Shown in pieces: positions 1-64,000 of a DNA stretch of 64,000 bases (the first letter of the stretch is position 1; the number at the start of each line of letters is the position of its first letter). Origin of the DNA: Primorskyibacter flagellatus (lineage in GTDB: Bacteria; Pseudomonadota; Alphaproteobacteria; Rhodobacterales; Rhodobacteraceae); NCBI RefSeq assembly GCF_014638275.1, contig NZ_BMFJ01000002.1:558001-622000 (forward strand), read 5' to 3'. Under the pieces are notes generated by a model. That model had not been told where the DNA came from. It saw only the letters and a program-made list of their open reading frames with translations, and searched no databases. The position numbers and the translations under genes are program-made.

Positions 1-507
1 GGCTATGAAACGCTCTGGCGGCTGGCCCGCTACTTCACCATCCTGACCAATACGCTGGTTGTCGTGACATATGCCGCCATCGCCTTCGGGGCCCGCCTGA
101 CCGCGCCGGTCTGGCTTGGCGGCGTGACGCTCTGGATCGCGATCACCGGGGTGGTCTATCACCTGCTGCTGGCCGGGACAGACGGGCCGAAGACCGGGCT
201 GGACTGGTGGGCCGATTTCGGCGTGCACAGCGCCACTCCTGTTGCCGTCACGCTCTGGTGGCTGGCCTTTGGGCCGCGCGCGGAGCTGCGGGCGGGGGCG
301 GCGGTGCTGTGGATGCTCTGGCCGCTGATCTACGTGGGATACGCGCTGACACGGGGGCATTTTGACGGCACCTACCCCTATTTCTTCACCAACCCGGACC
401 GGATCGGCTGGACCGGGGTGGCGGAATGGACCGTGATCCTTGCCGTGGCCTTCCTGATCGCCGGTCTGCTGCTGATCGCCCTGGCCCGGCTGATCCGCAA
501 CCGCTAG
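1..507 (+). CDS. Pr6Pr-type membrane protein, 5' end outside window
   Basis: The frame is open from base 1, so the start lies to the left of the window; the GTG at 64 is internal. The visible 168 residues contain about five hydrophobic segments separated by short polar loops. The pattern, with an early YFTILTNTL stretch and a WxxxFGVHS-like loop, matches what I recall of Pr6Pr-family integral membrane proteins, whose function is unknown. The C-terminus is short and basic (RLIRNR). The stop overlaps the convergent DUF1491 gene by 4 bases. The family call rests on motif memory and hydrophobicity only. Confidence 0.65.
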   Translation, partial: GYETLWRLARYFTILTNTLVVVTYAAIAFGARLTAPVWLGGVTLWIAITGVVYHLLLAGTDGPKTGLDWWADFGVHSATPVAVTLWWLAFGPRAELRAGAAVLWMLWPLIYVGYALTRGHFDGTYPYFFTNPDRIGWTGVAEWTVILAVAFLIAGLLLIALARLIRNR

Positions 508-833
508 TCGGCCAGTCCCGGTTCGTCGAGCAAATGCCGGCCCTGCCGGTCCTCGACCTCGACCACCCAGAGATCGGGGTCGAAGCCGCGCTGGCGGGAA
601 ATGGACTGGTCGACCTGCGATTCCGGCCCCTCCGATAGGACCATCCACTTGCGCGCGCCCGTCACGATGTCGAAGCTGCGCTGAAACGCGACCGCCTGCC
701 CGTCGAGCGTGTTGAGCTTCACCAGAACGGCCCCGCCCGTGTCATCGCCATGCGCCACCACGAACCCCGGTATGTCCGCCAGCCGCAACCGCGTGAGGTA
801 AGCGTCGATCCAGGTCCGTGCGGTCAGCCGCAT
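504..833 (-). CDS. DUF1491 family protein
   Basis: A 109-residue soluble protein beginning MRLTARTWIDAYL. The order of short blocks (VKLNTLDG, QRSFDIVTG, LWVVEVEDRQGRHLLDEPG) matches the small DUF1491 proteins found beside era or recO in Rhodobacterales. Function is unknown; there is no signal peptide, membrane segment or obvious catalytic motif. It starts 3 bases after the era stop on the same strand, so it is probably the last gene of the rnc-era transcript. Its end overlaps the convergent membrane protein gene by 4 bases. Confidence 0.75.
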   Translation of the reverse strand: MRLTARTWIDAYLTRLRLADIPGFVVAHGDDTGGAVLVKLNTLDGQAVAFQRSFDIVTGARKWMVLSEGPESQVDQSISRQRGFDPDLWVVEVEDRQGRHLLDEPGLAD

Positions 834-836
834 CCC

Positions 837-1742
837 CTAGTTCCCGTCGCGGAAGTCGAGCCCCATCTCGCGATAGCGCGCCGCCTCTTCCAGCCAGTTT
901 TCGCGCACCTTCACCTGCAGGAAGAGGTGCACCTTCCGGCCAAGGAACTCTTCCAGTTCCTCCCGCGCGGCCTTGCTGACGGCCTTGATCGTCTCGCCCT
1001 TGTTGCCCAGCACGATCCCCTTGTGACCGTCCCGCATGACATAGACGATCTGGTCGATCCGCGCCGTGCCATCGTCGCGCTCCACCCAGCTCTCCGTCTC
1101 TACCGTCAGCTGGTAGGGCAGTTCCTGATGCAGGCGCAGGGTCAGCTTTTCCCGCGTCATCTCGGCCGCGATCATGCGCATCGGCAGGTCGGCGATCTGG
1201 TCTTCGGGGTAGAGCCAGGGCCCCTCCGGCATCTGCTCCGCCAGCCACTTGCGCAGCGCCTCGACCCCGTGCCCCCGCTCGGCCGAGATCATGAAGGTCT
1301 GCTCGAAATCATAGCGCGCATTCAGCGCCTCGGTCAGCGCAAGCAGGTCCGGCGCCTCCACCCGGTCGATCTTGTTGATGGCCAGCGCCACGCGCCGCCC
1401 CTTCGCCGTCTCGGCCAGCCCGTCGAGGATGGCCGAGACCCCGTCCGTGATCCCGCGATGCGCCTCCACCAGCAGGACGGTGAGATCCGCATCCGCCACC
1501 CCGCCCCAGGCCGCCGCGACCATCGCCCGGTCAAGCCTGCGACGCGGCTTGAACAGCCCCGGCGTGTCCACCAGCACGATCTGGCTCTCGCCCTCGATGG
1601 TCACCCCCCGGATCCGCGCCCGCGTGGTCTGCACCTTGTGCGTGACGATCGACACCTTCGCCCCCACCATCCGGTTGGTGAGCGTGGACTTGCCCGCATT
1701 GGGCTCTCCGATCAGGGCGACGAAACCGGCGCGGGTGGTCAT
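837..1742 (-). CDS. era: GTPase Era (ribosome maturation)
   Basis: A 301-residue Era. The GTPase domain has the P-loop GEPNAGKST (residues about 10-18), the switch DTPGLF, and the specificity motif NKID. The C-terminal KH domain carries the RNA-binding stretch GIVLGNKGETI. Era binds the 3' end of 16S rRNA and acts in 30S assembly. The frame extends to 1793, but I chose the ATG at 1742 (MTTRAGF) because it is preceded by an AAAGAG-type ribosome binding site and gives the family length. It follows an inserted endonuclease/phosphatase gene that separates it from rnc, then reads on to the DUF1491 gene. Confidence 0.95.
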   Translation of the reverse strand: MTTRAGFVALIGEPNAGKSTLTNRMVGAKVSIVTHKVQTTRARIRGVTIEGESQIVLVDTPGLFKPRRRLDRAMVAAAWGGVADADLTVLLVEAHRGITDGVSAILDGLAETAKGRRVALAINKIDRVEAPDLLALTEALNARYDFEQTFMISAERGHGVEALRKWLAEQMPEGPWLYPEDQIADLPMRMIAAEMTREKLTLRLHQELPYQLTVETESWVERDDGTARIDQIVYVMRDGHKGIVLGNKGETIKAVSKAAREELEEFLGRKVHLFLQVKVRENWLEEAARYREMGLDFRDGN

Positions 1743-1800
1743 GATGTCTCTTTCCATGGTTGGCGCCTGTCCCTCATAGCACGGGACAGGCATCCGCGCC

Positions 1801-2601
1801 TCATGCCGTGTAAAGCACCAGAGGGCAATGGTCCGAGAGCTCGGGCTCCCGTACCACGTCGAAACGGGCGTCGCGCAGGGGGCCGTTGACCAGCATGTAG
1901 TCGGCGAATTTCTCGGGCTTCTCGTAGAAGGACGTGCGCGTCCCCGGATGGCCCCGTGTCGTCACGAGGTTATAAGGCGCAACGCGGGCAAGGACGCGGA
2001 AGGTTTCGGACACCGGCAACACGTTGAAATCGCCGCAGACCACCACCGGATCGCCCGGCATCAGAACGCTCTGCACCAGCGTTGCGAATTTGCGGGCCTG
2101 TTCGCCGCGCACAGGCGTGTCCATCTTTCCGTTCGGATCGCGCAGCCCGTGCATGTGGGCGACGGTGACGCCGCCCTCTTCCGGATGCCAGACCCGCACC
2201 GCGTGTCCGGTGCGCGCGCGGGGATGCGCGCCGAACCCGCCGGGCGAGAATTCCCCATGCACGAACCCCTGCGCTTGCCCGACCAGCGTCAGGTCGGGCG
2301 AGAGGTAGGTCGCGATCCCCCAGAGCGTCGGCACCGGACGGTCGCCAAGCCAGAGATTGCCAAGCGCCGCAGGACAGAAGGTCAGCCCGTGGTTCGGCAG
2401 CGCGCGCGACACGTCGCGCAGCACATCCGCCCGCTGCGGCAGGGCCATGCCGTCGTCGCGATATTCCAGCCAGGCCGAGGGGCTGCCGGGCGCATAGACG
2501 ACCTCCTGCAGGCAAAGCACGTCGGGCTGTTCCTGCGCCAGCCAGTCGGTCATTTCCTCGAACAGACGTCCGCCCCAGGCGTTGAGACTGACGACCTTCA
2601 T
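1801..2601 (-). CDS. Endonuclease/exonuclease/phosphatase (EEP) family protein
   Basis: A 266-residue EEP-fold protein. Fold markers are LNAWGG near the N-terminus, the metal-binding Glu in [14 protein letters not shown] (Asp/Asn), and the final SDHCPLVL with the catalytic Asp-His. Such proteins cleave phosphodiesters in nucleic acids or phospholipids; the substrate cannot be read here. The start at 2601 overlaps the rnc stop in an ATGA junction, indicating translational coupling; a longer upstream frame is only the rnc shadow. An EEP gene between rnc and era is an addition to the usual rnc-era pair. Confidence 0.85.
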
Positions 2602-3278
2602 GACGACACCCTGTCCAGCAGCGCCCGCGCCGCCGCCTGTTCCGCCGCGCGCTTGGACCCGGCCACCGCTTCGGCCGTTTCGCCATTGCCGAGCCGCGCC
2701 TCGATCCGGAACTGCGGGGCGTGATCCGGTCCCTCGCGTCCTGTCTCCACATAGGCGGGCGGGGTGAGGCCGCGCGCCTGCGCCCATTCCTGCAGCGCGG
2801 TCTTTGCGTCGGTCGCGTCCTCCGCCACCTTCGCCACCCGGTCGCCCCAGAGCCGCAGCACCACATCGCGCGCCGCAGGGAACCCGGCGTCGAGATAGAT
2901 CGCGCCGATCACCGCCTCCATCGCATCGCCCAGTAGGGTCATCTTGCGCCGCCCGCCGGTGCGCTGTTCAGAGCGGCCGAGCTTCAGCACCGCGCCAAGG
3001 TCGATCCCGGCGGCCACCTCGGCGCAGGTTTCCTTGCGGATCAGGGCGTTGTAGCGCGGCGCAAGCTGGCCTTCGCTGGCATCCTGATCCTCCTCGTACA
3101 GCGCCTCGGCAATCACCAGGTTCAGCACCCGGTCGCCGAGGAATTCCAATCGCTGGTTGTGCTGCCGGGTCGGAGAGGACACGGAGGGATGCGTCACGGC
3201 CCGAACCAGCAGGTCGGGCCGGGCGAAGTCATGGCCGATGCGGGTGGCGAAGGATTGGAGCTCTCCGGACAGCTTCAT
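2598..3278 (-). CDS. rnc: Ribonuclease III
   Basis: A 226-residue RNase III that cleaves double-stranded RNA during rRNA and mRNA processing. The signature [10 protein letters not shown] lies near residue 43, and the second acidic site is in [16 protein letters not shown] (about residue 108). A C-terminal dsRNA-binding domain begins near [11 protein letters not shown] and ends in [14 protein letters not shown]. It starts 6 bases after the lepB stop on the same strand and ends in a 4-base overlap with the EEP gene, so lepB, rnc, the EEP gene and era form one transcript. Confidence 0.96.
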
Positions 3279-3284
3279 GCCACC

Positions 3285-4127
3285 TCAGTCGATTGCCTTG
3301 AAGAAGCGGTCGCCCCGCCACGTCCAGAAGAACAGCATGGACCGCCCGGCAGAGGAGAACATGATCCGGTCCGCGCGGCCGATCAGGTTTTCGAACGGCA
3401 CCATCCCGACCCCGAATGAGGTCTGCGAAACGCGGCTGTCGGTGGAATTGTCGCGGTTGTCGCCCATGAAGAAGAAATGTCCCTCGGGCACGGTAAAGAC
3501 CTTGGTATCGTCGAGGTCCAGCCCGTCCTGGATGTTCAGCATGGAATGGCGAACACCACCGGGCAGCGTTTCGATCAGGCGCTCTTTCTCGCAGACCCCG
3601 CCTTCGCCGACCGGATCGTTGGAACAGCGTGGATAGCGTCCCTCGGGTCCCTGCGGTTCCTTGGTTTCGGAGAACACGCCGCCATCTTCGACCTGCACCG
3701 GTTCCCCGTTGATGTGAAGCAACCCGGCCTTCATCTGAACCGTGTCGCCCGGCAGGCCGATCAGCCGCTTGATATAGTCCTGATGGCTGACGGGATGGCG
3801 GAAAACCACGACATCGCCCCGCTCCGGCTGATCGCCGATAAGGCGGCTGTTGTCCCCGTCGAGAAACCCGCAGATGTCCGCCGCGTCGATGTCGATGCCG
3901 AACTGTCCCAGCTTGATCGACGGGCACGAGGCGTAGGAATAGCCGTAGGCCATCTTGTTCACGAACAGGAAATCCCCGACCAGCAGAGTGTCCTTCATGG
4001 AAGACGACGGAATCCAGAAGGGCTGGAACAGCAGCGTCCGGAACACCCCGGCGATGATCAGCGCCCAGAAGATCGTCTTGATCGTTTCCCAGATCGCCCC
4101 GAGGAAGCCCTGGTTCTCGTCTGCCAT
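3285..4127 (-). CDS. lepB: Signal peptidase I
   Basis: A 280-residue membrane serine peptidase that removes signal peptides at the periplasmic face. One N-terminal membrane segment (about residues 12-32) is followed by the nucleophile Ser in PSSSMKDTL, the general-base Lys in DYIKRLIGLPGD, and the box GDNRDNSTDSR. A cysteine-containing insert around residues 65-90 lies between the catalytic regions. The ATG is preceded by AAGGACG. It is first in the lepB-rnc-EEP-era run. Its usual upstream partner acpS is displaced by about 2 kb of inserted genes. Confidence 0.96.
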   Translation of the reverse strand: MADENQGFLGAIWETIKTIFWALIIAGVFRTLLFQPFWIPSSSMKDTLLVGDFLFVNKMAYGYSYASCPSIKLGQFGIDIDAADICGFLDGDNSRLIGDQPERGDVVVFRHPVSHQDYIKRLIGLPGDTVQMKAGLLHINGEPVQVEDGGVFSETKEPQGPEGRYPRCSNDPVGEGGVCEKERLIETLPGGVRHSMLNIQDGLDLDDTKVFTVPEGHFFFMGDNRDNSTDSRVSQTSFGVGMVPFENLIGRADRIMFSSAGRSMLFFWTWRGDRFFKAID

Positions 4128-4220
4128 GGAATTCGTCCTTCTGCCCGGCGCACCGTGGCTACATGAGCCGCAGGGGTTTGGGTGTCAAGGTTGCCGGGGC
4201 CGGCCGTCACGCAGGCGCGA

Positions 4221-4892
4221 TCACCAGCCTTCGGTCCAGAGCCGGCGGAGCCGGTCGCCCTCTCCGCGGAAATGCCCGCCCTCAAAGCCTGCGCGCACCA
4301 CACGGTCGGGGCGGAAATGCCGGATATCGCCGCGCAGCTCGCACCAGCCGACGATATTGGCAGTTTCCGAATAGTAGATCAGGGCGATCGGGCGGATGAT
4401 CCGCTCCGACTCCTCTCCCTGCGCGTCGCGGTAGAACAGGGCGAGTTTCCGCTCCTCCCGGATCGCCTGCCGCACCAGGGCCAGGTCCAACCCCTCCGCC
4501 ATCGCCGGACCGCCCCAGACCCTGAGCGCGCCATTGCCGATCCGGTCCCGCAGCGGCGGCGGCAGGCTCGCCGTCACCTTCTCTCCGACCCGCCGGGCTG
4601 CATTGCGCAGCGCAGCGTCGCCCCGCCGGTCCAGCAGGCCAAGCGCGACGACCAGCGACTCGATCTCCTCAAGCGTGAACATCAGCGGCGGCAGGGTGAA
4701 CCCGTCGCGCAAGACGTAGCCGATGCCGCGCTCCCCCTCCACCGGGACGCGCATCGCCTGCAGGGCGGCGATGTCGCGATAGATCGTACGCGGCGCGACC
4801 TCCAGCCTCTCCGCCAGATCCGCGCCGGTCAACGGGGCGCGGGCGGCACCTAGCATCTGAACGATCTCGAAAAGGCGGGACATCTTGCGCAT
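4221..4892 (-). CDS. YafY-type transcriptional regulator (HTH-11 + WYL domain)
   Basis: A 223-residue regulator. The N-terminal winged helix runs from MSRLFEIVQ to TIYRDIAAL (residues about 4-45). The C-terminal half has the WYL-like ligand-sensing region (LALFYRDAQGE, LIYYSETANIVGWCELR). I chose the ATG at 4892 (MRKMSRLFE); upstream codons show no family similarity. It is divergent from a LysE-type exporter at 5011 across 118 bases that contain an inverted repeat (4904-4925). This suggests control of that exporter and of itself. The effector is unknown. Confidence 0.9.
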   Translation of the reverse strand: MRKMSRLFEIVQMLGAARAPLTGADLAERLEVAPRTIYRDIAALQAMRVPVEGERGIGYVLRDGFTLPPLMFTLEEIESLVVALGLLDRRGDAALRNAARRVGEKVTASLPPPLRDRIGNGALRVWGGPAMAEGLDLALVRQAIREERKLALFYRDAQGEESERIIRPIALIYYSETANIVGWCELRGDIRHFRPDRVVRAGFEGGHFRGEGDRLRRLWTEGW

Positions 4893-4903
4893 GGGACTCT
4901 CGC

Positions 4904-4925
4904 AACTGACAGGGCGGTGGCAGTT
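4904..4925. promoter_or_regulatory. Candidate operator of the YafY/WYL regulator
   Basis: Inverted repeat AACTGACA - 6 bases - TGGCAGTT, with one mismatch between the arms. It lies 12 bases upstream of the WYL regulator start and about 85 bases upstream of the divergent LysE exporter. Position and symmetry fit an autoregulatory site shared by the two divergent genes. Inference from symmetry only. Confidence 0.5.
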
Positions 4926-5010
4926 CGGTGCGGGTATCTGGTCAGCCGGACCGCACTGATTCAAGGGGGAATCGGAGGACGGCACCGATCTGAGCGCAAA
5001 GGCTACTGAC

Positions 5011-5631
5011 ATGACATACCTGCAATCCCTCGGCATCTTCTGGGTCCTGATCTTCGGCATCATCGTCATTCCCGGCATGGACATGCTGCTGGTGCTGTCG
5101 AACACGATGGCGCGCGGGTTGAAATCAGGTTTCGCCGCGCTCTCCGGCATCATTGCGGGCGGCGCGGTGCACACGATCTGGGGCCTGCTGTCGGTCGCAC
5201 TGATCCTCCGCCTGCCACCCATGCTGATTCCGGTCATGCTTACAGCCGGGGCGCTCTACCTCGCCTGGATCGGGTGGACCCTGCTCAACAGTGCGATCAC
5301 GGTTGGCGAAGACGCGCCAGACCCCTCCCGCCGCGCTTTCCGGCAGGGGCTGGTCACCTGCCTGCTGAACCCGAAAGCCTGGGTCTTTGTCGTGTCCGTC
5401 TTTCCGCAGTTTGTCCGGCCGGAATTCGGCCCGCTCTGGCGGCAGGGCCTGATCGTCGGCCTGTTGGTCGCCCTGACCCAGCTGGCGGTCTATGGCGGAA
5501 TCGCACTGGCTGCAGGCCGGGTGCGCCGCTGGCTGATCCGTTCCCCGAAAGCGACGATCTGGACGGGGCGGATAACCGGTGCGGCCTTCCTCATCGCGGC
5601 GGCTCTGACGCTCTGGGCCGCGCTAGGGTAG
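5011..5631 (+). CDS. LysE/RhtB-family amino-acid exporter
   Basis: A 206-residue inner membrane protein with about six hydrophobic segments. The LysE/RhtB family signature appears as the early PGMDMLLVLSNTMARG followed by GFAALSGIIAGG, and the middle LVTCLLNPKAWVFVVSVFPQF. Members export amino acids or their derivatives by proton exchange. It is divergent from the YafY/WYL regulator, the common regulator-exporter arrangement. Its last 9 bases overlap the convergent GFA-fold gene. The substrate cannot be told from sequence. Confidence 0.9.
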   Translation: MTYLQSLGIFWVLIFGIIVIPGMDMLLVLSNTMARGLKSGFAALSGIIAGGAVHTIWGLLSVALILRLPPMLIPVMLTAGALYLAWIGWTLLNSAITVGEDAPDPSRRAFRQGLVTCLLNPKAWVFVVSVFPQFVRPEFGPLWRQGLIVGLLVALTQLAVYGGIALAAGRVRRWLIRSPKATIWTGRITGAAFLIAAALTLWAALG

Positions 5632-6075
5632 AATCGGCAGTTCCGGCCAGTCGATCAGGCGCGCGGGCATCCATCCGGCCCGCCGCCGCGCCAGCCGCTC
5701 CGCGACGGTCTCCGCGTCATAATCGCTCGGGTTGCCCGGATGGGTGAAGGCGGAGCGGTCGGCGAGGGTCGAGATATTCATCACCGACAGCAGCCCCGCA
5801 CCGTCGCGCATCAGCATGGCCACATAGACCCCGCAGCGCCCGCAGATCACCTGCGTCGACACGCCGAGGCCGAAGCTGTAGTGCCGCACCTGCTCCGGCT
5901 CATGTGCCGTGAGCGTCAGGTGCGACGCCGGATCCCGGAAGGCCCGCGCATTGTGCGACCGGCAGAACCCGCACTGGCAAAGGCCGATCACCTGATGGTC
6001 CGGCGCGCGCGGCGTTTCCAGCAGCACCCCGATGGCCCCGCAGTGGCATCCGCCCTCGTGCCGGTACGCGCTCAT
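5623..6075 (-). CDS. GFA (CENP-V)-fold zinc protein
   Basis: A 150-residue GFA-family protein. Zinc-binding Cys pairs are CHCG (residues about 9-12), CQCGFC (about 33-38) and CGRCG (about 79-83), the family arrangement. The founding member was described as glutathione-dependent formaldehyde activating, but most members have no proven reaction. I chose the ATG at 6075, which overlaps the acpS stop by one base (TGATG); a GTG one codon earlier at 6078 is possible. It is coupled to acpS upstream and convergent with the LysE exporter. Confidence 0.85.
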   Translation of the reverse strand: MSAYRHEGGCHCGAIGVLLETPRAPDHQVIGLCQCGFCRSHNARAFRDPASHLTLTAHEPEQVRHYSFGLGVSTQVICGRCGVYVAMLMRDGAGLLSVMNISTLADRSAFTHPGNPSDYDAETVAERLARRRAGWMPARLIDWPELPILP

Positions 6076-6476
6076 CACGTCACCGGACGCGCCTCGATCA
6101 CCACGAAAGCCTGCGCCCAGGGGTGATCGTCGGTCAGCGTCACATGGATGATGGCCTCATGACCGGGAGGGGTCATCTGCGCCAGCCGCTCCGCCGCCCA
6201 GCCCGTGACATGCATGACCGGCTGGCCCGTGCGCAGGTTGCTGACGGCCATGTCCTTCCAGGAAATTCCCATGCGCAGCCCGGTGCCAAGCGCCTTGGAA
6301 CAGGCCTCTTTCGCCGCCCATCTCTTGGCATAGGTCCCGGCGGTGTCGGCGCGGCGTTCGGCCTTGCGCTGTTCAACCTCCGTGAAGACACGGTTGCGGA
6401 ACCGATCGCCAAAGCGGTCGAGCGTGCCCTGGATCCGGTCGATATTCGCCAGATCGGTGCCGATGCCGAGGATCAT
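6075..6476 (-). CDS. acpS: Holo-[acyl-carrier-protein] synthase
   Basis: A 133-residue AcpS, which transfers 4'-phosphopantetheine from CoA to the acyl carrier protein. The Mg-binding motif [12 protein letters not shown] is at the N-terminus and [15 protein letters not shown] lies mid-protein. I chose the ATG at 6476 (MILGIGTDL) for family length; a GTG at 6491 would add five residues. In related genomes acpS sits between pdxJ and lepB. Here a LysR region separates it from pdxJ, and the GFA/LysE/WYL genes separate it from lepB. Confidence 0.93.
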
Positions 6477-6540
6477 GTGGCCGTCCGTCACTGCGTCAGG
6501 CCAGAGGTCTAGCCGGTTTGCACAGGGAAGTCAGCGCCCT

Positions 6541-6738
6541 TCAGACAGACGCGCAGGGCGCAGGCCGGAACGCGACCGCCCTGTCGCGCCGGGCAGCGGG
6601 CGCCGGCGGCGGGACGAGTGGCAGGTCCGCAAGTTCGCGCGGGGACATCCGGGCGACATCGGGATGCGCAAAGGGGTCGCCCGGCGCCGGGTTGACAGGG
6701 GCCCGGGCGGCGAAAAGGGTTTTGAACCAGTTTGTCAT
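6541..6738 (-). CDS. Small basic hypothetical protein (65 aa)
   Basis: A 65-residue frame beginning MTNWFKTLFAAR. Support comes from a near-ideal ribosome binding site (AAGGAG, then AAAACC, then ATG) and from its position divergent to the LysR gene at 6832. The body is Pro/Ala-rich with a segment DPFAHPDVARMSPRELADLP, which looks like a short structured motif. There is no signal peptide or cysteine. The frame is open further upstream, but that part is antisense to the LysR gene. I do not recognise a family; a LysR-controlled small protein is an inference. Confidence 0.6.
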   Translation of the reverse strand: MTNWFKTLFAARAPVNPAPGDPFAHPDVARMSPRELADLPLVPPPAPAARRDRAVAFRPAPCASV

Positions 6739-6795
6739 GGTTTTCTCCTTGGTTTCAGATATCGGGAATATGGGATCGGCCCCGCGCTTTTTGAA

Positions 6796-6825
6796 TTGCA
6801 CGCTTTCTGCACCTGCCTTTAGAAT
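6796..6825 (+). promoter_or_regulatory. Probable promoter of the LysR gene (leaderless)
   Basis: A -35-like TTGCAC at 6796-6801 and a -10-like TAGAAT at 6820-6825 are 18 bases apart. The -10 ends only 6 bases before the LysR ATG at 6832, and no Shine-Dalgarno sequence precedes that ATG. A transcript from here would begin at or very near the start codon. Confidence 0.45.
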
Positions 6826-6831
6826 TTCTGA

Positions 6832-7743
6832 ATGGACAACCTCAGCCGCATCCCCCTGAACGGCCTGCGCGCCGCCGAAGCCGTGCACCGGCTCGGCTCC
6901 CTCTCCGCCGCGGGGAAGGAACTGGGCGTATCCCCCGGTGCCGTCAGCCAGCAGGTTGCACGGCTTGAAGAGACGCTTGGCCTGCGCCTCTTCCTCCGCC
7001 GCCCCGGCGGCATGATCGCGGCAGAGGGGACCGCGGACCTCTTCCGCCTGCTCGGTCAGGGGTTCGACCGGCTGTCCGCCGCTGTCGATCTGACCCGCAA
7101 AGACCGGCAGAGCATGCTCACCGTCTCCTGCGCGCCGATCTTCGCAGCCCGCTGGTTGATCTGGCGGCTGCGCGGCTTCACCCGCGCCAACCCCGACATC
7201 CGCATCCGCATCGACAGCGACACCGCCCTGATCGACCCGAACGACGGCACCGCCGACTTCGCCATCCGCATCGGCAACGGCCCTTACGAGGGGGTCGAGG
7301 TCGAACGACTGTTCCCGCAGCGCATCGTTCCGGTCTGCCACGCCGACATCGCCGCCACGCTGCACAGCCCGGCGGACTTGCTGAATGTGCCGATCATCCG
7401 CGACACCCGGTCGAACTATGGCTGGCAGCACTGGCTTCGCCCCGGCGACCCGCCTGCCGACCGCCTGCCCGAGGGGCCCGAGTTCAGCGAGGGCACGCTC
7501 TGCCTCGATTCCGCGATGACCGGGGCCGGGGTCTTCCTGTCCTTTGAAACCCTCTGCGTCGATTCGCTGAAACGCGGCCAGATCGTCGCCCCCTTCCCGG
7601 TCTGGCGGAATACCGGCGCGTCCTACTGGCTGATTTCGGCACAGGACCGGTCGCTGACCCTGCCGCAGCGCAGGTTCCGCCAGTGGCTGAAAGCGGCGAT
7701 CGAGGAAGAGGGGATGGGCGTCGCCCCGGTTCCTACGGGCTGA
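6832..7743 (+). CDS. LysR-family regulator, GcvA-like
   Basis: A 303-residue LysR protein. The N-terminal winged helix (residues about 5-65: LNGLRAAEAVHRLGSLSAAGKEL..SPGAVSQQV) and the acidic-effector substrate-binding domain follow the GcvA/AmpR subgroup pattern. It is divergent from the 65-residue gene, with only 93 bases between the two starts, so autoregulation with control of the small gene is the natural reading. Its 3' end overlaps a convergent secreted protein gene by 11 bases. The ATG lacks a Shine-Dalgarno sequence and closely follows a -10-like box. Confidence 0.9.
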   Translation: MDNLSRIPLNGLRAAEAVHRLGSLSAAGKELGVSPGAVSQQVARLEETLGLRLFLRRPGGMIAAEGTADLFRLLGQGFDRLSAAVDLTRKDRQSMLTVSCAPIFAARWLIWRLRGFTRANPDIRIRIDSDTALIDPNDGTADFAIRIGNGPYEGVEVERLFPQRIVPVCHADIAATLHSPADLLNVPIIRDTRSNYGWQHWLRPGDPPADRLPEGPEFSEGTLCLDSAMTGAGVFLSFETLCVDSLKRGQIVAPFPVWRNTGASYWLISAQDRSLTLPQRRFRQWLKAAIEEEGMGVAPVPTG

Positions 7744-8173
7744 GCGCTGGACCGATCTCGCCCGAGGACTGGTTGAGCGTGAAAGTCAGCGTCCGGTCCA
7801 GCATGGCGCCGGTCGGTTCATCCACGACTCTGACCGGCAGACGGAACCGGAGGCCCTGCGCCGGGTCGTAATCAGCAGTGAGGTCTTTGAAAGTGACGCG
7901 GCCGAACCCGTAGCTCTTGTAGCTCACGATCCGGCACTGCCGGTCGCCCAGTTCCCCGCGCGGCGGTGAGAGGACGAGAATGTAGTAACCCCCGATCGCG
8001 GGCTCACCCGCATCCAGCAGCGCAAGGCGGACGTCACCGTTGGCAAAGCTGCGGGAGTTGTTTTCCCACGGTTCGGCGATGACGCCGGCAGAAGCGCGCC
8101 AGTCGCAGTCCTCCACCTGTTGCGCAACGGCCGGCGTTGCGAGGAGGAGGAGGGAGAGGAGATAGCGGATCAT
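7733..8173 (-). CDS. Hypothetical secreted protein
   Basis: A 146-residue protein with a clear signal peptide (MIRYLLSLLLLATPAVA, cleavage likely after AVA) and a two-cysteine periplasmic domain (CDW near the mature N-terminus, RQCRIVSY mid-protein), probably disulphide-linked. I recognise no family. I chose the ATG at 8173 because the frame further upstream has no signal sequence and runs into a repeat. It is convergent with the LysR gene, overlapping by 11 bases. Confidence 0.7.
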   Translation of the reverse strand: MIRYLLSLLLLATPAVAQQVEDCDWRASAGVIAEPWENNSRSFANGDVRLALLDAGEPAIGGYYILVLSPPRGELGDRQCRIVSYKSYGFGRVTFKDLTADYDPAQGLRFRLPVRVVDEPTGAMLDRTLTFTLNQSSGEIGPALSP

Positions 8174-8303
8174 GGAAGTGGAACGCGGGGGACTGGGGTG
8201 TGGTTCAAACGTGCGGCGCAGGGCGGCGGACGTCCGCGGACTGCGGGGTGGCGGCATGGTGAAAGCCCGAAGTCGTTCCGAAGAATCTTGCCACCATCGC
8301 AAC

Positions 8304-8389
8304 CGTCATCCTCGGACTTGATCCGAGGATCTCCCTGTCTACGGGCGCGCGAAACATGAAGAGATCCTCGAATCGAGTCCGAGGATGAC
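8304..8389. repeat. Palindromic intergenic repeat (TCATCCTCGG type), copy 1
   Basis: Two inverted arms, CGTCATCCTCGGACTTGAT.. at 8304-8333 and ..GAGTCCGAGGATGAC at 8361-8389, flank about 27 bases. Each arm is itself an imperfect palindrome (ATCCTCGG..CCGAGGAT). The same unit recurs at 35182-35246. It fits the repetitive extragenic palindromes common in alphaproteobacteria. The remainder of the gap 8174-8415 shows no gene. Confidence 0.75.
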
Positions 8390-8415
8390 CCCTTCCCTTC
8401 GACCGAAGCGGCGCC

Positions 8416-9162
8416 CTACGCCCGCGCCTCGTCCATCAGCCGCCGCATCTCGCGGATCGCGGGGTCGAGCCCAAGGAAGATCGACTCCCCGATCAGGAAG
8501 TGCCCGATGTTCAGCTCCCGCACCTCCGGCAGGGCGGCGACCGGCTGCACCGTGTCATAGGTCAGCCCGTGGCCCGCGTGCACTTCCAGCCCGAGAGAAT
8601 GGCCGAACGTCGCCATCTCCGTCAGCCGGGCAAGTTCCGCGTCGCGGGCGTCGAAATGCCCCTCCGCATGGGCGTCGCAATAGGCGCCGGTGTGCAACTC
8701 GATAACCTCCGCCCCGATCCGGTGCGCCGCCTCGATCTGACGCTTGTCGGCGGCGATGAAGATCGACACCCGGCACCCCGCATCGCGCAGCGGCGCGATG
8801 AAATGGGCCAGCTTGTTTTCTTCCCGCGCGACCTCCAGCCCGCCTTCGGTCGTCCGTTCTTCCCGCTTCTCGGGGACGATGCAGACGGCGTGCGGCTTGT
8901 GACGCAGGGCAATCGCCTGCATTTCGTCCGTCGCGGCCATCTCGAAGTTCAGCGGAACCGTCAGCACCTCCATCAGCCCCTCGATATCCGCGTCCGAGAT
9001 ATGCCGGCGGTCCTCCCGCAGATGCGCGGTGATGCCGTCTGCCCCGGCAGCCTCGGCGATCCGGGCAGCACGCAGCGGATCCGGGTAGGCCCCGCCCCGC
9101 GCGTTCCGCACCGTCGCCACGTGGTCGATGTTCACCCCAAGTCGCAATGCCTGCCCGCTCAT
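8416..9162 (-). CDS. pdxJ: Pyridoxine 5'-phosphate synthase
   Basis: A 248-residue PdxJ, which condenses 3-amino-2-oxopropyl phosphate with deoxyxylulose 5-phosphate to make pyridoxine 5'-phosphate. Family blocks are [17 protein letters not shown] at the N-terminus, [12 protein letters not shown], and the late [11 protein letters not shown] and [11 protein letters not shown]. It overlaps the upstream DUF2062 gene by 4 bases (ATGA). The DXP precursor is supplied by Dxs, encoded elsewhere in this window. Downstream is a repeat, not the expected acpS. Confidence 0.96.
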
Positions 9163-9842
9163 GTCCTTGTCTCCTTCGCCTGTTCGGCCTTCTCCGCCTT
9201 GGCGCGCTTCGCCACCTCGGCCTTGGCCCGGATCGCCGCCAGCTTCGCCTTCAGTGCCCCGCGCCGCCGCGCCTGATAGGCCCGGATCACCGGAACCGAG
9301 ACATAGTAGGCCACCAGCCCGAACAGCACGCCCGGAATGATCCCGCCGATCATGTAGGGGTAGAAAATGTCATGGTAAAAGATCCGGAGGGAGGTCCAGT
9401 TCGCATCCATATCGGTGAACAGCGCGACGACATTCTCCCGCAGGTCGTTGGCGGCATAGAAGAACTTCTGCGCGAAATTCTCTCCGTTCCCGGCCTCGTC
9501 CGGATGCCGGCCCGTCAGGAAAAGCCCGACCTGCACCGACAGAAGCGCGATCGGCACGTAGGTCAGCGGGTTGCCGACAAAGGTGGCAAGGATCGCCGCG
9601 AGGATGTTTCCGCGCACGACGAAGGCGATCAGCGCGGCGGTGAAGAAATGCAGTCCGTAGAACGGGGTGAAACAGGTCACGATCCCGGCAAAGATCCCGC
9701 GGGCGATCTTTTCCGGCGTGTCGGGCAGCCGCCGCATGCGGTGCTTGACGTAGTGAAAGGCCCGGCCCCAACCGCCACGGGGCCAGAAGAATTCGAAAAC
9801 CATCAGCCAGAGAGGACGTCTATCCCGACGTTTGAAGACCAA
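9159..9842 (-). CDS. DUF2062 membrane protein
   Basis: A 227-residue DUF2062 protein. The N-terminal cytosolic part ([20 protein letters not shown]) precedes two hydrophobic regions (residues about 45-90 and 165-190) and a Lys/Ala-rich charged C-terminal tail (about residues 195-227, rich in AKAE repeats, likely helical). Family function is unknown. It overlaps the upstream (p)ppGpp enzyme gene by 23 bases and pdxJ by 4, so all three are co-transcribed. The longer start is kept because the KRRDRRP segment is typical of this family in related bacteria. Confidence 0.88.
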
Positions 9843-12003
9843 CGGTCTCTCCCATCTCTGCCGGCGCGGGCGCGGGGGGGCGCGCCGCCGACGGGTTGCG
9901 ATTGCGCGACAGGGCCGCCACGTCCGACTCGGCCTCGAGCGCCGATGTCACGTTGTGAAGATGCTCCGCGTCGCGCAGTTCCAGATCGACCAGCAGGTTG
10001 TAGAAATCGGGCTTCCGGTCGACAAATCTGAGGTCCGAGATATTGGCCTTCTGCTCTCCGATCAATGTGCAAATTCGTCCCAGCACCCCCGCGTCGTTGC
10101 CGACGGTCAGAAGGAAGGAGACCGGGTTGACCGCCGCATGCTTGCCAGAATGCCAGTGCAAGTCCAGCCAGCGCGCAGGCTGGTCTTCGTAATCGCCGAG
10201 CACCGGGCAGTCGATGGCATGCACCACCACCCCGCGCCCCTTCCAGGTGATGCCGACGATGCGTTCGCCCGGCAGGGGCTGACAGCAGGCCGCGCGTTCG
10301 AACTTCTGCCCCGGGGACAGACCGATCACCGCCCGGTCCTGCCGAATCCCCTCCCCGTCATCGGGCACCAGCGCGGGATAGAGCACCTGAACCACCTGCG
10401 TCGCGCTCAGTTCAGCCGAGCCGAGCCGCGCCAGCAGCGAATCCCGCCCGTTCAGCCGCAGCTTCTCTGCCGCCGTCTCAAGCGCCTTGTCGGTTGCCTT
10501 CTTGCCCACATGTTCGAAGGCCGACCGCGCCAGTTCCCAGCCAAGCCGGATGAACCGTTCCCGGTCCACCTCGCGCAGGGCCCGCCGGATCGCCGTTTTC
10601 GCCTTGCCGGTCGTCGCGATGTCGAGCCAGGTCGCCTGCGGCTCCTGCCCCTCCGCCGTGATGATCTCAATGCTCTGCCCGTTCTTCACCCGGGTCCAGA
10701 GCGGCACGCGCATCCCGTCAATCTTGGCCCCGACGCAGGCCGACCCGATCCGGGTGTGGATCGCATAGGCAAAATCGATCGGCGTGGCCCCCTTGGGCAG
10801 CTTCACCACGTCGCCCTTGGGCGTGAAACAGAAGACCTTGTCCGAATACATCTCCAGCTTCACGGCCTCGAGGAAATCCTCGTGATCATCCTCGTTCTGG
10901 AACTGTTCGGACAGCGTCATGATCCAGCGCGCGGGATCGACGGCAAAGGGATTCTCCGCCGGAACCCCGTCGCGATAGGACCAGTGCGCGGCCACCCCGG
11001 CCTCTGCCACCTCGTCCATTTCCTGCGTGCGGATCTGCACCTCTACCCGCTTGCCGTCGCGCCCCGACACGGTGGTGTGGATCGACCGGTAGCCGTTCGA
11101 CTTGGGCTGGCTGATGTAGTCCTTGAACCGCCCCGGAACCGACCTCCAGCGGCGGTGTATCACGCCGAGGATGCGATAACAGTCGTCTTCCGTCCCCGTG
11201 ATGATCCGGAACCCGTAGATGTCCGACAGGCGCGAAAAGCTCTGGTCCTTCTCCTCCATCTTCCGCCAGATAGAATAGGGCCGCTTGGCCCGGCCGGAGA
11301 CCTTGCCTTCGATCCCCGCCTTCTTCAGCTCAGACCGCATGTCGCCGGTGATCCGTTCGATCACGTCGCCGGTTTCCGACTGCAGCACCACATAGCGCCG
11401 CATGATCGATGCCCGCGCATCCGGGTTCAGCACCTTGAAGGACAGGTCCTCAAGCTCCTCCCGCATCCACTGCATGCCCATGCGACCGGCCAGCGGGGCG
11501 AAGATGTCCATCGTCTCCCGCGCCTTCTGCACCTGCTTTTCCATGCGCATCGACTTGATCGTGCGCATGTTGTGCAGCCGGTCCGCCAGCTTCACCAGCA
11601 GCACGCGCAGGTCGCGCGACATGGCCATGAACAGCTTGCGGAAATTCTCCGCCTGCTTGGTCTCGGTCGAGGTCAGTTGCAGGTTGGTCAGCTTGGTGAC
11701 GCCGTTGACCAGTTCGGCGATCTCAGGCCCGAAGCGGTCCGACACGATCTTGTAAGAGGCCTTGGTGTCCTCGATCGTGTCATGCAGCAGGGCGGTGACG
11801 ATGGTGGCGTCGTCCAGGTGCTGCTGCGCGAGGATCGAAGCGACCTCGATCGGATGTGAGAAATAGGGCTCCCCGGATTTCCGGAACTGCCCTTCATGCA
11901 TCTCGCGCCCGAAGTCGTAGGCGTCGCGGATAAGCGCTTCGTTTGTCCGGGGGTTGTAGGCGCGGACCAGCGTGACAAGATCGTCGGCAGGCTTCAGGTC
12001 CAC
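9820..12003 (-). CDS. rsh: Bifunctional (p)ppGpp synthetase/hydrolase (RelA/SpoT homologue)
   Basis: A 727-residue Rsh protein. The N-terminal HD hydrolase domain contains HPIEVASIL and ALLHDTIEDT. The synthetase domain contains YGFRIITG and SNGYRSIHTTV, and the TGS domain begins near FTPKGDVVKLPKG. The C-terminal ACT domain begins near SFLLTVGNDAGVLGRI. Both catalytic halves look intact, consistent with the single bifunctional alarmone enzyme of alphaproteobacteria. rpoZ lies 36 bases upstream on the same strand; the omega subunit is part of the ppGpp site on RNA polymerase in E. coli, and the rpoZ-rsh linkage is widely conserved. Confidence 0.96.
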   Translation of the reverse strand: MDLKPADDLVTLVRAYNPRTNEALIRDAYDFGREMHEGQFRKSGEPYFSHPIEVASILAQQHLDDATIVTALLHDTIEDTKASYKIVSDRFGPEIAELVNGVTKLTNLQLTSTETKQAENFRKLFMAMSRDLRVLLVKLADRLHNMRTIKSMRMEKQVQKARETMDIFAPLAGRMGMQWMREELEDLSFKVLNPDARASIMRRYVVLQSETGDVIERITGDMRSELKKAGIEGKVSGRAKRPYSIWRKMEEKDQSFSRLSDIYGFRIITGTEDDCYRILGVIHRRWRSVPGRFKDYISQPKSNGYRSIHTTVSGRDGKRVEVQIRTQEMDEVAEAGVAAHWSYRDGVPAENPFAVDPARWIMTLSEQFQNEDDHEDFLEAVKLEMYSDKVFCFTPKGDVVKLPKGATPIDFAYAIHTRIGSACVGAKIDGMRVPLWTRVKNGQSIEIITAEGQEPQATWLDIATTGKAKTAIRRALREVDRERFIRLGWELARSAFEHVGKKATDKALETAAEKLRLNGRDSLLARLGSAELSATQVVQVLYPALVPDDGEGIRQDRAVIGLSPGQKFERAACCQPLPGERIVGITWKGRGVVVHAIDCPVLGDYEDQPARWLDLHWHSGKHAAVNPVSFLLTVGNDAGVLGRICTLIGEQKANISDLRFVDRKPDFYNLLVDLELRDAEHLHNVTSALEAESDVAALSRNRNPSAARPPAPAPAEMGETVGLQTSG

Positions 12004-12039
12004 AGTGTCGCGCCTTTCCGGGCTCCCGTCAGCCCCGAC

Positions 12040-12396
12040 TTAACCCTGGCCCTGCGCCTCCATCAGCGCGCGGAGGAGTTTCTCTTCGCTCATGTCATCC
12101 TCGACCGGTTTGTCGGCCGTTTCCGAACCCATGAGCAGTGCCATGCTGTCTTCTTCCGGCTCGTCGACCTCGATCTGGGACTGGTTCGCCTCGATCAGGC
12201 GCTCGCGCAGTTCGTCGGCGGACTGGGTCTCTTCCGCGATTTCGCGCAGGGACACGACCGGGTTCTTGTCGTTGTCGCGATCCACGGTGATCGCCGCCCC
12301 GGCCGAGATTTCGCGCGCACGATGCGCGGCGAGCATGACCAGCTCGAAACGGTTCGGGACTTTGTCAACGCAATCTTCAACGGTCACACGGGCCAT
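12040..12396 (-). CDS. rpoZ: RNA polymerase omega subunit
   Basis: A 118-residue omega subunit. The conserved core [30 protein letters not shown] is at the N-terminus. The C-terminal half is acidic and Glu/Ser-rich, as is usual in this order. It helps assemble RNA polymerase and contributes to ppGpp binding in E. coli. It heads the rsh-DUF2062-pdxJ run. folK lies 52 bases upstream in the same direction. Confidence 0.95.
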
Positions 12397-12448
12397 GGGG
12401 CACTCCGGCTTTCTCGGGGATGAAACGCCCTCATACGCTCCACGCGGC

Positions 12449-13027
12449 CTATTGACAACCCGGATCGCCCAACAAAACCACGGATCGGCGGTCCTCCTCG
12501 GTCAAATCCGCGTGCATCTCCGCCACGGTCCGGCCAAGGACCGGGTGCCGCCACTCCGGCGCGATCTCCATCAAGGGCACAAGAACGAAGCTCCGGTCCT
12601 GCAAACGCGGGTGTGGCAAAATCAGGCTTTCGGGCCGCTCGGCGGTTTGCCGCTCAGGCGGCAGCTCATACCAGCGGATCCAGGTGGCGCGGTCCGGCGT
12701 CACGATTGACCCTGCCGCGATCAGGTCCAGGTCCACCGAACGTGCGCCCCATCTTTCGCGACGGACACGACCGTGTGAAGCCTCTGTTTTGTGCATCTCT
12801 GCCAAGAGATCGGCGGCATCCAGGCTGGAATCCAGCATCAACGCACCATTCCGGTAGTCCGGCCCCGCCCCCGGGGGAAAGGCCGGCGACCGGTATACTC
12901 CCGAGCGGGCGATGATTCTCCCGGCATTTCTCTCCAGCTCAGCAACCGCAGATTGCAGATTTCCGCCGACACTCTTCCCCAAAACAGGAAGATTTCCACC
13001 GAAGGCAATCAGGTAACGCATCGTCAC
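12449..13027 (-). CDS. folK: HPPK (folate biosynthesis pyrophosphokinase)
   Basis: A 192-residue FolK, which moves pyrophosphate from ATP to 6-hydroxymethyl-7,8-dihydropterin. Visible family marks are [10 protein letters not shown] at the N-terminus, [10 protein letters not shown] in the pterin-binding region, and [15 protein letters not shown] with the two Mg-binding Asp residues. The [19 protein letters not shown] block closes the domain. GGGGGAAG stands shortly before the ATG. It is divergent from the NYN-domain gene. Confidence 0.92.
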
Positions 13028-13165
13028 TTCCCCCTGAACCTACCCTTATGGACAGGCGCAACTGCTTGATACACAGACGGTTTGCACGTATCTTCCGCAA
13101 ACATTGCGTCCCATGCATTACACTCACTCACGGACCGGGTCGCAAAGATTTTGGAAAGGTATTGG

Positions 13166-13747
13166 ATGTTTTACAAAGACGAACGGCTGGCGCTGTTCAT
13201 CGACGGCTCCAATCTGTACGCGGCGGCCAAGGCACTCGGTTTCGACATCGACTACAAGCTGCTGAGGCAGGAGTTCATGCGTCGTGGCAAGCTGCTGCGC
13301 GCGTTCTACTACACTGCGCTGCTTGAGAATGACGAGTATTCGCCGATCCGCCCGCTGGTCGACTGGCTGCATTACAACGGTTTCTCCATGGTGACCAAAC
13401 CCGCCAAGGAATACACCGACAGTCAGGGCCGCCGGAAGGTCAAGGGGAACATGGACATCGAACTCACCGTCGATGCCATGGAACTTGCGCCGCGCGTCGA
13501 CCATATCGTGCTCTTCTCCGGTGACGGGGATTTCCGGCCGCTGGTGGAAAGCCTTCAGCGCCAGGGGGTCCGGGTGTCGGTCGTCTCGACGATCCGCAGC
13601 CAGCCGCCGATGATTGCCGACGAACTGCGCCGCCAGGCCGACAACTTCATCGAACTGGACGACCTGCGCGATGTGATCGGTCGTCCGCCGCGCGACAATT
13701 CCGACGAAGGCGCGGCGCGTACCCGCGCCATGGCGTCGGAAGACTGA
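13166..13747 (+). CDS. NYN-domain (LabA/DUF88-type) protein
   Basis: A 193-residue NYN (PIN-like) protein. Acidic residues of the nuclease fold are in LALFIDGSNLYAAAKALG (residues about 7-24), the middle VKGNMDIELTVDAM, and LFSGDGDFRPLVESLQRQG. Proteins of this family are putative RNases; LabA-like members act in regulation. I chose the ATG at 13166 because GGAAAGG stands 6 bases before it; upstream codons add an unrelated stretch. A strong hairpin follows the stop. Confidence 0.9.
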   Translation: MFYKDERLALFIDGSNLYAAAKALGFDIDYKLLRQEFMRRGKLLRAFYYTALLENDEYSPIRPLVDWLHYNGFSMVTKPAKEYTDSQGRRKVKGNMDIELTVDAMELAPRVDHIVLFSGDGDFRPLVESLQRQGVRVSVVSTIRSQPPMIADELRRQADNFIELDDLRDVIGRPPRDNSDEGAARTRAMASED

Positions 13748-13753
13748 CAAGCA

Positions 13754-13776
13754 CGGGCGCCGGTTTCCGGCGCCCG
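13754..13776 (+). terminator. Hairpin after the NYN-domain gene
   Basis: A perfect 10-base-pair stem (CGGGCGCCGG) with a TTT loop, starting 7 bases after the NYN gene stop. No U-tract follows, so it may act as a Rho-assisted or mRNA-end structure rather than a classical intrinsic terminator. Confidence 0.6.
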
Positions 13777-13864
13777 CGCCCCTCCTGCGCATTGCAGCCG
13801 GGGGAACGCCCCGGACTGGACGCCGCGCCCCTGCCCCGCTAGATCGGGCCGGAAGGAGACGCCA

Positions 13865-14815
13865 ATGTCCAAGCCCCCCCTCACGCTCTACCTCGCCGCC
13901 CCGCGCGGCTTCTGCGCAGGTGTCGACCGCGCAATCAAGATCGTGGAAATGGCACTGCAGAAATGGGGCGCCCCGGTCTACGTCCGCCACGAGATCGTGC
14001 ACAACAAGTTCGTCGTGGATGCCCTGCGCGACCAGGGCGCCGTCTTTGTTGAGGAACTGGACGACTGCCCGGAAGACCGCCCCGTCATCTTCTCCGCCCA
14101 TGGCGTCCCCAAGGCCGTCCCGGCCGAAGCCGCGCGCCGCGAAATGGTCTATGTCGATGCCACCTGCCCGCTGGTCTCCAAGGTCCATATCGAGGCGGAG
14201 CGGCATCATGAGAACGGCCTCCAGATCGTCATGATCGGCCACGCAGGCCACCCCGAGACGATCGGCACCATGGGTCAGCTCCCCGACGGAGAGGTCCTGC
14301 TCGTCGAAACCGAGGCCGACGTCGCCACCCTTTCGGTCCGCGATCCCGCGCGGCTTGCCTTCGTCACCCAGACCACCCTTTCGGTCGATGACACGAAGGG
14401 CATTGTCGCCGCGCTGCAGGCGCGCTTCCCCGCCATCATCGGCCCCCACAAGGAAGACATCTGCTACGCCACCACCAACCGGCAGGAAGCCGTGAAGGCC
14501 ATGGCCGGAAAGATCGACGCCATGCTGGTCGTCGGTGCGCCCAACTCCTCCAACTCCCGCCGTCTGGTCGAGGTCGCGGCCAAGAACGGCTGTGCCTATG
14601 CCCAGCTTGTCCAGCGTGCCACCGATATCGACTGGCGCGCGCTGGAAGGCATCCGCGCCATCGGCATCACCGCCGGCGCCTCCGCCCCGGAGGTGCTGGT
14701 GAACGAGGTCATCGATGCCCTGAAAGCCCGCTACGACGTCACGGTTGAACAGGTCGAAACCGCCACCGAAAACGTCGAATTCAAGGTGCCCCGCATCCTT
14801 CGCGTCCCGGCCTGA
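13865..14815 (+). CDS. ispH: 4-hydroxy-3-methylbut-2-enyl diphosphate reductase
   Basis: A 316-residue IspH (LytB), the last enzyme of the non-mevalonate isoprenoid pathway, making IPP and DMAPP. The three Fe-S cluster cysteines are visible in [23 protein letters not shown] and [12 protein letters not shown]. The stretch [15 protein letters not shown] is family-typical. GGAAGGAG precedes the ATG. With dxs and ispA, also in this window, it marks the DXP pathway in this organism. Confidence 0.96.
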
Positions 14816-14823
14816 CATTCACG

Positions 14824-14882
14824 TTGCCGCAAATATCCTCGGGGGAATTGGCCGTAAGGCCAAGGGGGGCGGACAGCCCCCG
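14824..14882 (+). repeat. Dispersed 3'-UTR element, copy 1 (after ispH)
   Basis: The core TTGCCGCAAATATCCTCGG is followed by two hairpins, TTGGCCGTAAGGCCAA and GGGGGCGGACAGCCCCC. It lies 8 bases after the ispH stop, in the sense direction. Related copies are at 18234-18288, 46202-46251, 52597-52647 and 62736-62802. A terminator or mRNA-end role for ispH is plausible. Confidence 0.65.
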
Positions 14883-14951
14883 CGCCCGCTCCGCCCTTGG
14901 CGAACGCCCGAACTCGTGCCACTCTCCGCCCGACCCTGACGGAGCATGTCC

Positions 14952-15563
14952 ATGTCCCCCGAATTCCTCATCGCCAACCTGATCGTCTGCCTCGCCCCCG
15001 GTCTCGGGGTGATCTATACCCTGTCGGTCTCGCTCGGGTCCGGCCTGCGCGCGGGGGCCTGGGCCGCGCTTGGCTGCACCCTTGCGACCGTCTTCCACCT
15101 TGGCGTGGCGCTGGCGGGGCTGGCGGCGATCCTGCACACCTCCGCCCTGCTCTTCCAGGCGATCAAGCTCGCCGGGGCCGTCTACCTCCTCTGGATGGCC
15201 TGGACCACGCTCAAGGGCACCGGAGCGCTCGCGATCTCCCCCGATACCTGCGCCGCATCACCTCTCCGCATCGTCCGGCGAGGCGTCCTGCTGAACCTGC
15301 TGAACCCCAAACTGCCGCTCTTCTTCCTCGCCTTCCTGCCGCAGTTCCTGCCCGCCGCCTCCGCCACGCCGAACCGTGACCTCTTCGCGCTTGGCCTCGT
15401 CTTCGTCGCCACCACCGGCGCGGTCATGCTGACCTACGCGCTCGCCGCCGGGACCATGCGCCGCTATCTGGTGGAATCCGAACGCGCCATGGCCTGGCTC
15501 CGCCGCATCTTCGCCGCCGGGTTCGCGGCGCTTGGCCTGCGCCTCGCCCTCGAACGGGCTTGA
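14952..15563 (+). CDS. LysE-family exporter
   Basis: A 203-residue membrane protein with about six hydrophobic segments and LysE-type features: early [20 protein letters not shown], the central [20 protein letters not shown], and a C-terminal [18 protein letters not shown]. It probably exports an amino acid or derivative. The ATG at 14952 is preferred over the one at 14946 because GGAG at 14941-14944 is spaced correctly only for the second. rnhA follows 31 bases after its stop and may be co-transcribed. Confidence 0.88.
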
Positions 15564-15594
15564 CCCCGCGGGCCGGGCATGGTCCATCGCGCCC

Positions 15595-16044
15595 ATGCCC
15601 GACTACTACGCCTTCACCGACGGAGCCTGCTCCGGCAACCCCGGCCCGGGAGGCTGGGGCGTCCTGCTTCAGGCCAGGGAGGGCGACACAGTCCTCAAGG
15701 AACGCGACCTGTCAGGCGGGGAGGCCGACACCACCAACAACCGCATGGAGCTGCTGGCCGCGATCAACGCGCTGGAAAGCCTCGGCCGCGCGACCGCGAT
15801 CACGGTCGTGACCGACAGCGCCTACGTCAAGAACGGCGTGACCAGCTGGATCCACGGCTGGAAGCGCAACGGCTGGAAGACCGCCGACCGGAAGCCGGTC
15901 AAGAACGCCGACCTCTGGCAGCGCCTCGACGAGGCCCAGAAACGCCACACGGTCACCTGGAAATGGGTCAAGGGCCACGCCGGTCATCCGGAAAACGAAC
16001 GCGCCGACGAACTCGCCCGTGCGGGCATGGCGCCCTTCAAGTAA
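15595..16044 (+). CDS. rnhA: Ribonuclease HI
   Basis: A 149-residue RNase HI, which cuts the RNA strand of RNA-DNA hybrids. The catalytic Asp-Glu-Asp-Asp set is visible: [16 protein letters not shown] (residues 6-21), [17 protein letters not shown], and ENERADELA. The histidine loop is [10 protein letters not shown]. The ATG at 15595 ([10 protein letters not shown]) fits family length; the longer frame only overlaps the exporter. The stop abuts that of the convergent membrane protein gene. Confidence 0.96.
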
Positions 16045-16848
16045 TCAGCCCCGCAGCATCCGCCACAGGCTCAGCGCCATGTCCGACAGGTCCCCGGCGC
16101 GCGCGATCACATGTTCCCGCGCCAGCCCCTCGCCGGCCCCCGCCTGCACCCGCGCGATCAACCGCATCAGCCGCCGCCGGTGAACGCCTGTCGCCACCTG
16201 CACCGGGTCCGCGATGACCCCGGCAAAGGTCGTCACCACCGATCCCGCCATCGCCAGCCCCACCCCCGTCAGCGCCACCTGCCAGACCGGCAGATGCACC
16301 GGGAACACCCCGTAGTAGAGCCGCCCGGCCCCCTGCCCCAGCCAGAACCCCTCTGCCGCGCGCCGCGCCGCCTGCGCCTCTGCCAGAGGCCCGGCGAGGG
16401 AGATCACCCCCGGCGTCACCGCATGGAACAGAACCACCCCGGCCAGCAGCACCACCAGCGTCGTGACGATTTCCGCCACAGCATTGCGCGTCGCCGCATA
16501 CTCGCCGACGGCCCGCGCCACCCGGTCTTCCGGTGCATCCGTTACGCCAAGGACGAACGCCGTCACCTCTGCCCGAACCGCACGCGACACCGCCGTTGTC
16601 AGGAACACCTCGCGCCGCGCCAGCCAGCCCGCCATGCGGGGCAACTGGACCAGCCGCGCGACCCGGGCCAGGACCTTCACCAACAGGAACACCGGCGCCA
16701 GAACCACGTTGACCGGCGCCCGCAGCAGGTCCGCCCCGATTGCCGCGCGGTGCAGCCTCAGCGTCCCCCGCAGCCCGAACCGTCGCCGGACGAAGGCCCG
16801 CACCTGCCGCTCCATGCCAGAGGTTATTTCGGCCCGTAGGTCTGCCAT
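16045..16848 (-). CDS. Hypothetical membrane protein
   Basis: A 267-residue protein of unrecognised family. Hydrophobic segments lie at about residues 45-65 (VVLAPVFLLVKVLARV), 125-155 (IVTTLVVLLAGVVLFHAV) and 195-220 (VALTGVGLAMAGSVVTTFAGVI). Basic stretches sit between them and at the N-terminus. The start at 16848 overlaps the upstream GlsB-type gene by 25 bases; an in-frame ATG at 16815 would remove the overlap, and neither has a clear ribosome binding site. It is last in a def-def-fmt-GlsB-GlsB run. Confidence 0.6.
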   Translation of the reverse strand: MADLRAEITSGMERQVRAFVRRRFGLRGTLRLHRAAIGADLLRAPVNVVLAPVFLLVKVLARVARLVQLPRMAGWLARREVFLTTAVSRAVRAEVTAFVLGVTDAPEDRVARAVGEYAATRNAVAEIVTTLVVLLAGVVLFHAVTPGVISLAGPLAEAQAARRAAEGFWLGQGAGRLYYGVFPVHLPVWQVALTGVGLAMAGSVVTTFAGVIADPVQVATGVHRRRLMRLIARVQAGAGEGLAREHVIARAGDLSDMALSLWRMLRG

Positions 16849-17060
16849 AGCCAGATCAGCAGAAGCGCGCCCAGAACCGCACCGACCAGCCCCGCGAACA
16901 GGCCCATCACCGACAGCAGCGCGCGCACGATCAGCCCGCCGATCACCGCACCGCCCATGCCGATCGCGACGGTGACGGGAACCGAGGCCTCGACCCGCAT
17001 GATCCGCGTGGCGAAGAACCCCGCCGCGGCCCCCACGATCAGCAACCAGATGACACCCAT
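16824..17060 (-). CDS. GlsB/YeaQ/YmgE-type small membrane protein
   Basis: A 78-residue protein with three hydrophobic segments rich in glycine (LLIVGAAAGFFATRIM, VAIGMGGAVIGGLIVRALL, LVGAVLGALLLIWLW), the pattern of the transglycosylase-associated (GlsB/YeaQ) family. Function is unknown; some members are stress-induced. TAGGGGGC stands before the ATG. It lies 8 bases after a second protein of similar size and type, so the pair may be a diverged tandem duplication. Confidence 0.8.
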   Translation of the reverse strand: MGVIWLLIVGAAAGFFATRIMRVEASVPVTVAIGMGGAVIGGLIVRALLSVMGLFAGLVGAVLGALLLIWLWQTYGPK

Positions 17061-17068
17061 GCCGCCCC

Positions 17069-17308
17069 CTATTTCCGCCGGTAATGAGTCGGCACGATCA
17101 CCAGCGCCCCGACCGAGGCCAGTATCGCATCGATCCCCGGCGAAAACAGCCGGAGCCCGAACATGATCGCGACGAAATAGAACAGGAAGGCCCCGCCGAT
17201 GCAGATGATGACCGACGGCACGACGCCGTTGCGCGTGAACCCGCTGCGTTCGGAAACATAGCCGACGATGCCCGCGATCACGACGGTGCCGATCAGGGTC
17301 GGAAACAT
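17069..17308 (-). CDS. Second GlsB/YeaQ-like small membrane protein
   Basis: A 79-residue protein with hydrophobic stretches at about residues 3-18 (PTLIGTVVIAGIVGYV), 30-52 (PSVIICIGGAFLFYFVAIMFGL) and 58-72. It resembles the neighbouring GlsB-type protein in size and topology, but the sequence is more diverged, so the family call is tentative. A strong ribosome binding site (TAGGAGGA) precedes the ATG. It follows fmt by 9 bases in the same direction. Confidence 0.7.
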   Translation of the reverse strand: MFPTLIGTVVIAGIVGYVSERSGFTRNGVVPSVIICIGGAFLFYFVAIMFGLRLFSPGIDAILASVGALVIVPTHYRRK

Positions 17309-17317
17309 CCGGTCCTC

Positions 17318-18223
17318 CTACAGACGGCTGCCGGCGGGCACAGGCCGGCCGCGCAGGAACTCCGCCGCATCCTGCGGGCCCTTGCCCGCCCGTTGCAACC
17401 GCAAAAGCCGCACCGCCCCCTCCCCGCAGGCCACGGTCAGCGCATCGTCCAGCGCCTCGCCCGGCGCCCCTGCCCCGGTGGCGATACGGGACCCGAGCAG
17501 CTTCACCCGCTCCCCCCCGATCTCGCACCAGGCGCCGGGAAAGACCGACAGCCCGCGGATCAGCCGGTCAACTTCTTCCACGGGCTTGCTCCAGTCCACC
17601 CGCGCCTCTGCCTTGTCGATCTTGGCGGCATAGGTCACGCCCTCGTCCGGCTGCACCTCGGCCACCAGCCCGTCCAACTCCGCCAGTGCTTCCACGATCA
17701 GCCGCGCGCCCAGCACGGACAGCCGGTCATGCAGCTCCGCCGTGGTCTCCTCCGCCCCGATCTCCAGCGCCTCGCGCAGCAGCACCGGCCCGGTGTCGAG
17801 CCCGGCCTCCATCTGCATGATGCAGACCCCGCTCTCCGCGTCGCCCGCCATAATAGCACGATGGATCGGCGCCGCCCCCCGCCAGCGCGGCAGAAGCGAG
17901 GCATGGATGTTCAGGCACCCTCGTTCCGGCGCGTCCAGCACAGCCTGCGGCAGGATCAGACCATAGGCCACGACAACCGCAACCTCCGCCCCGAGCGCGG
18001 CAAACTCCGCCTGCGCCTCCGCCCCCTTCAGCGACACCGGATGCCGCACCATGAGCCCAAGCGCCTCAGCCCGCGCCTGCACGGGCGATGGCCTGTCCTT
18101 CTTCCCCCGCCCCGCAGGCCGCGGCGGCTGGCAGTACACGCAGGCAATCTCATGCCCGGCATCGACCAGCGCCTCCAGCACCGGTACCGAAAATTCCGGC
18201 GTTCCCATGAAGACGATCCGCAT
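17318..18223 (-). CDS. fmt: Methionyl-tRNA formyltransferase
   Basis: A 301-residue Fmt, which formylates initiator Met-tRNA with 10-formyl-THF. The N-terminal [19 protein letters not shown], the [11 protein letters not shown] stretch, the catalytic block [16 protein letters not shown] (Asn, His) and the C-terminal tRNA-binding domain ([14 protein letters not shown]) are all present. I chose the ATG at 18223, preceded by AAGGAG. It acts with the deformylases encoded just upstream: Fmt adds and Def removes the formyl group. Confidence 0.95.
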
Positions 18224-18233
18224 GTCCTGCTCC

Positions 18234-18288
18234 TTCATCTTGCCCAAAATACTCCGGGGAGCCCGAGGGGCAGCGCTCCTCGGCCCCG
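18234..18288 (+). repeat. Dispersed element, copy 2 (between def2 and fmt)
   Basis: CATCTTGCCCAAAATACTCC followed by a G-rich run and an imperfect hairpin (GAGCCCGAGG..CCTCGGCCCC). Here the element reads opposite to both flanking genes, unlike the other copies, which read in the sense of the gene they follow. Confidence 0.6.
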
Positions 18289-18295
18289 CACTCTC

Positions 18296-18784
18296 CTACC
18301 GGCGCGCCTTGCGCAGCAGCATGTCCCGTTTCACCCTGCTCAGCCGGTCGAAATACATCCGCCCCGCCAGATGGTCGATCTGGTGCTGCACCGATGTCGC
18401 CCAGAGCCCGACGAAATCCCGCTCCTCCACTGCGCCCTCCGCGTTGAGAAACCGCACCGTCACCGCCCGCGGCCGTACGACCTTTGCCGACACGCCGGGC
18501 AGACAGGGCGAGGCCTCCTCGTGCTCGCGCGGCTCCACGCTCGCATGCAGCACCTCCGGATTGGCCATGCGCACCGCCTGCCCCCGGTCCGAGGACGCAT
18601 CGACCACCGCCAGCCGCAGCATCACCCCGATCTGTACCGCCGCGAGACCGACGCCCGGCATCGCCTCCATCGTCGCGACCATGTCGTCCCAGTGGGCGCG
18701 GACGTCTTCCGTCACCTCCGGCACATCCGCCGCGACGGTCTTCAGACGCCGGTCGGGCCAACGCAGGATCGGGCGGATGGCCAT
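18296..18784 (-). CDS. Peptide deformylase paralogue, catalytic Glu replaced
   Basis: A 162-residue protein of the peptide deformylase fold. The first motif is intact (GVGLAAVQIG). The second, normally EGCLS, reads SPCLP, keeping only the metal-binding Cys and the next Leu. The third, normally HEIDH, reads HQIDHLAG; the codon is CAG, so the catalytic Glu is Gln. Metal ligands (Cys, His, His) remain. It overlaps the canonical def upstream by one base (TGATG). I expect weak or no deformylase activity; a ribosome-binding, modulatory or altered-substrate role is inference. Confidence 0.85.
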   Translation of the reverse strand: MAIRPILRWPDRRLKTVAADVPEVTEDVRAHWDDMVATMEAMPGVGLAAVQIGVMLRLAVVDASSDRGQAVRMANPEVLHASVEPREHEEASPCLPGVSAKVVRPRAVTVRFLNAEGAVEERDFVGLWATSVQHQIDHLAGRMYFDRLSRVKRDMLLRKARR

Positions 18785-19302
18785 CAGGCGCGGGCCCGGT
18801 CGCGCTTCAGCTTCTGCATCTTCCGGGTGATGATCTGCCGCTTGATCGGGCTGATGTAGTCGATGAAGAGCTTGCCATCGAGATGGTCGATCTCGTGCTG
18901 CACGCAGGTCGCCCAGAGCTTGTCGAAGGTCTCTTCCTGCGCCTTGCCGTCCCGGTCCATCCAGCGCACCGTCACCTCCGCCGGGCGCTCCACCTCGGCA
19001 TATTGTTCGGGGATCGACAGGCAGCCTTCCTCGTAAACCGATTTTTCATCCGAGGAAGCGATGATCTCCGGGTTGAACATGATCAGCGGACGGGGCGCGG
19101 CGGCTTCGTCCTTTTCGCAGTCCAGCACGATCAGACGGGCCATCAGCCCGATCTGCGGCCCGGCCAGCCCGATGCCTGGCGCGTCATACATGGTGGCCAG
19201 CATGTCGTCGGCCGTCCGACGCAGGTCGTCGGTGATGTCGGCAACCGGATCGACGACCTTTTTCAGGCGCGGATCCGGGTGGATGAGGATGGGTCTGATC
19301 AT
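18784..19302 (-). CDS. def: Peptide deformylase
   Basis: A 172-residue deformylase that removes N-formyl groups from new proteins. The motifs are GIGLAGPQIG (residues about 43-52), EEGCLSIPE (about 91-99) and VQHEIDHLDG (about 134-143), with the Cys, two His and catalytic Glu all present. I chose the ATG at 19302 (MIRPILIHPDP); the longer upstream frame is antisense to the aminotransferase gene. It is first in the def-def2-fmt run and divergent from the aminotransferase. Confidence 0.95.
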   Translation of the reverse strand: MIRPILIHPDPRLKKVVDPVADITDDLRRTADDMLATMYDAPGIGLAGPQIGLMARLIVLDCEKDEAAAPRPLIMFNPEIIASSDEKSVYEEGCLSIPEQYAEVERPAEVTVRWMDRDGKAQEETFDKLWATCVQHEIDHLDGKLFIDYISPIKRQIITRKMQKLKRDRARA

Positions 19303-19449
19303 GCGCCTCATGTAAGCGAAGGGACCGCGCCGCGCAATCCGTCCCCGGTCCTGCGTTGTGGCGCACAGCGCCGGGGGGCGCACCCCCTTGCCGCCACCTG
19401 TCAAAGGAGTAGTTTTCCCGGAAATTCCGAAAGTTGTGAAAGGCCTCAC

Positions 19450-20628
19450 GTGACCGCCCCCGATTTCGACGAACTGATCGAACGCCGCAACACCCACTCC
19501 GCCAAATGGGACAAGATGGAGACGTTTTCGGGCGTGTCCCCCGACGACGGCATTCCGATGTGGGTCGCTGACATGGACTTCCGCCCCCCGCACAGCGTCA
19601 CCGACGCCCTGCGCGCCTATCTCGATCACGGTGTCTTCGGCTATTTCGGCGATGACGAGGCCTATCTGAACGCGATTTGCTGGTGGATGCAGACCCGCCA
19701 CGACTGGACCGTCGACCCCGGCCACGTCTTCTCCACCCACGGCCTCGTCAACGGCACCGGCCTCTGCGTGGAGGGCTTCACGAAACCCGGCGATGCGGTG
19801 GTCATGTTCACTCCGATCTACCATGCCTTCTTCCGCGTGATCCGCGCCGCCGGCCGCACCGTCACCGAATGCCCGATGGCACTGACGGATGGCCGCTACA
19901 CGCTCGACTTCGACGCCTACGACGCGCAGATGACCGGGAAAGAGAAGATGATCGTCTTCTGCTCCCCCCACAACCCCGGCGGCCGCGTCTGGACTCGGGC
20001 GGAACTCGAAGGCCTGCTGGCGTTCGCACAGCGCCACGACCTCCTCATCGTGTCCGATGAAATCCACCACGACCTCATCATGCCCGGCGAAAAGCACATC
20101 CCGCTGGCCCTGATACCGGGCGCGGCGGAGCGGCTGGTCATGATGTCCGCGACGACCAAGACCTTCAACCTCGCCGGGATGCACACCGGCAACGTCATCA
20201 TCTCCGACCCCGATCTGCGGCAGAAATTCGATGCGGTGATGACCGCCTTCGGCATTTCCCCGAACGCCTTCGGCAAGCACATGGTGCCCGCCGCCTATTC
20301 ACCGGAAGGGGCGGACTGGGTCGATGCGCTGATGACCTATCTCGACGGCAACCGCCGCATCTTCGACGACGGCATGGCGGCGATCCCCGGCCTGCACAGC
20401 ATGCCGCTCGAAGGCACCTACCTCGCCTGGGTCGACTTCTCCGGCACGGGGATGGAGTCGACGGAGGTGCAGCGCCGCATCCAGAAGGACGCGAAGATCG
20501 CCGTGAACCTTGGCGAGACCTTCGGCGCGGGCGGCGCGCCCTTCCAGCGGTTCAATCTCGCGACGCCCCGCACCCGCGTGGTGGAGGCGGTGGAACGCAT
20601 GCAACACGCCTTCCGCGACCTCCAGTAA
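19450..20628 (+). CDS. PatB/MalY-family PLP aminotransferase (C-S lyase)
   Basis: A 392-residue fold-type I PLP enzyme. The N-terminal DFDELIERRNTHSAKWDK and PMWVADMDF are typical of MalY/PatB cystathionine beta-lyase-like enzymes, which cleave C-S bonds of cystathionine or cysteine conjugates. SDEIHHDL holds the PLP-contacting Asp, and SATTKTFNLAG holds the Schiff-base Lys. I chose the GTG at 19450 (VTAPDFDEL) with GAAAGG just upstream; a much longer frame to the left is antisense to the deformylases. Its stop abuts that of the convergent exporter. Confidence 0.9.
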   Translation: MTAPDFDELIERRNTHSAKWDKMETFSGVSPDDGIPMWVADMDFRPPHSVTDALRAYLDHGVFGYFGDDEAYLNAICWWMQTRHDWTVDPGHVFSTHGLVNGTGLCVEGFTKPGDAVVMFTPIYHAFFRVIRAAGRTVTECPMALTDGRYTLDFDAYDAQMTGKEKMIVFCSPHNPGGRVWTRAELEGLLAFAQRHDLLIVSDEIHHDLIMPGEKHIPLALIPGAAERLVMMSATTKTFNLAGMHTGNVIISDPDLRQKFDAVMTAFGISPNAFGKHMVPAAYSPEGADWVDALMTYLDGNRRIFDDGMAAIPGLHSMPLEGTYLAWVDFSGTGMESTEVQRRIQKDAKIAVNLGETFGAGGAPFQRFNLATPRTRVVEAVERMQHAFRDLQ

Positions 20629-21492
20629 TCAGCCGAGGATCACCGCGACCACCCCCGCCACCGACACGGCAGAGCCGATGAAGCCGCGCGCGCCCATGCT
20701 GCGGTCGCGGTGGATCAACCGGTTGAACAGGATGGTGAACAGCGGATAGGTCGCCACCACCGGCGACACCTGCACCACCTCTCCCCGCCCGAGGGCGGAG
20801 TAGAGGAACACCACCGCCAGCCCGTTGCAAAGCCCGATGACCATGAACCACAGGATGCCCGCGCGCGCGCCTTCGGGCCGGTGCTGCCCGGCGGTCATGC
20901 AGGCCCCCCAGACCACGAGGCTCGACATCAGGTAGGCGATCAGTCCGGCGGCGAAGGGCGCGTGCCAGTAGTCGTAGCCCAGCTTCACGACCGGCTGCAC
21001 CGCGCCGCGCAGGAACGCACCGAGCAGCGGCAGGGCCAGCACCATCAGCCGCACCGATGGATGGCTGCGCACCTTGTCCAGCGCCAGCAGCACCAGCCCG
21101 GCGCAGACCCCGAGTATCCCCAGCCCCTGCACCGCAGAGGGCACCTCGCCAAGCAGGAGGATCGCCAACCCGATGGCGAAGATCGGCGATGTGTTGCCCA
21201 GCCCCCCGGTCAGGTTCGGCCCGATCGCCCGGTTCGACACGAAGTTCACCAGCGACACCACCGCCGGGTAGAACACCCCCGCCCCGGCAAAGATCGCAAC
21301 TGCCCGCCAGTCCGCCCCGCTCCAGTCGATGGTAAGCGGTGCAAGGCAGAGGAACAGCACCAGCGATGTCGGCACCGAATAGGTCGCCCCGACCAGCGGC
21401 GACAGGGTCCGCAGCCCGAAGGTGGTGAACACCAGCCCGAGCGCCAGGCAGACCGAGGCCGCCAGCGAGAGCAGAAAAATCCAATGGTCCAA
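20629..21492 (-). CDS. DMT (EamA-type) transporter
   Basis: A 287-residue membrane protein with about ten hydrophobic segments in two repeated halves, the EamA/DMT fold; it probably exports a small metabolite. The first half begins LDHWIFLLSLAASV; the second begins after KVRSHPSVRL. I chose the TTG at 21492 because GGGGGGA lies just before it and it places the first membrane helix at the N-terminus. An ATG at 21615 would add about 40 polar residues with no family match. It converges with the PatB/MalY gene without a gap. Confidence 0.8.
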   Translation of the reverse strand: MDHWIFLLSLAASVCLALGLVFTTFGLRTLSPLVGATYSVPTSLVLFLCLAPLTIDWSGADWRAVAIFAGAGVFYPAVVSLVNFVSNRAIGPNLTGGLGNTSPIFAIGLAILLLGEVPSAVQGLGILGVCAGLVLLALDKVRSHPSVRLMVLALPLLGAFLRGAVQPVVKLGYDYWHAPFAAGLIAYLMSSLVVWGACMTAGQHRPEGARAGILWFMVIGLCNGLAVVFLYSALGRGEVVQVSPVVATYPLFTILFNRLIHRDRSMGARGFIGSAVSVAGVVAVILG

Positions 21493-21611
21493 GAAATCCC
21501 CCCGGAATCCACCGGTGAGAGTACCGATTCTTCCCGGAACGGCGAGGGGGAAAGCGCGGTCGCAACGCCGCCGGTGCCAGGATAAGAGACCCTGCACGCC
21601 CTTGATATCAG

Positions 21612-21641
21612 ACAAAAAGAAACCCGGGCACTAGGCCCGGG
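21612..21641 (-). terminator. Intrinsic terminator (end of candidate sRNA / response-regulator 3' region)
   Basis: On the minus strand a 7-base-pair stem (GCCCGGG / CCCGGGC, 5-base loop) is followed directly by TTTCTTTTTGT. This is the clearest Rho-independent terminator in the window. Confidence 0.85.
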
Positions 21642-21715
21642 CAAGTCCAACAGGGAGGTACATATCAAACCCGGATATGTGCGGGTTGGTTCCCGAAGGT
21701 TCCGAAAAACATGTT
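21612..21715 (-). ncRNA. Candidate small RNA downstream of the response regulator gene
   Basis: About 140 bases after the response regulator stop lies a compact non-coding stretch. On the minus strand it contains a hairpin with arms ACATATC/GATATGT, then the single-stranded C-rich stretch ACCTCCCTGTTGGACTT, then the strong terminator at 21612-21641. The CCTCCC run is complementary to Shine-Dalgarno sequences, the usual seed of trans-acting sRNAs. A -10-like GATAAC lies just upstream (about 21715-21720). It may be an independent sRNA or one released from the 3' UTR. The 5' end is a guess. Confidence 0.45.
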
Positions 21716-21782
21716 ATCATCATTCAACGGGCAAGAATAAGGCTGGTATTCCTTACCTCGATTCTCCCGCAGGTTGTGGCTT

Positions 21783-22469
21783 TTATGCCACCAGACGGTA
21801 CCCGCCGCTCTCCGTCACCAGAAGCCGCGCATTCGACGGATCGGGTTCGATCTTCTGCCGCAGTCGGTAGATATGGGTTTCCAGCGTGTGGGTCGTCACG
21901 CCCGCGTTGTAGCCCCACACCTCGTGCAGCAGCACGTCGCGCGCCACCACGCCGTCGGTCGAACGGTAGAGGAACTTGAGGATGTTCGTCTCCTTCTCCG
22001 TCAGGCGGATCTTCTTCTCGTCCTCGGTCAGCAGCATCTTCATGCTGGGACGGAAGGTATACGGCCCAAGCTGGAACACCGCATCCTCGGACTGTTCGTG
22101 CTGGCGCAGCTGCGCGCGGATGCGGGCCAGCAGGACCGGAAACTTGAACGGCTTTGTGATGTAGTCATTCGCCCCGGCGTCAAGCCCGAGGATCGTGTCC
22201 GCGTCACTGTCATGCCCGGTGAGCATCAGGATCGGGGCCTTCACGCCCTGCTTGCGCATCAGCCGGCAAAGCTCCCGTCCGTCCGTGTCGGGCAGACCGA
22301 CGTCCAGGATCACCAGGTCGAACAGCGATTCCTTCACCTTCTGCATCGCGCAGGCGCCGTTGTCGGCCTCGAGGACATCGAAATCCTCGGTCATCACAAG
22401 CTGTTCGCTAAGGGCTTCGCGCAGGTCGTCCTCGTCATCGACCAGCAGGATACGTTTCAACTGTGCCAT
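21783..22469 (-). CDS. OmpR-family response regulator
   Basis: A 228-residue response regulator. The receiver domain has the acidic pair in LLVDDEDDL, the phospho-acceptor Asp in LVILDVGLPD (about residue 55), and the conserved Lys in ITKPFKF. The C-terminal winged helix ends in THTLETHIYRLRQKIEPDP and GGYRLVA. No histidine kinase is adjacent. An orphan essential envelope regulator such as CenR in Rhodobacter is one candidate, but I cannot establish orthology. The 3' region carries a candidate sRNA and a terminator. Confidence 0.9.
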   Translation of the reverse strand: MAQLKRILLVDDEDDLREALSEQLVMTEDFDVLEADNGACAMQKVKESLFDLVILDVGLPDTDGRELCRLMRKQGVKAPILMLTGHDSDADTILGLDAGANDYITKPFKFPVLLARIRAQLRQHEQSEDAVFQLGPYTFRPSMKMLLTEDEKKIRLTEKETNILKFLYRSTDGVVARDVLLHEVWGYNAGVTTHTLETHIYRLRQKIEPDPSNARLLVTESGGYRLVA

Positions 22470-22569
22470 ATCGGGCCTCCGTCATTCGGCAGGGATATGC
22501 CGTTGCGCACCAGATGCGCGCGGCTCACGGGTCCGGCAAGATTTGCTACTGTGCTCTCACGCCGACGTG

Positions 22570-22583
22570 TCCCTGCGCAGGGA
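22570..22583. promoter_or_regulatory. 14-base perfect palindrome between response regulator and ribA
   Basis: TCCCTGCGCAGGGA in the 172-base divergent region between the response regulator gene and ribA. It may be a dimeric-regulator site or a short hairpin in the response-regulator leader. No riboswitch-like FMN structure is visible upstream of ribA. Confidence 0.35.
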
Positions 22584-22641
22584 TTTGTTTCAACTTTGCA
22601 ATTTACCGGTTTAAACAGGATCAAGTTTCGAAAGCATCCGC

Positions 22642-23718
22642 ATGTCCTTGATCCCCGACGCCACCGAACAGCTTGCCCGCGCCCGCGCCGACCTGCGCAT
22701 GGGCCTGCCGATCGTGCTGCGCGACGGGTCCCGTCGGATGCTGGTGCTGGCGGTCGAAACGCTGTCCGCCGACCGCCTGGCGGCGCTGGCCGCGCTTGGC
22801 GGCACGCCGCATCTGGCGATCACGGCGCGCCGGGCCGAAACCCTGAAGGCCCGCGCCTATGATGGCGATCTGGCCCGGCTGACCCTGCCGAAGGACGCCG
22901 ACCTTACGTGGCTGAACGCCGTCGCGGACCCGGCCGACGACCTCCGATCCCCCATGAAGGGGCCCTTCGTCGCCCTGCGGGAAGGTCCCGCCGACCTCGA
23001 CCGGCTGGCGCTGCGCATCCTGAAATCCGCCCGCATCCTGCCCGCCGCGCTCAACCTCTCCGTCCCCACCGCGCCCGAGGGGCTGACGACGCTCGACGCG
23101 ACCGCGACGCGCCACCTTCTCGACACTGCCAGCCCGCTGCACCCGGTGATCCACGCCCGCGTCCCGCTCGCCGCCGCTGAAAACTCCCGTCTGCATGTCT
23201 TCCGCCCCGAGGACGGCGGAGAGGAGCATTACGCCATAGAGATCGGCCGCCCCCCGCGCGACACCCCAGTGCTCGCCCGCCTGCATTCCGCCTGCTTCAC
23301 CGGCGACCTGCTCGGTTCGCTCAAATGCGACTGCGGCCCGCAGCTGCACGGCGCCCTGACCCAGATGGGCGACGAAGGGGCGGGTATCCTGCTCTATCTC
23401 AACCAGGAGGGGCGCGGGATCGGGCTGGCCAACAAGATGCGCGCCTATTCGCTGCAGGATCAGGGTTTCGACACGGTGGAGGCCAACCACCGGCTTGGCT
23501 TCGAGGATGACGAGCGCGACTTCCGCATCGGCGCGGCCCTGCTGAAACAGATGGGATTCGCCTCTGTCCGGTTGCTGACCAACAATCCCGCCAAGATCGC
23601 GATGATGGAGAAGAACGGCATTGCCGTGACCGAACGGGTGCCGCTGAAGGTCGGGGAAAATCCGCACAACACGAAATACCTCGCCACCAAGGCGAAGAAA
23701 TCGGGGCACCTCCTGTGA
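22642..23718 (+). CDS. ribA: GTP cyclohydrolase II
   Basis: A 358-residue protein. The C-terminal half is a complete GTP cyclohydrolase II ([20 protein letters not shown] with the zinc cysteines, [18 protein letters not shown], and [14 protein letters not shown]). This opens GTP in the first step of riboflavin synthesis. The N-terminal approximately 150 residues resemble an extra or degenerate domain with no obvious DHBP synthase active-site acidic motif. The stop overlaps the next gene (TGATG), so the two are coupled. Confidence 0.93.
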
Positions 23719-24194
23719 TGCGCCTGTCGCCTGCGGGCCTGCACTTCGCCGGGCGCACCCTGCCCTGTACCATCGGGCGCGGCGGCCTGTCCGACGCCAA
23801 ACGCGAAGGCGACGGGGCCACGCCACGCGGGCTGCACCGGATCGTCGGGTGTCTCTACCGCCCCGACCGCGTGCCGGCCCCCGCCCCCTGGGCCCTGCCG
23901 ATCCTGCCCGGGATGCTCTGGTCCGACGCGCCGAAGGATGCCGCCTACAACCAGCTGGTCCGCGCCCCCTATGGGCCAAGCCACGAAAAGCTCCGCCGCG
24001 CCGACCCGCTCTACGACATCGTGCTGCTCACCGACTGGAACTGGCCAGAGGCCGTGCCCGGTGCCGGGTCCGCCATCTTCCTGCACCAGCAGCGCCGTCC
24101 CGGCTACCCGACCGAGGGCTGTCTGGCCTTCCGCCGCGACCACATCCGCTGGATCGCCGAACGGGCCGTGCCGGGCACGCGGCTGCTGGTCTAG
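23718..24194 (+). CDS. L,D-transpeptidase (YkuD)-fold protein
   Basis: A 158-residue protein with a YkuD-type catalytic region. HQQRRPGYPTEGCLAF carries the His and the nucleophile Cys in a TEGC context, instead of the commoner SxGC. The N-terminal part (PCTIGRGGLSDAKREGDGATPRG) is typical of short cytosolic-looking YkuD proteins that lack a signal peptide, and no signal peptide is visible here. Peptidoglycan cross-linking is the family reaction; whether this short form acts in the periplasm is uncertain. The start overlaps the ribA stop. Confidence 0.85.
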   Translation: MRLSPAGLHFAGRTLPCTIGRGGLSDAKREGDGATPRGLHRIVGCLYRPDRVPAPAPWALPILPGMLWSDAPKDAAYNQLVRAPYGPSHEKLRRADPLYDIVLLTDWNWPEAVPGAGSAIFLHQQRRPGYPTEGCLAFRRDHIRWIAERAVPGTRLLV

Positions 24195-24197
24195 GCG

Positions 24198-24590
24198 TCA
24201 GGGATAGTTCCGCATCGCCGTCGCGGTGCCAAGCGTCTTGCTTCCGTTCTTCGCGACCGCCTTCCACTGGTAGCGGTGCGATCCGGACGGCGGACAGGGG
24301 CTCTTGTACTTGAAGATACCGCCGGGCAGGGTCGCCGACCCGCTGACCTCTGCCTTCACCTTCCCGCCGCCGTGGTTGTAGGAGGGCACGTCCAGGTCCT
24401 TGAGGGTGAAGTCGATCCGGTTGGTCCCCGCCGGAACCCCCGTGAGCGTGAACTCGGGACTTCCGACCGTGTTCGGATTGCCCGACGTACACAGCGGAAT
24501 ATTCCCCCATTTGAAGTCGAGCGTCATGTCGGCAGATGCCGCACCCGCGGACAGGAGGGGCGCGATGACCAGCGGCAGAATGTATTTCAT
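24198..24590 (-). CDS. Small secreted protein, remotely PEBP-like
   Basis: A 130-residue protein with a signal peptide (MKYILPLVIAPLLSAGAASA, cleavage after ASA). The mature part includes SPEFTLTGVPAGTNRIDFTLKDLDVP, which recalls the SPxLxWxGxPxGxxSxAlxxxDPDaP block of phosphatidylethanolamine-binding proteins, followed by YNHGGG. It has two cysteines (PLCTSG, SPCPPSG). The likeness is partial, so I call it hypothetical. The ATG at 24590 has TGAGGA before it, and that ribosome binding site lies in a hairpin (24596-24613). Confidence 0.75.
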   Translation of the reverse strand: MKYILPLVIAPLLSAGAASADMTLDFKWGNIPLCTSGNPNTVGSPEFTLTGVPAGTNRIDFTLKDLDVPSYNHGGGKVKAEVSGSATLPGGIFKYKSPCPPSGSHRYQWKAVAKNGSKTLGTATAMRNYP

Positions 24591-24595
24591 GAAAT

Positions 24596-24613
24596 CCTCA
24601 TTGATGAATGAGG
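24596..24613 (-). promoter_or_regulatory. Hairpin covering the ribosome binding site of the small secreted protein gene
   Basis: On the minus strand, CCTCATT-CATC-AATGAGG forms a perfect 7-base-pair stem with a 4-base loop. The 3' arm is the Shine-Dalgarno sequence (TGAGGA), 5 bases before the ATG at 24590. It could limit translation until melted or bound. Inference from pairing only. Confidence 0.45.
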
Positions 24614-24651
24614 CCAGCATCGCACCGCCCCGCGGCCCGGCGCAATCGGAT

Positions 24652-25305
24652 TTACGGCCGCGTCCCGAAGATCGCGGACCCGACCCGGACATGGGTCGCG
24701 CCAAGCGCAATCGCTTCTTCGAAGTCGCCCGACATGCCCATGGATAGCCCCGCCAGCCCGTTGCGGTCCGCGAACTTGGCCAGCAGCGCGAAATGGAGCG
24801 AGGGCGTCTCGTCCACCGGCGGAATGCACATCAGCCCTTTGAGAGGCAGGCCAAGCCCGCGCACCTCGGCCACGAAGGAATCGACTTCCGACGGCAGGAT
24901 CCCGGCCTTCTGCGGCTCCTCCCCCGTGTTCACCTGGATGAACAGGTCGGGGCAGGTCCCGATTTCATCCGCCAGCCGCGCCAGCGTCGTCGCCAGCTTG
25001 GGCCGGTCGAGCGAATGGATCGCCTGCGCCAGCTCCATCGCCTGCCGCGCCTTGTTGGTCTGCAGCGGGCCGATGATATGCAGCTCCACCGCGCCGAAGT
25101 CTTCGCGAAAGCCCGGCCATTTGCCCGCAGCCTCCTGGACCCGGTTCTCGCCAAAGACGCGCTGGCCTTCTTCCAACACCGCACGGACGCGGTGGTCCGG
25201 CTGCATCTTGGATACGGCGATCAGCGTAACCTCGCCGGGGTCGCGACCGGCGGCGTCACAGGCTTTGGCGATACGGGAACGGATTTCGGTCAGGGACATG
25301 CGCAA
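24652..25305 (-). CDS. YggS-family PLP-binding protein (PLP homeostasis)
   Basis: A 217-residue single-domain PLP protein of the YggS/PROSC family. Marks are LIAVSKMQPDHRVRAVLEEGQRVFGENRVQE (PLP Lys in VSKMQ), HIIGPLQTNKARQAM, FIQVNTGEEPQKAG, LKGLMCIPPVDE and SMGMSGDFEEAI near the C-terminus. Such proteins act in PLP homeostasis rather than known catalysis. It stands alone between the small secreted protein and the porin gene. Confidence 0.95.
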   Translation of the reverse strand: MRMSLTEIRSRIAKACDAAGRDPGEVTLIAVSKMQPDHRVRAVLEEGQRVFGENRVQEAAGKWPGFREDFGAVELHIIGPLQTNKARQAMELAQAIHSLDRPKLATTLARLADEIGTCPDLFIQVNTGEEPQKAGILPSEVDSFVAEVRGLGLPLKGLMCIPPVDETPSLHFALLAKFADRNGLAGLSMGMSGDFEEAIALGATHVRVGSAIFGTRP

Positions 25306-25344
25306 GGGATGTCACGAAGACATGCGGAGGTCCAGAATCGAAAT

Positions 25345-25366
25345 GGGCAGGCCCGAAGGCCTGCCC
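25345..25366 (-). terminator. Hairpin terminator of the porin gene
   Basis: GGGCAGGCC-CGAA-GGCCTGCCC, a perfect 9-base-pair stem with a tetraloop, about 25 bases after the porin stop on the minus strand. A short ATTTCG follows, a weak U-tract. Confidence 0.75.
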
Positions 25367-25391
25367 ACGAAGATCAGCTCAGGTGAGCGGA

Positions 25392-26282
25392 TCAGAAGTT
25401 GAAGCGAACACCGAGGTCGGCCTGGGTTGCGCCGGTGAAGATTTTTTCCACACCGCCGCGGAACGAAGCGCCGCCGCCGAGATCGTAGTTGAAGTCGATA
25501 CCGTAGGAGTCTTCGTCAGCGAACGCCGTGTTGGTGTCGTTGGCGTAGTAGGCTTCGATGTTCAGAGCGTCGGAGACGTCGTAGGAACCGGCAAGGGTCC
25601 AGCGCTCAAAACCGTTGTACGCCTGGGCGTAGCCGATGTTGAAGCCGAACTGGGCGATCTTGCCGCCGAAGGTTGCGGTCCACTCGGTGTCGGTCAGGGC
25701 GGTGGAGTCCTGGTAGCCGATCGCTGCGGTGTAGCCGTTGAAGGAGTAGGCGAAGGCGCCTGCAACGCGGCTGTTGGTGTCCGAAGCGGAGATGTGCGCT
25801 TTGAAGTCGCCGACGGTGTAGATGACTTCAACACCGTTGGTCAGGGACGCACCGGCACCGGCGGAGGAGTAGGCGTCTGCGCCACCCACACCGTAGGCGG
25901 TGTAGTTGTAGGACAGACCGGTCAGGCCGAGGTCGATCGGGTACTGGCCGTCCATGCCTTCGAAGGCACCGATGATGTTGCCGACGCCGACTTCCAGGCC
26001 GCCTGCTTTTGCGTAGAAGCGAACACCGTTGATGCCGGTGCCTGCGCCGCCGTTGGTCTGCTGGATACGAGCACGCGCACCGAAGGTGACGCCAGCGTCA
26101 GACTCGGTGGTTGCATCGATCTGCAGGCGGAGACGGCTGGTGATGTTGGTCTTGGACACGCCAGCTGCCGGCATGTCGTTGTACATCAGGCCGAAACGGC
26201 CGTAGCCCGAGAAGGCGACTTCAGCGGACGCAGCGCCAGCGGCCATAACCAGAGCCGTCGTCGCGAAGAGAATCTTTTTCAT
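25392..26282 (-). CDS. Outer membrane porin
   Basis: A 296-residue porin of the Rhodobacter type. A signal peptide (MKKILFATTALVMAAGAASA) is followed by a beta-barrel pattern of alternating residues with many Gly/Tyr/Asn (EVAFSGYGRFGLMYND) and a closing strand ending in Phe (GVRFNF), the hallmark needed for assembly by BamA. GAGGGAAAA precedes the ATG. Codon use is biased to common codons (many GCG, GGT, AAG), consistent with high expression. A hairpin terminator follows. Confidence 0.92.
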   Translation of the reverse strand: MKKILFATTALVMAAGAASAEVAFSGYGRFGLMYNDMPAAGVSKTNITSRLRLQIDATTESDAGVTFGARARIQQTNGGAGTGINGVRFYAKAGGLEVGVGNIIGAFEGMDGQYPIDLGLTGLSYNYTAYGVGGADAYSSAGAGASLTNGVEVIYTVGDFKAHISASDTNSRVAGAFAYSFNGYTAAIGYQDSTALTDTEWTATFGGKIAQFGFNIGYAQAYNGFERWTLAGSYDVSDALNIEAYYANDTNTAFADEDSYGIDFNYDLGGGASFRGGVEKIFTGATQADLGVRFNF

Positions 26283-26569
26283 GGGTTTTCCCTCGATTTC
26301 ACAAGTCAGCCCAGCCCGGTGTCCCGTCTGGGTATGACAGTCGTTTCGCTCTTTTCGGGTCGTCATTGCAAGCGGACCGACGGCCCCTCAAAGTTTCGAC
26401 GTTCAAATGGTGCAACTCTGCCACAGTCGATTTCCCCGGCGGCAGGGCCTTTCCGGTATGGCGGCAGTTGCTTACCGCCCGCACCCGCACCCCGCCGCCA
26501 TTAATTCTTGCCCCTATTGCGGCCCTTCATTAGGAGTAACCGGGACGAACGACTTTGGAACGACCGGAC

Positions 26570-27088
26570 ATGACACCCAGGGCCTACCTCAAACTTGCCA
26601 CCGCCGCCGTTTCGCTTGCGGCGCTGACGGCCTGCGGGGGTCTGGGGTCGGGCGGGTCCGGCGGCAGCGGCCTGTTCCGGTCGGGCGGAGGCGGCGGCAC
26701 GCTGGTCACCCCGGCGGAACCCGATCTGGAACGCAACGGCCGCCCGCGCACGACGATCTGGGACGCCCTGCGCGACCGCGACGACGGGCGCAAGGTCGGG
26801 GTGAACCGCTATCTCTGGAACGCCTCGCTCGAGGTGCTGGATTTCCTTCCCGTTCAGACGGTTGACCCCTTTACCGGCGTCATCGTCACCGGCTATGGCA
26901 CGCCCCCGGGCGGCGGCCGCGCCTATCGCGCGACGGTCTACATCAAGGATCCCGCGCTGGACGCCCGGTCGCTGAACGTCGCGATCCAGACGCGCGGCGG
27001 CCCGGTGGCCGTCGGGACTCAGCGCGCGGTGGAGGATGCGATCCTGACCCGCGCCCGCCAGCTGCGGACCGCCGACCGCCGCTACTGA
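26570..27088 (+). CDS. DUF3576 lipoprotein
   Basis: A 172-residue lipoprotein. The signal peptide ends in the lipobox SLAALTAC-GG, so the mature N-terminal Cys is lipidated. A Gly-rich linker (about residues 23-48) precedes the DUF3576 domain (VNRYLWNASLEVLDFLP, DPFTGVIVTGYG). Function is unknown. I chose the ATG at 26570 (MTPRAYLKL), which gives a proper signal; the ATG at 26555 adds MERPD before it. The 287 bases between it and the divergent porin gene hold promoters but no gene that I can see. Confidence 0.88.
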   Translation: MTPRAYLKLATAAVSLAALTACGGLGSGGSGGSGLFRSGGGGGTLVTPAEPDLERNGRPRTTIWDALRDRDDGRKVGVNRYLWNASLEVLDFLPVQTVDPFTGVIVTGYGTPPGGGRAYRATVYIKDPALDARSLNVAIQTRGGPVAVGTQRAVEDAILTRARQLRTADRRY

Positions 27089-27092
27089 CCGG

Positions 27093-28337
27093 TCAAAGCG
27101 GCGCCTCGGCCAGCCGCGTCACCCAGTCCATCTGCTGCGGCAGGCACACCCGCCGCAGGTCGTAATTCGCCACGATACTGTCCCGCGCCGCCCGGCCAAG
27201 CCGCGCCCGTGCCTCCGCGTCCTCCAGCAGGTCGACGGTCTGATCCACAAGCGCATCGCCGTCGAAGAAATCGACCAGCCGCGCGGTTTCGTCATGTTCG
27301 ACCGACTCAAGCACCGGCTCCGTGGACGACGCGACGATCGCCGCCTCGCAGGCCATCGCCTCGAACAGCGACCAGGACAGGACGAAGGGATAGGTCAGGT
27401 ACAGGTGCACCCGGCTGACCTGCAGCAGCGCAACGAACCGGTCGTAGGGAATCCGCCCAAGGAAATGCACCCGCGCCCAGTCCGCATCCGGAATCGCGCC
27501 GCGCACCTCGTCGATGTAGATCTGCTTCCAGGTCTTTCCGGCCGGTGGCTTCGCGCCATAGCTCACCCCCTCCCCGCCCACGATCAGCACCTGGGCGTCG
27601 GGCCGTTCCCGCAGCAGCCGCGGCAGCGCGCGCATGAAGACGTGATACCCGCGATAAGGTTCGAGGTTGCGGTTCACGAAGGTCACCACCTCGTCCTCGC
27701 GGCTCAGCGCCCGCCCGTCCTCCAGCACGAACCGCGCCCCCGGGTTGGCCACCAGCGCCCGCGTGTCGATGCCGTCGTGGATCACGCTGATCCGGTCGCG
27801 GAAAGGCTGCGGAAAGGTGTCCGCCTGAAAGCGTGTCGGGCTGATCCCGGCCTGCGCGATGTCGAAATGCAGGTGGTTGTTGATGTTCTTCAGACGGATC
27901 CGCATCGGATCGGTCTCCGCATCCCGCACCGGGAATTCCGGATCGAAGCCCGCATGCGGATACCCCGGCAGATGGTACAGCTCGCAGAACAGCCCCATCC
28001 GGGCCGAGGGCCAGAGATCGCGCAGGAACAGCGACTCGCCCCAGCCATGGTGCGAAATGATGACATCCGGGGTGTAGCTCCCCGCCTTCATCTCGCGCGC
28101 GGCGAGATAGCAGGATTCGGCCCGCGTCACCTTGCTGTCGAGGTCCAGCATCCAGGGATGCGTCTTCTGCTCTCCGCGCGGCCGGATCGCATAGGGCAGG
28201 ATCTCCACCCCGTTCCAGGTCGCCCGCTGCTTGACCCGCAGCGTCAGCGCCTTCACCTCATGTCCGCGCAGGGCGAGAACCGAGGCCAGGTGTTTGAACT
28301 GGCCGGGAAAATTCTGATGGATGAAGAGAACCTTCAT
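27093..28337 (-). CDS. Glycosyltransferase, GT4 type
   Basis: A 414-residue GT-B fold enzyme. The N-terminal domain begins MKVLFIHQNFPGQFKHLA with HHGWGESLFLRD mid-domain. The C-terminal domain has FVNRNLEPYRGYHVFMRALP and the donor-binding ExxxxxE region (WSLFEAMACEAAIVAS). No signal or membrane segment. It probably adds a sugar to a surface polysaccharide, but acceptor and donor are unknown. It converges with the DUF3576 gene (4 bases between stops) and stands alone. Confidence 0.87.
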   Translation of the reverse strand: MKVLFIHQNFPGQFKHLASVLALRGHEVKALTLRVKQRATWNGVEILPYAIRPRGEQKTHPWMLDLDSKVTRAESCYLAAREMKAGSYTPDVIISHHGWGESLFLRDLWPSARMGLFCELYHLPGYPHAGFDPEFPVRDAETDPMRIRLKNINNHLHFDIAQAGISPTRFQADTFPQPFRDRISVIHDGIDTRALVANPGARFVLEDGRALSREDEVVTFVNRNLEPYRGYHVFMRALPRLLRERPDAQVLIVGGEGVSYGAKPPAGKTWKQIYIDEVRGAIPDADWARVHFLGRIPYDRFVALLQVSRVHLYLTYPFVLSWSLFEAMACEAAIVASSTEPVLESVEHDETARLVDFFDGDALVDQTVDLLEDAEARARLGRAARDSIVANYDLRRVCLPQQMDWVTRLAEAPL

Positions 28338-28501
28338 AGGATCCGCCCGCGCCGCCCCCGCCTGTCATGCCTGCCTGTTTTGGCGCACTATAACCACGCG
28401 ACATCGCCCCGGCCAAGCGGGCGCGCAGCAAATCGCTGGACCCTCGGGCGGCGCGCGCATATCACCCGCAGCCAAGGAAACCGACCGCAAGGAAAGCCCG
28501 C

Positions 28502-31054
28502 ATGTCGCGCTACGCAGCCGCCGAGATCGAACCGAAATGGCAGAAGGCCTGGGACGACGCCGGAGTCTTCCTGGCCCGGCGCGACGCGGACAAGCCGAAG
28601 TATTACGTGCTTGAGATGTTCCCCTACCCCTCGGGCCGCATCCACATAGGGCATGTTCGAAACTACACTATGGGCGACGTGATCGCCCGATACAAACGCG
28701 CCACCGGCCACAACGTTCTGCACCCCATGGGCTTCGACGCTTTCGGCATGCCCGCCGAGAACGCCGCGATGGCCAACGGCGGCCACCCCAAGGACTGGAC
28801 CTATTCCAACATCGACACGATGGTCGCGCAGATGAAGCCGCTTGGCTTCTCGCTCGACTGGACGCGGATGTTCGCGACCTGCGACCCGGAATACTACGGC
28901 CAGCAGCAGGCGCTGTTCCTCGACTTCCTCGAGGCCGGGCTGGTCTACCGCAAGAACGCCGTGGTGAACTGGGATCCGGTCGACATGACCGTGCTTGCCA
29001 ACGAACAGGTCGAGGACGGGCGCGGCTGGCGCTCCGGCGCGCTGGTCGAACGGCGCGAACTGACGCAGTGGTTCTTCAAGATCTCCGACTATTCGGCAGA
29101 GCTTCTGGACGCGCTCGACACGCTCGACGACTGGCCCGCCAAGGTGAAACTGATGCAGGCCAACTGGATCGGCCGGTCACGCGGGCTGCAATTCGCCTTC
29201 TCCCTGATCGACGGCCCGCGCGGGTTCGACCGGGTGGAAGTCTACACGACCCGTCCCGACACGCTCATGGGTGCGTCCTTCGTCGGAATCTCGCCCGATC
29301 ACCCGCTCGCGAAAGAGCTTGAGAAATCCGACCCAAAAGTCGCCGCCTTCTGCAAAGAGGCGCGGCAGGGCGGCACCACCGAAGAGGCGATGGAAAAGGC
29401 CGAGAAGCTGGGCTTCGACACCGGCCTCAAGGTCCGCCATCCCTTTGACACGGCCTGGGAACTGCCTGTCTACATCGCCAACTTCATCCTGATGGACTAC
29501 GGCACCGGCGCGATCTTCGGCTGCCCCGGCCATGACGAACGCGACCACGAATTCGCGCGCAAGTACGACCTGCCGATCATCGACACCTTCCTCCCGGTCG
29601 AGGGTGGCCATGACATCCAGTCCGCTCCCTTCGTACCCGCGAAAACCGAAAAGGTCCGCTTCACCCGTCTTGTCGCGGGCGAAGAAATCCAGACCGGCGA
29701 GGAGGCGATCAACGCCACCATCGATTTCTGCGAGGCCAACGGCGTCGGCCATGGCGTGACCAAGTTCCGCCTGCGGGACTGGGGCCTTTCCCGTCAGCGC
29801 TACTGGGGCTGCCCGATCCCCGTCGTGCATTGCGACGACTGCGGCGTCGTGCCCGAGAAGAAGGAAAACCTGCCCGTCACCCTGCCCGACGACGTCAGCT
29901 TCGACATCCCCGGCAACCCGCTGGACCGTCACCCGACCTGGCGCGACTGCGCCTGCCCCGCCTGCGGCAAGCCGGCGAAGCGGGAAACCGACACGATGGA
30001 CACCTTCGTCGATTCGTCCTGGTACCAGGCCCGCTTCACCTCTCCGCGTGCCACCACCCCGACGGACATGGAGGAAGCCGACTACTGGATGAACGTAGAC
30101 CAGTATATTGGCGGCATCGAACACGCGATCCTTCACCTGCTCTACGCCCGCTTCTTCTGCCGCGGCATGGTCAAGACCGGCCACCTGCCCGAGAAATCGA
30201 AGGAGCCCTTCGACGCGCTGTTCACGCAAGGGATGGTGACGCACGCGATCTACCAGACCAAGGGCGACAACGGCCGTCCGGTCTATCACTACCCCGAGGA
30301 TGTGACACTGAAGGACGGCCAGGGCTTCCTGAAGGACGGGCAGGAGGTGGAGATCATCCCCTCCGCCAAGATGTCCAAGTCCAAGAACAACGTCGTCGAC
30401 CCGGTCCAGATCATCGCCGACTACGGCGCCGACACCGCCCGCTGGTTCGTCCTGTCGGACTCCCCGCCCGAGCGTGACGTCGAATGGACCGCCGCCGGGG
30501 CCGAGGCCGCGTCCAAGCACCTCGCCCGCGTCTACCGTCTGGCCGCCGAACTCGACAACGCCCCCGCGAATGCGGAAGAAGACACCGCCCTCCTGCGAGA
30601 GATGCACAAGGCGATCCGCGACGTGACGCTTGGCGTGGACAGCTTCGGCTTCAACGCCTCCATCGCCAAGCTCTACGGTTTCACCAACGCCATCGCGAAA
30701 TCAAAGGCCGGGGCCGACACCAAGCGCACCGCGATCAAGACCCTCGCCCAGCTCATGTCGCCCATGACTCCGCACCTCGCGGAAGAGGTCTGGTCCCTCC
30801 TCGGCGGAGAGGGGCTGATCGCCCGCGCCCCCTGGCCGAAGGAGGACGAGGCCATGCTGGTTGATGACTCCGTCACCCTTCCGATCCAGGTCAACGGCAA
30901 GCGGCGCGGCGAAATCACCGTTCCGAAGGATCTCGACAAGGCAGAGGTTGAAAAGCTTGCGCTGGCCCATGAGAATGTCGCCAGAACGCTGGACGGGGCC
31001 CAGCCGAAGAAAGTCATCGTCGTCCCCGGTCGGATCGTGAACGTTGTCATGTGA
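28502..31054 (+). CDS. leuS: Leucyl-tRNA synthetase
   Basis: An 850-residue class I synthetase that charges tRNA-Leu. The HIGH-type motif is [13 protein letters not shown] (about residues 40-52). The editing domain contains [12 protein letters not shown], and the KMSKS motif appears as [12 protein letters not shown]-terminal anticodon-binding part ends in [15 protein letters not shown]. It overlaps lptE by 11 bases, and holA follows, so leuS-lptE-holA form one unit, a linkage widely conserved in proteobacteria. Confidence 0.97.
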
Positions 31055-31526
31055 CCGCCGCCTGCTGCTGACCCTGCTGGCCGCCCTTCCGCTGGCGGCC
31101 TGCGGATTCACCCCCGCCTATGCGCCGCAGGGAGGGGCCGACACCCTGTCCCGCGCGGTGCAGGTCCGCGCCCCGGTGACCCGCAACGACTACATGCTGA
31201 CCCGCCAGCTGGAAACACGGCTCGGCCGGGCGGTCGCGGCGGATTACTTGCTCGACTACACGCTGACGGTGCAGGACGAACGCATCGCCATCACCGCCAA
31301 CAACATCACCCGCCGCTTCAACCTTGTCGGCCGCGCCTCCTACACCCTGACGACAATGGACGGCACGACCGTCACCAGGGGCACCGTCGACAGTTTTACC
31401 GGCTACTCCGCCACCGGATCGACCGTCGCCACCCGTGCCGCACGCGCGGATGCGGAGGAACGGCTCACCACCATCCTTGCCGACCAGATTGTCACCCGCC
31501 TGATCGCGGCGGCCTCCGCGACATGA
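31044..31526 (+). CDS. lptE: LPS-assembly lipoprotein LptE
   Basis: A 160-residue lipoprotein. The signal sequence ends in LPLAAC-GF, a good lipobox. The mature part (GFTPAYAP, then [14 protein letters not shown] and [20 protein letters not shown]) fits LptE, which plugs the LptD barrel in LPS export to the outer leaflet. The only start I find is TTG at 31044, since an in-frame TGA lies at 31038-31040. It overlaps the end of leuS and is overlapped by holA (31523). Confidence 0.88.
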
Positions 31527-32527
31527 AGCTGTCCACCAAAGACGCCTCAGCCTATTTCGCGAAACCCGAACCGGGCCGCACCGGCCTGCTGATCTACGGC
31601 ACCGACGCGATGCGCGTGGCCCTGAAACGGCAGGAGGTCATCGCCGCCCTCATCGGCCCGAAGGGGGAGGAGGAAATGCGCCTCACCCGCCTGCCCGCCG
31701 CCGACGTGCGCCGCGATCCGGCCAGCTTGACGGATGCGGTCAAGGCGGTCGGCTTCTTCCCCGGCCCCCGCGCGGTGTTCGTGGAGGACGCCAACGACAG
31801 CCACACCGACGCCATCCTGCCCGCGCTGGAGGACTGGCGCGACGGCGACGCGCAGGTGATCGTGACCGGCGGCAACCTCAAGAAGACGTCCAAGCTGCTG
31901 AAGTTCTTCGAATCCCACAGGAACGCCTATGCCGCCGCGATCTACGACAACCCGCCGACCCGGGCTGAGATCGAAGCAGAGCTGAAACGCGCCGGCCTGA
32001 AGGACCTGGGGCAGGAGGCGCTGCAGGATCTCTCCGCCCTCGCCCTCGCCCTCGACCCCGGCGACTTCCGCCAGACGCTGGAAAAGCTCGCGCTCTACAA
32101 GCACGGCGATCCCTCCCCCGCGGCGCCCGCAGATGTGGCCGCCGTCGCCCCCGTCTCGACCGAGGCCGAGATCGACGACATCCTCGACATCGTGGCCGAG
32201 GCGAAGACGAGCCAGATCGGCCCGCTCATGCAGCGCCTGCGCGGGCAGGGGGTTACGCCGGTCACGCTCTGCATCGGGCTGATGCGCCATTTCCGCACGC
32301 TCTACGCCATCGCCGCCACCCCGGCGGGCGCGCGTCCGCCCGCCTTTGGCCCGCGCCGTGACCGGATCATCCGGCAGGCACAGACCTGGGGCGCGATCAA
32401 GCTGCAGCAGGCCCTGACCGTCATCACGGAGACCGACCTCACACTGCGCTCGGCGGGGCAGACCGCGCCGCAGATGGCACTGGTGGAACGCGCGATGATC
32501 CGGCTGGCCATGATGGGGCGGCGATGA
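31523..32527 (+). CDS. holA: DNA polymerase III delta subunit
   Basis: A 334-residue HolA, the clamp-loader subunit that opens the beta clamp. Family marks are GLLIYGTDAMRVALKRQEV near the N-terminus, the central VFVEDANDSHTDAILPALEDW, and the C-terminal collar (MALVERAMIRLAMMGRR). There is an ATGA overlap with lptE and a 4-base overlap with the next gene. Residues about 195-215 form a Pro/Ala-rich linker (SPAAPADVAAVAPVS). Confidence 0.92.
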   Translation: MKLSTKDASAYFAKPEPGRTGLLIYGTDAMRVALKRQEVIAALIGPKGEEEMRLTRLPAADVRRDPASLTDAVKAVGFFPGPRAVFVEDANDSHTDAILPALEDWRDGDAQVIVTGGNLKKTSKLLKFFESHRNAYAAAIYDNPPTRAEIEAELKRAGLKDLGQEALQDLSALALALDPGDFRQTLEKLALYKHGDPSPAAPADVAAVAPVSTEAEIDDILDIVAEAKTSQIGPLMQRLRGQGVTPVTLCIGLMRHFRTLYAIAATPAGARPPAFGPRRDRIIRQAQTWGAIKLQQALTVITETDLTLRSAGQTAPQMALVERAMIRLAMMGRR

Positions 32528-33351
32528 TCCGCCTCGCGGCCCTCCTCCTCTGGCTCCTCGCCCTGCCCGCACTGGCGCAGGATCAGCTGACGATCCCCCG
32601 CGCCGACGGGGCCAGCGTGCCGGTGCTGCACTGGACCGCCCCGCCCGGCGCGCCGCTTCTGATCCTGTCCCACGGACTGGGCGGCAGCGAGGATGGCCTG
32701 TCCGACCTCGCCCGGGCCGCCAATGCCGACGGATTCGACGTCTGGGCCATGGGCCACCGCGAATCCGGCCGTCCCGCGCTCGCCGCTGTCCTCACAGCCG
32801 AGGATCGCCGCGCCATGCTGATCCGCACCGTCACCGACCCCGCGCTGAACGCCGCCCGCCGCGCCGATCTCGACGCGCTTCTGGCCCGGATCGGCCCGGC
32901 CTTCGAACAGGCCCCGCTGCGGGTCTACGGCGGCCACTCCATGGGCGCCCAGTCGGTGGAGGCCGAGGCAGGCGCCGCCAACAGCTTCGGCGTCACCGGC
33001 GCCGACCGTTTCGACGCCTATGTCGCCCTGTCCTTCCACGGCCCCGGACCGAACTTCCCGGACGGCGACTGGGAGAAGCTGACCAAGCCGATCCTCATGG
33101 TCACCGGCACCGCCGACAACGCGATCACCGGCACCTGGGAAACCCGCCTGCCGACCTTCGCCGACCTGCCGCAGGGGGCCGCCACGCTGGCCATCATCGA
33201 AGGCGCGACGCATGGCCAGGTCAGTGGCTCCGGCCCTTCGGACCTCGCCAGCCTGTCCCGCACCATCGTGATGGATTTCTTGACCGGCCTCATGTCCAGC
33301 CCGCGCACCCGGCCCCAGGCCCGGCAGGGCGCGGTCATCACCAACAAATAA
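32524..33351 (+). CDS. Secreted alpha/beta hydrolase
   Basis: A 275-residue hydrolase with a signal peptide (MIRLAALLLWLLALPALA). The oxyanion-hole region LILSHGLGGSEDG and the nucleophile elbow YGGHSMGAQ (Ser) are clear, and the catalytic His lies in EGATHGQVS. Its closest type is the dienelactone-hydrolase/lipase-like enzymes; the substrate is unknown. It overlaps holA by 4 bases, which suggests read-through expression from the leuS unit rather than a shared function. Confidence 0.87.
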   Translation: MIRLAALLLWLLALPALAQDQLTIPRADGASVPVLHWTAPPGAPLLILSHGLGGSEDGLSDLARAANADGFDVWAMGHRESGRPALAAVLTAEDRRAMLIRTVTDPALNAARRADLDALLARIGPAFEQAPLRVYGGHSMGAQSVEAEAGAANSFGVTGADRFDAYVALSFHGPGPNFPDGDWEKLTKPILMVTGTADNAITGTWETRLPTFADLPQGAATLAIIEGATHGQVSGSGPSDLASLSRTIVMDFLTGLMSSPRTRPQARQGAVITNK

Positions 33352-33380
33352 TACCGCATCACACAGGGGGAGGAGACCCG

Positions 33381-33974
33381 ATGTACACCGTCATAGGCGC
33401 ACCCAAGAACCGCACGTTCCGCGTCATCTGGATGCTGGAGGAACTGGGCGAACCCTATGAACGGGTCAAGGTCAAGCAGCACACGCCCGAGGTGCTGGCC
33501 CATTCCGTCATCGGCAAGCTGCCGGTGCTGGTCGACGACGGCGAAGGCGTGTCCGACAGCGCCGCAATCCTCACTTATCTCGCCGACAAGCATGGGAAAT
33601 TCACCGCCCCCGCCGGGACCATGGCGCGGGCCAAGCAGGATGCCGTGACCTTCCAGGTGCTCGACGATCTGGAAAGCGTGATCTGGATCGCCACCCGCCA
33701 CGGCTTCATCCTGCCCGAGGAACACCGCTGCGCCGACCTGAAGGGTTCGGCCAAATGGGAATGGGGCCGGAACCTCAAGCTGGTGGAAAAGCGTTTCAGG
33801 GGGCCCTTCGTGATGGGCGATGACTTCACCCTGACCGACATCCTGCTGACCCACACGCTCGGCTGGGCCTTCGGTGCCAAGTTCCCCTTCGAAAGCGACG
33901 TCCTGCTCGACTACATGAAACGCATGGGTGAACGGGACGCTTACAAGCGCGCGGTCGACTCGGAAAAGGCGTAA
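33381..33974 (+). CDS. Glutathione S-transferase family protein
   Basis: A 197-residue GST. The thioredoxin-like N-terminal domain (MYTVIGAPKNRTFRVIWMLEELG) contains the glutathione-binding VSDSAAILTYLAD (Asp-Ser turn). The all-helical C-terminal domain includes FVMGDDFTLTDILLTHTLGWA, with the N-capping box (FTLTD). GGGGGAGGAG precedes the ATG. The 3' end overlaps the convergent flavoprotein by 34 bases. Confidence 0.9.
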   Translation: MYTVIGAPKNRTFRVIWMLEELGEPYERVKVKQHTPEVLAHSVIGKLPVLVDDGEGVSDSAAILTYLADKHGKFTAPAGTMARAKQDAVTFQVLDDLESVIWIATRHGFILPEEHRCADLKGSAKWEWGRNLKLVEKRFRGPFVMGDDFTLTDILLTHTLGWAFGAKFPFESDVLLDYMKRMGERDAYKRAVDSEKA

Positions 33975-35113
33975 CCCGCCGCCGCCCGCCCGGCCCACAG
34001 GCCCGTCGCAAGGCAGGCGGTCAGCAGGTAGCCGCCCGTCGGCGCCTCCCAGTCCAGCATCTCCCCGGCGGCAAACACGCCGGGGCGGTCCCGCAGCATC
34101 AGTTGCGCATCCAGCCCGGCGAACCGCAGCCCCCCGGCGGTAGAGATCGCCTGATCCATCGGCAGAACCCCCGCATACCGCACCGGCAGTGCCTTCATCA
34201 GCGGAGCGAGGTCCTCGGGCAGCGGCCGCCCGAATTCCATCAGCAGCGACCGCTTGGCCGGGTCCAGCCGCACCGCCCGGCGCAGATGCGACGACAGGCT
34301 GTCCCCGCGCCGCCTGCGCCCCAGCTTTTCCCGCAGCCTCTCGACCGTCAGATCGGGCATCAGGTCCACCGTCAGCGGCGCCCCGTCCCGCAGTGCACGC
34401 GATATGGCATAGACCCCCGCGCCCTCCAGCCCGCGCGCGGTGATGACGCATTCGCCCCGGGACATGCGCCCGCCCGCCGACAGGGCCACCGCCTTGACCG
34501 GCGCGCCGAACTGCTCTGCCATCCGCTCCGACCAGTTGACGGCGATCCCGACATTCGCCGCAAGGAACGGCGCGGTGTCGAACTGCCCGGCCCAGCCCCC
34601 GTCAGAGCCGAGGCGCGCCCAGCTTGCCCCGCCCATGGCCAGCACCGTGACATCCGCCGCGACGACCTGCTCCCCCTCCGGCGTGGCAAACACCGCCGCC
34701 CCGTCGCGCCACCCGGTCCAGCGCCAGCGGGTGCGTACCGTGACGCCCAGCCCGTCCAGCCGAGCCATCCACGCGCGCAGCAGCGGCGACGCCTTCATGA
34801 CCTTCGGAAAGACCCGCCCGGTGGAGCCGGTGAAGACCTCCTGCCCCAGCCCCTCCGCCCATGCGCGGGCCTCAGCCGGACCGAAGGCGGCAAGCATTGG
34901 GGCCAGAACCGGTGCGGCCTCCTCAAAGGCGGCAAGGAAGTCCCCCGCCGCCTCGTCCTTGGTCAGGTTCAGCCCTGATTTCCCGGCCATCAGCAGCTTG
35001 CGCCCGACACTTGGTTTTGCCTCAGCCACGATCACGGAGACCCCGGCCGAAGCCATCGCCTCCGCCGCCATAAGCCCCGCCGGGCCCCCGCCGATCACCA
35101 GTCCCGTCGCCAT
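33941..35113 (-). CDS. BaiN/HI0933-type flavoprotein (NAD(P)/FAD oxidoreductase)
   Basis: A 390-residue FAD protein with the N-terminal dinucleotide motif ATGLVIGGGPAGLMAAEAM, a second motif AGKSGLNLTKDEAAGDF, and the C-terminal block RPGVFAAGEMLDWEAPTGGYLLTACLATG, typical of the HI0933/YtfK flavoprotein family. Its reaction is not established; some relatives reduce unsaturated substrates. I chose the ATG at 35113; the frame extends to 35149 without family similarity. The C-terminus overlaps the GST gene by 34 bases. Confidence 0.88.
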   Translation of the reverse strand: MATGLVIGGGPAGLMAAEAMASAGVSVIVAEAKPSVGRKLLMAGKSGLNLTKDEAAGDFLAAFEEAAPVLAPMLAAFGPAEARAWAEGLGQEVFTGSTGRVFPKVMKASPLLRAWMARLDGLGVTVRTRWRWTGWRDGAAVFATPEGEQVVAADVTVLAMGGASWARLGSDGGWAGQFDTAPFLAANVGIAVNWSERMAEQFGAPVKAVALSAGGRMSRGECVITARGLEGAGVYAISRALRDGAPLTVDLMPDLTVERLREKLGRRRRGDSLSSHLRRAVRLDPAKRSLLMEFGRPLPEDLAPLMKALPVRYAGVLPMDQAISTAGGLRFAGLDAQLMLRDRPGVFAAGEMLDWEAPTGGYLLTACLATGLWAGRAAAGYAFSESTARL

Positions 35114-35181
35114 GCCGCCCTGATTGCGATGAGGGGGAAGGAATGGCAAGGCCCCGCCCGCGCCAACCCGCCAGTGCCGCC

Positions 35182-35246
35182 GTCATCCTCGGGCTTGACC
35201 CGAGGATCTCTCCGGCGAAAGATCCTCGGGTCAAGCCCGAGGATGG
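35182..35246. repeat. Palindromic intergenic repeat (TCATCCTCGG type), copy 2
   Basis: Inverted arms CGTCATCCTCGGGCTTGACC.. (35182-35210) and ..GGTCAAGCCCGAGGATGGC (35220-35246) with about 9 bases between. The repeat unit is the same as at 8304-8389 but with a tighter, better-paired structure. It fills much of the 177-base gap between the flavoprotein and HNH genes. Confidence 0.8.
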
Positions 35247-35290
35247 CGCGCGCCCACAGGTGACGCTCCGCAACAAGACACCGCTCCGAT

Positions 35291-35584
35291 ATGCCCGACG
35301 ACCCGACCTGCCCGCTCTGCCTGCGCCCCATCCCCGAAGGCGCAAAGGCCTCGCGTCACCACCTCGTGCCGAAACTCCGCGGCGGCAAGGGCGGCCCGAC
35401 CGTCCTGCTGCACCACATCTGCCACCGCGAAATCCACGCCACGCTGAGCGAGACGGAACTCGCCCGCGATTACGACACGCCCGAAAAGCTCCGCCAGCAT
35501 CCGCGCCTGGCGAAGTTCATCGCCTGGGTCGCGAAACGTCCGCCGGGGTTCCAGTCGAAGATCCCCGGCCCGCGCCGGCGTTAG
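35291..35584 (+). CDS. Small HNH nuclease-domain protein
   Basis: A 97-residue HNH protein. A zinc knuckle CPLC (residues 7-10) is followed by ASRHHLVPKLRGGKGG, which holds the first His pair, and LLHHICHREIHATLSETEL, which completes the HNH core. It is almost a bare HNH domain, a size common in alphaproteobacterial chromosomes without a known role. The 3' end overlaps the convergent enoyl-CoA hydratase gene by 4 bases. No partner methylase is nearby. Confidence 0.85.
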   Translation: MPDDPTCPLCLRPIPEGAKASRHHLVPKLRGGKGGPTVLLHHICHREIHATLSETELARDYDTPEKLRQHPRLAKFIAWVAKRPPGFQSKIPGPRRR

Positions 35585-36189
35585 CGGCACATCCCCTTGA
35601 TCGCCGCCGCGATCTCCGGTTTCGCCGCCAGCGTGTCGGCACAGATTTCCCGCGCCGCATCCATCAAGGCCTCCGGCGCCACGATCCGGTCGATCAGGCC
35701 GAAGGTCAGCGCCTCCTCCGTGGTGATTTTCTGACCGCCCATGAGGACCATCCGTGTCCGCGCCGGGCCGATCAGCGCCGCCATGCGTCCGGGGTCCGAA
35801 GGCTGCGGCAGGAACCCCAGCTTCATCACCGGATAGAAAAACTTCGCCCCCGGCACCGCGATCCGTATGTCGCAGGCCAGCGCCATGCCCATGGAGCCGC
35901 CCGCCAGCGTCCCGTTCAGCGCCGCTACCGACAGACCCGGCAGCGCCGCGACCGCCGTCGACAGCCGTTCCCACAGCGGCGACACGGCCAGCCCGGCCCG
36001 CGCCGCCTCAAGATCCGCTCCGGCAGAGAACACCTTGCCTGTCCCGGTCAGGATCACCGCCCGCGCCTCCTGCGCCGATTCAAAGACCTCCGCCAGGTCC
36101 TCCAGCATCACCTCGGTCAGCGAATTCGCCTTGTCCGGCCGGTCGATGGTGACGGTCCAGAGCCCGCCGTCGCGATCGACCCGGATCAC
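35581..36189 (-). CDS. Enoyl-CoA hydratase/isomerase family protein
   Basis: A 202-residue crotonase-fold protein, shorter than the usual 255-260. The N-terminus VIRVDRDGGLWTVTIDRPDKANSL and the oxyanion-hole stretch KVFSAGADLEAA and GTLAGGSMGMALACDIRIA are present. The catalytic Glu pair of true hydratases is not obvious: the position after GGS reads MG. I chose the GTG at 36189, overlapping the SDR stop (GTGA). It is coupled to the SDR gene. A role in an acyl-CoA pathway is probable, the exact step unknown. Confidence 0.85.
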   Translation of the reverse strand: MIRVDRDGGLWTVTIDRPDKANSLTEVMLEDLAEVFESAQEARAVILTGTGKVFSAGADLEAARAGLAVSPLWERLSTAVAALPGLSVAALNGTLAGGSMGMALACDIRIAVPGAKFFYPVMKLGFLPQPSDPGRMAALIGPARTRMVLMGGQKITTEEALTFGLIDRIVAPEALMDAAREICADTLAAKPEIAAAIKGMCR

Positions 36190-36941
36190 GCGATCAGCCC
36201 CGCGGCCCGGCGCACGCCCTCTTCGCGCAGGGAAATCTCCTGTCCCAGATGCCCGTCCGCGCCTGCGCCGCACATCCACAGCAGCGTCTTCGCGGGCCAT
36301 TCCGGGGGAATGTGATCCTCCCACGCCAGTTCGCTGACCGGGTTCATGCCCGACGCCTTGATGTCGCGCTGCATCTGCGTCGCGACCGTGCCCGGGGACA
36401 GGCCCATGACGCGCAGCCCCCGCGCCGCGCCTTCCAGATGCGCCGACTTGGTCAGCATCGCCGCACCGGCCTTGGAGGTGCAGTAGGCGCTCCACCCCTC
36501 CAGCGCGTTGTGCGCCGCGCCCGAGGACACGGTGATGATCGTCCCGCCACCCTGCGCCATCATCACCGGCATCGCCGCACGCATCCCGTTGAAGACGCCC
36601 TTGATGTTGACGTCGATCACCTGGCCCCAGGCCTCCGGATCGGCGTCGGCCAGATGCACGATCGGTTGCAGCACCCCGGCATTCCCGATCAGGATGTCGA
36701 GCCGCCCGAAGGTCTGGATCGTCGCATTCACCGCCGCCTCGACCTCCCAGAAGCGCGAGATGTCGCAGGGCACCGCCATGGCGTCCGGCCCGATCTCTCC
36801 GGCGATACCCGCAATCGCGTCCTCGCTCCGCGCCAGCAGGACGACCTTCGCCCCGGCCTCGGCAAAGACCCGGGCCGCCGCCGCGCCGATGCCGCGGCTC
36901 GCGCCCGTGATCATCGCCACCTTTCCGCTCAGATCCGTCAT
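36186..36941 (-). CDS. Short-chain dehydrogenase/reductase (SDR)
   Basis: A 251-residue classical SDR. The Rossmann motif GASRGIGAAAARVFAE binds NAD(P); GNAGVL follows, and the catalytic Ser-Tyr-Lys appears as VSSGAAHNALEGWSAYCTSKAG. The substrate is unknown. It overlaps the enoyl-CoA hydratase-like gene by 4 bases, which suggests the two enzymes act on the same acyl or hydroxyacyl substrate. Confidence 0.92.
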   Translation of the reverse strand: MTDLSGKVAMITGASRGIGAAAARVFAEAGAKVVLLARSEDAIAGIAGEIGPDAMAVPCDISRFWEVEAAVNATIQTFGRLDILIGNAGVLQPIVHLADADPEAWGQVIDVNIKGVFNGMRAAMPVMMAQGGGTIITVSSGAAHNALEGWSAYCTSKAGAAMLTKSAHLEGAARGLRVMGLSPGTVATQMQRDIKASGMNPVSELAWEDHIPPEWPAKTLLWMCGAGADGHLGQEISLREEGVRRAAGLIA

Positions 36942-37074
36942 GTCTCACCCTTTCCTAAGTCTTCGGGACCGTTGGTAATCCGGCTCATAAGCACAGGTAA
37001 AGACCGCCCCGCCTTGACGCGCGGAACCTTACGTCAGATTCTGCGGCAAAACGAGACGCCGGAAGGACCCCGAC

Positions 37075-38643
37075 ATGACCACCCGACTTCGCACCGGAGG
37101 TGCGGCAACCGGCAGCGCCCTTGCCCTGATGCTGTCCCTGACCGGCCCGGCCCGGGCGGATGTGACGCCGCAGGACGTCTGGACCCAGTTCCGCGACTAC
37201 CTCGAGACCTTCGGCTACACCGTCACCACCACGCCCGACAGCAGCGGCGCGGACCTGAGCATGGACAGCCTGACCATGACCATGGCGCTTCCGCCCGAAC
37301 CCGGCTCCGACCTGCCCGGCACGGTGACGGTGACCCTTGGCGGCATGTCCCTGCGCGGCCTGGGCGACGGTACGGTGTCGGTCGAAATGCCCGCCTCCGT
37401 CCCGCTCGAGGTCTTCATGGACGGGCCCGAGGACAAGGACCTGACCGTCAAGTCGACCCTCGACAGCACCGGCTTCAGCATGATCGCCTCGGGCAACCCG
37501 GACGACATCACCTACACCTTCACCGCCGCCCGGATGGCCTGGGACGTCAGCGAATTCGAAGGCCAGCCCGGCAAGGTGGTCTCGCCCGAGGCGCTCAGCC
37601 TCGTGATGGAGGGGATGCGCGGCACGACGCAACTGTCGAAGGACGGCGCGCTGACCCGCGTGCAGCAGGAGATGACGCTCGCCTCGATGAGCTACGACAT
37701 CGACATCTCCAACCCCGAACCCGGCAAAAGCGAACGTGTCACCCTCGCCGGCACGCTCAGCGGTCTGACCTCCACCGCCGACGGGACGCTGCCGCAGGTC
37801 GATGACCCTTCTGACCTCTCCGCCGCGATTGCCGATGGCTATGCCATCGACGCCGGGATCCGTTACGCCGCGGGCAACAGCAACTTCGACTTCAAGGACG
37901 AGAAGTCGCAGATGCAGGGCACCTCGAAAAGCCAGGGCGGCAGCTTCGACGTCACGCTTTCTGCCGACGGGCTGGCCTATGACGCCACCGCGACGGGGGT
38001 GGAGCTGTCCCTGCAGGGCAGCCAGTTCCCCTTCCCCGTGACCTCAACCCTCGCCGGACTGGGTTTCGGCCTGAAGATGCCGGTCGTGGCATCCGAGGAC
38101 GATCAGCCCTTCGGCGCGTCGTTCAAGGTCACCGAACTGGTCGTTCCCGAACCGCTCTGGTCGATGATCGACCCGACCAACGCCTTCCCGCACGACCCCA
38201 TCACCGCCGAGGTCGAACTCGACGGCTCCGGCCGTTTCCTGCTCAGCTTCCTGTCGGACTCCGACATGGCAGAGCTCCAGCGGGGTGAACGGGAAATCGG
38301 CACGCTCAGCGGGATGGCGATCCGCAGCCTGCTGCTCAAGGGCGCGGGGGCAACGGTGGCCGCCACGGCGGACATGACCTTCCGGGACTTCCCCCTGCCG
38401 CCGCGCAAGGACGTCAAGCCCGACATGGTCGGCACCGCGGACGTGCGCATGACCGGCGTGACCGGCCTGCTGAACAAGCTGGCCCAGATGGGACTGATCC
38501 CCGCCGCGCAGGCGATGATGGCTGCCGGGATGATCCAGCAGATCGGCAAACCCGAGGGCGGGGCGGACGACTTCTCCGCGAAGATCGAGATGACCCCGAA
38601 CGGCAACATGCTCATCAACGGGATGCCGATGCCCTTCAACTAG
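37075..38643 (+). CDS. DUF2125 periplasmic protein
   Basis: A 522-residue protein with a signal peptide (ends TGPARA-D). The body is beta-rich and repetitive, with many SxGxDxS-type strands (SADGLAYDATATGVELSL), and ends in KIEMTPNGNMLINGMPMPFN. This matches DUF2125 proteins of Rhodobacterales, of unknown function, with a resemblance in style to lipid-carrying AsmA-like envelope proteins. It stands alone; 81 bases separate it from the pmbA gene. Confidence 0.8.
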   Translation: MTTRLRTGGAATGSALALMLSLTGPARADVTPQDVWTQFRDYLETFGYTVTTTPDSSGADLSMDSLTMTMALPPEPGSDLPGTVTVTLGGMSLRGLGDGTVSVEMPASVPLEVFMDGPEDKDLTVKSTLDSTGFSMIASGNPDDITYTFTAARMAWDVSEFEGQPGKVVSPEALSLVMEGMRGTTQLSKDGALTRVQQEMTLASMSYDIDISNPEPGKSERVTLAGTLSGLTSTADGTLPQVDDPSDLSAAIADGYAIDAGIRYAAGNSNFDFKDEKSQMQGTSKSQGGSFDVTLSADGLAYDATATGVELSLQGSQFPFPVTSTLAGLGFGLKMPVVASEDDQPFGASFKVTELVVPEPLWSMIDPTNAFPHDPITAEVELDGSGRFLLSFLSDSDMAELQRGEREIGTLSGMAIRSLLLKGAGATVAATADMTFRDFPLPPRKDVKPDMVGTADVRMTGVTGLLNKLAQMGLIPAAQAMMAAGMIQQIGKPEGGADDFSAKIEMTPNGNMLINGMPMPFN

Positions 38644-38724
38644 GGCATCGCGGGCACCCGTCCCGTTCGCCCCCTTGTTTCCCGGTCCGTTCGCGGCTAC
38701 CTCCGTAGGGCGCGACAAGGACCC

Positions 38725-40074
38725 ATGATGACCCAGAGCCTGCCCGACCTGACCGCCCGCCTGCTTGAGGCCGCCAGACGGGCCGGGGCCGACCAGGCCG
38801 ACGCCATGGCCCGCGACGGCTCTTCCGTCTCCATCGGCGTGCGCGCCGGCAAGCTGGAAGAGGCCGAACGCTCGGAAGGCGCGGAAATCGGTCTGCGCGT
38901 GATCCTCGGACAGCGGCAGGCCTGCGTCTCCTCCTCGGACCTGCGCGATGCGGCGATGGACGAAATGGCCGCCCGCGCCGTCGCCATGGCGCGCGAGGCA
39001 CCCGAGGACCCGACCGTCGGCCTGGCCTCCTCCGACCAGCTTTCCGCCCTGCGCGACGCCACGGCCCTGGAACTGTTCGACCCCTCCGACGCCCCCTCCC
39101 CCGACGCGCTGATGCAGACCGCGCTGGCGGCCGAGGCCGCCGCGCTGGCCGTCGACGGCGTCACCCAGGTATCAGGCGCGGGCGCGTCCTACGGCACCTC
39201 CCACGTGCATATCGCCGCCACCAACGGCTTTTCCGGCGGTTACAGCCGTTCGCACCGCCAGACCTACTGCACCGCCATCGCCGGCACCGGCACGAAGATG
39301 GAACGCGACAGCGACGGCGACATGCGCCTCTTCCAGTCCGACCTGCGACCGGCGGAAGAAATCGGCACCCGTGCCGGCGAACGCGCCGTGTCGCGCCTCG
39401 GCGCGGTGCAGCCGAAAACCGGCAAATACCCCGTTCTGTTCGACGAACGCATCAGCGGCAGCCTGATCGGCCACCTGCTTGGCGCGGTGAACGGCGTGGC
39501 CATCGCGCGTGGCGGGTCCTTCCTGCGCGGCCACCTCGGCCAGCGGGTCCTGCCCGCGGGCCTGTCCCTGACCGAGGACCCGCATCGCCCCCGCACCTCC
39601 GGCTCCCGCCCCTTCGACGCGGAGGGCCTGCCGACCGCCCGCCGTGCCATCGTCGACGACGGCATCCTCACCGGCTGGACGCTCGATCTCGCCACCGCGC
39701 GCAAGCTGAACATGGCCCCGACCGGCAACGCCGCGCGCGGGCTCAGCGCGCCGCCCTCCCCGTCCAACTGGAACGTGGAACTGACCCAGGGCACCGCCAC
39801 GCGCGACGACCTGATCGCCCGGATGGGGACCGGCTTCCTCGTCACCTCCCTGATCGGCTCCACGATTAACGCCAATACTGGCGACTATTCCCGCGGCGCC
39901 TCCGGCTTCTGGGTCGAAAACGGCCGGATCTCGCACCCGGTGGCCGAGGGCACGATCGCAGGCAACCTGCTCGACATGCTGGCGCGGATGATCCCGGCCA
40001 ACGACGCCCGCCCGCACCTCAGTCACGTCGTCCCGTCGATTCTGATCGAGGACATGTCGATTGCCGGACAGTAG
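38725..40074 (+). CDS. pmbA: TldE/PmbA-type metalloprotease subunit
   Basis: A 449-residue TldD/PmbA protein. It contains the N-terminal domain (VSIGVRAGKLEEAERSEGAEIGLRVI), the central FDERISGSLIGHLLGAVNG, and the C-terminal barrel with LVTSLIGSTINANTGDYSRGASGFWVENG. In E. coli TldD and TldE (PmbA) form a protease that degrades peptides and CcdA; here only the TldE-type half is present locally, and it lacks the HExxxH of TldD. It overlaps cysQ by 14 bases and heads the cysQ-DUF4170-Kdo-transferase-lpxK run. Confidence 0.9.
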   Translation: MMTQSLPDLTARLLEAARRAGADQADAMARDGSSVSIGVRAGKLEEAERSEGAEIGLRVILGQRQACVSSSDLRDAAMDEMAARAVAMAREAPEDPTVGLASSDQLSALRDATALELFDPSDAPSPDALMQTALAAEAAALAVDGVTQVSGAGASYGTSHVHIAATNGFSGGYSRSHRQTYCTAIAGTGTKMERDSDGDMRLFQSDLRPAEEIGTRAGERAVSRLGAVQPKTGKYPVLFDERISGSLIGHLLGAVNGVAIARGGSFLRGHLGQRVLPAGLSLTEDPHRPRTSGSRPFDAEGLPTARRAIVDDGILTGWTLDLATARKLNMAPTGNAARGLSAPPSPSNWNVELTQGTATRDDLIARMGTGFLVTSLIGSTINANTGDYSRGASGFWVENGRISHPVAEGTIAGNLLDMLARMIPANDARPHLSHVVPSILIEDMSIAGQ

Positions 40075-40894
40075 CCCCGCCGACGACCTCGCCCTTCTCA
40101 CCGAAGCGGCACGACGGGCAGGGCGCACCGCGCTGACCTTTTCCGGCACCACCGCGCAGAGATGGGAAAAGCCCGACGACCTCGGCCCCGTGACCGAAGC
40201 CGACCTCGCCGTGGACGACATGCTCCGCACCACGCTGACGCAGGCACGCCCGACCTATGGCTGGCTCAGCGAGGAAAGCGAGGATACCGCCGATCGCCTG
40301 ACCCGAGACCGCGTCTTCATCGTCGACCCGATCGACGGCACCCGCAGCTTCATCGAGGGCAGCGACACCTGGGCCCACTCTCTCGCCATCGCCGAATACG
40401 GGGAAATCGTCGCCGCCGCCGTCTACCTGCCGGTGAAGGGCAAGCTCTACGCCGCTGCGAAAGGGCGCGGGGCCTTCCTGAACGACCGCCCGATCCGCGT
40501 CTCTCCGCGCGACGCGCTGACCGGGGCCCGCGTGCTGGCCGCCAAGCCGAACTACGACACCCGCCACTGGCCCGGCGGGGTCCCCGACGTGCGCCGCCAC
40601 TACCGCCCCTCGCTCGCCTACCGCCTGTCGCTGGTGGCCGAGGGGAGGTTCGACGCCATGCTCACGTTCCGCGACAGCTGGGAATGGGACATCGCCGCCG
40701 GCGATCTGATCCTGCGCGAGGCCGGGGCCGTCACCTCCTCCCGCACCGGTGCGCCGCTGCGCTTCAACAACCCCCGCCCGCAGGTCGACGGGGTGATCGC
40801 CGCCTGCCCCGGACTGCACGCGGAAATCCTGACCGCCCTCGGCCCCGCCAGGTCCTCCCGCCGCGACCCGACGCAACACCCCTCCGGATCTTGA
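40061..40894 (+). CDS. cysQ: 3'(2'),5'-bisphosphate nucleotidase / inositol-phosphatase family
   Basis: A 277-residue Li-sensitive phosphatase-family protein. Metal-binding marks are WLSEESEDT, the core DPIDGTRSFIEGSDTW, and the C-terminal SWEWDIAAGDLILREAGA. The CysQ reaction, PAP to AMP, is the most likely; inositol monophosphatase cannot be excluded. The only start overlapping pmbA properly is the TTG at 40061. It is followed after 73 bases by DUF4170. Confidence 0.87.
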   Translation: MPDSSPADDLALLTEAARRAGRTALTFSGTTAQRWEKPDDLGPVTEADLAVDDMLRTTLTQARPTYGWLSEESEDTADRLTRDRVFIVDPIDGTRSFIEGSDTWAHSLAIAEYGEIVAAAVYLPVKGKLYAAAKGRGAFLNDRPIRVSPRDALTGARVLAAKPNYDTRHWPGGVPDVRRHYRPSLAYRLSLVAEGRFDAMLTFRDSWEWDIAAGDLILREAGAVTSSRTGAPLRFNNPRPQVDGVIAACPGLHAEILTALGPARSSRRDPTQHPSGS

Positions 40895-40967
40895 CGCGCG
40901 CGCCCGGATTCCGCAGGTTGCAGACGACCCCGCCCGACCCGGTCAACCCGTTTCAAGGAGTGTTCCC

Positions 40968-41213
40968 ATGACGCAGCGCCTGCATCTTGTCTTCGGCGGA
41001 GAACTGGTCGACCCCACGAAGAACGTGTTCAAGAACGTCGACGACATCGACATCGTCGGCATCTACCCCAACTACGCCGCCGCCTTCGACGCCTGGAAGG
41101 GCGCGGCGCAGCGGACGGTGGACAATGCCCACATGCGCTACTACATCGCGCATCTCCACCGCCTGCGGGACGAGGAAACGCAGGCCTCGTCGACCGAAGA
41201 ACTGGGACACTGA
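40968..41213 (+). CDS. DUF4170 protein
   Basis: An 81-residue protein (MTQRLHLVFGGELVDPTKNVF, then DIDIVGIYPNYAAAFDAWKGAAQRTVDNA) that matches the DUF4170 family, found in Rhodobacterales beside LPS genes. Function is unknown; there is no signal or membrane segment, and it is probably a small alpha/beta domain. AAGGAG lies upstream. It is followed 3 bases later by the Kdo-transferase-like gene. Confidence 0.88.
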   Translation: MTQRLHLVFGGELVDPTKNVFKNVDDIDIVGIYPNYAAAFDAWKGAAQRTVDNAHMRYYIAHLHRLRDEETQASSTEELGH

Positions 41214-41216
41214 CAC

Positions 41217-42431
41217 GTGCCATCCTCTTCGCGCCGCGCCTCCGGGTCCGAGCGCGCCTTTCCTGACCGCCCGGACGGCCCGCTGCTGTGGGCCCATGCC
41301 GCCGACCCCGACCGTATCCCGGCCCTCATCCAGATCGCCGAACGCGCCGCCGCGCAGCGCCCCGGCCTGTCGATGCTGCTGACCCAGTCCCCCGGCGCGC
41401 CCTGCCCAGACCGGATCGCCAGCTGCGTGCTGCTACAGACCGTGCCCGACGAAAGCACCTCCGACTGCCGGACCTTCCTCGCCCACTGGCGCCCCGACAT
41501 CTGCATCTGGCACACCGGGCACCTGCGCCCGACGCTGCTGGCGACCGCGCGGCAGGACCGCATCCCGATGATCCTCGTCGACGCGGCGGAAGACGCGCTG
41601 CAGGACAGCCGCATGCCCTGGGCCCGCCGCTCCGAACGCGCCGCCCTTCTGGGGTTCGAGAAGATCTTCGCCCAGACCGCCAACACCGGACGCCGCCTTG
41701 CCCGCATGGGTGTTCCGCCCGACCAGATCTCCGTCACCGGATCGCTTCAGGAAGGCGGCGCGGCGCTCGGCTATAACGAAAGCGATCACGAGGACCTGTC
41801 CGAGGTGCTCGTCTCCCGCCCCGTCTGGCTCGCCGCGATGATCCAGCCCGACGAATTCCCGATCGTGGCCGAAGCGCACCGCCAGGCCATCCGTGCCGCG
41901 CACCGGCTGATGATGATCCTCGTTCCCGACCGCCCCGAACATGGCGACGGCATGGTGGCCTCGCTCGACGATCAGGGCCTGCGCTATGTCCGCTGGTCCG
42001 AAGGCGGCATTCCCGGGGAAACCACGCAGGTCCTTGTCGCCGACACGCACGGTGAGATGGGGCTCTGGTATCGCCTCGCCCCCGTCACCTTCATGGGATC
42101 GTCGCTGACCGCCGGACATGGCGGGCGCGACCCCTACGAACCCGCTGCGCTCGGCTCCGCCATCCTTTACGGGCCGAACGTGTCCCACCACGCCGCGGCC
42201 TATGCCCGGTTCTCCCGCGCCGGGGCCGCCCGCCCGGTTCGCGACGCCGCGACCCTGTCCGCCGGGGTGCTGCGCCTGAACGCCCCGGACCAGGCCGCCG
42301 CCATGGCGCAGGCCGCGTGGGAGGTCGCGACCGAGGGCGCGGAGGTCACCGACAAGGTTCTTGAAACCGTCGAGGAGATCCTCGACCGCAGGCCCCGTTC
42401 CGGCAGGACCCCGTCCGATGCGCGCGCCTGA
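41217..42431 (+). CDS. Kdo-transferase (WaaA/KdtA)-like protein, motifs degenerate
   Basis: A 404-residue protein resembling WaaA, which adds Kdo to lipid A precursor. The fold resemblance includes [32 protein letters not shown] and [24 protein letters not shown]. It departs from true WaaA in lacking the N-terminal membrane anchor. The catalytic SVGE is replaced by ADPD, and the GGHNPLEPA donor-binding block reads GGRDPYEPA. The start is a GTG at 41217. It overlaps lpxK by 14 bases and follows DUF4170, so LPS-related work is expected, but Kdo transfer is doubtful. Confidence 0.8.
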
Positions 42432-43410
42432 GTTCTGGTCCAACCCGCCGGACCGCCCCGGCCCTGTCGCGCGCCTGCTCTCCCCGCTCGGCTGGCTCTA
42501 CGCGCGGGCCACGGCCCGGCGGCTGGCCACCGGCACGCCCGAACGGGTCGGCGTGCCGGTGATCTGCGTCGGAAACCTGAACGCCGGAGGCACCGGAAAG
42601 ACGCCAACCGTCATCGCCCTGCGCCAGATGCTCGCCGACCGGGGCATCACCGCGCACACCGTCTCCCGCGGACATGGCGGCCGGATCGAAGGCCCGGTAC
42701 AGGTGGACCCGGCCAACCATACGGCAGCGGATGTTGGCGACGAGCCGCTGCTCCTTGCCGCCTTCGGCCCCGCCTGGGTCGCCCGCGACAGGCTCGCCGG
42801 ATGCCGAGCGGCCACGCGGGCCGGGGCCGGGGCGATCATCCTCGACGACGGCTTCCAGAACCCCGCCGTGGCCAAGGACCTCTCCCTCGTCGTGGTCGAC
42901 GCCGCGCGGGGCTTCGGCAACGGCCTCTGCCTCCCCGCCGGTCCCCTGCGCGAACCCGTCGCCACCGGCCTCGCCCGCGCCGACCTCCTGCTTTCCATCG
43001 GGGACGCAGCTGCCCAGACCCGCTTTGCGACCACAAATCCCGACCTGCCCCTGCCCCACCTCCGCGGCGTCCTGGAGCCTTTGGAAACCGGTATGGAGTG
43101 GAGCGAAATCCCCTTCCTCGCCTTCGCCGGAATCGGCCATCCGGAAAAGTTCTTTGCCACCCTCCGCGGCCTCGGCGCGACGCTTGTGCATGCCGAACCG
43201 CTCTCCGACCACCAGCCGCTGACCCCCGCGCTGCTCGCCCGGCTCGAATCCGACGCCGCCCGCCTCGGCGCGCAGCTCGTCACGACAGAGAAGGACGCCG
43301 TGCGTCTGCCGCAGAGTTTCCGCCACAAGGTGCTGACGCTCCCCGTACGCCTACGTATGGAAAACCCCGCCGGGCTGGAACAGGCGCTTGCCCGCATCTT
43401 CCCCGCTTGA
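42418..43410 (+). CDS. lpxK: Tetraacyldisaccharide 4'-kinase
   Basis: A 330-residue LpxK, which phosphorylates the 4'-position of the lipid A disaccharide. The P-loop [12 protein letters not shown] lies at about residues 52-63, and VSRGHGGR and the acidic ILDDGFQNP follow, with the C-terminal [12 protein letters not shown]. The ATG at 42418 lies inside the preceding gene (14-base overlap), indicating coupling. With lptE, the glycosyltransferase and the Kdo-transferase-like gene, this is the LPS set of the window. Confidence 0.93.
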
Positions 43411-43440
43411 CCTCGCCCACCCGATCCACGACCAAGACCC

Positions 43441-44298
43441 ATGACCGGAACACTGCTCTCCCTCGGCCACGGCTATTCGGCCCGCGCCCTCGCCCGCCTG
43501 CTGATTCCGCAGGGCTGGTCCATCCACGGCACCACCCGCTCCGCCGACAAGGCCGCGGAGCTGGAGGCCGAGGGCACCGTCCCCCACCTCTTCCCCGGCG
43601 ACCTCTCCGCGCCGCTGGAACACGCGACCCACCTCCTGATCTCTGCCGGCCCGGACGAGGACGGCGACCCGATGCTGCGCCACCTCCGCGACCGGATCAC
43701 CGCCATCGCTCCCCGCCTCCGATGGGCGGGTTACCTCTCCACCACCGGCGTCTACGGCGATCACGGCGGGGCTTGGGTGGATGAGGAAACACCCCTCACC
43801 CCCTCCACCCGCCGCGGCAAGTGGCGCGTCGCGGCCGAAGCCGAATGGCAGGCGATCCCAGGCCTCCCCCTCCACATCTTCCGCCTCGCGGGCATCTACG
43901 GCCCCGGTCGCGGCCCCTTCGCCAAGGTGCGGGCCGGAACCGCCCGGCGGATCGTGAAGCCCGGACAGGTTTTCTCCCGCATCCATGTCGACGACATCGC
44001 GCAGACCCTCGCCGCCTCCATCGCGCGCCCCGATCCCGGCGCGGTCTACAACCTCTGCGACGACGACCCCGCCCCGCCGGAGGAGGTGATCGCCCACGCC
44101 GCCCACCTCCTGAACCGCCCGCTTCCCCCGGAGGAACCGTTCGAAACCGCCGAAATGACCCCCATGGCCCGGAGCTTTTATGCCGAAAGCAAGCGGGTCC
44201 GGAACGACCGCATCAAGCGGGACCTCGACGTCCGGCTGATCTACCCCACATACCGCGAGGGACTGGCCGCGCTGCTTGCGCTGGAGACCGGCAAATAA
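43441..44298 (+). CDS. NAD-dependent epimerase/dehydratase (extended SDR, YeeZ-like)
   Basis: A 285-residue extended SDR. The N-terminal nucleotide motif is SLGHGYSARALARLL (a G-H-G-Y-S variant), STTGVYGDHGG follows, and a late Tyr-rich FYAESKRVRNDRI is present. The substrate-binding half includes LCDDDPAPPEEVIAHAA. Proteins of this type often modify nucleotide sugars; none can be assigned. It is 30 bases after lpxK and reads the same way. Confidence 0.87.
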   Translation: MTGTLLSLGHGYSARALARLLIPQGWSIHGTTRSADKAAELEAEGTVPHLFPGDLSAPLEHATHLLISAGPDEDGDPMLRHLRDRITAIAPRLRWAGYLSTTGVYGDHGGAWVDEETPLTPSTRRGKWRVAAEAEWQAIPGLPLHIFRLAGIYGPGRGPFAKVRAGTARRIVKPGQVFSRIHVDDIAQTLAASIARPDPGAVYNLCDDDPAPPEEVIAHAAHLLNRPLPPEEPFETAEMTPMARSFYAESKRVRNDRIKRDLDVRLIYPTYREGLAALLALETGK

Positions 44299-44345
44299 AC
44301 CCGAACCGGGACCGAACCGAACGCATCCCCGCGCGTTGCCCCGGT

Positions 44346-44975
44346 ATGAGCATGGCGACGATGACCCCGACAGACATCCCGGACAGGGCGAGACTGCGCA
44401 GCCTGACCGACATCCTCGACGCGCTCGACCACAGCGCGACGGGGGAGAGCGTCGCCGTCCGCGACATCCTGTCCGAAATCGGGGTACGCAGCTTCGCTCC
44501 GGTGATCCTCGTCCCCGCACTGATCCTCGTCTCGCCGCTCTCGGGCATCTTCGGCCTGCCCACCATCGGCGCGATCTTCATGTTCATCGTGACGCTTCAG
44601 AAGCTGATCGGCCGCGACCACGTCTGGCTGCCCGAGATCCTGAAACGCCGCCGCGTCCCCTCGCGCCGCCTGAAGAAGGCCGTCGAATGGCTGCGCCGCC
44701 CCTGCGAATGGATCGACGCCCGCACGCACCGCCGGATGAGCATGCTTGTCTCCCGCCCCGCCAATATCGTCACCCTGCTCGGCATTCTCGCCATCTGCAT
44801 GGTCATGCCCCTGCTCGAGGTGCTGCCGATGGTGACCTCGATCTTCGCGCTGGCGATCTCGCTCTTCTCCATCGGACTGCTGGCGCGGGACGGGCTGTTT
44901 ACCTTCCTCGGCTACACGCAGGTCGCGCTCAGCACCGGGCTTGTCTGGTGGCTGATGACGGGTGCGGGCGGGTAG
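44346..44975 (+). CDS. ExoD-type exopolysaccharide synthesis membrane protein
   Basis: A 209-residue protein of the ExoD family, with about four hydrophobic segments (VILVPALILVSPLSGIFGLPT, IVTLLGILAICMVMPLLEVLP, VTSIFALAISLFSIGLL, TGLVWWLM). It includes the family's ILSEIGVRSFAPVILVPA and central IWLPEILK-like block. ExoD was first linked to succinoglycan production and alkali tolerance in Sinorhizobium; its biochemical role is unclear. The ATG at 44346 gives the correct length. Confidence 0.87.
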   Translation: MSMATMTPTDIPDRARLRSLTDILDALDHSATGESVAVRDILSEIGVRSFAPVILVPALILVSPLSGIFGLPTIGAIFMFIVTLQKLIGRDHVWLPEILKRRRVPSRRLKKAVEWLRRPCEWIDARTHRRMSMLVSRPANIVTLLGILAICMVMPLLEVLPMVTSIFALAISLFSIGLLARDGLFTFLGYTQVALSTGLVWWLMTGAGG

Positions 44976-45167
44976 GTCGGAAGGGGCACTGCCCTGCCGC
45001 CTCATGGCGACAATTGGAAGGGGGAGGGGGCGCTGCCCAGCCGATATTTGAACTGCTCGGTGGCGGTATTCTGCCGTGAGCAATGATATGTGTCTGCATC
45101 GCCTCGACCGGTAGCGAAGGCCGCTGAAAAATCTTGCTTTTGCCCGCGGTACTGGTTTCCTGGCGCC

Positions 45168-46091
45168 ATGGTCAAGCTGGTTCTGCTGCACAAGGCGGAC
45201 TCGATCTACGAGGACGAGCCCGACGTCGTCTACGACTTCCCCAGGTCGTACCTGAAGGCGGTAGAGGAGGCCGTCGGCGACTGGGTCGTCTACTACGAGC
45301 CGGTGAAGGCGGGGCCGCGCGGGTACTTCGGCGTCGCCAAGATCTCGCGGGTCATCCCCAAGCCGGGTGTCGAGGGCCGCTTCCTCGCGCTGATCGAGCC
45401 GGGGAGCTTCCTGCCCTTCGACAGCGAGGTCCCGCGCCTTGCGGACGGGCGCCCCCTGGAGGCTTCGCTGACCGAGCCGGACGGCACACCCAAGAAGGGC
45501 GGGTCCGTGCAGCTTGCCGTGCGCCGACTGCCGGAGGCGGACTTCGCGCGGATCGTGAACCTCGGCTTGCCGCAGGAGCTGGAGCGGATCGAGGCGACCC
45601 GCTATGACCCGCAGCTGGCGGAGCTTGCCGAGGGTGCGGAGCTTTTCGAGCGCCCCGTTCTAGAACGCCTGACGCGCCGGCCTTACCGCGAGGTCGCTTT
45701 CCGCCGGAAGGTCCGCGAGGCCTACGGTTACCGCTGTGCCATGTCGGGCCTGCACCTGCGCAACGGCGGTGGCCGGCCCGAAGTTCAGGCAGCCCATATC
45801 CGGCCGGTCGAGCGGCAGGGGAGCGACTCCGTCCGCAATGGCCTCGCCCTGTCGGGAACGCTGCACTGGATGTTCGACCGTGGCCTGATCTCCGTCGCCG
45901 ACGACTGCGAGACCATCCTCGTCTCGCGCAACAAGGTCCCGGGCGATGTGGTCGGCCGGCTGCTGGCGCCGGATGGCAAGCTGCTGAAGCCCGAGGACCC
46001 GCGCAACGCACCCCACCCGGAGAACCTGCGCTGGCACAGGGAGAACGTCTTCGGGCAGGTTGTAAGCGGCGAGACCCTGGACTGGGGCTGA
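45168..46091 (+). CDS. HNH endonuclease with PUA/EVE-like N-terminal region
   Basis: A 307-residue protein. The C-terminal HNH_2-type nuclease core is visible: YGYRCAMSGLHLR, QAAHIRPVE, RNGLALSGTLHWMFDRGLISV. The N-terminal approximately 110 residues (YDFPRSYLKAVEEAVGDWVVYYEPVK, GYFGVAKISRVIP, LIEPGSFLPFD) look like a PUA/EVE/ASCH-type reader domain, of the sort that recognises modified bases in type IV restriction enzymes; this is a resemblance by eye. I see no partner methylase. The preceding 190 bases lack genes. Acquired defence DNA is possible. Confidence 0.82.
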   Translation: MVKLVLLHKADSIYEDEPDVVYDFPRSYLKAVEEAVGDWVVYYEPVKAGPRGYFGVAKISRVIPKPGVEGRFLALIEPGSFLPFDSEVPRLADGRPLEASLTEPDGTPKKGGSVQLAVRRLPEADFARIVNLGLPQELERIEATRYDPQLAELAEGAELFERPVLERLTRRPYREVAFRRKVREAYGYRCAMSGLHLRNGGGRPEVQAAHIRPVERQGSDSVRNGLALSGTLHWMFDRGLISVADDCETILVSRNKVPGDVVGRLLAPDGKLLKPEDPRNAPHPENLRWHRENVFGQVVSGETLDWG

Positions 46092-46138
46092 GGCAGCAAG
46101 GGGCCGCCCCCCTGCACCTCGTTTCGTCAAACGAAGAA

Positions 46139-46164
46139 GGGGCGCGACCTCTCGGTCACGCCCC
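46139..46164 (-). terminator. Terminator of the xseB-ispA-dxs transcript
   Basis: An 11-base-pair stem (GGGGCGTGACC / GGTCGCGCCCC, one mismatch, 4-base loop) on the minus strand, about 90 bases after the dxs stop and followed by TTCTTCGTTT. It could also stop the convergent HNH gene on the plus strand. Confidence 0.7.
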
Positions 46165-46201
46165 ATGTCAGACGTCCGCAGCGCCATCACACCCGCGCTC
46201 A

Positions 46202-46251
46202 GCCCCCGTCGCGTGCCGCGACTCCCCCGGAGTATTTCCGGCAAGATGAAG
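46202..46251 (-). repeat. Dispersed 3'-UTR element, copy 3 (after dxs)
   Basis: On the minus strand, CTTCATCTTGCCGGAAATA, CTCC, a G-run, then GTCGCG-TGC-CGCGAC and another G-run. It starts 4 bases after the dxs stop, in the sense direction, and precedes the hairpin terminator at 46139-46164. Confidence 0.65.
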
Positions 46252-46254
46252 GAT

Positions 46255-48180
46255 TCAGGCCTTGCGCTTGACCTGCGCCACCCCGAGCACCTCGAGCACC
46301 TTCGCCTCGATATCAGGCGCGTTCATCGCCGCCGTCGCATACATGTCCTCGGGTGTGGACTGGTCAATGAACACGTCCGGCAGCACCATGGAACGGTACT
46401 TGAGCCCGTGGTCGAACACGCCCTCCTCCGCCAGCAGCTGCGCAACGTGAGAGCCGAAGCCGCCGACCGCACCCTCCTCGATCGTGATGAGCGCCTCGTG
46501 ATCGCGGGCAAGCCGCAGGATCAGGTCGCGGTCCAGCGGCTTGGCGAAACGGGCGTCCGCCACCGTCGGCGTGATCCCCCGCGCGTCCAGCGCCTCGCAG
46601 GCCGTCATGACCTCTGACAGGCGCGTCCCGAACGAGAGGATGGCGACGCGCGCCCCCTCCCGGATCAGGCGGCCGCGGCCGATTTCAAGAACCTCGCCCT
46701 TCGCGGGCAGTTCCACGCCCACACCCTCTCCGCGCGGATAGCGGAAAGCGATCGGGCCGGAGTCATGGGCGGCGGCGGTGGCGACCATGTGCTTGAGCTC
46801 CGCCTCGTCGGCGGCGGCCATCACCACGAAGCCCGGCAGGTTGGCAAGGTAGGCGACGTCGAAGCTGCCCGCATGGGTCGCCCCGTCCGCCCCGACCAGC
46901 CCGGCGCGGTCCACCGCGAAGCGCACCGGCAGGCGCTGGATGGCCACGTCATGCACCACCTGATCGTAGCCGCGCTGCAGGAAGGTCGAATACATCGCGC
47001 AGAACGGTTTCATCCCGCCCGCCGCCAGCCCGGCAGCGAAGGTCACGCCGTGCTGCTCGGCGATGCCGACGTCGAAACAGCGCGACGGATAGCGTTCCGC
47101 CATCAGGTTCAGCCCGGTCCCGTCCGGCATTGCGGCGGTCACGGCGACGATCTTCGGATCCTCCGCCGCCAGCCGCACCAGTTCCTTCCCGAAGACGGAG
47201 GTGTAGGACGGCGCGTTGGACGGCGCTTTCTTCTGCTCCCCCGACACCACGTCGAACTTGCCCGTCGCATGGCCCCGGTCGATGGCCCGTTCGGCGGGGG
47301 CATAGCCCTTGCCCTTCTTGGTCACCACATGGATCAGCACCGGACCCTGCGCGCGGGCCTTCACGGTGCGCAGCACCGGCAGAAGCTGGCTCATGTCGTG
47401 TCCGTCCAGCGGACCGATATAGGAAAACCCAAGTTCCTCGAACAGCGTCCCGCCGACGGCGAGGCTCTTGAGCATGTCCTTGGCCCGCTTCGCCCCCTCC
47501 TGGAACGGCGGAGGCAGCAGGCTCGCCATGCCCTTGGCCGCCGCCTTCAGCTCCTGGAACGGCGCCCCGGCGTACAGCCGCGAGAGGTAGGACGACAGCG
47601 CCCCGACCGGCGGCGCGATGGACATGTCGTTGTCGTTCAGGATGACGATCAGCCGCTTCTTCAGCGCGCCGGCGTTGTTCATCGCCTCGAATGCCATGCC
47701 CGCGCTCATCGCGCCATCCCCGATCACCGCGATGGCATCGCCGATCCCGTGTTCGGGTGCACCGCCAAGGTCGCGCGCCACGGCGAACCCGAGCGCCGCC
47801 GAGATCGAGGTCGAGGAATGCGCCGCGCCGAACGGGTCATAGGGCGACTCCGACCGCTTGGTAAAGCCCGACAGCCCGCCCTTCTGGCGCAGGGTGCGGA
47901 TGCGGTCGCGCCGCCCGGTGAGGATCTTGTGCGGATAGGTCTGGTGCGACACATCCCAGACGATCCGGTCCTTCGGCGCGTCCCAGATCGCATGCAGCGC
48001 CACGGTCAGTTCCACGACCCCCAGCCCCGCGCCCAGATGCCCGCCGGTTTCCGACACCGCCGAAATCGTCTCCGCCCGCAGTTCATGCGCGACCTGCCGG
48101 AGTTCGGCATCCGAGAACCGTTTCAGGTCGGCGGGCTCCGTCACGCGGTCCAGCAGCGGGGTGTCGGGTCTCTGGCTCAT
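46255..48180 (-). CDS. dxs: 1-deoxy-D-xylulose-5-phosphate synthase
   Basis: A 641-residue thiamine-diphosphate enzyme that joins pyruvate and glyceraldehyde 3-phosphate, the first step of the DXP route and a precursor for PLP synthesis by PdxJ. Marks are [16 protein letters not shown], the ThDP motif [45 protein letters not shown] with the catalytic Glu, and a C-terminal Rossmann-like domain. I chose the ATG at 48180 ([10 protein letters not shown]), 19 bases after ispA. It is last in xseB-ispA-dxs. Confidence 0.96.
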
Positions 48181-48199
48181 CCTGCCCTCCTCGGGGCGA

Positions 48200-49060
48200 C
48201 TAGCTTTGGCGCGAGATAACGAAGCGCGCGGCCTGCCGCAAGCAATCCGCCTCCGCACCATGGCCCGAAAGAGCTTCACAGGCGGTTTCCACCAGGCGCG
48301 CGGCCTCTTTCCGTGCACCGTCGAGACCAAGCAGCGACACGAAGGTCGCCTTGCCGGCCTCTCCGTCCTTGCGCAGCCGCTTGCCGGTCTGCGCCTCGTC
48401 TCCCTCAACGTCCAAGATGTCGTCCGCGATCTGGAAGGCAAGGCCAAGCGCGCGGGCATAGGCCCCCATGGCCCCCGTCTCAGCCCCCGCCATCACCGGC
48501 CCGGCCTGCGCCGACCATTCGATCAGCGCGCCGGTCTTCTTGGCCTGCAGTTCGGTGATCTCCGCCAGGGTCAGCGGCACCGCGGCGGTTTCCGCGGCGA
48601 TGTCGAGAGCCTGCCCCTGCACCATCCCCCGCCCCCCGGCAGCCCGTGCCAGCCCGGCGGTCAGCGTCACCACCCTCTCGGCGGGCAGCGCCATATGCGC
48701 GACCAGATCGAACGCCAGCGACTGCAGCGCATCCCCGACCAGAACCGCCGTCGCCTCGTCCCACTTCACATGCACCGTCGGAAGTCCCCGCCGCAGGTCG
48801 TCGTCGTCCATCGCGGGAAGGTCGTCATGCACAAGCGAATAGGCATGCATCGCCTCGATCGCCGCCGCCGCGTCCAGCGCCGGGGCCGACTCCACGCCGT
48901 GCAACGCCGCCCCCTCGCAGACAAGGAATGCCCTCAGCCGCTTTCCCCCGCCGCAGGCATGGCGCATCGCCGCGCCGATTTCTCCGGGCATCGGGGCCAG
49001 AGCGGCGTCCAGCCGGGCAGAGACCGCCGCCGCGACCTCGGCGATCCGCCGGTCGAACAT
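48200..49060 (-). CDS. ispA: Polyprenyl (farnesyl) diphosphate synthase
   Basis: A 286-residue prenyl synthase that condenses IPP with DMAPP/GPP. The first Asp-rich motif is [14 protein letters not shown] and the second is DDILDVEGD, with [11 protein letters not shown] for IPP binding. The residues just before the first motif ([10 protein letters not shown]) fit a farnesyl-length product. The ATG at 49060 lies 1 base after the xseB stop. The xseB-ispA-dxs cluster is common in proteobacteria. Confidence 0.94.
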
Positions 49061-49061
49061 G

Positions 49062-49307
49062 TCAGAGCCCCGTCGCGGGCCGTGTCCCCGTGGCATTGCC
49101 CTCGGCATCGGCGGTGATCGCCTCGACCTTCTCTTCCGCCGCCTTCAGCCGGTCCTCGCAGCGCTTCTTCAACGCCGCCCCGCGCTCGTAAAGCGCGATG
49201 GAATCCTCCAGCGGCACGTCGCCCCGCTCAAGCTTGCCGACGACCTGCTCAAGTTCCCGCATGGCTTCCTCGAAGGTCATCTCCTCGACGGGTTTCGCAT
49301 CACTCAT
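49062..49307 (-). CDS. xseB: Exodeoxyribonuclease VII small subunit
   Basis: An 81-residue XseB. The family block MTFEEAMRELEQVVGKLERGDVPLEDSIALYERGAALKKRCEDRL is complete and fully helical. It joins XseA, not in this window, in the exonuclease that degrades single-stranded DNA. It is first in the xseB-ispA-dxs run. Confidence 0.95.
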   Translation of the reverse strand: MSDAKPVEEMTFEEAMRELEQVVGKLERGDVPLEDSIALYERGAALKKRCEDRLKAAEEKVEAITADAEGNATGTRPATGL

Positions 49308-49374
49308 GGCTCGCTCCTCGGGCTTCGGGTCGCGCGGACCATAGGCGGAGTCCGGTCGGGGTTCAACGCGCGGT

Positions 49375-50304
49375 TCACCGCGCCCCCGCGGCGATCAGCG
49401 CATCCACATGCGCGGCCGCAGACGCGGCAAGCGCCGGCAGGTTGTACCCGCCCTCGAGGCAGGAGACGACCCGCCCCCCGCAGACCCGCCCCGCCAGCGC
49501 GGCAAGCTCCTGCGTGATCCAACCGAAATCCTCGGTCGACAGGTCGATCGACGCCAGCGGGTCATCCTTGTGCGCGTCGAATCCGGCGGACAGAAACAGC
49601 ATCTCCGGCTCGAACGCCTCGATCAGCGGGATGATCCGGTTGGTCAGGATCTTGCGGTAAAGCCCGCCATCCGTGCCCGCCGACAAGGGAATGTTGGTGA
49701 TCTGCCCGTGTGCCCCGCGCTCGTGCTGCGCCCCGGTCCCGGGATACAGCGGCATCTGGTGGGTCGAGATGAACAGCGCGCGCCCCTCGTCCCACAGCAG
49801 GTCCTGCGTGCCGTTGCCGTGATGCACGTCGAAATCCACGATGGCGACCCGTTTCAGCCCGTGCACCTCCAGCGCATGCCGGGCCGCGACGGCGACGTTG
49901 CCGAACAGGCAGAACCCCATGGGCCGCTCCGTCTCCGCGTGATGGCCCGGCGGACGGCAGGCGACGAAGACATTCGCGGCCTCCCCGCCCATCACCATGT
50001 CCACCGCCCGGACAGCCCCGCCCGCCGCGCGATAGGCGGCCGTCAGCGACCCCGGCGTCATGTAGGTATCCGCATCCAGCTGCAACGTCCCGGTGTCCGG
50101 CGCGGCGGCGTTCAGCGCATCCAGATGCGCCTGCGGATGACACAGCAGCAGCGACGCGTCATCGGCCAGCGGAGCCTCCTTCCGCAGCAGGTCCTTGCCG
50201 TGGAGCGCCTTCAACACCTCGTGCAGGCGGGCGACCTGTTCGGGATGCCCCTCGGGGTTGATATGGCCGTGGCAGTCGGGATGGGTGAGCAGCGCGGTCG
50301 TCAT
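49375..50304 (-). CDS. Histone-deacetylase-like amidohydrolase
   Basis: A 309-residue HDAC-superfamily enzyme. The zinc site and catalytic His pair are visible in CRPPGHHAE, IVDFDVHHGNGTQDLLW (Asp, His, His) and AGFDAHKDDPLASIDL. The substrate-pocket Tyr region is in CLEGGYNLPAL. Bacterial members deacetylate polyamines or other acylated amines, including acetylpolyamines, so a link to the amine gene set at the right end is possible but unproven. It lies 67 bases upstream of xseB in the same direction. Confidence 0.9.
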   Translation of the reverse strand: MTTALLTHPDCHGHINPEGHPEQVARLHEVLKALHGKDLLRKEAPLADDASLLLCHPQAHLDALNAAAPDTGTLQLDADTYMTPGSLTAAYRAAGGAVRAVDMVMGGEAANVFVACRPPGHHAETERPMGFCLFGNVAVAARHALEVHGLKRVAIVDFDVHHGNGTQDLLWDEGRALFISTHQMPLYPGTGAQHERGAHGQITNIPLSAGTDGGLYRKILTNRIIPLIEAFEPEMLFLSAGFDAHKDDPLASIDLSTEDFGWITQELAALAGRVCGGRVVSCLEGGYNLPALAASAAAHVDALIAAGAR

Positions 50305-50316
50305 GAAACCTCCGGG

Positions 50317-51021
50317 TCAGTCATGCACCAGCATATAGCCCTCGCCCCGCACCGTCTGCAAATAGCGCGGCTGCTTCGGATCCGCCTCGATCTTCCGCCG
50401 CAGCCGGGTGATCTGCACGTCCACCGCCCGCTCCTGCGCCTGCCCGTCCGCGCCGCGCCCCAGTTCCTCGACCAGTCGCGTGCGGCTCATCGGCTCTCCG
50501 GGCCGGGCAGAGAAGATGCGCATCAGCTGCACCTCCGTCCCCGTCAGGCGCACCGGATCGGACCCGTGCCACATCTCTCCCCGGTCGATGTCATAGCGCA
50601 CCTGCCCCATGGTCAGAACCTTGGGCGCAACCTTCACCGCCTCGGGCTCCGGCATTCGCCGCAGGATGGCGTTGATCCGCAGCAGCAGCTCCTTCGGCTC
50701 GAACGGCTTGGCGAGGTAGTCGTCCGCCCCCGCCTCCAGCCCCGCGATCCGGTCCTTCGTCTCGTCCCGCGCGGTCAGGAGGAGGATCGGCGTCTGCATC
50801 TCTCCCCGCAGCGATTTCGTCAGGCTCACCCCGTCCTCGCCCGGCATCATGATGTCCAGCACGATCAGGTCGAACTCCAGCCCGCTCAGCAGCCGCCGCG
50901 CATGGCCCGCGTCCCGCGCGGCCGAGATCAGGAATCCGTTCTTCTTCAGGTACCGCGCCAGCAGGTCGCGGATCCTCTCGTCATCGTCGACGATCAGCAG
51001 ATGCGGCGTCGGTTCGGCCAT
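50317..51021 (-). CDS. petR: PetR-type response regulator (OmpR family)
   Basis: A 234-residue response regulator with a receiver domain (LLIVDDDERIRDLL, LIVLDIMMPGEDG with the phospho-Asp, LAKPFEPKELLLRI) and an OmpR winged helix (VQITRLRRKIEADPKQPRYLQTV). It follows a MarR gene by 3 bases. In Rhodobacter capsulatus a MarR-type petP and this type of petR sit together upstream of the bc1 genes petABC. Here the pair is next to ilvE, and no petABC is in the window. No kinase is adjacent. Confidence 0.88.
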   Translation of the reverse strand: MAEPTPHLLIVDDDERIRDLLARYLKKNGFLISAARDAGHARRLLSGLEFDLIVLDIMMPGEDGVSLTKSLRGEMQTPILLLTARDETKDRIAGLEAGADDYLAKPFEPKELLLRINAILRRMPEPEAVKVAPKVLTMGQVRYDIDRGEMWHGSDPVRLTGTEVQLMRIFSARPGEPMSRTRLVEELGRGADGQAQERAVDVQITRLRRKIEADPKQPRYLQTVRGEGYMLVHD

Positions 51022-51024
51022 GGT

Positions 51025-51516
51025 TCAGCCCTCCCGCAGACCTGCATACAGACGGCGCAGCTCAGGATCCATCATCGCCTCAAGGACCTGCCGGAACCCC
51101 GTGACCGCATCCGGCCCCGCCTTGCGGTAGGCTGCGCGCATCCAGGCCCGCTGCGCTTCCGACAGCCGCCCCTCAAGCGCCGCGCCCTCCTCCGTCAGGT
51201 AAAGATGCCGCTCCCGCTTGTCCGCCCGTCCGACCCGGCTTTCCACCAGCCCGTCCTCGATCAGCGTGCGCAGTACCCGGTTCAGCGACTGTTTCGTCAC
51301 CCCGAGGATCGCCAGCAGGCGGTTCACGTTCATCCCCGGCGCCCGCGCGATGAAATGGATCGCCCGGTGATGCGCCCGGCCATAGGCCATGCCTTCAAGG
51401 ATCTGGTCGGGGGCCGAGGTAAACCCGCGATAGGCGAAGAAAACCGCCTCGATCCCCTGCCGCAGCTGTTCGTCGGTCAGGAACAGCAGGCTTTCCCCGG
51501 TATGGACCTCGCTCAT
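51025..51516 (-). CDS. petP: MarR-family regulator, PetP-type
   Basis: A 163-residue MarR protein. The winged helix includes MNVNRLLAILGVTKQSLNRVLRTLIEDGLVE and the wing VGRADKRERHLYLTEEG. The N-terminal dimerisation part (GIEAVFFAYRGFTSAPDQIL) is typical of PetP. I chose the ATG at 51516; a GTG at 51531 is possible. It forms a two-gene unit with the petR gene and is divergent from ilvE. Confidence 0.85.
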   Translation of the reverse strand: MSEVHTGESLLFLTDEQLRQGIEAVFFAYRGFTSAPDQILEGMAYGRAHHRAIHFIARAPGMNVNRLLAILGVTKQSLNRVLRTLIEDGLVESRVGRADKRERHLYLTEEGAALEGRLSEAQRAWMRAAYRKAGPDAVTGFRQVLEAMMDPELRRLYAGLREG

Positions 51517-51568
51517 CGGACACCCGTTCACAAAACGCCTTGGATTTCGTCACATTACGTCAGCCTTG

Positions 51569-51597
51569 TTGACATTCCAAGGACCAACTGTTAGCGA
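51569..51597 (+). promoter_or_regulatory. Possible ilvE promoter
   Basis: A consensus -35 TTGACA at 51569-51574 and a poor -10 TAGCGA at 51592-51597, 17 bases apart, about 72 bases before the chosen ilvE start. The same 153-base region holds the divergent petP promoter. Confidence 0.4.
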
Positions 51598-51669
51598 GTC
51601 GCGGATTTTGGCGCAATTTTATGTCCGATACGGACCAGACACGCGCAACAAATGGAAAAGGTGAAGACG

Positions 51670-52539
51670 ATGGAAGGCGCTTACGACGATCGCGACGGCA
51701 AGATCTGGATGGACGGCAAGCTGGTGGAATGGCGCGATGCCAACGTCCACCTGCTGACCCACGGCCTGCACTACGCCTCCTCGGTGTTCGAGGGTGAGCG
51801 GTGCTACAACGGCAAGATCTTCAAGGGCGTGCAGCACTCCGAGCGTCTGAAGAAATCCGCCCAGTGGCTCGACTTCGAAATCCCCTACACGGTGGAAGAG
51901 ATCGAGAAGGCCAAGTACGACATGCTCGCCGCCAACGGCTGGAAGGACGCCTATGTCCGCGCCGTAGCATGGCGCGGTTCGGGCGAGGACATGGGCGTCT
52001 CCGCCCGCCGCAACCCCGTCCGCCTCGCCATCGCGGGCTGGGAGTGGGGCAACTACTACGGCGACGCCAAGATGAAGGGCGCCAAGCTCGACATCGCCAA
52101 GTGGAAACGCCCCTCCCCGGAAACCATCCCCGTGCACGCCAAGGCCGCCGGTCTCTACATGATCTGCACCATGTCCAAGCACGAGGCCGAGGCCAAGGGC
52201 TGCTCCGACGCGCTGTTCATGGACTACCGCGGCTACGTGGCCGAGGCGACCGGCGCCAACATCTTCTTCGTCAAGGACGGAGAGGTGCACACCCCCAAGC
52301 CCGACTGCTTCCTCAACGGCCTGACCCGCCAGACGGTGATCGGCATGCTTGAAGACAAGCAGATCAAGGTGAACGAGCGTCACATCATGCCGGAAGAACT
52401 GGAAAGCTTCGAACAGTGCTGGCTCACCGGCACCGCCGCCGAGGTCACCCCGGTCGGCCAGATCGGAACCTACAACTTCGAGGTCGGCGCGCTGGCGAAG
52501 GACATGGTGGAAAGCTACGAGAAACTCGTTCGCGCATAA
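51670..52539 (+). CDS. ilvE: Branched-chain amino acid aminotransferase
   Basis: A 289-residue fold-type IV PLP enzyme. YDDRDGKIWMDGKLVEWRDANV, HGLHYASSVFEGERCYNG, and EATGANIFFVKDG are the family marks; the PLP Lys lies in PVHAKAAGLYM. It interconverts branched-chain amino acids and 2-oxoacids. I prefer the ATG at 51670 (MEGAYDDRDG), preceded by GGAAAAGGTG, over the ATG at 51652, which has no ribosome binding site. A strong terminator follows. Confidence 0.93.
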   Translation: MEGAYDDRDGKIWMDGKLVEWRDANVHLLTHGLHYASSVFEGERCYNGKIFKGVQHSERLKKSAQWLDFEIPYTVEEIEKAKYDMLAANGWKDAYVRAVAWRGSGEDMGVSARRNPVRLAIAGWEWGNYYGDAKMKGAKLDIAKWKRPSPETIPVHAKAAGLYMICTMSKHEAEAKGCSDALFMDYRGYVAEATGANIFFVKDGEVHTPKPDCFLNGLTRQTVIGMLEDKQIKVNERHIMPEELESFEQCWLTGTAAEVTPVGQIGTYNFEVGALAKDMVESYEKLVRA

Positions 52540-52559
52540 CCCTCGTCCGCCAGCAGGAA

Positions 52560-52590
52560 AACGGCCGCGTCCCCATGGATCGCGGCCGTT
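52560..52590 (+). terminator. Terminator of ilvE
   Basis: A perfect 10-base-pair stem AACGGCCGCG / CGCGGCCGTT with an 11-base loop, 21 bases after the ilvE stop. The following ACCGTCTTCATCTT is moderately T-rich. Confidence 0.75.
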
Positions 52591-52596
52591 ACCGTC

Positions 52597-52647
52597 TTCA
52601 TCTTGCCGGAAATACTCCGGGGGCCCGGGGGCAGCGCCCCCGCCCGG
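52597..52647 (+). repeat. Dispersed 3'-UTR element, copy 4 (after ilvE)
   Basis: TTCATCTTGCCGGAAATACT, then CC and a G-run, CCCGGGGGCAGCGCCCCC hairpin-forming sequence, and a GC-rich end. It lies in the sense direction after the ilvE terminator and ends 3 bases before the stop of the convergent permease gene. Confidence 0.65.
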
Positions 52648-52650
52648 GCG

Positions 52651-53865
52651 TCAGCCCGGCGACATCCCCCTCAGCCGCTCCGACCGCCGCCGCAGGATCT
52701 CCAGCGTCGCCAGCAGCGCGATGGAAATACACACCAGGATCGTCGCCACGGCGAGGATCGTCGGTGAGATCTGCTCCCTCAGCCCGATGAACATCTGCCA
52801 CGGCAGCGTCTTCTGAGCGGCCGATCCGACGAACAGCACCACCACCACCTCGTCGAACGACGTGATGAAGGCGAACAGCCCGCCCGAGATCACGCCGGGC
52901 AGGATCAGTGGCATCTGCACCCGGAAGAAGGTCGTCACCGGATCCGCCCCCATGTTCGCCGCCGCCCGCGTCAGCGACCGGTCGAACCCGACCAGCGTGG
53001 CCGTCACCGTGATGATGACGAAGGGAATGCCCAGAACCGCATGGGCCAGGATCACCTTCACATATCCGACAAAGCTCTTGGACAGCCCGACCGAATCCTC
53101 GAGGAAATTCCCGAGCGTGGAGTAGAAGAAGAACATCCCCGTGGCCGAGATGATGAGCGGCACGATCATCGGGGAAATCAGCACCGCCATGATCGGCCGC
53201 TTGAACGGCACGTGGCTCTGGCTCAGCCCGATGGCCGCCAGCGTGCCGAGCGAGACCGAGATCACCGTCGCGATCGGCGCGATGATGAGGGAGTTTTTCA
53301 GCGCCAGCTGCCAGTCCGAGGTCTGGAAGAAGTCGCGGTAGTGCTTCAGCGAATAGCCCTCCGGATCCAGCCGCAGCATCTCCGGGGTGAAGGTGAAGAA
53401 ATCCTCCGCGTTGAAGGACAGCGGCAGCACCACGAGGATCGGCGTGATGAGGAAGACGAAGATCGCCCCGCAGATAAACAGGAAGCTGTTCCACCACAGC
53501 GTCTGCCCCGGCGTGTAGTACAGCGGTACCCCGTCGCGGTAGCGCCCCCGCCCGACCCAGTAGGCGAACCAGCCGAGCACCGCGCCGATCAGCGCCCCCC
53601 CGACCGCGCCGCCGAACCCGCCGAAGACCAGCCCGACCAGTGCGAAGGCTCCGATCACCGCCCATCTCCCGACGGCCTTCTTCGGCACCATGGTGTTGAG
53701 CACATAGCCCAGCCCCGCCCCGACCGCCGCGCCCAGCACCAGCCCGATCAGCGGCGCACCGACCACGTTGCCGGTCAGGAACCCGAGGATCAGACCGAAA
53801 CCCCCGACCATCAGCAGCGTGAAGTTCATCGGCGGACGGCCCGTCTTGATCACAAGTTCGCTCAT
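52651..53865 (-). CDS. ABC transporter permease, PotC/YdcV type, with N-terminal membrane extension
   Basis: A 404-residue inner membrane permease. The part from about residue 120 is a normal PotC-type permease, with the ATPase-contacting loop AAANMGADPVTTFFRVQMPLILPG. The first about 115 residues are a Gly-rich hydrophobic extension (GGFGLILGFLTGN, GLVLGAAVGAGLGYVL, FGGFGGAVGGALIGAVLG) that could form four extra membrane helices; ordinary PotC proteins are near 270 residues. It starts 5 bases after the other permease, in the same operon. Confidence 0.9.
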   Translation of the reverse strand: MSELVIKTGRPPMNFTLLMVGGFGLILGFLTGNVVGAPLIGLVLGAAVGAGLGYVLNTMVPKKAVGRWAVIGAFALVGLVFGGFGGAVGGALIGAVLGWFAYWVGRGRYRDGVPLYYTPGQTLWWNSFLFICGAIFVFLITPILVVLPLSFNAEDFFTFTPEMLRLDPEGYSLKHYRDFFQTSDWQLALKNSLIIAPIATVISVSLGTLAAIGLSQSHVPFKRPIMAVLISPMIVPLIISATGMFFFYSTLGNFLEDSVGLSKSFVGYVKVILAHAVLGIPFVIITVTATLVGFDRSLTRAAANMGADPVTTFFRVQMPLILPGVISGGLFAFITSFDEVVVVLFVGSAAQKTLPWQMFIGLREQISPTILAVATILVCISIALLATLEILRRRSERLRGMSPG

Positions 53866-53870
53866 GTCCC

Positions 53871-55475
53871 TTACCCCAGCTTCACGTTATCGATGCCGAC
53901 GATCTTGTCGTAGGCCCAGTAGAGCACCAGCACCACCGCCAGCAGGATCGTGCCAAGCGCGGCCGCGAGACCCCAGTTGAGCGACGACGAGATGTGGTAG
54001 GCGATCCGGTTGGAAATGAACGTCCCCGTGTTCCCGCCCACGATTTCCGGTGTGATGTAGTAGCCGATGGCGAGGATGAAGACGAGGATGCTCCCCGCCC
54101 CGATCCCCGGCACGGACTGCGGAAAGTAGACCCGCCAGAACGCCGTCCAGTTGGTCGCGCCAAGGGATTTCGCCGCGCGCAGGTAGCTGGGCGGGATCGT
54201 CGACATCACCGAATACATCGGCAGGATCATGAACGGCAGCAGGATATGCGTCATCGCCACGATGGTGCCGAACTGGTTGTTGATCATCGTCAGTCGCGCG
54301 TCATCCGCGACCAGACCCAGCCAGACAAGAACGTCGTTGATCACCCCCTGCTGTTGCAGCATCACCTTCCACGCGCTCGTCCGCACCAGAAGCGAGGTCC
54401 AGAAAGGCAGCAGCACCAGGATCATCAGCAGGTTCGCCGTGCGCATCGGCAGGTTCGACAGCAGCCAGGCCACCGGATAGGCCAGCAGGATGCAGGACCC
54501 GGTGATGACCAGCGACATGAACAGCGTGCGCTTGAACAGGATGCCGTAGATCTGCTGGTTCTCCGGCCGCGCCTCGATCCCGTCGGGGGTCAGCTGCATG
54601 TCGACGGAGTTGGCGAAATAGCCCGAAGTCACGCGCGGCGAATAAAGCTGCAGCGTCTTCCAGACGTCGATGTTCCCCAAGTCCTCGTCCGCATCGGCGA
54701 ACTGCGCCGACAGGTCCACCGGTTCGAACTCCGCCGCCGCCGCCTTCGCGGCGCTCAGCCTGTCAGAGACCCCCTCGACCTCCGCCCCGTGGGTCAGGTC
54801 GTGGTACAGCGCGGTAAAGAGGAAATCCGGGATGTCCTCCTCCAGCACCTTGTCGCCCTCTTCGGCGTTGAAATCCTTCCACCGCTCCCACGTCCGCGCG
54901 GTCAGCGGCAGGGCGTCGGCGGCGGGACCGTCCAGCATGGCGGCCCAGCTCTGCGGCTGGCCCCAGCTCGGGTCCAGCGCGACGAACTGCTCGCCGTAGA
55001 CATCGGTGTCGAACCGGTCGACCTGCCGCCCGGTCTTGCGGAACATCGACGACATGCCCGTCAGCTCATAGTTCAGCCGGGTGCCGAGCCGCGTGTGCTC
55101 CTTGCGTTCCACGGCGAACCACATGTCGATGTAGAACGCCGTCCAGACGTCGTCGCCCGGCAGCGCGGTGCCGTCGTGATCCCAGTCGGACAGGGTCTCG
55201 ACCGTTTCAGGCAGGGTGTCCGCGACGATCCCGTTCTGGACCGACCGCAGCAGCATGTCCCCGATCGGCACCACAAAGGTGACCAGCACGAAGATCAGCA
55301 GCGGCGCGATCAGCGCCAGCGCACGCAGCTTCTGCCGGCGTAGCGCGCGGGCGAGGGATTTCTTCAGCGGCGTGCCGTCGGCCGCCAGCATCGGCCCGGT
55401 ATGCGCGGCATCGGCGCGGCGGGCTTCGTCGGGGGACAGCCCGGCGGGGGCGGTTCCTGCGGTCTGGTCGGTCAT
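53871..55475 (-). CDS. ABC transporter permease, PotB type, with large periplasmic insert
   Basis: A 534-residue permease. After a short cytosolic N-terminus and a first membrane segment (about residues 53-77, LALIAPLLIFVLVTFVVP) comes a soluble stretch of about 240 residues (78-315), then the usual bundle with the ATPase-contacting AKSLGATNWTAFWRVYFPQSVPG. PotB-type proteins are about 285 residues, so most of the excess is this acidic, Trp-rich insert, on the periplasmic side by topology. It starts 1 base after the DUF1330 stop. Confidence 0.9.
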   Translation of the reverse strand: MTDQTAGTAPAGLSPDEARRADAAHTGPMLAADGTPLKKSLARALRRQKLRALALIAPLLIFVLVTFVVPIGDMLLRSVQNGIVADTLPETVETLSDWDHDGTALPGDDVWTAFYIDMWFAVERKEHTRLGTRLNYELTGMSSMFRKTGRQVDRFDTDVYGEQFVALDPSWGQPQSWAAMLDGPAADALPLTARTWERWKDFNAEEGDKVLEEDIPDFLFTALYHDLTHGAEVEGVSDRLSAAKAAAAEFEPVDLSAQFADADEDLGNIDVWKTLQLYSPRVTSGYFANSVDMQLTPDGIEARPENQQIYGILFKRTLFMSLVITGSCILLAYPVAWLLSNLPMRTANLLMILVLLPFWTSLLVRTSAWKVMLQQQGVINDVLVWLGLVADDARLTMINNQFGTIVAMTHILLPFMILPMYSVMSTIPPSYLRAAKSLGATNWTAFWRVYFPQSVPGIGAGSILVFILAIGYYITPEIVGGNTGTFISNRIAYHISSSLNWGLAAALGTILLAVVLVLYWAYDKIVGIDNVKLG

Positions 55476-55476
55476 G

Positions 55477-55764
55477 TCACACGCCCTCCACGAGGATGAT
55501 GTCGCTTTCGGCGGTGGCGTGACGGATCTTCACCACCTCCTGGTATTCGGGGGAATGGTAGGCGCGTTTCGCGTCCTCGAAGCTCGGGAACTCGATCACC
55601 ACGTGGCGGTCCTTCATCGGACCTTCCGGCGCTTCCGAGGCTCCGCCTCGGACGACGAACCGCCCGCCGTAGCCTTCCAGGATCGGCGTGTCCCGGACCA
55701 CGTATTCCTTGTAGGCCTCAGGGTCTTTCACCGTGATATGGCCAATGATGTAGCCTTTCGGCAT
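55477..55764 (-). CDS. DUF1330 protein
   Basis: A 95-residue protein of the DUF1330 family (ferredoxin-like dimeric alpha/beta barrel fold): KGYIIGHITVKDPEAYKEYV, and DRHVVIEFPSFEDAKRAYHSPEYQEVVKIR. The reaction is not known for the family. It lies inside the transporter operon, between the binding-protein genes and the permeases, 1 base from the permease start. That suggests a metabolic step on the transported compound. Confidence 0.9.
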   Translation of the reverse strand: MPKGYIIGHITVKDPEAYKEYVVRDTPILEGYGGRFVVRGGASEAPEGPMKDRHVVIEFPSFEDAKRAYHSPEYQEVVKIRHATAESDIILVEGV

Positions 55765-55792
55765 GTCCGTCCCCGTTGGTTGTCGCCGTGGT

Positions 55793-55849
55793 GGCGGGTC
55801 GAAGCCCGCCCTACGATCTTGGGTTGGTCCGGGACATGTGCCCCGGACC
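55793..55849 (-). repeat. Two hairpins between binding-protein gene and DUF1330
   Basis: GGCGGG-TCGAAG-CCCGCC at 55793-55810 and GGTCCGGG..CCCGGACC (8-base-pair stem) at 55826-55849. They lie after the first binding-protein gene and before DUF1330. Such structures can protect the upstream mRNA and lower downstream expression. The first resembles a common GGGCGGGCTTCGACCCGCC-type repeat. Confidence 0.55.
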
Positions 55850-55878
55850 GCAGGATGGGTTTCACCCCACCAATGGCA

Positions 55879-56976
55879 TTACTGCGCCAGCCACGCCTGG
55901 AACTTGGCGTCGATGTCGTCGCGGTAGTCAGCCCAGAACTCGTAGTTGTAGAGGAACGTGTTCCCGGCGTTCGCCGGATCGGTCGGCATGTGCATCTTCA
56001 TGTCCTCCGGCACCTTCGGAGCGGACGACGCCCGCGCCGGACCGTAGGAGATGTACTTGGCCTGATCCGCCAGACGCTGCGTGTCGGTCGCGAACTTCAC
56101 AAAGTCCATCACCCGCGCCAGACGCTCTTCGGAGAGGCCGGTCGGGATGATCCAGCCATCAAGGTCGAAGACCTGCGCGTCCCACATCATGGCGACGGGC
56201 TGGTTCTGCTCTTCGATCACCGAATAGAGACGCCCGTTGTAGGTGGAGCCCATGAAGATCTCGCCATCCGCCAGCAGCTGCGGGGTATCCGCACCGGCCG
56301 ACCACCAGATCACCTGATCCTTGATGGTGTCGAGCTTGGCGAGCGCCTTGTCCTGCCCCTCGGGGGTGGCGAGGACGTCGTAGACCTCTTCCTTGGCCAC
56401 GCCGTCACACAGCAGCGCCCACTCCATGTTGTTGATCGGACGCTTTTCCAGCGCGCGCTTGCCCGGATAGGTTTCCAGGTCGAAGACGTCGCAGATCTCG
56501 TCCGGCGCGTCGGCACCTTCGGGCACCATGTCGGTGCGGTAGCCGAAGGTCGTGGAATAGACGATCTGCGGGATGTAGCAGTCGCTCACCAGCATGTCGC
56601 CGAAATCGTCGGATGCCTTGGAGCCGTCGTCGCCGTCGGCCAGCATCTCGTCAAAGTCGATTTCCATCGCCAGACCCTCGTCGCAGAGACGGATCGCATC
56701 CGCCGCCACCACATCGACAAGGTCCCAGGTGATGTTGTCCGCCTCGTTCATGGCGCGCAGCTTTGCCACCGCCTCGGCCGAGGATTCGTCCCAGACGACA
56801 TTCACGCCCGGGTTGTTCGCCTGATACGGCTCAACATAGGCCTTCTGCTGGCTGTTCTGGTAGGCGCCGCCCCACGAAACAAGCGTCATGTCGCTTGCCA
56901 TGTGGCTTTCCGCCGAGGCCATGCCGGCCGTCGCGACAAGCGCCGCGCTGGCCAGAAGGGTTGCTCTGTTGGTCAT
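55879..56976 (-). CDS. Polyamine-type periplasmic binding protein, copy 1
   Basis: A 365-residue solute-binding protein (PotD/PotF class). The signal peptide ends AGMASA-E. The mature part begins TLVSWGGAYQNSQQKAYVEPYQANNPGV, with VWDESSAEAVAKLRAM and a closing YNYEFWADYRDDIDAKFQAWLAQ. It is very similar to the next protein, including the identical C-terminal 16 residues, so one is a recent duplicate. It is periplasmic and hands the ligand to the two permeases. The ligand is unproven. Confidence 0.92.
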   Translation of the reverse strand: MTNRATLLASAALVATAGMASAESHMASDMTLVSWGGAYQNSQQKAYVEPYQANNPGVNVVWDESSAEAVAKLRAMNEADNITWDLVDVVAADAIRLCDEGLAMEIDFDEMLADGDDGSKASDDFGDMLVSDCYIPQIVYSTTFGYRTDMVPEGADAPDEICDVFDLETYPGKRALEKRPINNMEWALLCDGVAKEEVYDVLATPEGQDKALAKLDTIKDQVIWWSAGADTPQLLADGEIFMGSTYNGRLYSVIEEQNQPVAMMWDAQVFDLDGWIIPTGLSEERLARVMDFVKFATDTQRLADQAKYISYGPARASSAPKVPEDMKMHMPTDPANAGNTFLYNYEFWADYRDDIDAKFQAWLAQ

Positions 56977-56995
56977 TCTAGTCTCCCTAGTTTGG

Positions 56996-57018
56996 GGGCG
57001 GAGGGGCTTCCTCCGCCC
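56996..57018 (-). repeat. Hairpin between the two binding-protein genes
   Basis: A perfect 9-base-pair stem GGGCGGAGG / CCTCCGCCC with a 5-base loop, 24 bases after the copy 2 stop. It could act as a partial terminator or an RNA-stabilising structure. Confidence 0.6.
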
Positions 57019-57042
57019 TTGAGCCAGGCTCGCCTTGCCGCG

Positions 57043-58149
57043 TTACTGCGCCAGCCAGGCCTGGAATTTCGCGTCGATATCGTCGCGGTAGTCGGCCCAG
57101 AATTCATACTGGGTCACGAACACGTTCTTCGCATTGGCCGGATCGGTCGGCATATGCGGAGCCATCTCGATCCCGAGATCGGCATGGGTGCTGACCAGCG
57201 AGGCCGAGGACGCACGCGCCGGGCCATAGCTGATCCATTTCGCCTGATCGGCCAGACGCTGGCTGTCGGTGGCGAACTTGAGGAAGTCCATCACGCGGGC
57301 CAGACGCGGCGCATCGAGCCCCTCGGGCACGATCCAGCCGTCGAAGTCCAGCATCTGGGCGTCCCAGAGCATACCGATCGGCTGGTTTTGTTCCGCGATG
57401 GCCGAGAAGAGACGCCCGTTGTAGGTCGACCCCATGACGACTTCACCGTCAGCAAGAAGCTGCGGCGTGTCGGCCCCGGCGGTCCACCAGACCACCTGGT
57501 CCTTGATGGTACCCAGCTTGGCCAGCGCCTGATCCTGCCCCTCGGGGGTGGCGAGAACCTCGTAGATGTCCTCTTTCGCCACGCCGTCGCAGAGCAGCGC
57601 CCATTCGACATTGGCCAGCGGGCGCTTGTTCAGCGAACGCTTGCCCGGATATTTCTCAAGATCGAAGATCGCGCAGATGTCGGACGGAGGCGTGTCGCCG
57701 ACCAGGTCGGTGCGGTAGCCCACGGTGGTGGAGAACACGATCTGCGGAATGAAGCAGTCGGACACGATGGACTCGCCGAAATCGTCCGTGGCCGAGGATC
57801 CGTCGTCCCCCGCCGCCAGTTCGCCGTCGAAGTCGATTTCCTTCGCCAGCCCTTCGTCGCACAGACGGATGGCATCGGCGGCTTCGACATCGACCAGGTC
57901 CCAGGTGATGTTGTTGGCTTCGTTCATGGCCCGGAGCTTTGCCACGGCTTCGGCAGAGCTTTCGTCCCAGACCACTTTCACTTCGGGATGTGCGGCCACG
58001 TAGGGTTCCACATAGGCCTTCAACTGCGACTTCTGATATGCGCCACCCCAGCTGACGATCGTCATCTCGTTGGCCATGTCCTGGGCCGAGGCCGCGACGC
58101 CCGTGAAGGCGACGGCGGCAAGCGCCAGGACAGAAGCAGTGGTTTTCAT
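57043..58149 (-). CDS. Polyamine-type periplasmic binding protein, copy 2
   Basis: A 368-residue solute-binding protein. The signal peptide is MKTTASVLALAAVAFTGVAASA. The body parallels copy 1 (SWGGAYQKSQLKAYVEPYVAAHPEV, EAVAKLRAMNEANNITWDLVDV, identical YEFWADYRDDIDAKFQAWLAQ). It differs in the signal peptide and in a short insert near SLVSTHADLGIEMAPHM. The ATG at 58149 has AAGGAAAA upstream. The two binding proteins may deliver different ligands to the same permeases. Confidence 0.92.
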   Translation of the reverse strand: MKTTASVLALAAVAFTGVAASAQDMANEMTIVSWGGAYQKSQLKAYVEPYVAAHPEVKVVWDESSAEAVAKLRAMNEANNITWDLVDVEAADAIRLCDEGLAKEIDFDGELAAGDDGSSATDDFGESIVSDCFIPQIVFSTTVGYRTDLVGDTPPSDICAIFDLEKYPGKRSLNKRPLANVEWALLCDGVAKEDIYEVLATPEGQDQALAKLGTIKDQVVWWTAGADTPQLLADGEVVMGSTYNGRLFSAIAEQNQPIGMLWDAQMLDFDGWIVPEGLDAPRLARVMDFLKFATDSQRLADQAKWISYGPARASSASLVSTHADLGIEMAPHMPTDPANAKNVFVTQYEFWADYRDDIDAKFQAWLAQ

Positions 58150-58235
58150 CCGATGGTTTTCCTTCTCACCGAAACCCGTGGTTGGGATACCTGACACCTC
58201 GCGTCACGGGCAGGACGGTCGGGGCAGCAGGGTCC

Positions 58236-58259
58236 GCGCCAACCCCCTGCGGGGGGCGC
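58236..58259 (-). repeat. Hairpin upstream of binding-protein copy 2
   Basis: GCGCC-AA-CCCC..GGGG-GGCGC, an interrupted stem with a short loop, between the ATPase gene and copy 2. Each binding-protein gene therefore has hairpins on both sides. Confidence 0.45.
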
Positions 58260-58278
58260 ACGAATGGAAACTTGTGGC

Positions 58279-59370
58279 TCACGCGTCCAGCGCGCGGCAG
58301 TCCTCGGCCAGCCAGCCGATCTCGATCTGTTCGCCCTTCTGCAGACGCCGCTGGTCCGGCGCGTTCCGGGTCTTGATGACGAAGTCGTCCACCCCGGCGA
58401 CCCGCAGGCGGGTGCGGAAGATGTCGCCCATGTAGATGAATTCCAGCACCTCGGCCTTCAGCGTATGTGCATCGGGAGACAGGCGTTCCTTGTTCATCTC
58501 GACCCGCTCGGGCCGGATCGACACGAGGGTCTTGTCACCGACCGCGGACACGTTCACCGGCTTGGCGTCGATCACCGACCCGTCGGCAAGCTGCACGGTG
58601 CAGGTGTCGCCGCTGATCTCCTTGACCGTGCCCTCGAGCGTGTTGTTCTCACCGATGAACTGCGCGACGAAGCTGTTCTGCGGGCTCTCGTACAGCTCGT
58701 CCGGCGGGGCGAGCTGCTGGATCCGCCCGTCGTCGAACACTGCGACGCGGTCGGACATGGTCAGCGCCTCGGTCTGGTCGTGGGTGACGTAGACCGTCGT
58801 GATGCCGAGGTTGTGCGCGATCGAGGTAATCTCGAACTGCATGTGTTCGCGCAGCTGCTTGTCGAGCGCGCCGAGCGGTTCGTCCATCAGCACCAGCTCC
58901 GGTTCGAACACCAGCGCGCGGGCCAGCGCGATGCGCTGCTGCTGGCCGCCCGAAAGCTGCGCCGGACGGCGCCCTCCGAAGGCCCCCATCTGCACCATGT
59001 CGAGCGCGCGCTTCACCTTCGCCTCGCGGTCCGACTTGCCCATCCGCCGCACTTCCAGCGGGAAGGACAGGTTCTCGGCCACCGTCATGTGCGGGAACAG
59101 CGCGTAGTTCTGGAACACCATCCCGATACCCCGCTTGTGCGGCGGGATGTTGTTGATCGGCTTGCCCGCCAGCTTGATTTCGCCATGGGTCGCGGTTTCG
59201 AACCCGGCCAGCATCATCAGGCAGGTGGTTTTCCCGGACCCCGAGGGACCGAGCATTGTCAGGAATTCGCCCTTCGGCAGGGACAGGTTCAGGTCTTTGA
59301 CGACGAGAGTCTCGCCATCATAGCTTTTCTGGACGCGTTCGAACTCCACGAACGCATCGCCGTTGGTCAT
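58279..59370 (-). CDS. ABC transporter ATP-binding protein, PotA type
   Basis: A 363-residue ATPase that powers the transporter. Walker A is GPSGSGKTT, the signature is LSGGQQQR, Walker B is LVLMDEPLGALD, and the switch His is in VTHDQTEAL. A C-terminal TOBE domain (VNVSAVGDKTLVSIRPE, LRVAGVDDFVIK) follows. I chose the ATG at 59370 (MTNGDAFVEF); earlier codons do not resemble the family. It is first in the operon, divergent from the M24 gene. Confidence 0.94.
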   Translation of the reverse strand: MTNGDAFVEFERVQKSYDGETLVVKDLNLSLPKGEFLTMLGPSGSGKTTCLMMLAGFETATHGEIKLAGKPINNIPPHKRGIGMVFQNYALFPHMTVAENLSFPLEVRRMGKSDREAKVKRALDMVQMGAFGGRRPAQLSGGQQQRIALARALVFEPELVLMDEPLGALDKQLREHMQFEITSIAHNLGITTVYVTHDQTEALTMSDRVAVFDDGRIQQLAPPDELYESPQNSFVAQFIGENNTLEGTVKEISGDTCTVQLADGSVIDAKPVNVSAVGDKTLVSIRPERVEMNKERLSPDAHTLKAEVLEFIYMGDIFRTRLRVAGVDDFVIKTRNAPDQRRLQKGEQIEIGWLAEDCRALDA

Positions 59371-59786
59371 GTCAGCCACGAAGGGCTCCCCGTTGTATTG
59401 CCGCGGCTTTTGCCGCTGTTCTGTCTTCAGTAAACCCCACGCAAGCACGGGGTTGCAACCGGAAGGCGGCAGATTCTTGATCAGTTGCGACCATTTTCCG
59501 CGCCGATGGCTGTCCAAATAGGCCGCGGAGAACGGATTTCACGTTTTAAGTGTGAAAGGTTAACGAAACGTAAGCGCATCGTGCGGAGCCTTCATGCCGC
59601 CTTCGACCCGAGTCGCGACGCCCCGTTGCCGGGCCAGTTGTACACGATCTGGGCATCCGCACGCCCCGTCCCGGCAAAAAATTACATGTTTCCGAAAAAC
59701 GACTGGTCGGGTTCGCTTTTGGACCGGCAGAGTTGTGCACAACTTGCCATGCAGGACCAGAGACCCCAGGACCGGACGGACCCGCC
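59371..59786. promoter_or_regulatory. Divergent regulatory region of the amine-uptake/M24 gene set
   Basis: These 416 bases have no convincing gene. They separate the minus-strand transporter operon from the plus-strand catabolic operon. Two related sites, AGTTGTACACGAT (59636-59648) and the perfect palindrome AGTTGTGCACAACT (59731-59744), are 95 bases apart, about nine helical turns. They fit the TNGTNNNACNA pattern of FadR-type GntR regulators. The second lies 43 bases before the M24 start. Binding by the GntR/FCD protein encoded at 62129 is inferred. Confidence 0.6.
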
Positions 59787-60971
59787 ATGATTCACAAATC
59801 CCTGCCCTTCACAGCCGCCGAATACGACCGCCGCCTGGCCAAGACCCGCGCCGCCATGGAGGCGAAGGGGATCGAGGTGCTCTGCGTGACCGACCCGTCC
59901 AACATGGCCTGGCTGACCGGCTATGACGGGTGGAGCTTTTACGTCCATCAGGGGGTTGTCGTGTTCCTTGACCGCGACCCGTGGTGGTGGGGCCGCAGCC
60001 AGGACCGCAACGGGGCGGTCAGAACGGTCTGGATGGAGGACAGCCGCTGCTATGGCTATGCAGACCATTTCGTCCAGTCCACCGAACGCCACCCGATGCA
60101 GGACCTTGCCGCGCAGCTGCGCGCCATGGGGGTTGCGACCGCGCGGATCGGGGTGGAGATGGAGAACTACTATTATTCCGCCAAGGCCCACGCCGTCCTG
60201 CGCCACGAACTGCCCGACGCCTATTTCCACGACGCCACCGCGCTGGTGAACTGGTGCCGGACCGTCAAGTCGGGCGAGGAACTGGCCTTCATGCGCAAGG
60301 CCGCGCGGATCAGCGAGAAGATCGTCGACGGCTGGCTTGAGAGGGTCGAGCCGGGCGTGCCGAAGAACGTCGTCGTGGCCGAGATCATGCGCGACGCGAT
60401 CCTCGGCGTGGACGATGCCTGGGGCGACTATGCCGCGATCGTGCCGCTGCTGCCCTCGGGCACCGACGCCGCCGCGCCGCACCTGACCTGGGACGGTCGG
60501 GCGTTTCAGGAGAACGAGGCGACGTTCTTTGAAATATCGGGCTGTTATCGCCGCTATCACGTCCCCTTCTGCCGCACCGTCTTCCTTGGCGAACCGCCCG
60601 ACCTGTTTAAACACGCCGAGGCCGCGCTGGTCGAAGGGCTGGAAGCGGGGCTTGAGATGGCCCGCCCCGGCAACCGCGCCTGCGACGTGGCGAATGCTCT
60701 GGCCGCCCCGCTCGAGGCCGCCGGGATCACCCGCGGCGCGCGCTGCGGCTATCCGATCGGGCTGAGCTATCCGCCGGACTGGGGCGAGCGGACGATTTCC
60801 CTGCGGGCCGAGGATGAGACGGTGCTGGAACCCGACATGACCTTCCACTTCATGCCCGGCCTCTGGATGTCGAACTGGGGGCTCGAGATCACCGAGTCGA
60901 TCCGGATCACCGAAAACGGCCCCGCCGAATGCTTCTGCAACCGCCCGCGCGAGATGTTCATCAAGAAATGA
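59787..60971 (+). CDS. M24-family hydrolase, creatinase/ectoine-hydrolase-like
   Basis: A 394-residue pita-bread-fold protein. The N-terminal domain (FTAAEYDRRLAKTRAAME, DPSNMAWLTGYDGWSFYVHQ) and C-terminal domain (NWCRTVKSGEELAFMRKAARISEKIVDG) are M24. Metal-ligand positions of aminopeptidase P are mostly lost: the Asp pair reads FEISGCYRRYHVPFCRT, the His block GYPIGL, the first Glu FHFMPGL; the last Glu (EITESIRI) stays. This pattern fits metal-free creatinase and ectoine hydrolase (DoeA) relatives. It probably opens a small C-N-containing ring or amidine. It overlaps the next gene by 4 bases. Confidence 0.85.
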   Translation: MIHKSLPFTAAEYDRRLAKTRAAMEAKGIEVLCVTDPSNMAWLTGYDGWSFYVHQGVVVFLDRDPWWWGRSQDRNGAVRTVWMEDSRCYGYADHFVQSTERHPMQDLAAQLRAMGVATARIGVEMENYYYSAKAHAVLRHELPDAYFHDATALVNWCRTVKSGEELAFMRKAARISEKIVDGWLERVEPGVPKNVVVAEIMRDAILGVDDAWGDYAAIVPLLPSGTDAAAPHLTWDGRAFQENEATFFEISGCYRRYHVPFCRTVFLGEPPDLFKHAEAALVEGLEAGLEMARPGNRACDVANALAAPLEAAGITRGARCGYPIGLSYPPDWGERTISLRAEDETVLEPDMTFHFMPGLWMSNWGLEITESIRITENGPAECFCNRPREMFIKK

Positions 60972-62128
60972 CCGACCTGACTGCCACCAAAGACCTGCTG
61001 GGAGAGCTGATCGCCCTGCCGACCGTCTCCGCCGACAGCAATCTCGAGATGATCGCGCTGCTGGCCAACCGTCTCTCCGACCTGGGGGCGGAGGTGGAGG
61101 TGCAGGCGGACGAGACCGGGACCAAGGCCAACCTGCTCGCCCGGATCGGGCCGGAGGAGCCGGGGGGCATCATGCTGTCGGGTCATTCCGACGTGGTGCC
61201 GGTTGAAGATCAGGATTGGACCTCGGACCCCTTCGTGATGCGCGAGGACGGGGGCAGGCTGTTCGGGCGTGGCACCTGCGACATGAAGGGTTTCATCGCG
61301 GCCTGTGTCGCCATGGCGCCGCGTTTCGCCGCCACCCCGCTGCGCCGCCCCGTCACCTTTGCCTTCACCCATGACGAGGAGGTCGGCTGCCTTGGCGCAC
61401 GCAACCTGTCCGACATCCTGAAGGACCACGCCACCCGCCCCGCGCTGGCGATCATCGGCGAACCGACGGAGATGCGGATCATCGAAGGCCACAAGGGCTG
61501 CTGCGAATACACCACGCGCTTCACCGGGCTAGAGGGACATGGCAGCCGCCCCGAACTGGGGGTCAACGCGGTGGAATATGCGGTGCGCTATGTCTCGCGC
61601 CTGCTGGAACTGCGCGACCACCTGCGACACCGCGCCCCGCCGGGGTCGGCCTTTGAACCGCCGTGGAGCACGATCAACATCGGCCGCCTGACCGGCGGGC
61701 ATGTGCACAACGTCATCCCCGGCGTCGCCGAGGTGGACTGGGAAATGCGGCCCGTTCAGGACAGCGACCGCGACTTCGTGAAGGGCGAGATCGAGGCGTA
61801 TATCGCACGCGACCTGCTGCCCGCCATGCGGCGCGTCCACCCCGGTGCGGATGTGGTGACGCAGGTGATCGGAGAGGTCGCGGGGCTGGAGCCGATGGAC
61901 GACAACGCCGCCCGCGACCTCGTCGCCCGGCTGACCGGCGCCAACGGCACAGATCTGGTGAGCTTTGGTACAGAAGCGGGGCTGTTCCAGCAGATCGGCA
62001 TGTCCGCCGTGATCTGCGGCCCAGGCTCCATCGCGCAGGCGCATCGCCCGGACGAGTTCATAGAGCTGGACCAGCTGTCCCAGTGCCTGAAGATGCTGCA
62101 CGGTCTTGCCGACCAGATCGCCGCCTGA
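60968..62128 (+). CDS. ArgE/DapE-type amino-acid deacylase (M20 family)
   Basis: A 386-residue M20 enzyme. The di-zinc site is intact: SGHSDVVPV (His, Asp), RGTCDMKGF (Asp), THDEEVGCLGA (catalytic Glu and ligand), GEPTEM, and C-terminal HRPDEFIEL (His). The dimerisation domain includes EGHGSRPELGVNA. ArgE removes acetyl groups from N-acetylornithine; related enzymes deacylate other N-acyl amines. It overlaps the M24 gene (ATGA) and is followed directly by the GntR gene. The context suggests deacylation of the M24 product. Confidence 0.9.
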   Translation: MTDLTATKDLLGELIALPTVSADSNLEMIALLANRLSDLGAEVEVQADETGTKANLLARIGPEEPGGIMLSGHSDVVPVEDQDWTSDPFVMREDGGRLFGRGTCDMKGFIAACVAMAPRFAATPLRRPVTFAFTHDEEVGCLGARNLSDILKDHATRPALAIIGEPTEMRIIEGHKGCCEYTTRFTGLEGHGSRPELGVNAVEYAVRYVSRLLELRDHLRHRAPPGSAFEPPWSTINIGRLTGGHVHNVIPGVAEVDWEMRPVQDSDRDFVKGEIEAYIARDLLPAMRRVHPGADVVTQVIGEVAGLEPMDDNAARDLVARLTGANGTDLVSFGTEAGLFQQIGMSAVICGPGSIAQAHRPDEFIELDQLSQCLKMLHGLADQIAA

Positions 62129-62791
62129 ATGTACGATACGCTGCGCGACCGGATCTGCCTGCTCGACTACCCGCCCGGCACACGGCTGTCAGAGGTGGAG
62201 CTGGCCGCCGAATTCGGAACCTCCCGCACCCCGCTTCGCCGCGTGCTGGCGCGGCTGGAGGACGAGGGGCTGCTGACCTCCCGCCACGGCGTCGGCACCA
62301 TCGTCACCGACCTCGACATGGAGGAGATGGCGCGCACCTACGCCCTGCGCGAGGAACTGGCCGACCTTGTCGGACGGCTCGACCCGGTTCCGCCGGGGGC
62401 GAAGGATCTGGCGGATCTCGACACGTTCCTGTCGCGGGGAGAGGCGCTGCGCAGAGCGCCGGAGGCAAGGACCTTTGCCCGGCTGAACATGGACTTCTTC
62501 GCGTTCGGCCTTCGGTTCACCGCGAACGCCCCCCTGCGCGACGTGTCCGAGCGGCTGTATTACCGCACCGCCCGCATCTGGCTGCACCGGGTGCCGGAGC
62601 TGGACCTGTCCGAGGAAATCGCGATCTTCCTGTCCGAAATGACCGAATCCGCCCGCGCCCTGCGCGCCGGCGACACCCGCGCGGCGGCGCTGATCCGGCG
62701 GGCGCATATCTCCATGTGCCGGCAGAGGCTGCTGACCGGGGACGGGGGGCTTTGCCCCCCGGCGCTGCGCGCCTCCCCCCAGGATACTTAG
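62129..62791 (+). CDS. GntR-family regulator (FCD type)
   Basis: A 220-residue regulator. The winged helix covers residues 1-65 (MYDTLRDRICLLDYPPGTRLSE, AAEFGTSRTPLRRVLARLEDEGLL), followed by an FCD-type helical ligand domain that begins near YALREELADLVGRL. Its ATG is directly after the deacylase stop. The last about 17 residues (GDGGLCPPALRASPQDT) are encoded by a dispersed repeat (62736-62802), so the natural C-terminus was probably lost. It likely controls the divergent transporter and M24 operons. Confidence 0.88.
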   Translation: MYDTLRDRICLLDYPPGTRLSEVELAAEFGTSRTPLRRVLARLEDEGLLTSRHGVGTIVTDLDMEEMARTYALREELADLVGRLDPVPPGAKDLADLDTFLSRGEALRRAPEARTFARLNMDFFAFGLRFTANAPLRDVSERLYYRTARIWLHRVPELDLSEEIAIFLSEMTESARALRAGDTRAAALIRRAHISMCRQRLLTGDGGLCPPALRASPQDT

Positions 62792-62802
62792 CGCAAGGCG
62801 AA
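62736..62802 (-). repeat. Dispersed 3'-UTR element, copy 5 (after the FAD oxidoreductase)
   Basis: On the minus strand, CTTGCGCTAAGTATCCTGG, a G-run, GGCGCGCAGCGCC, a second G-run and GGGGGGCAAAGCCCCCC. It starts 4 bases after the oxidoreductase stop in the sense direction, and its plus-strand side encodes the tail of the GntR gene. Confidence 0.6.
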
Positions 62803-62805
62803 AGA

Positions 62806-64000
62806 TCAGGCGGCGCGGTCGGTCAGACGGGCCCAGCCATATTCGGCTGCCAGCCAGGCGCGGCGCAGCGGGCCGAGGGGGAAGCGCGGGGGTTCGCGGC
62901 GGAAGGCCTCCGGCAGGGGCGCGCGGAGCGGCTTGCCCTGCGAGAGATCGGCGAGCAGCATGCCCAGGTAGCTGCCCATGGCCACACCGTTGCCATGGTA
63001 GCCGAAGGCGGCGAAGGCGCCGGGGATCGTCGGAATGGGCCCGCAGTAGGGGGTGAGAGACGCGGTCAGGCAGACAAACCCCGACCAGTGCGACGGCGTC
63101 CCCACATGGGCCCAGTGCGGGAAAGCGCGGGCGAAGTCGTGTTTCATCCGGGTCAGCGCGCGGGTATCGTTCCCCACCGAGGCGATCAGCCCGCCGCGCT
63201 GGCCGAAGACCATCACGTTGTCCGGCGTCAGGTGAAAGTAGTGCAGCAGGCGGCGGTCCTCGTAAGCCATCTGGTGCGTGGTCCAGCCCTGCGCCGCCAG
63301 TTCTTCCGGGGTCAGGGGCCGGGTGGCGAGCACGGAGCTTTGCGCCGGAAGGGTGCGGCCGCGAATCCATGCGGGGATGTCTTCGGCGGTATAGCCGTTG
63401 GTGGCGAGGATCAGGCGGTCGGCCTCGACCACCGCGTCGGGGGTGGTGACGCGGATGCGGGTGCTGTGGTCGATCCGCAGGGCGGGAGAGAGGCCGTGGA
63501 CCTTTGCGCCCGCCGAAACAGCGGCCCTGAGCAGACCAATCGCGTATTTCCGGGGATGCAGCGAAAAGCCGAGCGGCACCGACAGCGCGCCGTGCCAGTG
63601 CCCCGCCATGCCATGCGCGGCCATATCGGCGCCGTTGATGACAGTCGGTTCGGTGTCGTAGTCGCGACCCATCTCCTCGGCCATCGCGGGCAGGTGCCGG
63701 GCCATGGCAAGGGAATGGGCGACGATGGATTCGCCGTGGTCCTGCCGGTCGGCGTCGATCTCCAGCCGGCTCAGCAACGCGGAGACATGGTCGATGGCGG
63801 CCCGTTCGGCGCGACGGACCTCTTTCGCGCCGCCCCTGCGGTCAAGCTCCGCATCCGTTGCGCGGGTGCCGCCGAGACAGCAGAAGCCGCCATTCCGCCC
63901 CGAGGCACCGAAGGCCGGAAACTGGGCGTCCAGCAGGGTGACGTCCACCCCGTCCTCGGCAAGGTGCAGCGCGGCGTTCAGCCCGGTGAAGCCCGCGCCG
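62806..64000 (-). CDS. FAD-dependent amine/amino-acid oxidoreductase (DadA/PuuB type), N-terminus outside window
   Basis: At least 398 residues are visible; the frame is open to base 64000, so the start lies to the right. GAGFTGLNAALHLAEDG is the tail of the FAD-binding GxGxxG motif. FPAFGASGRNGGFCCLGG, the FGQRGGLIASVGNDTR block and the C-terminal GYHGNGVAMGSYLGMLLADL match the gamma-glutamylputrescine oxidase/DadA type, which oxidises C-N bonds of amines with FAD. It converges with the GntR gene. The context suggests it acts on the amine product of the neighbouring operon. Confidence 0.85.
   Translation of the reverse strand, partial: GAGFTGLNAALHLAEDGVDVTLLDAQFPAFGASGRNGGFCCLGGTRATDAELDRRGGAKEVRRAERAAIDHVSALLSRLEIDADRQDHGESIVAHSLAMARHLPAMAEEMGRDYDTEPTVINGADMAAHGMAGHWHGALSVPLGFSLHPRKYAIGLLRAAVSAGAKVHGLSPALRIDHSTRIRVTTPDAVVEADRLILATNGYTAEDIPAWIRGRTLPAQSSVLATRPLTPEELAAQGWTTHQMAYEDRRLLHYFHLTPDNVMVFGQRGGLIASVGNDTRALTRMKHDFARAFPHWAHVGTPSHWSGFVCLTASLTPYCGPIPTIPGAFAAFGYHGNGVAMGSYLGMLLADLSQGKPLRAPLPEAFRREPPRFPLGPLRRAWLAAEYGWARLTDRAA

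Follow-up and report, generated by a model that had tools for sequence, protein, structure and literature searches.

The window, by which we mean the whole 64-kb stretch of Primorskyibacter flagellatus DNA that was analysed, holds five copies of a small element, at the genes for LytB/IspH, fmt and def, dxs, a class IV aminotransferase and a DAO-family protein (Table 1). A reading made from the letters alone had proposed at least five related copies, and all five are found again, each with at most 3 mismatches, in a scan with a 26-letter consensus. The same scan gives no sixth copy in the window at up to 5 mismatches and 7 further matches at 6-7 mismatches; the reversed control has 5 matches at up to 7. 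The core described in that reading as common to the copies is longer than stated there and takes in CTTCAT. Its perfect window form, CTTCATCTTGCCNNAAATACTCC, occurs in three copies (18233+, 52596+ and 46251-), and the other two (14817+ and 62803-) are sub-dialects with ATCCT or AAGTATCCT. Further, four copies had been placed directly after a stop codon: three do lie 1-3 nt behind one, but the copy at 52596 is farther away and sits behind another hairpin. The copy at 18234, named there as the exception, lies antisense between def and fmt.

Table 1. Element copies in the window, with their cores, hairpins and neighbouring genes, and the one RNA family match.
Feature	Position	Strand	Core	Hairpins	Genes
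Copy 1	14817..14881	+	ATTCACGTTGCC-GC-AAATATCCT, 3 mismatches to consensus, then G-run	14848-14863 with GTAA loop; second G/C hairpin 14865-14881	Tandem gap, 1 nt past stop of LytB/IspH gene (13865-14815)
Copy 2	18233..18283	+	Perfect	One, CCGAGGGG(CAGCG)CTCCTCGG, 18263-18283	Between fmt (17318-18226, -) and def (18296-18784, -), antisense to both
Copy 3	46205..46251	-	Perfect, 46226-46251	First, GTCGCG(GCA)CGCGAC, 46208-46222; second degenerate or lost	3 nt past stop of DXP-synthase gene dxs (46255-48459, -); HNH gene (45090-46091, +) opposite
Copy 4	52596..52642	+	Perfect	One, CGGGGGC(AGC)GCCCCCG, 52626-52642	56 nt past stop of class IV aminotransferase gene (51652-52539, +), another hairpin in between; convergent gap, BPD_transp_1 transporter gene (52651-53865, -) on far side
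Copy 5	62744..62803	-	TTTCGCCTTGCG-CT-AAGTATCCT, 62778-62803, 3 mismatches to consensus	GGCGC(GCA)GCGCC, 62761-62773; GGGGGGC(AAA)GCCCCCC, 62744-62760	2 nt past stop of DAO-family gene (62806-63948, -); overlaps 3' end of convergent GntR gene (62129-62791, +)
SorX sRNA (singlet oxygen resistance RNA), Rfam	21616-21687	-			

At the gathering threshold of Rfam the window contains SorX only, away from the elements (77.9 bits, cut-off 46.6). The copy at 52.6 kb has zero Rfam matches at E<=1, and locus L006 has four, all far under the cut-off.

The genome of the window (G000) comprises 4.6 Mb in 10 contigs and is 93.9% complete. It contains 109 matches to a shorter core, CTTGCCNNAAATACTCC, at up to 2 mismatches (reversed control 5) and 135 to a longer one, TTCATCTTGCCNNAAATAYYC, at up to 1 mismatch (reversed control 0). 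The consensus, as read from 90 copies of this genome, is YTTCATCTTGCC-NN-AAATA(CTC/TCC)C, a directional, non-palindromic core of 21-23 nt that is asymmetric and bipartite, with a nearly free 2-nt spacer (NN). Usually 1-2 G/C hairpins follow, and the whole unit spans 33-65 nt. We distinguish three endings: class A, in which a G-run and a variable hairpin follow, frequently with another hairpin of the form GGGGGC(AGC)GCCCCC; class B, with CGCCGGAGGC directly after the core; and class C, a core without hairpin. In the listed copies the junction between core and ending reads YYCC-GGGG or YYCC-CGCCGG, and the stems vary.

Among the matches listed from a scan of 84,980 species genomes, all but one of 80 loci belong to Rhodobacteraceae by name, where the family placement of the genera follows general taxonomic knowledge, and the remaining one is labelled only Alphaproteobacteria. 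The 30 plasmid records with a match all carry the names of Rhodobacterales genera. A phage origin has no support, with zero matches at E <= 1 among 50,697 phage records. Across 385 genomes of the class, matches to a generic core occur once each in 31 of the 380 that lie outside the family (reversed pattern 17); the pattern is near chance outside Rhodobacteraceae. Within the order, the strict core is present in 121 of 292 genomes, and a looser class-A form in 80 of 149 genomes and 48 of 73 genera, with 4 matches in all for the reversed control. The remaining genomes of the order may lack the element or use a dialect outside these patterns.

Placement relative to genes

We studied the neighbours of the element in G000, in a second genome of the same genus (G207) and in 113 loci of other genomes, 80 of which are listed by name. 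Genes were called with our own script and not taken from annotation, and the 113 loci were all fetched with one exact class-A pattern, so that this form is over-represented among them. The 93 copies of G000 divide into 22 in sense with both neighbours, 29 antisense to both, 27 in convergent gaps, 4 in divergent gaps and 11 inside open reading frames. For the 71 copies of G207 the corresponding numbers are 14, 27, 19, 4 and 7, and for the 117 copies of the other loci 25, 35, 41, 3 and 12, with 1 more at an edge. A looser pass over 90 copies gives the same picture.

In the 113 loci, gaps that bear the element are tandem in 59 cases, convergent in 40 and divergent in 3, against 194, 45 and 104 for element-free gaps of at least 40 bp. 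The difference between convergent and divergent gaps with and without the element is highly significant (p = 4e-14). Both the association with gene 3' ends made in the sequence-only reading and the non-random position that it had named as a test are thereby borne out.

Its sense-direction reading does not stand. Excluding the 30 of 281 copies inside predicted reading frames, some of which may be mis-called ends, and the 1 at an edge, the pooled tandem gaps hold 61 copies in sense and 91 in antisense (p = 0.018), so any orientation bias leans, if anything, towards antisense. Three of the four copies described as sense in the window sit in convergent gaps, where any element reads with one neighbour. 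As a general rule, a sense-strand RNA element is ruled out by these orientation counts.

Copies are also found between same-strand, operon-like genes: def-fmt in the genome of the window and gap-fba in Cereibacter azotoformans. The latter copy, TTTCATTTTGGCCGAAATATCCC, is of another dialect and lies at 1500-1550 of a locus on plasmid pORIO1 (L309), within a same-strand tkt-gap-fba-rubisco cluster. In a locus of the Ruegeria pomeroyi megaplasmid (L308, 1400-1560), two diverged elements that differ in dialect can be seen by eye, back to back in opposite orientations and seemingly in one common convergent gap.

Read on the reverse strand, the core gives GGAG-TATTTNNGGCAAG-ATG-AAG, which looks like a ribosome site with a start codon. 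Starts are uncertain in the antisense tandem copies: for 12 of 56, the next gene is predicted to begin at the ATG within the core, and such calls are probably an effect of the gene caller.

A replication-strand polarity of the KOPS kind has no support, as the strand of the element does not track GC skew (p = 0.80) and G255 is mixed. On contig C1 of G000 the strand shifts from mostly minus to mostly plus near 1.35 Mb, a boundary picked after the data were seen (10/21 vs 29/12, p = 0.0018).

Hairpins and loops

The hairpins were studied in 166 distinct class-A endings, taken from G000, G207 and the 113 loci of other genomes. A stem of at least 4 bp is present in 164 of them and one of at least 6 bp in 159, compared with a mean of 35.2 and a maximum of 42 after shuffling. 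There are 90 different stem sequences, and an exchange of arms between copies whose stems are equally long gives perfect pairing in only 746 of 5390 trials. Judged by pattern scans and this arm-swap test, the stems covary, since swapped arms seldom pair perfectly. The hairpins of the window had been described as differing in sequence while keeping their pairing, with covariation in the stems as the check to be made, and both points hold over this larger sample.

The loops are strongly directional. With at most two hairpins counted for each copy, GNA/GNRA loops occur 65 times on the strand of the element and 3 times on the other, and AGC/AGA loops 127 and 0 times, besides 100 loops of other kinds. 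In copies that are antisense to both neighbours the counts are 18 vs 1 and 31 vs 0. As the loops keep to the strand of the element in sense and antisense settings alike, the direction is a property of the element rather than of the transcript. C-GNA-G triloops are unusually stable in DNA, and a fold of the element in single-stranded DNA is therefore conceivable.

Termination or control of RNA decay, the RNA functions put forward in the sequence-only reading, may apply. The hairpins could act in RNA, from either strand, as a bidirectional terminator or a stabiliser of RNA 3' ends, the core being a site of loading, processing or roadblock. The strong excess between convergent genes agrees with this, as does the closeness to the stop codon of tandem copies in sense, 21 of 36 of which have their core start within 20 nt past it. 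In the 113 loci, moreover, sites with a hairpin and a T-rich tail are rarer at gene ends that bear the element (12/136 vs 47/271, p = 0.025), and two G207 sites without element carry, by eye, a hairpin with a T-run. However, G000 and G207 together show no such depletion and differ in the opposite direction (28/149 vs 15/127, p = 0.13), so that the two samples contradict each other on whether the element takes the place of canonical terminators; one G207 site, moreover, has by eye both the element and a hairpin with a T-rich tail. Of the 160 class-A endings, out of 171, that have a recognisable last hairpin, just 3 show at least 5 T within 8 nt past it; the other 157 have no U-tract. The independence of the loops from the direction of transcription, the copies between operon-like neighbours and the conservation of cores without hairpin (see below) also speak against it. 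A full terminator role is doubtful because copies lie in the def-fmt and gap-fba gaps and T-runs are so rare, and for terminator and stabiliser taken together we find this explanation rather unlikely.

Core dialects and site history

The core comes in one or a few dialects per genome. The listing of dialects per genome is partial, and what follows describes the listed copies. The form TTCATCTTGGC..ACTCC is the dialect of G020 and of nearly all of G023, TTCTTCTGGCC..ATCC (once ATCT) that of G012, G025 and G026, TTCCTCTTGCC..ACCT that of G010 and TCATCTTTCC..ACTC that of G004. G207 has TTCATCTTGCC..ACTCC plus TTCTTCTGGTC..ACCTC and a few others, ACTCC and ATCCC forms are both present in G000, and G099, G106 and G147 are mixed. 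The dialects do not form one simple code, since one left half is combined with right halves that differ from genome to genome. The spacer varies throughout the dialects, although a dominance of G at its second base means that it is not fully free.

Of the 71 copies of G207, 29 have a counterpart at an orthologous site among the 93 compared copies of G000, and for 20 of them both flanking genes match. In these pairs the core is 95.6% identical over 19 positions, a value biased upwards by the demand that both copies match the pattern. Free of this bias, the spacer is 41% identical (37.7% in random pairs) and the 12 nt upstream 40%. Four pairs without hairpin show 0-1 core changes in 19 positions, yet only 2-6 of the following 15 nt agree. 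Hairpin-less cores are kept at orthologous sites in the class C copies L038, L092 and L043 and their G207 partners L211, L213 and L271, and the pair L043/L271 sits between divergent genes. The def-fmt site of the window is also common to both genomes, and the stem differs there on both sides.

The two core forms of G000 differ in their sharing: a G207 partner is present for 7 of 42 ATCC copies and for 22 of 48 ACTC copies (p = 0.004). To avoid pattern bias, 15 unmatched G000 sites were sought in G207, and 13 were located. At six of these the element is present, either in another dialect or with a more diverged core, and at 2 of the six its orientation is opposite. The other seven have no element; two are the T-run sites mentioned above, and among the five with neither, two gaps measure at most 15 nt.

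Within G000, 20 pairs among 41 class-A copies are at least 85% identical over their 34-nt endings, and the flanks of the 18 listed pairs are 7-65% identical; in G207, the 21 class-A copies yield 2 such pairs. L015 and L053 in G000, as well as L019 and L046, have identical 34-nt endings in unrelated flanks, with the same spacer within each pair and one ACTC and one ATCC core in each. Near-identical units with unrelated flanks show that a discrete piece is being copied or exchanged, be it by copying proper or by gene conversion.

A plasmid site of Leisingera, flanked by an SDR (or another) gene on one side and a FAD-oxidoreductase gene on the other, could be compared in seven records. The core is of TTCAYCTTTGC type in NJS204, NJS201, L. 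thetidis and S132, of TTCTTTCTGGTC type in M658 and M527, and intermediate in L. methylohalidivorans. All seven have an identical G-run and identical hairpins, GGCCGCAGGCC and GGGGGCAGNGCCCCC, except for one base in NJS201 and the base written N. Core dialect and hairpin can thus change independently of each other. The element is absent in one L. caerulea and two C. sphaeroides records, where the neighbour is different or overlapping.

The core might be the site of a sequence-specific protein that binds double-stranded DNA, of nucleoid or roadblock type and with a specificity that varies between lineages, the hairpins being separate and adjacent by chance. An asymmetric bipartite core with a nearly free spacer would suit such a protein, as would the use of either orientation, the conserved copies without hairpin and the separate change of core and hairpin. 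A chance neighbourhood, however, fits poorly with near-identical units of core plus hairpin in unrelated flanks and with a loop strand that is fixed relative to the core. Further, two or more dialects per genome would need paralogous factors, and no candidate protein was found, so that we consider the idea improbable.

Taken together, the units are shared, are copied or converted, and are replaced and rewritten. The sequences show a directional, discrete unit at gene ends, with dialects, which selection or constant renewal keeps in place.

Proposed reading and known systems

Our preferred reading, to which we give an even chance, is that of a REP-like family of small interspersed repeats, here only in Rhodobacteraceae, whose core would be read as DNA by a putative trans-acting factor. 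We infer a reader at the DNA level because both orientations occur and cores without hairpin persist. The factor, of evolving specificity, would recognise the core in double-stranded form or single-stranded beside the hairpin, and would spread the unit, protect it, or do both. Where transcribed from either side, the hairpin would probably give stability to RNA 3' ends or define them, and would probably separate neighbouring transcripts, for which a full stop of transcription would not be needed; such a separation would explain why the element is frequent between convergent genes. Against the reading, no candidate was found for a mobilising enzyme or a core-binding factor. The seven located G207 sites without element, the two elements in opposite orientation, the upward bias of the core identity, the dominance of G in the spacer and the varied halves of the dialects also count against it. 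For a PPR-type reader, the PF13041 profile has no match, a result of little weight as its control also matched nowhere.

A bolder idea, which we put forward tentatively as a possibility, is that the core is the recognition word of a fast-evolving trans-acting Rhodobacteraceae factor that marks gene 3' ends in DNA, and that sites are rewritten in place to follow this factor, independently of the adjoining hairpin. If true, the whole family would have a system at its gene ends that belongs to none of the known REP/RAYT, terminator or uptake-sequence kinds. Important marine and phototrophic model bacteria belong to Rhodobacteraceae, and in them a repeat present at scores of gene ends in a genome, in dialects that differ between genomes, would matter for the annotation of 3' ends, operon boundaries and searches for regulatory RNA. 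The dialects also give a handle on the reader, namely a factor whose specificity varies with the core.

In the literature, searched by topic and by sequence letters, none of the papers listed describes such a Rhodobacteraceae element by its title or abstract start; most subscription papers lie outside this search, which makes it weak evidence of novelty. A term search finds neither 'Rhodobacter' nor 'Paracoccus' in the main text of PMC3733652 or of PMC12306157, a recent survey of REPs.

Intrinsic (Rho-independent) terminators resemble the element in having a G/C hairpin soon after the stop codon and in convergent gaps. In contrast to them, the element has as a rule no T-run, carries a long conserved core, occurs in either orientation and is also present between same-strand neighbours.

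The DNA uptake sequences of Neisseria and Pasteurellaceae share other features with it: a conserved non-palindromic word, species dialects, a bias to gene ends and sometimes inverted pairs. The element differs from them in its far fewer copies and its adjoining hairpin module, and we know of no sequence-specific DNA uptake in Rhodobacteraceae.

REPs are described as lying predominantly between unidirectional and convergent genes (PMC3733652), and the element is likewise extragenic and avoids divergent gaps. Small interspersed palindromic units in many copies, in tandem and convergent gaps and with several subfamilies per genome, are common to it and to REP/BIME (PMC3733652), and copying within the genome is indicated here as well. 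In the element, however, the conserved part is the non-palindromic core, while the stems are hypervariable and cores without hairpin are conserved. As in REPINs, which are tied to RAYTs (PMC3116915), there is a discrete unit capable of forming hairpins, with subfamilies within a genome; unlike them, the element occurs mostly as single units, and many of its sites are common to two species.

An authentic REP or REPIN moved by a RAYT (Y1) transposase would agree with the placement (PMC3733652), the many copies, the palindromes and the several subfamilies per genome. Against this, the Y1_Tnp profile (PF01797) has no match in G000 or G207, although its controls matched, and such a REP is largely refuted for G000. 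Across the order, 30 of 292 genomes have a match, as do, by a tally made by eye, 3 of the 26 genomes with at least 30 strict-core copies, one of these under the cut-off. Further, adjacent pairs less than 150 bp apart number just 4 in the G000 loci, 2 in the G207 loci and 2 in the others, and none of the listed copies has a tag of GTAG/CGTC type. We regard this origin as very unlikely.

The element, then, resembles REP/BIME in placement and spread, and departs from it in RAYT, doublets and tag. A REP-like system without the usual transposase, as our preferred reading would have it, bears on what moves and keeps such repeats.
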